5,117 nucleotides of DNA from Deltaproteobacteria bacterium. Lineage in GTDB: Bacteria; Desulfobacterota_E; Deferrimicrobia; Deferrimicrobiales; Deferrimicrobiaceae. The stretch lies in the NCBI GenBank assembly GCA_023489025.1, contig JAMDCN010000163.1, forward strand, positions 1 through 5,117. Reading direction: 5' to 3'. The position numbers and the translations under genes were made by a program. This document shows positions 1 to 5,117 of the stretch, piece by piece (position 1 is the stretch's first letter; each line of letters begins with the position of its first letter). The notes beneath the pieces are model-generated. The model worked only from the letters and a program-made list of their open reading frames with translations, made no database searches and had not been told where the DNA came from.

Positions 1-720
1 TCTGTGTTCTCTCAAAGGTACTTCGAGGAGCTCTCTTCGATGATTCCGGTTCCCTCCCTGCTGGTATTCGATGACTGCCATCGGATGCGGGAGGAATCCG
101 CGTTCTTCGAGACGCTCCGGGAGGGGATCTTCCGGCTCGCGCCGGGGATCGGCGCCGTCCTCATCAGCCGCAGCGACCCCCATCCCTCCTTCGCGCGGGA
201 CCGGGCCAACCGGCACATGGAGACGTTCGGGTGGAAGGATCTCCGGCTGACCATCGAGGAAGCGGCGGGGATCACGAAGCTTCAGCGGAAGGAGAAACCT
301 GCACCCGAGTTCGTGAAATACCTTTTCGAGCGGACGGACGGCTGGGCGGCGGGCCGTGTGCGGCTGGCAGACGATGGTCGAAGCGGTGGACGTGCATACG
401 ACCGGCCTCGGCGGCGACAGCTATGTGCGGCTGGACGAGGAGCGCCGGGGCTTTCTCCTGCGGACGGCGTTTCTTCCCCGGATGACGGCGTTAATGGCGG
501 AGAAGTTGACGGGGGTGGAGCGCGCCGGTTCGATCCTGTCGGAGATGAACCGGCAAAACCAATTCACCAAGAAGAATCTGCAGAGGGAGCCGGTCTACGA
601 GTATCACGACCTCTTCCGGGAGTTCCTTCTCGAACGGGCGGTGGCAGTGTATTCCGGGGAGCAACTTTCAGAAATCCGCAAAACTGCCGCCACTCTGCTG
701 GAAGAGTCCGGATACGTTGA
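1..720 (+). CDS. N-terminal part of a STAND (MalT/AfsR-like) ATPase regulator, cut by the left edge and frameshifted
   Basis: This frame is open to the left edge, so the true start and the Walker A loop are outside the window. Recognisable family sequence runs only from 1 to about 366. A Walker B strand LLVFDDCH lies at 58-81. A sensor strand VLISRSDP lies at 157-180, where MalT-type ATPases usually have a similar 'lisR' motif. The TDGWAAG motif that closes the ATPase/winged-helix module lies at about 334-354. After about 366 the frame becomes Arg/Gly-rich, without family resemblance, until a stop at 718-720. From about 370 the neighbouring +1 frame carries the continuation (next entry). I therefore regard the two frames as one gene broken by a single extra base or two missing bases. 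The 368-720 part of this frame is probably not real protein. Known for the family: ATP-dependent, ligand-sensing transcription factors. Which ligand is involved cannot be told. Confidence 0.8.
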   Translation, partial: SVFSQRYFEELSSMIPVPSLLVFDDCHRMREESAFFETLREGIFRLAPGIGAVLISRSDPHPSFARDRANRHMETFGWKDLRLTIEEAAGITKLQRKEKPAPEFVKYLFERTDGWAAGRVRLADDGRSGGRAYDRPRRRQLCAAGRGAPGLSPADGVSSPDDGVNGGEVDGGGARRFDPVGDEPAKPIHQEESAEGAGLRVSRPLPGVPSRTGGGSVFRGATFRNPQNCRHSAGRVRIR

Positions 721-2839
721 GGATGCCTCGGTACTTCTCCGCAAATCAGGGGATTGGAACGGGCTATCGCGGCTGATCCTGTCCCAGGCCGCATCCCTCG
801 TAGAGCAGGGGCGGTACCAGACGCTGCTGGAGTGGCTGGGGGCACTTCCATACGAGGTTCGCGAAAACAACCCGTGGCTGCTCTATTGGAACGGCGTCTC
901 TCTCATGCCCTTTTCTCCCACAGAGAGCCGGTCCCGTTTCGAGGAGTCATTGCATTCGTTCGACGCGCGGCAGGAAGCGGCCGGAGTATTCCGTTCCTGG
1001 GCTGGCGTGGTCGAATCCATCGTCTTGCCGATGGACAATTTAACGCTTGTCGACACCTGGATTTCCCTCCTCCCACGCCTCCTCGAAAAGTACGGCGGTC
1101 TCCCGTCCGGCGCGCTCGGGGATGAGATTACGTGCGGAATGTACAGAGCGCTTTCTTTTCGGCAGTACCCACGGGCCGACATGGAGTTCTGGACTCCCCG
1201 CGCCCTTGCCGTCGCACAGACCTGCGAGGACGCGCGCCTGAAATTCCTTTTGACCATCGGTATCTGGACTACCTATCTCACGAAGGACACGCGGGGGGCG
1301 GAACAGGTCCTTGCTTCGTTGAGGGAACTCCTCAAGCAACCGGATGTAACGCCGTTGATGCGCCTATTGGTCGATATGCTGGACGGGATTTTATTACTTG
1401 TCACCGCGCGACACGAGAGGTGTCTGCAAGTTACGACCGACGGGCTTGCCTTTGCAGAAAACCTGGGGGTCCATATCGTGGATCCATTCCTTGAGGCCTA
1501 CAGCGCGATGGCTGCGTTGAAGCTTGGCGATTTCGAAACCGCGAACCGGTGTTTCGACAGGATGACGGTTACCCTGGGCACAATGAAGCCGCTTCCCTCG
1601 GGCCTGTTTCACTGCATCGCCGCCTGCGAAGCACTGCATCGGCGCGATCTGGTGAAGGCAGCCTTTCATTCGAGAGAGTGCCTGAGACTGTGGGAGGAGA
1701 GCGGGTTCACCACCCACATTCCCAGCGCGCATATCCTTGTGGCCCACGTTTCCCACGCGCTTCACGAGGACAAGGAAGCAGCCCGGCATATGGAAGAGGC
1801 GCGTCGCATCGGCACTGAGACGGAGATACCTATCGGTGTTTGGCTCTCGTATTTGACCGAAGCGTATTTCCATCTCGAACGAAATGACGACGCGTCGGCG
1901 ATTGCTCCCCTTAAAAAGGGCCTGCAGATCGGTGTCGAGAACGGACTGGTCGGGACGACGCTCTGGCTGCCGGACTTATTCGAAAAAGTCGCCGCCAAGG
2001 CACTCGAAGAGGGGATCGAGGTCGACTACATCCGGGATTTTATCCGGCGGCACCGCCTCGTTCCGGACCCTGCGAATCCCGACTTGGAGCAGTGGCCCTG
2101 GGCGGTGAAGGTATACACGTTGGGGCGGTTCGGTCTCCTTGTGGACGACCGTCCCGTCGAGTTCGGCCGGAAAGTCCAGCAACGACCGCTGGCGCTCCTG
2201 AAGGCATTGGTCGCTCTCGGCGGGCGCGGGGTGCCCGAGGCGCGGCTTTCCGAGCTTCTCTGGCCGGATGCCGACGGCGATCTGGCCCACCAATCCTTTA
2301 CCGCTGCTTTGAGTCGCCTGCGGAAGCTCCTGGGAAAAGAGGAAGCCTTGGTGCTCAAGGAGGGGCACCTTTCCCTCTCGAACCGGTACTGCTGGGTCGA
2401 CGCCTGGGCCTTCGAGCGATTTCTGGGGCAGGCGGAGAAAGCGAGGAGTGAGGGGAAGGCGGCAACAGGGTTCTACAAGAAGGCACTGGCCATCTACAGG
2501 GGGCCCTTCCTACCCTTCGAGGAATATCCCTGGGCGGTGTCGCTTCGCGAGAAGCTTCGTTGCGGATTCCTGGGGGCAGTTACACAAATGGGGAGGTGCC
2601 ATGAAGAAGCGGGGCGGTGGGAGGAGGCGGTCTCCTTCTACGGAAAAGGCCTCGAAGCCGACGACCTGGCCGAGGAGCTCTACTGCCGGTTGATGATCTG
2701 TCACCTCCGGCAAGGGCAGGAAGCGAAGGCCCTCTCCGTCTATAAGCGGTGTCGAAATACGTTATCGTCCGTTCTCGGGGTGGAACCTTCGGCCGAGACC
2801 CGGGCCATCGCGGCTTCGCTCGGTCGTCCCACGGTTTGA
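356..2839 (+). CDS. TPR and SARP-type (OmpR-like winged helix + BTAD) C-terminal part of the same STAND regulator
   Basis: This is a cytoplasmic transcriptional regulator. The GTG at 356 is only where the frame can formally open. It is probably not a real start, because the protein continues the ATPase module of the preceding entry. Using residues counted from 356, the winged-helix segment after the ATPase is seen in 'GFLLRTAFLPRMTALMAEKL' and 'YEYHDLFREFLLERA'. About residues 100-560 are helical and TPR-like, with repeats such as AALKLGDFETANRCFDRM and AYFHLERNDDASAIAPLKKG. Around 583-680 is an OmpR-like DNA-binding domain (VYTLGRFGLLVDDRPVEF, then LLWPDADGDLAHQSFTAALS and RLRKLLG). Around 681-827 is a BTAD (WVDAWAFERFL, ALAIYRGPFLP, and the closing LGVEPSAETRAI). 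MalT itself ends in a LuxR-type helix-turn-helix, so this is the less common SARP-ended arrangement. It lies upstream of, and in the same direction as, a tandem-repeat promoter that it could control. The stop is TGA at 2837-2839. Family assignment is strong; target and signal are unknown. Confidence 0.88.
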   Translation: MCGWQTMVEAVDVHTTGLGGDSYVRLDEERRGFLLRTAFLPRMTALMAEKLTGVERAGSILSEMNRQNQFTKKNLQREPVYEYHDLFREFLLERAVAVYSGEQLSEIRKTAATLLEESGYVEDASVLLRKSGDWNGLSRLILSQAASLVEQGRYQTLLEWLGALPYEVRENNPWLLYWNGVSLMPFSPTESRSRFEESLHSFDARQEAAGVFRSWAGVVESIVLPMDNLTLVDTWISLLPRLLEKYGGLPSGALGDEITCGMYRALSFRQYPRADMEFWTPRALAVAQTCEDARLKFLLTIGIWTTYLTKDTRGAEQVLASLRELLKQPDVTPLMRLLVDMLDGILLLVTARHERCLQVTTDGLAFAENLGVHIVDPFLEAYSAMAALKLGDFETANRCFDRMTVTLGTMKPLPSGLFHCIAACEALHRRDLVKAAFHSRECLRLWEESGFTTHIPSAHILVAHVSHALHEDKEAARHMEEARRIGTETEIPIGVWLSYLTEAYFHLERNDDASAIAPLKKGLQIGVENGLVGTTLWLPDLFEKVAAKALEEGIEVDYIRDFIRRHRLVPDPANPDLEQWPWAVKVYTLGRFGLLVDDRPVEFGRKVQQRPLALLKALVALGGRGVPEARLSELLWPDADGDLAHQSFTAALSRLRKLLGKEEALVLKEGHLSLSNRYCWVDAWAFERFLGQAEKARSEGKAATGFYKKALAIYRGPFLPFEEYPWAVSLREKLRCGFLGAVTQMGRCHEEAGRWEEAVSFYGKGLEADDLAEELYCRLMICHLRQGQEAKALSVYKRCRNTLSSVLGVEPSAETRAIAASLGRPTV

Positions 2840-2884
2840 TCCCTTTCCCTACGAAACCGCAGCGGGAATAAGCTACCCCTAAAG

Positions 2885-2916
2885 GTATTTCGCAGGGTTT
2901 CGCTCGAATACGTTTT
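2885..2916 (+). terminator. Weak candidate terminator after the regulator gene
   Basis: GTATT (2885-2889) and, after a bulged T, CG can pair with CG-AATAC (2905-2911), enclosing a loop of about 12 nt. The stem is followed by GTTTT. It is short and AT-rich with a brief T run, so it may be chance. A second possible pairing, CGAAACC (2852-2858) with GGTTTCG (2896-2902), would enclose it with a long loop. No better terminator is visible between 2840 and 3130. Confidence 0.2.
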
Positions 2917-2933
2917 CCCCAATTTATCCCCCG

Positions 2934-2955
2934 AATCCGTCACCAATCCGTCACC
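2934..2955 (+). repeat. Perfect tandem direct repeat, 2 x 11 bp
   Basis: AATCCGTCACC occurs at 2934-2944 and again, identically and without a gap, at 2945-2955. The next 11 bp on either side do not continue the pattern convincingly. An 11-bp period puts both copies on the same face of the helix. That is the spacing known for heptameric half-sites of SARP regulators (7-bp site plus 4-bp spacer). The repeat is outside coding sequence, 98 bp after the stop codon of the SARP-ended regulator. Confidence 0.85.
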
Positions 2956-2971
2956 CGCCCCGCGCTATTTT
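2934..2971 (+). promoter_or_regulatory. Candidate SARP-type operator and promoter for the exported hydrolase
   Basis: The tandem 11-bp repeat is followed, after 10 bp, by TATTTT (2966-2971), a plausible sigma70 -10 element. At the position where a -35 box would lie (about 2943-2948) there is no TTGACA-like sequence; the repeat occupies it instead. Known for SARP activators: they bind direct repeats with 11-bp periodicity overlapping the -35 region, about 8 bp upstream of the -10, and help recruit RNA polymerase. The match in period, placement and adjacency to a SARP-ended regulator is the basis for the call. Transcription would start near 2978 and leave a leader of about 150 nt before the hydrolase start. 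The link to this particular regulator is inferred. Confidence 0.55.
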
Positions 2972-3117
2972 CGTAACCAGAGGGACGACCGTGTCGGAAC
3001 CTATGCCCCGCCGGTCGGACATGCCACTTACAGAAGGGGGGTGATGGAAGCGATTGGCGGGTCGCGCCTCGTGGGATCGGCGGGACAAAACGTCAAACTA
3101 TTGCTTAACGGCATGGG

Positions 3118-3124
3118 AAAGGAG
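3118..3124 (+). promoter_or_regulatory. Shine-Dalgarno site that sets the hydrolase start
   Basis: AAAGGAG ends six bases before ATG 3131. It supports that start over the in-frame alternatives at 3041, 3044 and 3113. Only the 3131 start puts the positively charged end of the signal peptide at the N-terminus. Confidence 0.75.
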
Positions 3125-3130
3125 CTTGCC

Positions 3131-4405
3131 ATGAAAAGGATCGTTTTTGCATTCTGCATTCTACTCATTGCGGTTACATCGGCAGTGGCCGGCAGCCAAG
3201 ATTTCATCGGCGTACTGAACGACGCTCCCTACAAGATTCGCGTGCCGGATAACTGGAATGGCGTGTTGCTTCTCCACGCACACTGGTATTATCAGACCTC
3301 GATTTTTCCCACGGAGGCCGAAGCCGCCCACAGCGCGGCTCTGGAGAGTTTCCTGCTCGATAGAGGGTATGCCCTGGCGGGATCGACCTTCAGGGGTACC
3401 GGATGGCAGGTAAAGGAGGGAACGGAAGACCTCAAGGCGCTCTTGGATCTTTTCAACGAACTTGTAGGAAAACCGAAGAAAAGAATCCTTATGGGCTATT
3501 CCGCGGGAAGTGTGATCGCACTGAAAAGTGCGGAAGAGGTTCCCCTGTATGACGGTGTTATCCCGATGTGCTCTATCGTGGGAGGCTCTGCGCTGGACCG
3601 GGATGTTGCCTTTGCATACGCGTATGCCACCGCATTCGGATGGCCCTCGGACTGGGGCCCCTGGTACGATGCCAGAGACGGCCTGAACTTCGACAGGGAC
3701 GTTTTACCGCTTTTAGTGAGCCAGCTCATCATCCTCAGCAACCCCAACGATCCTCGCTTCATCGAGACCTTTGGAAAGTTTGAGTTCATCCGCCTCCTGT
3801 TCGACTTGCCTTTCGACGGGTTTTATCAGCCCCCTTCCCAGTCTCTTGATCCACGCCCTGCGGCGGGCTTCCTGATGTACGCAACTACGGAGGTGAAAGC
3901 GGAGGTCGAGGCAAAAGCAAAGGGGTACATTTACGAGAACGCCGGTCGGGTCTACTCACTCTCGCCGGAAAAAAAAGGGTACCTTGCCTCCTTGGGAGTA
4001 AACGCAGATCAGCTTCTGGACCAGATGGACAAGGGGGCTACGATCTTAATGGCGAATCCGCAAAAGCATTATGGCGAAAAATATTTCTCCCCAACTGGGG
4101 ACCTGATCATGCCCGTGTTGTCCGTCCATTCAAAGAATGACCATGTCTACCCCACCTACTTTGAAACCAAGTTGTTGGAAAAGGTGCAGTCTGCAGCCAG
4201 TGAAGACCTTCTCTTGCAGGTATATACGGACGACGTCGGGCACTGCTTTTTCACGAACGAACAGAATCTCCGCGCGATACAAGCAATGGAAAAATGGCTG
4301 GATACAGGCCAGAAGCCTAATTCCAGCGATGACACATTATTCCCGACTTCAGAGGGTTTTGACCACAACCATGTACCAGGCCCCTTTCCCGTAGGGAGGC
4401 AATAA
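3131..4405 (+). CDS. Exported alpha/beta hydrolase (serine esterase or peptidase-like)
   Basis: This 424-residue protein is probably released to the periplasm or outside. Residues 1-20 form a Sec signal peptide: MKR, a hydrophobic core, then SAVA before Gly21, suiting signal peptidase I; there is no lipobox. The mature start 'GVLNDAPYKIRVPDNWNG' resembles secreted alpha/beta hydrolases that open with a 'PY.I.VP.NWNG' strand. The nucleophile elbow is GYSAG with Ser124 (codon 3500-3502). The likely acid is Asp337 in SKNDHVYP, and the likely histidine is His371 in VGHCFF. About 190 residues between Ser124 and the acid would form a large lid or cap (Trp/Tyr-rich around 171-180, a charged helix around 254-264). 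At the usual oxyanion His-Gly position the sequence reads LLLHAHWYYQ, with Trp where Gly is common. The C-terminal tail after about 391 (GFDHNHVPGPFPVGRQ) is polar and proline-rich. The start is fixed by AAAGGAG six bases upstream. The substrate is unknown; an ester or small amide is possible. The fold is confident, the reaction is not. Confidence 0.87.
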   Translation: MKRIVFAFCILLIAVTSAVAGSQDFIGVLNDAPYKIRVPDNWNGVLLLHAHWYYQTSIFPTEAEAAHSAALESFLLDRGYALAGSTFRGTGWQVKEGTEDLKALLDLFNELVGKPKKRILMGYSAGSVIALKSAEEVPLYDGVIPMCSIVGGSALDRDVAFAYAYATAFGWPSDWGPWYDARDGLNFDRDVLPLLVSQLIILSNPNDPRFIETFGKFEFIRLLFDLPFDGFYQPPSQSLDPRPAAGFLMYATTEVKAEVEAKAKGYIYENAGRVYSLSPEKKGYLASLGVNADQLLDQMDKGATILMANPQKHYGEKYFSPTGDLIMPVLSVHSKNDHVYPTYFETKLLEKVQSAASEDLLLQVYTDDVGHCFFTNEQNLRAIQAMEKWLDTGQKPNSSDDTLFPTSEGFDHNHVPGPFPVGRQ

Positions 4406-4467
4406 AGGAGGCAGCCCCCGGAAATCTCAAATCGGCTCAAAGGAATCGTCGGGCGCGTGGGAGAGCC

Positions 4468-4743
4468 ATGGAAAGCTACGTCGTTCGCATCTATCGCCGT
4501 GGAGGCAAGAAGTCCCGCGTTCTGATCGGGACCGTAGAGGTGGCGGGGACTGAGAGAAAGATGGCTTTCTCGAATATCGAGGAGCTGTGGGAAATCCTCC
4601 GGCGCGGGAAGGGCCGTGATCTTTGCGCCCCGCCGTCTCCGCGACGCCGTTTACGGAAGGAGGTGATGAGAGCGACGGCCACGTCAGACCTCGAGGATTC
4701 CGCGGAGGGAGTCCGTCAAACCAAGCCCACCGTAGGACATTGA
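4468..4743 (+). CDS. Small conserved-looking basic protein of unknown function
   Basis: This gene encodes 91 residues, without signal peptide or membrane segment, so it is probably cytoplasmic. GGGAG (4459-4463) lies four bases before the ATG. The N-terminal half looks like a compact beta-beta-beta-alpha unit: ESYVVRIYRR, then VLIGTVEVAG, KMAFSNIEELWEILRRGKGR. The 'YVVRIYRR ... G.VE..G ... F.N..ELWEIL' pattern recalls short hypothetical proteins in Geobacter-like genomes; this is from memory and unchecked. The C-terminal half (from about residue 52) is Arg/Pro- then Ser/Thr-rich and probably disordered. It starts 62 nt after the hydrolase stop, and the next gene follows after 15 nt, so cotranscription is likely at least with the latter. 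An AAGGAGGTGAT sequence at 4657-4667, inside the gene, matches the complement of the 16S rRNA 3' end perfectly. I assign no function. Confidence 0.7.
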   Translation: MESYVVRIYRRGGKKSRVLIGTVEVAGTERKMAFSNIEELWEILRRGKGRDLCAPPSPRRRLRKEVMRATATSDLEDSAEGVRQTKPTVGH

Positions 4744-4758
4744 AAGGGGGAGAATTCG

Positions 4759-5117
4759 ATGAAAAGTCTTTTGTCGATTACTCTGGTCATGCTCCTGTCC
4801 TCCACCATGTTTTTCACGGTCGTATACGCAGGGGAACACGAACTTGTGAAACCCACGAAGGGGACGTGGAGTGGTGTAACTTACTTCTTGGGTCCAACCG
4901 CTAGCTACCCTGCCACTATGATCCAAGCAATCGGGAAGGGGGTCATGACACTTACGGGTGAGAGCCAATGGATCGCCGAGCCTGCCTGCCTCGATGCGTC
5001 CGGGTTCGCCAGTGGACCCGCGGTTATCATCGCGGCTAATGGTGATCAGATTAACTTGATGACTGGAATACAGTTCATCCCTGATCCCTCCGGAACGGCC
5101 GTGAAAAACATGGTGGA
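4759..5117 (+). CDS. Exported small beta-rich protein, cut by the right edge
   Basis: The ATG at 4759 follows GGGGGAG (4746-4752) by six bases and lies 15 nt after the previous stop. The frame stays open to the right edge, giving 119 visible residues. Residues 1-24 are a Sec signal peptide (MKS, a long Leu/Val/Phe core, VVYA before Gly25), so the product is periplasmic or secreted. The mature part alternates short strands and turns: KGTWSGVTYFLG, GKGVMTLTGES, SGPAVIIAANGDQINLMTG. The pattern '..G.G..T..G.......G.A...AANGD.I....G' resembles small secreted beta-barrel or lipocalin/allene-oxide-cyclase-like proteins, in which 'AANGD' sits in a strand turn. There is one visible cysteine after the signal (PACLD, residue 77). 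There are no catalytic motifs. It may bind a small hydrophobic ligand, but that is only a guess from the fold. Confidence 0.75.
   Translation, partial: MKSLLSITLVMLLSSTMFFTVVYAGEHELVKPTKGTWSGVTYFLGPTASYPATMIQAIGKGVMTLTGESQWIAEPACLDASGFASGPAVIIAANGDQINLMTGIQFIPDPSGTAVKNMV

What the first reader, a model, noticed from the sequence alone, without database searches (positions are those of the whole stretch)
2934..2971. A tandem 11-bp repeat at SARP-promoter geometry sits directly after a SARP-ended regulator
Two perfect copies of AATCCGTCACC abut each other and end 10 bp before TATTTT, with no -35 consensus. SARP activators in actinobacteria bind direct repeats of the same period just upstream of the -10. 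Here the candidate site lies between a STAND-BTAD regulator and an exported hydrolase, in a genome that looks proteobacterial. If confirmed, it would give the operator of a little-studied class of STAND-SARP regulators outside actinobacteria.
Basis: partly seen in the sequence, partly recalled or inferred. Interest (0 to 1): 0.72.

Follow-up and report, generated by a model that had tools for sequence, protein, structure and literature searches.

The report
Operator of STAND-SARP regulators across phyla
A short doubled DNA motif behind a large regulator gene is very probably the switch that this regulator binds to turn on the next, exported protein; the same arrangement recurs in many bacterial groups, and two amino acids of the regulator largely predict letters of the motif.

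Summary
The repeat is real: two perfect, abutting copies of AATCCGTCACC (2934-2955), 10 bp before TATTTT; 0 of 300 shuffles hold such a duplication. Behind STAND-BTAD regulators in records titled Deltaproteobacteria, Nitrospirae, Gamma-/Betaproteobacteria and others, an oriented box ATCYGT-N5-ATCYGT (11-bp period) recurs in 66 of 151 distinct regulators (reverse strand: 1). In 57 boxes chosen without using the -10, TANNNT starts exactly 16 bases after the second repeat's G in 29; each other offset 0-3. Across 1054 columns of the regulator, base +4 covaries best with residue 87 of the AfsR-like recognition helix; base +3 with 87, 91, 84, by a small margin. Acidic 87 goes with G (31 of 32 repeats), basic with C (24 of 24); a held-out set agreed (9 of 10; 14 of 14). 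The box is often followed by an unnamed ~70-aa protein family and an exported protein. The window's regulator is frame-broken and no hydrolase ortholog DNA was at hand, so function here is inferred; binding and transcription are untested.

The parts
2934..2944 (+). upstream direct repeat AATCCGTCACC (family register ATCCGTCACCA from 2935)
   Evidence: family motif
2945..2955 (+). downstream direct repeat AATCCGTCACC (G2950 is position 0 of the family register; T2940 and T2951 would be -38 and -27 if TATTTT is -12 to -7)
2966..2971 (+). -10-like element TATTTT, starting 16 bases after G2950, the commonest distance in the family
356..2839 (+). STAND-type regulator, open part with C-terminal wHTH + BTAD; the N-terminal part (1 to about 351) is in another frame, and the stretch about 351-430 is unlike relatives
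2276..2332 (+). recognition helix of the wHTH (model residues 65-83), holding AfsR-equivalent residues 84 (Q), 87 (T), 91 (S), 92 (R)
2396..2815 (+). BTAD domain
2982..3130 (+). DNA similar to the 3' part of the small-protein gene (4606-4765); the first part of that gene is absent behind this box
3131..4405 (+). exported alpha/beta-hydrolase, presumed target gene
4468..4743 (+). member of an unnamed small-protein family (consensus SYIVRIYRR....G.VE....F...EL..IL) that often follows the box in relatives
4759..5117 (+). second exported protein (signal-peptide-like start by eye), runs off the window

Best explanation
The tandem repeat is the two-site operator of the STAND-type regulator gene that ends just before it. 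The regulator's C-terminal winged-helix + BTAD (SARP-like) domain binds head-to-tail, one protomer per 11-bp repeat, and recruits RNA polymerase to a promoter with a -10 (often TGnTAnnnT) and no usable -35, switching on the next transcription unit: in relatives often a ~70-residue protein and an exported protein, here the exported hydrolase. Shown here: the repeat, its recurrence, orientation and fixed distance to the -10, the SARP fold (predicted), and residue/base covariation. Inferred: binding, activation, an inducing signal sensed by the STAND part, and that the window's own frame-broken copy (or a paralog) still serves the site.
For: Period 11 stands out downstream of regulators: repeated 6-mers in 36 of 73 regions against 2-14 for 17 other spacings. 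Perfect ATCYGT pairs downstream on the regulator strand in 18 of 77 loci at spacing 11, 0 at spacings 8-10 and 12-16, 0 on the other strand (3 loci have almost no downstream DNA). Boxes behind 49 of 102 and then 17 of 49 further regulators; reverse strand 0 and 1. TANNNT at +16 in 29 of 57 boxes picked on flanks alone, other offsets 0-3. Residue 87 ranks first of 1054 columns for base +4 (0.91, next 0.53); residues 87, 91, 84 rank first to third for base +3 (0.52, 0.51, 0.40; the next column has 0.37). Acidic 87: G in 31 of 32 repeats; basic 87: C in 24 of 24; K84: G at +3 in 23 of 28 against 0 of 70; 0 of 5000 tree simulations (first repeat, three states) reach the observed association. Held-out set, rule noted before its sequences were examined: acidic 9 of 10 G (5 regulators), basic 14 of 14 C (7), K84 8 of 8 G at +3 (4) against 2 of 26. 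The Arg equivalent to AfsR R92, which contacts T-38 (PMC10936776, section 7), is kept in 76 of 77 regulators. Model pLDDT 95.9; top PDB matches AfsR and EmbR, E 3.6e-11 to 9.1e-11, TM 0.71-0.75 by query.
Against: No footprint, transcript start or expression data. 85 of 151 regulators show no box by this criterion (9 of the 151 have under 60 nt downstream). GT is required in the box definition, so its conservation is built in. The window regulator has T87 and Q84, for which the rule predicts nothing. Its reading frame is interrupted. The loose pattern is only weakly enriched in regulator-bearing Desulfuromonadia-class genomes: 20 of 30 against 111 of 247. For base +2 no helix column led the ranking, although one search had suggested residue 91. 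The rule was formed on loci, so only one search is held out, and several of its basic-87 regulators have near-identical helices, so there are fewer independent cases than 7. Upstream regions show period 11 only slightly (15 of 73 against 2-14).
Confidence: 0.87

Rival explanations
1. The repeat is a Pho box bound by a PhoB-type response regulator, which also binds 11-bp direct repeats (E. coli heptamer CTGTCAT).
For: Same period and a similar core (GTCA); PHO boxes are two 11-nt direct repeats (PMC4415409, passages).
Against: Repeat bases covary with the recognition helix of the neighbouring STAND-BTAD protein, and cores such as GTAGG or GTGGG depart from the Pho heptamer. In 104 kb around 30 pstS-like loci of the same class a simple scan gave no perfect C[TC]GT[CA]A pair and three 11-of-12 ones.
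Confidence: 0.05
2. The site is served by a different BTAD or OmpR-type paralog, or is a relic after the window's own regulator was broken, so it is inactive or cross-regulated here. (Compatible with the best explanation for the family as a whole.)
For: The regulator's frame changes near 351-430, where close relatives encode a 37-residue stretch.
Against: The box is intact, perfectly repeated and at the family distance from the -10. The frame change may be an assembly error; only one copy is at hand.
Confidence: 0.2
3. Chance or a non-regulatory tandem duplication.
For: Two-copy short repeats can arise by slippage.
Against: 0 of 300 shuffles; recurrence behind divergent regulators with a fixed -10 offset; the homologous site in L006 keeps both repeats while differing in bases.
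Confidence: 0.02

Closest known systems
AfsR and the afs box upstream of afsS (Streptomyces large SARP)
   Same: NOD + TPR + wHTH-BTAD parts, two 11-bp direct repeats, poor -35, a small-protein gene as target (PMC10936776 passages and section 7; PMC4415409 passages). Top PDB match.
   Different: Here the SARP-like domain is C-terminal, not N-terminal; the repeat core differs; most record titles are not actinobacterial; neighbour genes look exported; the small protein was not compared with AfsS.
PimR and other SARP-LAL regulators
   Same: SARP domain plus large ATPase part; heptamers with 4-bp spacers (PMC5930380, passages).
   Different: SARP domain N-terminal (PMC3367932, abstract start in listing); the main PimR operator does not overlap the -35.
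MalT / LAL-type STAND activators
   Same: N-terminal STAND ATPase; several homologs are named malT or maltose regulon regulator by their sources.
   Different: C-terminal wHTH + BTAD instead of a LuxR-type HTH (MalT's domain recalled).
PhoB Pho box
   Same: OmpR-type wHTH on 11-bp direct repeats (PMC4415409, passages).
   Different: Covariation ties this box to the adjacent regulator.
HilA box (recalled, not tested here)
   Same: A proteobacterial OmpR/BTAD-like activator on direct repeats, from memory.
   Different: No STAND part, from memory; not compared.

Membership tests
SARP-domain regulators | BTAD domain | tested here: met
   Pfam PF03704 89 bits, cut-off 22.1
SARP-domain regulators | OmpR-type winged helix directly before BTAD | tested here: met
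   AlphaFold2 model pLDDT 95.9; Foldseek top six hits are AfsR (8hvr, 8k60) and EmbR (2ff4, 2fez), E 3.6e-11 to 9.1e-11. Against: no Pfam Trans_reg_C hit at E 0.001 in the window protein
Classical large SARP (AfsR type) | SARP domain at the N-terminus, NOD and TPR after it | tested here: not met
   BTAD at residues 681-820 of the 827-residue open part; P-loop motif near the N-terminus in relatives. Hence filed as a SARP-domain protein of reversed order, not as an AfsR-type SARP
SARP operator | direct repeats of 11 or 22 bp just upstream of the -10 | tested here: met
   window and, in all, 66 of 151 regulators; -10 at a preferred offset
SARP operator | bound by the SARP domain and activates transcription | not testable with these tools
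   only covariation
Pho box | bound by PhoB and found at phosphate genes | tested here: inconclusive
   no perfect pair, three 11-of-12 pairs near 30 pstS-like loci of the class, by a simple consensus scan; binding not testable
MalT/LAL | C-terminal LuxR-type HTH | tested here: not met
   C-terminus is wHTH + BTAD

The most novel reading that the evidence does not exclude
A multi-phylum, self-contained switch: STAND-SARP regulator, its own 11-bp-repeat promoter directly behind it, a dedicated small-protein family and an exported protein, in which recognition-helix residues 84 and 87 form a readable code for repeat bases +3 and +4. The small protein would be an AfsS-like partner of the regulon, and copies of the regulator's 3' end plus box (as in L006) would spread the promoter to new exported genes.
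Probability: 0.4. Interest if true: 0.86.

Novelty: new variant of a known kind. Interest (0 to 1): 0.78.

Why it matters
SARP control is known mainly from actinobacterial antibiotic clusters; one survey of biosynthetic clusters found proteobacterial hits mostly lacking HTH or BTAD (PMC7040171, passages). Here a related switch, in reversed domain order, appears in records of many environmental groups. The two-residue rule would make operators of unstudied regulators predictable from sequence and gives direct mutational tests; it also points to a regulon of exported proteins and an unnamed small-protein family.

Tried and rejected
Pho box: considered because of geometry; pstS-like loci held no perfect pair and covariation argues against it. 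Viral-contig scans for regulator and hydrolase found no relative; the one exact box match there (L104) has a further copy beside it and was not pursued. Plasmid DNA search: no match. Residue 91 against base +2, suggested, did not lead (it ranked second for +3). Genome-wide specificity: 80 hits against 7 for the reversed pattern in 28 genomes chosen because their regulator loci mostly had boxes, but only weak enrichment in an unselected class, where the same sequence recurs in many genomes without the regulator, as coding DNA would (not checked); so the loose pattern alone is a poor regulon finder. Of 30 loci, several boxes had no regulator within 1.5 kb. Hydrolase orthologs for a promoter comparison: one distant partial hit in 26 genomes. 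Co-location of hydrolase and regulator homologs is suggested only by seven equal contig lengths (3785, 5805, 8579, 13092, 14673, 15550, 63281), not read as DNA. Small proteins: no NCBIfam hit, one Pfam DUF in 2 of 43 at best E 0.0058. Rows dropped: L049, L059, L075; 16 of 118 asked loci (duplicates, or no long ORF with the helix pattern W...RLR; 4 of them among L001-L079, listed), 7 duplicates and 4 without such an ORF of 60. Because that pattern demands RLR, the invariance of Arg 92 in alignment A5 is partly built in; the unfiltered count is 76 of 77. The two repeats of a box are counted apart in the repeat tallies, so the Fisher values overstate independence and are not relied on.

Full report
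Observation. The two copies of AATCCGTCACC abut at 2934-2955, 10 bases before TATTTT (2966-2971). It is the window's only perfect tandem duplication of period 8-16, and none of 300 dinucleotide shuffles has one of period 11-16.

Surroundings. The ORF before it ends in a BTAD domain (Pfam 89 bits), 94 bp upstream of the repeat; many relatives are STAND-type proteins of about 1030-1070 residues with a P-loop NTPase part. In the window the N-terminal part (1 to about 351) and the rest (356-2839) are in different frames; close relatives encode a 37-residue stretch there that the window lacks. This copy is broken or the assembly is faulty. After the box come DNA resembling the 3' part of the small gene (4606-4765), an exported alpha/beta-hydrolase (3131-4405), a small protein (4468-4743) and a second exported protein (4759-).

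Kind of DNA. No whole genome is held for the window. The nearest held genome, G002 (locus L006, titled Actinomycetota), is listed in the same class as Deltaproteobacteria bacterium CSP1-8. In L006 the homologous site behind the regulator reads AATCCGTGATC AATCCGTAACC, then 10 bases, then TAATGT; a second copy lies behind another regulator 3' end. In the 26 genomes of the class a box pattern (up to 2 mismatches) hit 8 genomes with 11 sites; the reversed control hit none. Of those 11 sites, some lie far from any regulator seen.

Recurrence. Of 79 loci from one scan, 76 were used. Downstream of the regulator, 6-mers repeated at spacing 11 occur in 36 of 73 regions, against 2-14 at the 17 other spacings from 8 to 25; upstream 15 of 73 against 2-14. 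Perfect ATCYGT pairs at spacing 11 occur downstream on the regulator strand in 18 of 77 loci (window included); none at spacings 8-10 or 12-16, none on the other strand. Upstream there are 1 on the same and 3 on the reverse strand, as a divergent target would give.

Promoter geometry. Taking the G of the second repeat as 0, TANNNT begins at +16 in 16 of 34 boxes; +13 is T in 21 and +14 is G in 25 of 34, as in an extended -10. With boxes chosen on flanks only (57 of 151 regulators; reverse strand 1), TANNNT is at +16 in 29 and at each other offset from 6 to 27 in 0-3. The window has G2950 and T2966, offset 16, without the TG. If TATTTT is -12 to -7, T2940 and T2951 are -38 and -27, the positions that AfsR R92 contacts (PMC10936776, section 7). 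The -12 to -7 placement of the afsS element is my inference from the scaffold description; the same paper states 8 bp between 3' repeat and -10, a number that depends on where the repeat is taken to end.

Link to the regulator. Boxes were chosen without bases +2 to +4. In 49 boxed of 102 distinct regulators, mutual information was computed between each repeat position and 1054 columns of the full protein. For +4 the best column is residue 87 (AfsR numbering; 0.91, next 0.53); for +3 the best three are 87, 91 and 84 (0.52, 0.51, 0.40), but the fourth, outside the helix, has 0.37; for +2 no helix column leads. Acidic 87 goes with G in 31 of 32 repeats, basic 87 with C in 24 of 24; other residues: C 24, T 9, G 7, A 2. 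K84 goes with G at +3 in 23 of 28 repeats against 0 of 70. On a tree built without the helix, residue class changes 13 times and the base 16 times; 0 of 5000 simulations of an independently evolving base reach the observed association. The rule, formed, was noted and tested on 49 new distinct regulators (60 loci less 7 duplicates and 4 without the ORF; 4 of the 49 with under 60 nt downstream) from the order of G050 and the class of G048: 17 boxes; acidic 9 of 10 G (5 regulators), basic 14 of 14 C (7 regulators, several alike), K84 8 of 8 G at +3 (4 regulators) against 2 of 26. The titles of the centre loci (L069 Betaproteobacteria, L065 Nitrospira moscoviensis) are all that names these groups.

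Fold. The window's C-terminal 251 residues model at pLDDT 95.9 as a winged helix plus BTAD; the best solved matches are AfsR and EmbR. The Arg equivalent to AfsR R92 is kept in 76 of 77 regulators.

Targets. Of 66 boxed regulators, 48 have a gene of at least 150 residues starting within 700 bp after the box; 32 of these 48 have a signal-peptide-like N-terminus against 58 of 220 other genes of the same loci, by a simple hydropathy rule. A small-protein family without an established Pfam or NCBIfam name was defined from five such genes and then found within 1.5 kb behind 28 of 66 boxed against 7 of 85 unboxed regulators, 23 of the 28 at 30-157 bp after the -10; being defined from box-following genes, the family favours that result. 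A database search found 162 homologs; names, where given among the 120 listed, are 'hypothetical'. In the window this gene's first part is missing behind the box, so the hydrolase would be first in the transcript.

Limits. 85 of 151 regulators lack a box by this criterion. The loose pattern is only weakly enriched in regulator-bearing genomes of one class (20 of 30 against 111 of 247), though it gave 80 against 7 control hits in 28 chosen genomes. The window's residues Q84/T87 are not covered by the rule. All is sequence inference.

Literature. The rows listed by held-PMC searches show no paper on an operator of a non-actinobacterial STAND-BTAD regulator; most subscription papers are not held and only listed rows were seen. 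Papers seen: PMC10936776 (passages, section 7), PMC7040171, PMC4415409, PMC5930380 (passages); others as search listings only.

Verdict. The repeat is most likely a SARP-type operator of its neighbouring regulator, part of a widespread module; a new variant of a known kind.

Noticed in passing
window 351-430: Regulator reading frame is interrupted; relatives encode a 37-residue stretch there that the window lacks. Broken gene or assembly error.
   Followed up: partly
window 4468-4743; L003, L010, L016, L030, L032, L033, L046, L048 and others: Unnamed small-protein family (SYIVRIYRR...), 55 hits in 51 loci (some loci are the same place fetched twice), often right behind the box.
   Followed up: partly
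L006 8700-9120: A regulator 3' end plus box recurs upstream of another exported-looking ORF (9061-9972), as if the promoter had been copied.
   Followed up: partly
L006 / G002: Record titled Actinomycetota is grouped in the class of Deltaproteobacteria CSP1-8.
   Followed up: no
L020 and L180, downstream of the regulator: Three or more tandem repeats, not two.
   Followed up: no
G180: Seven near-identical ATCCGTAA.C.ATCTGTAATTGC sites on different contigs, perhaps a dispersed repeat.
   Followed up: no
L104 5378-5399 (-): Exact box match with a further copy beside it in a contig of the viral collection; context not examined.
   Followed up: no
genomes: Many regulator-like candidates per genome in the first look (up to 37), so a large paralogous family is possible in that order.
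   Followed up: no
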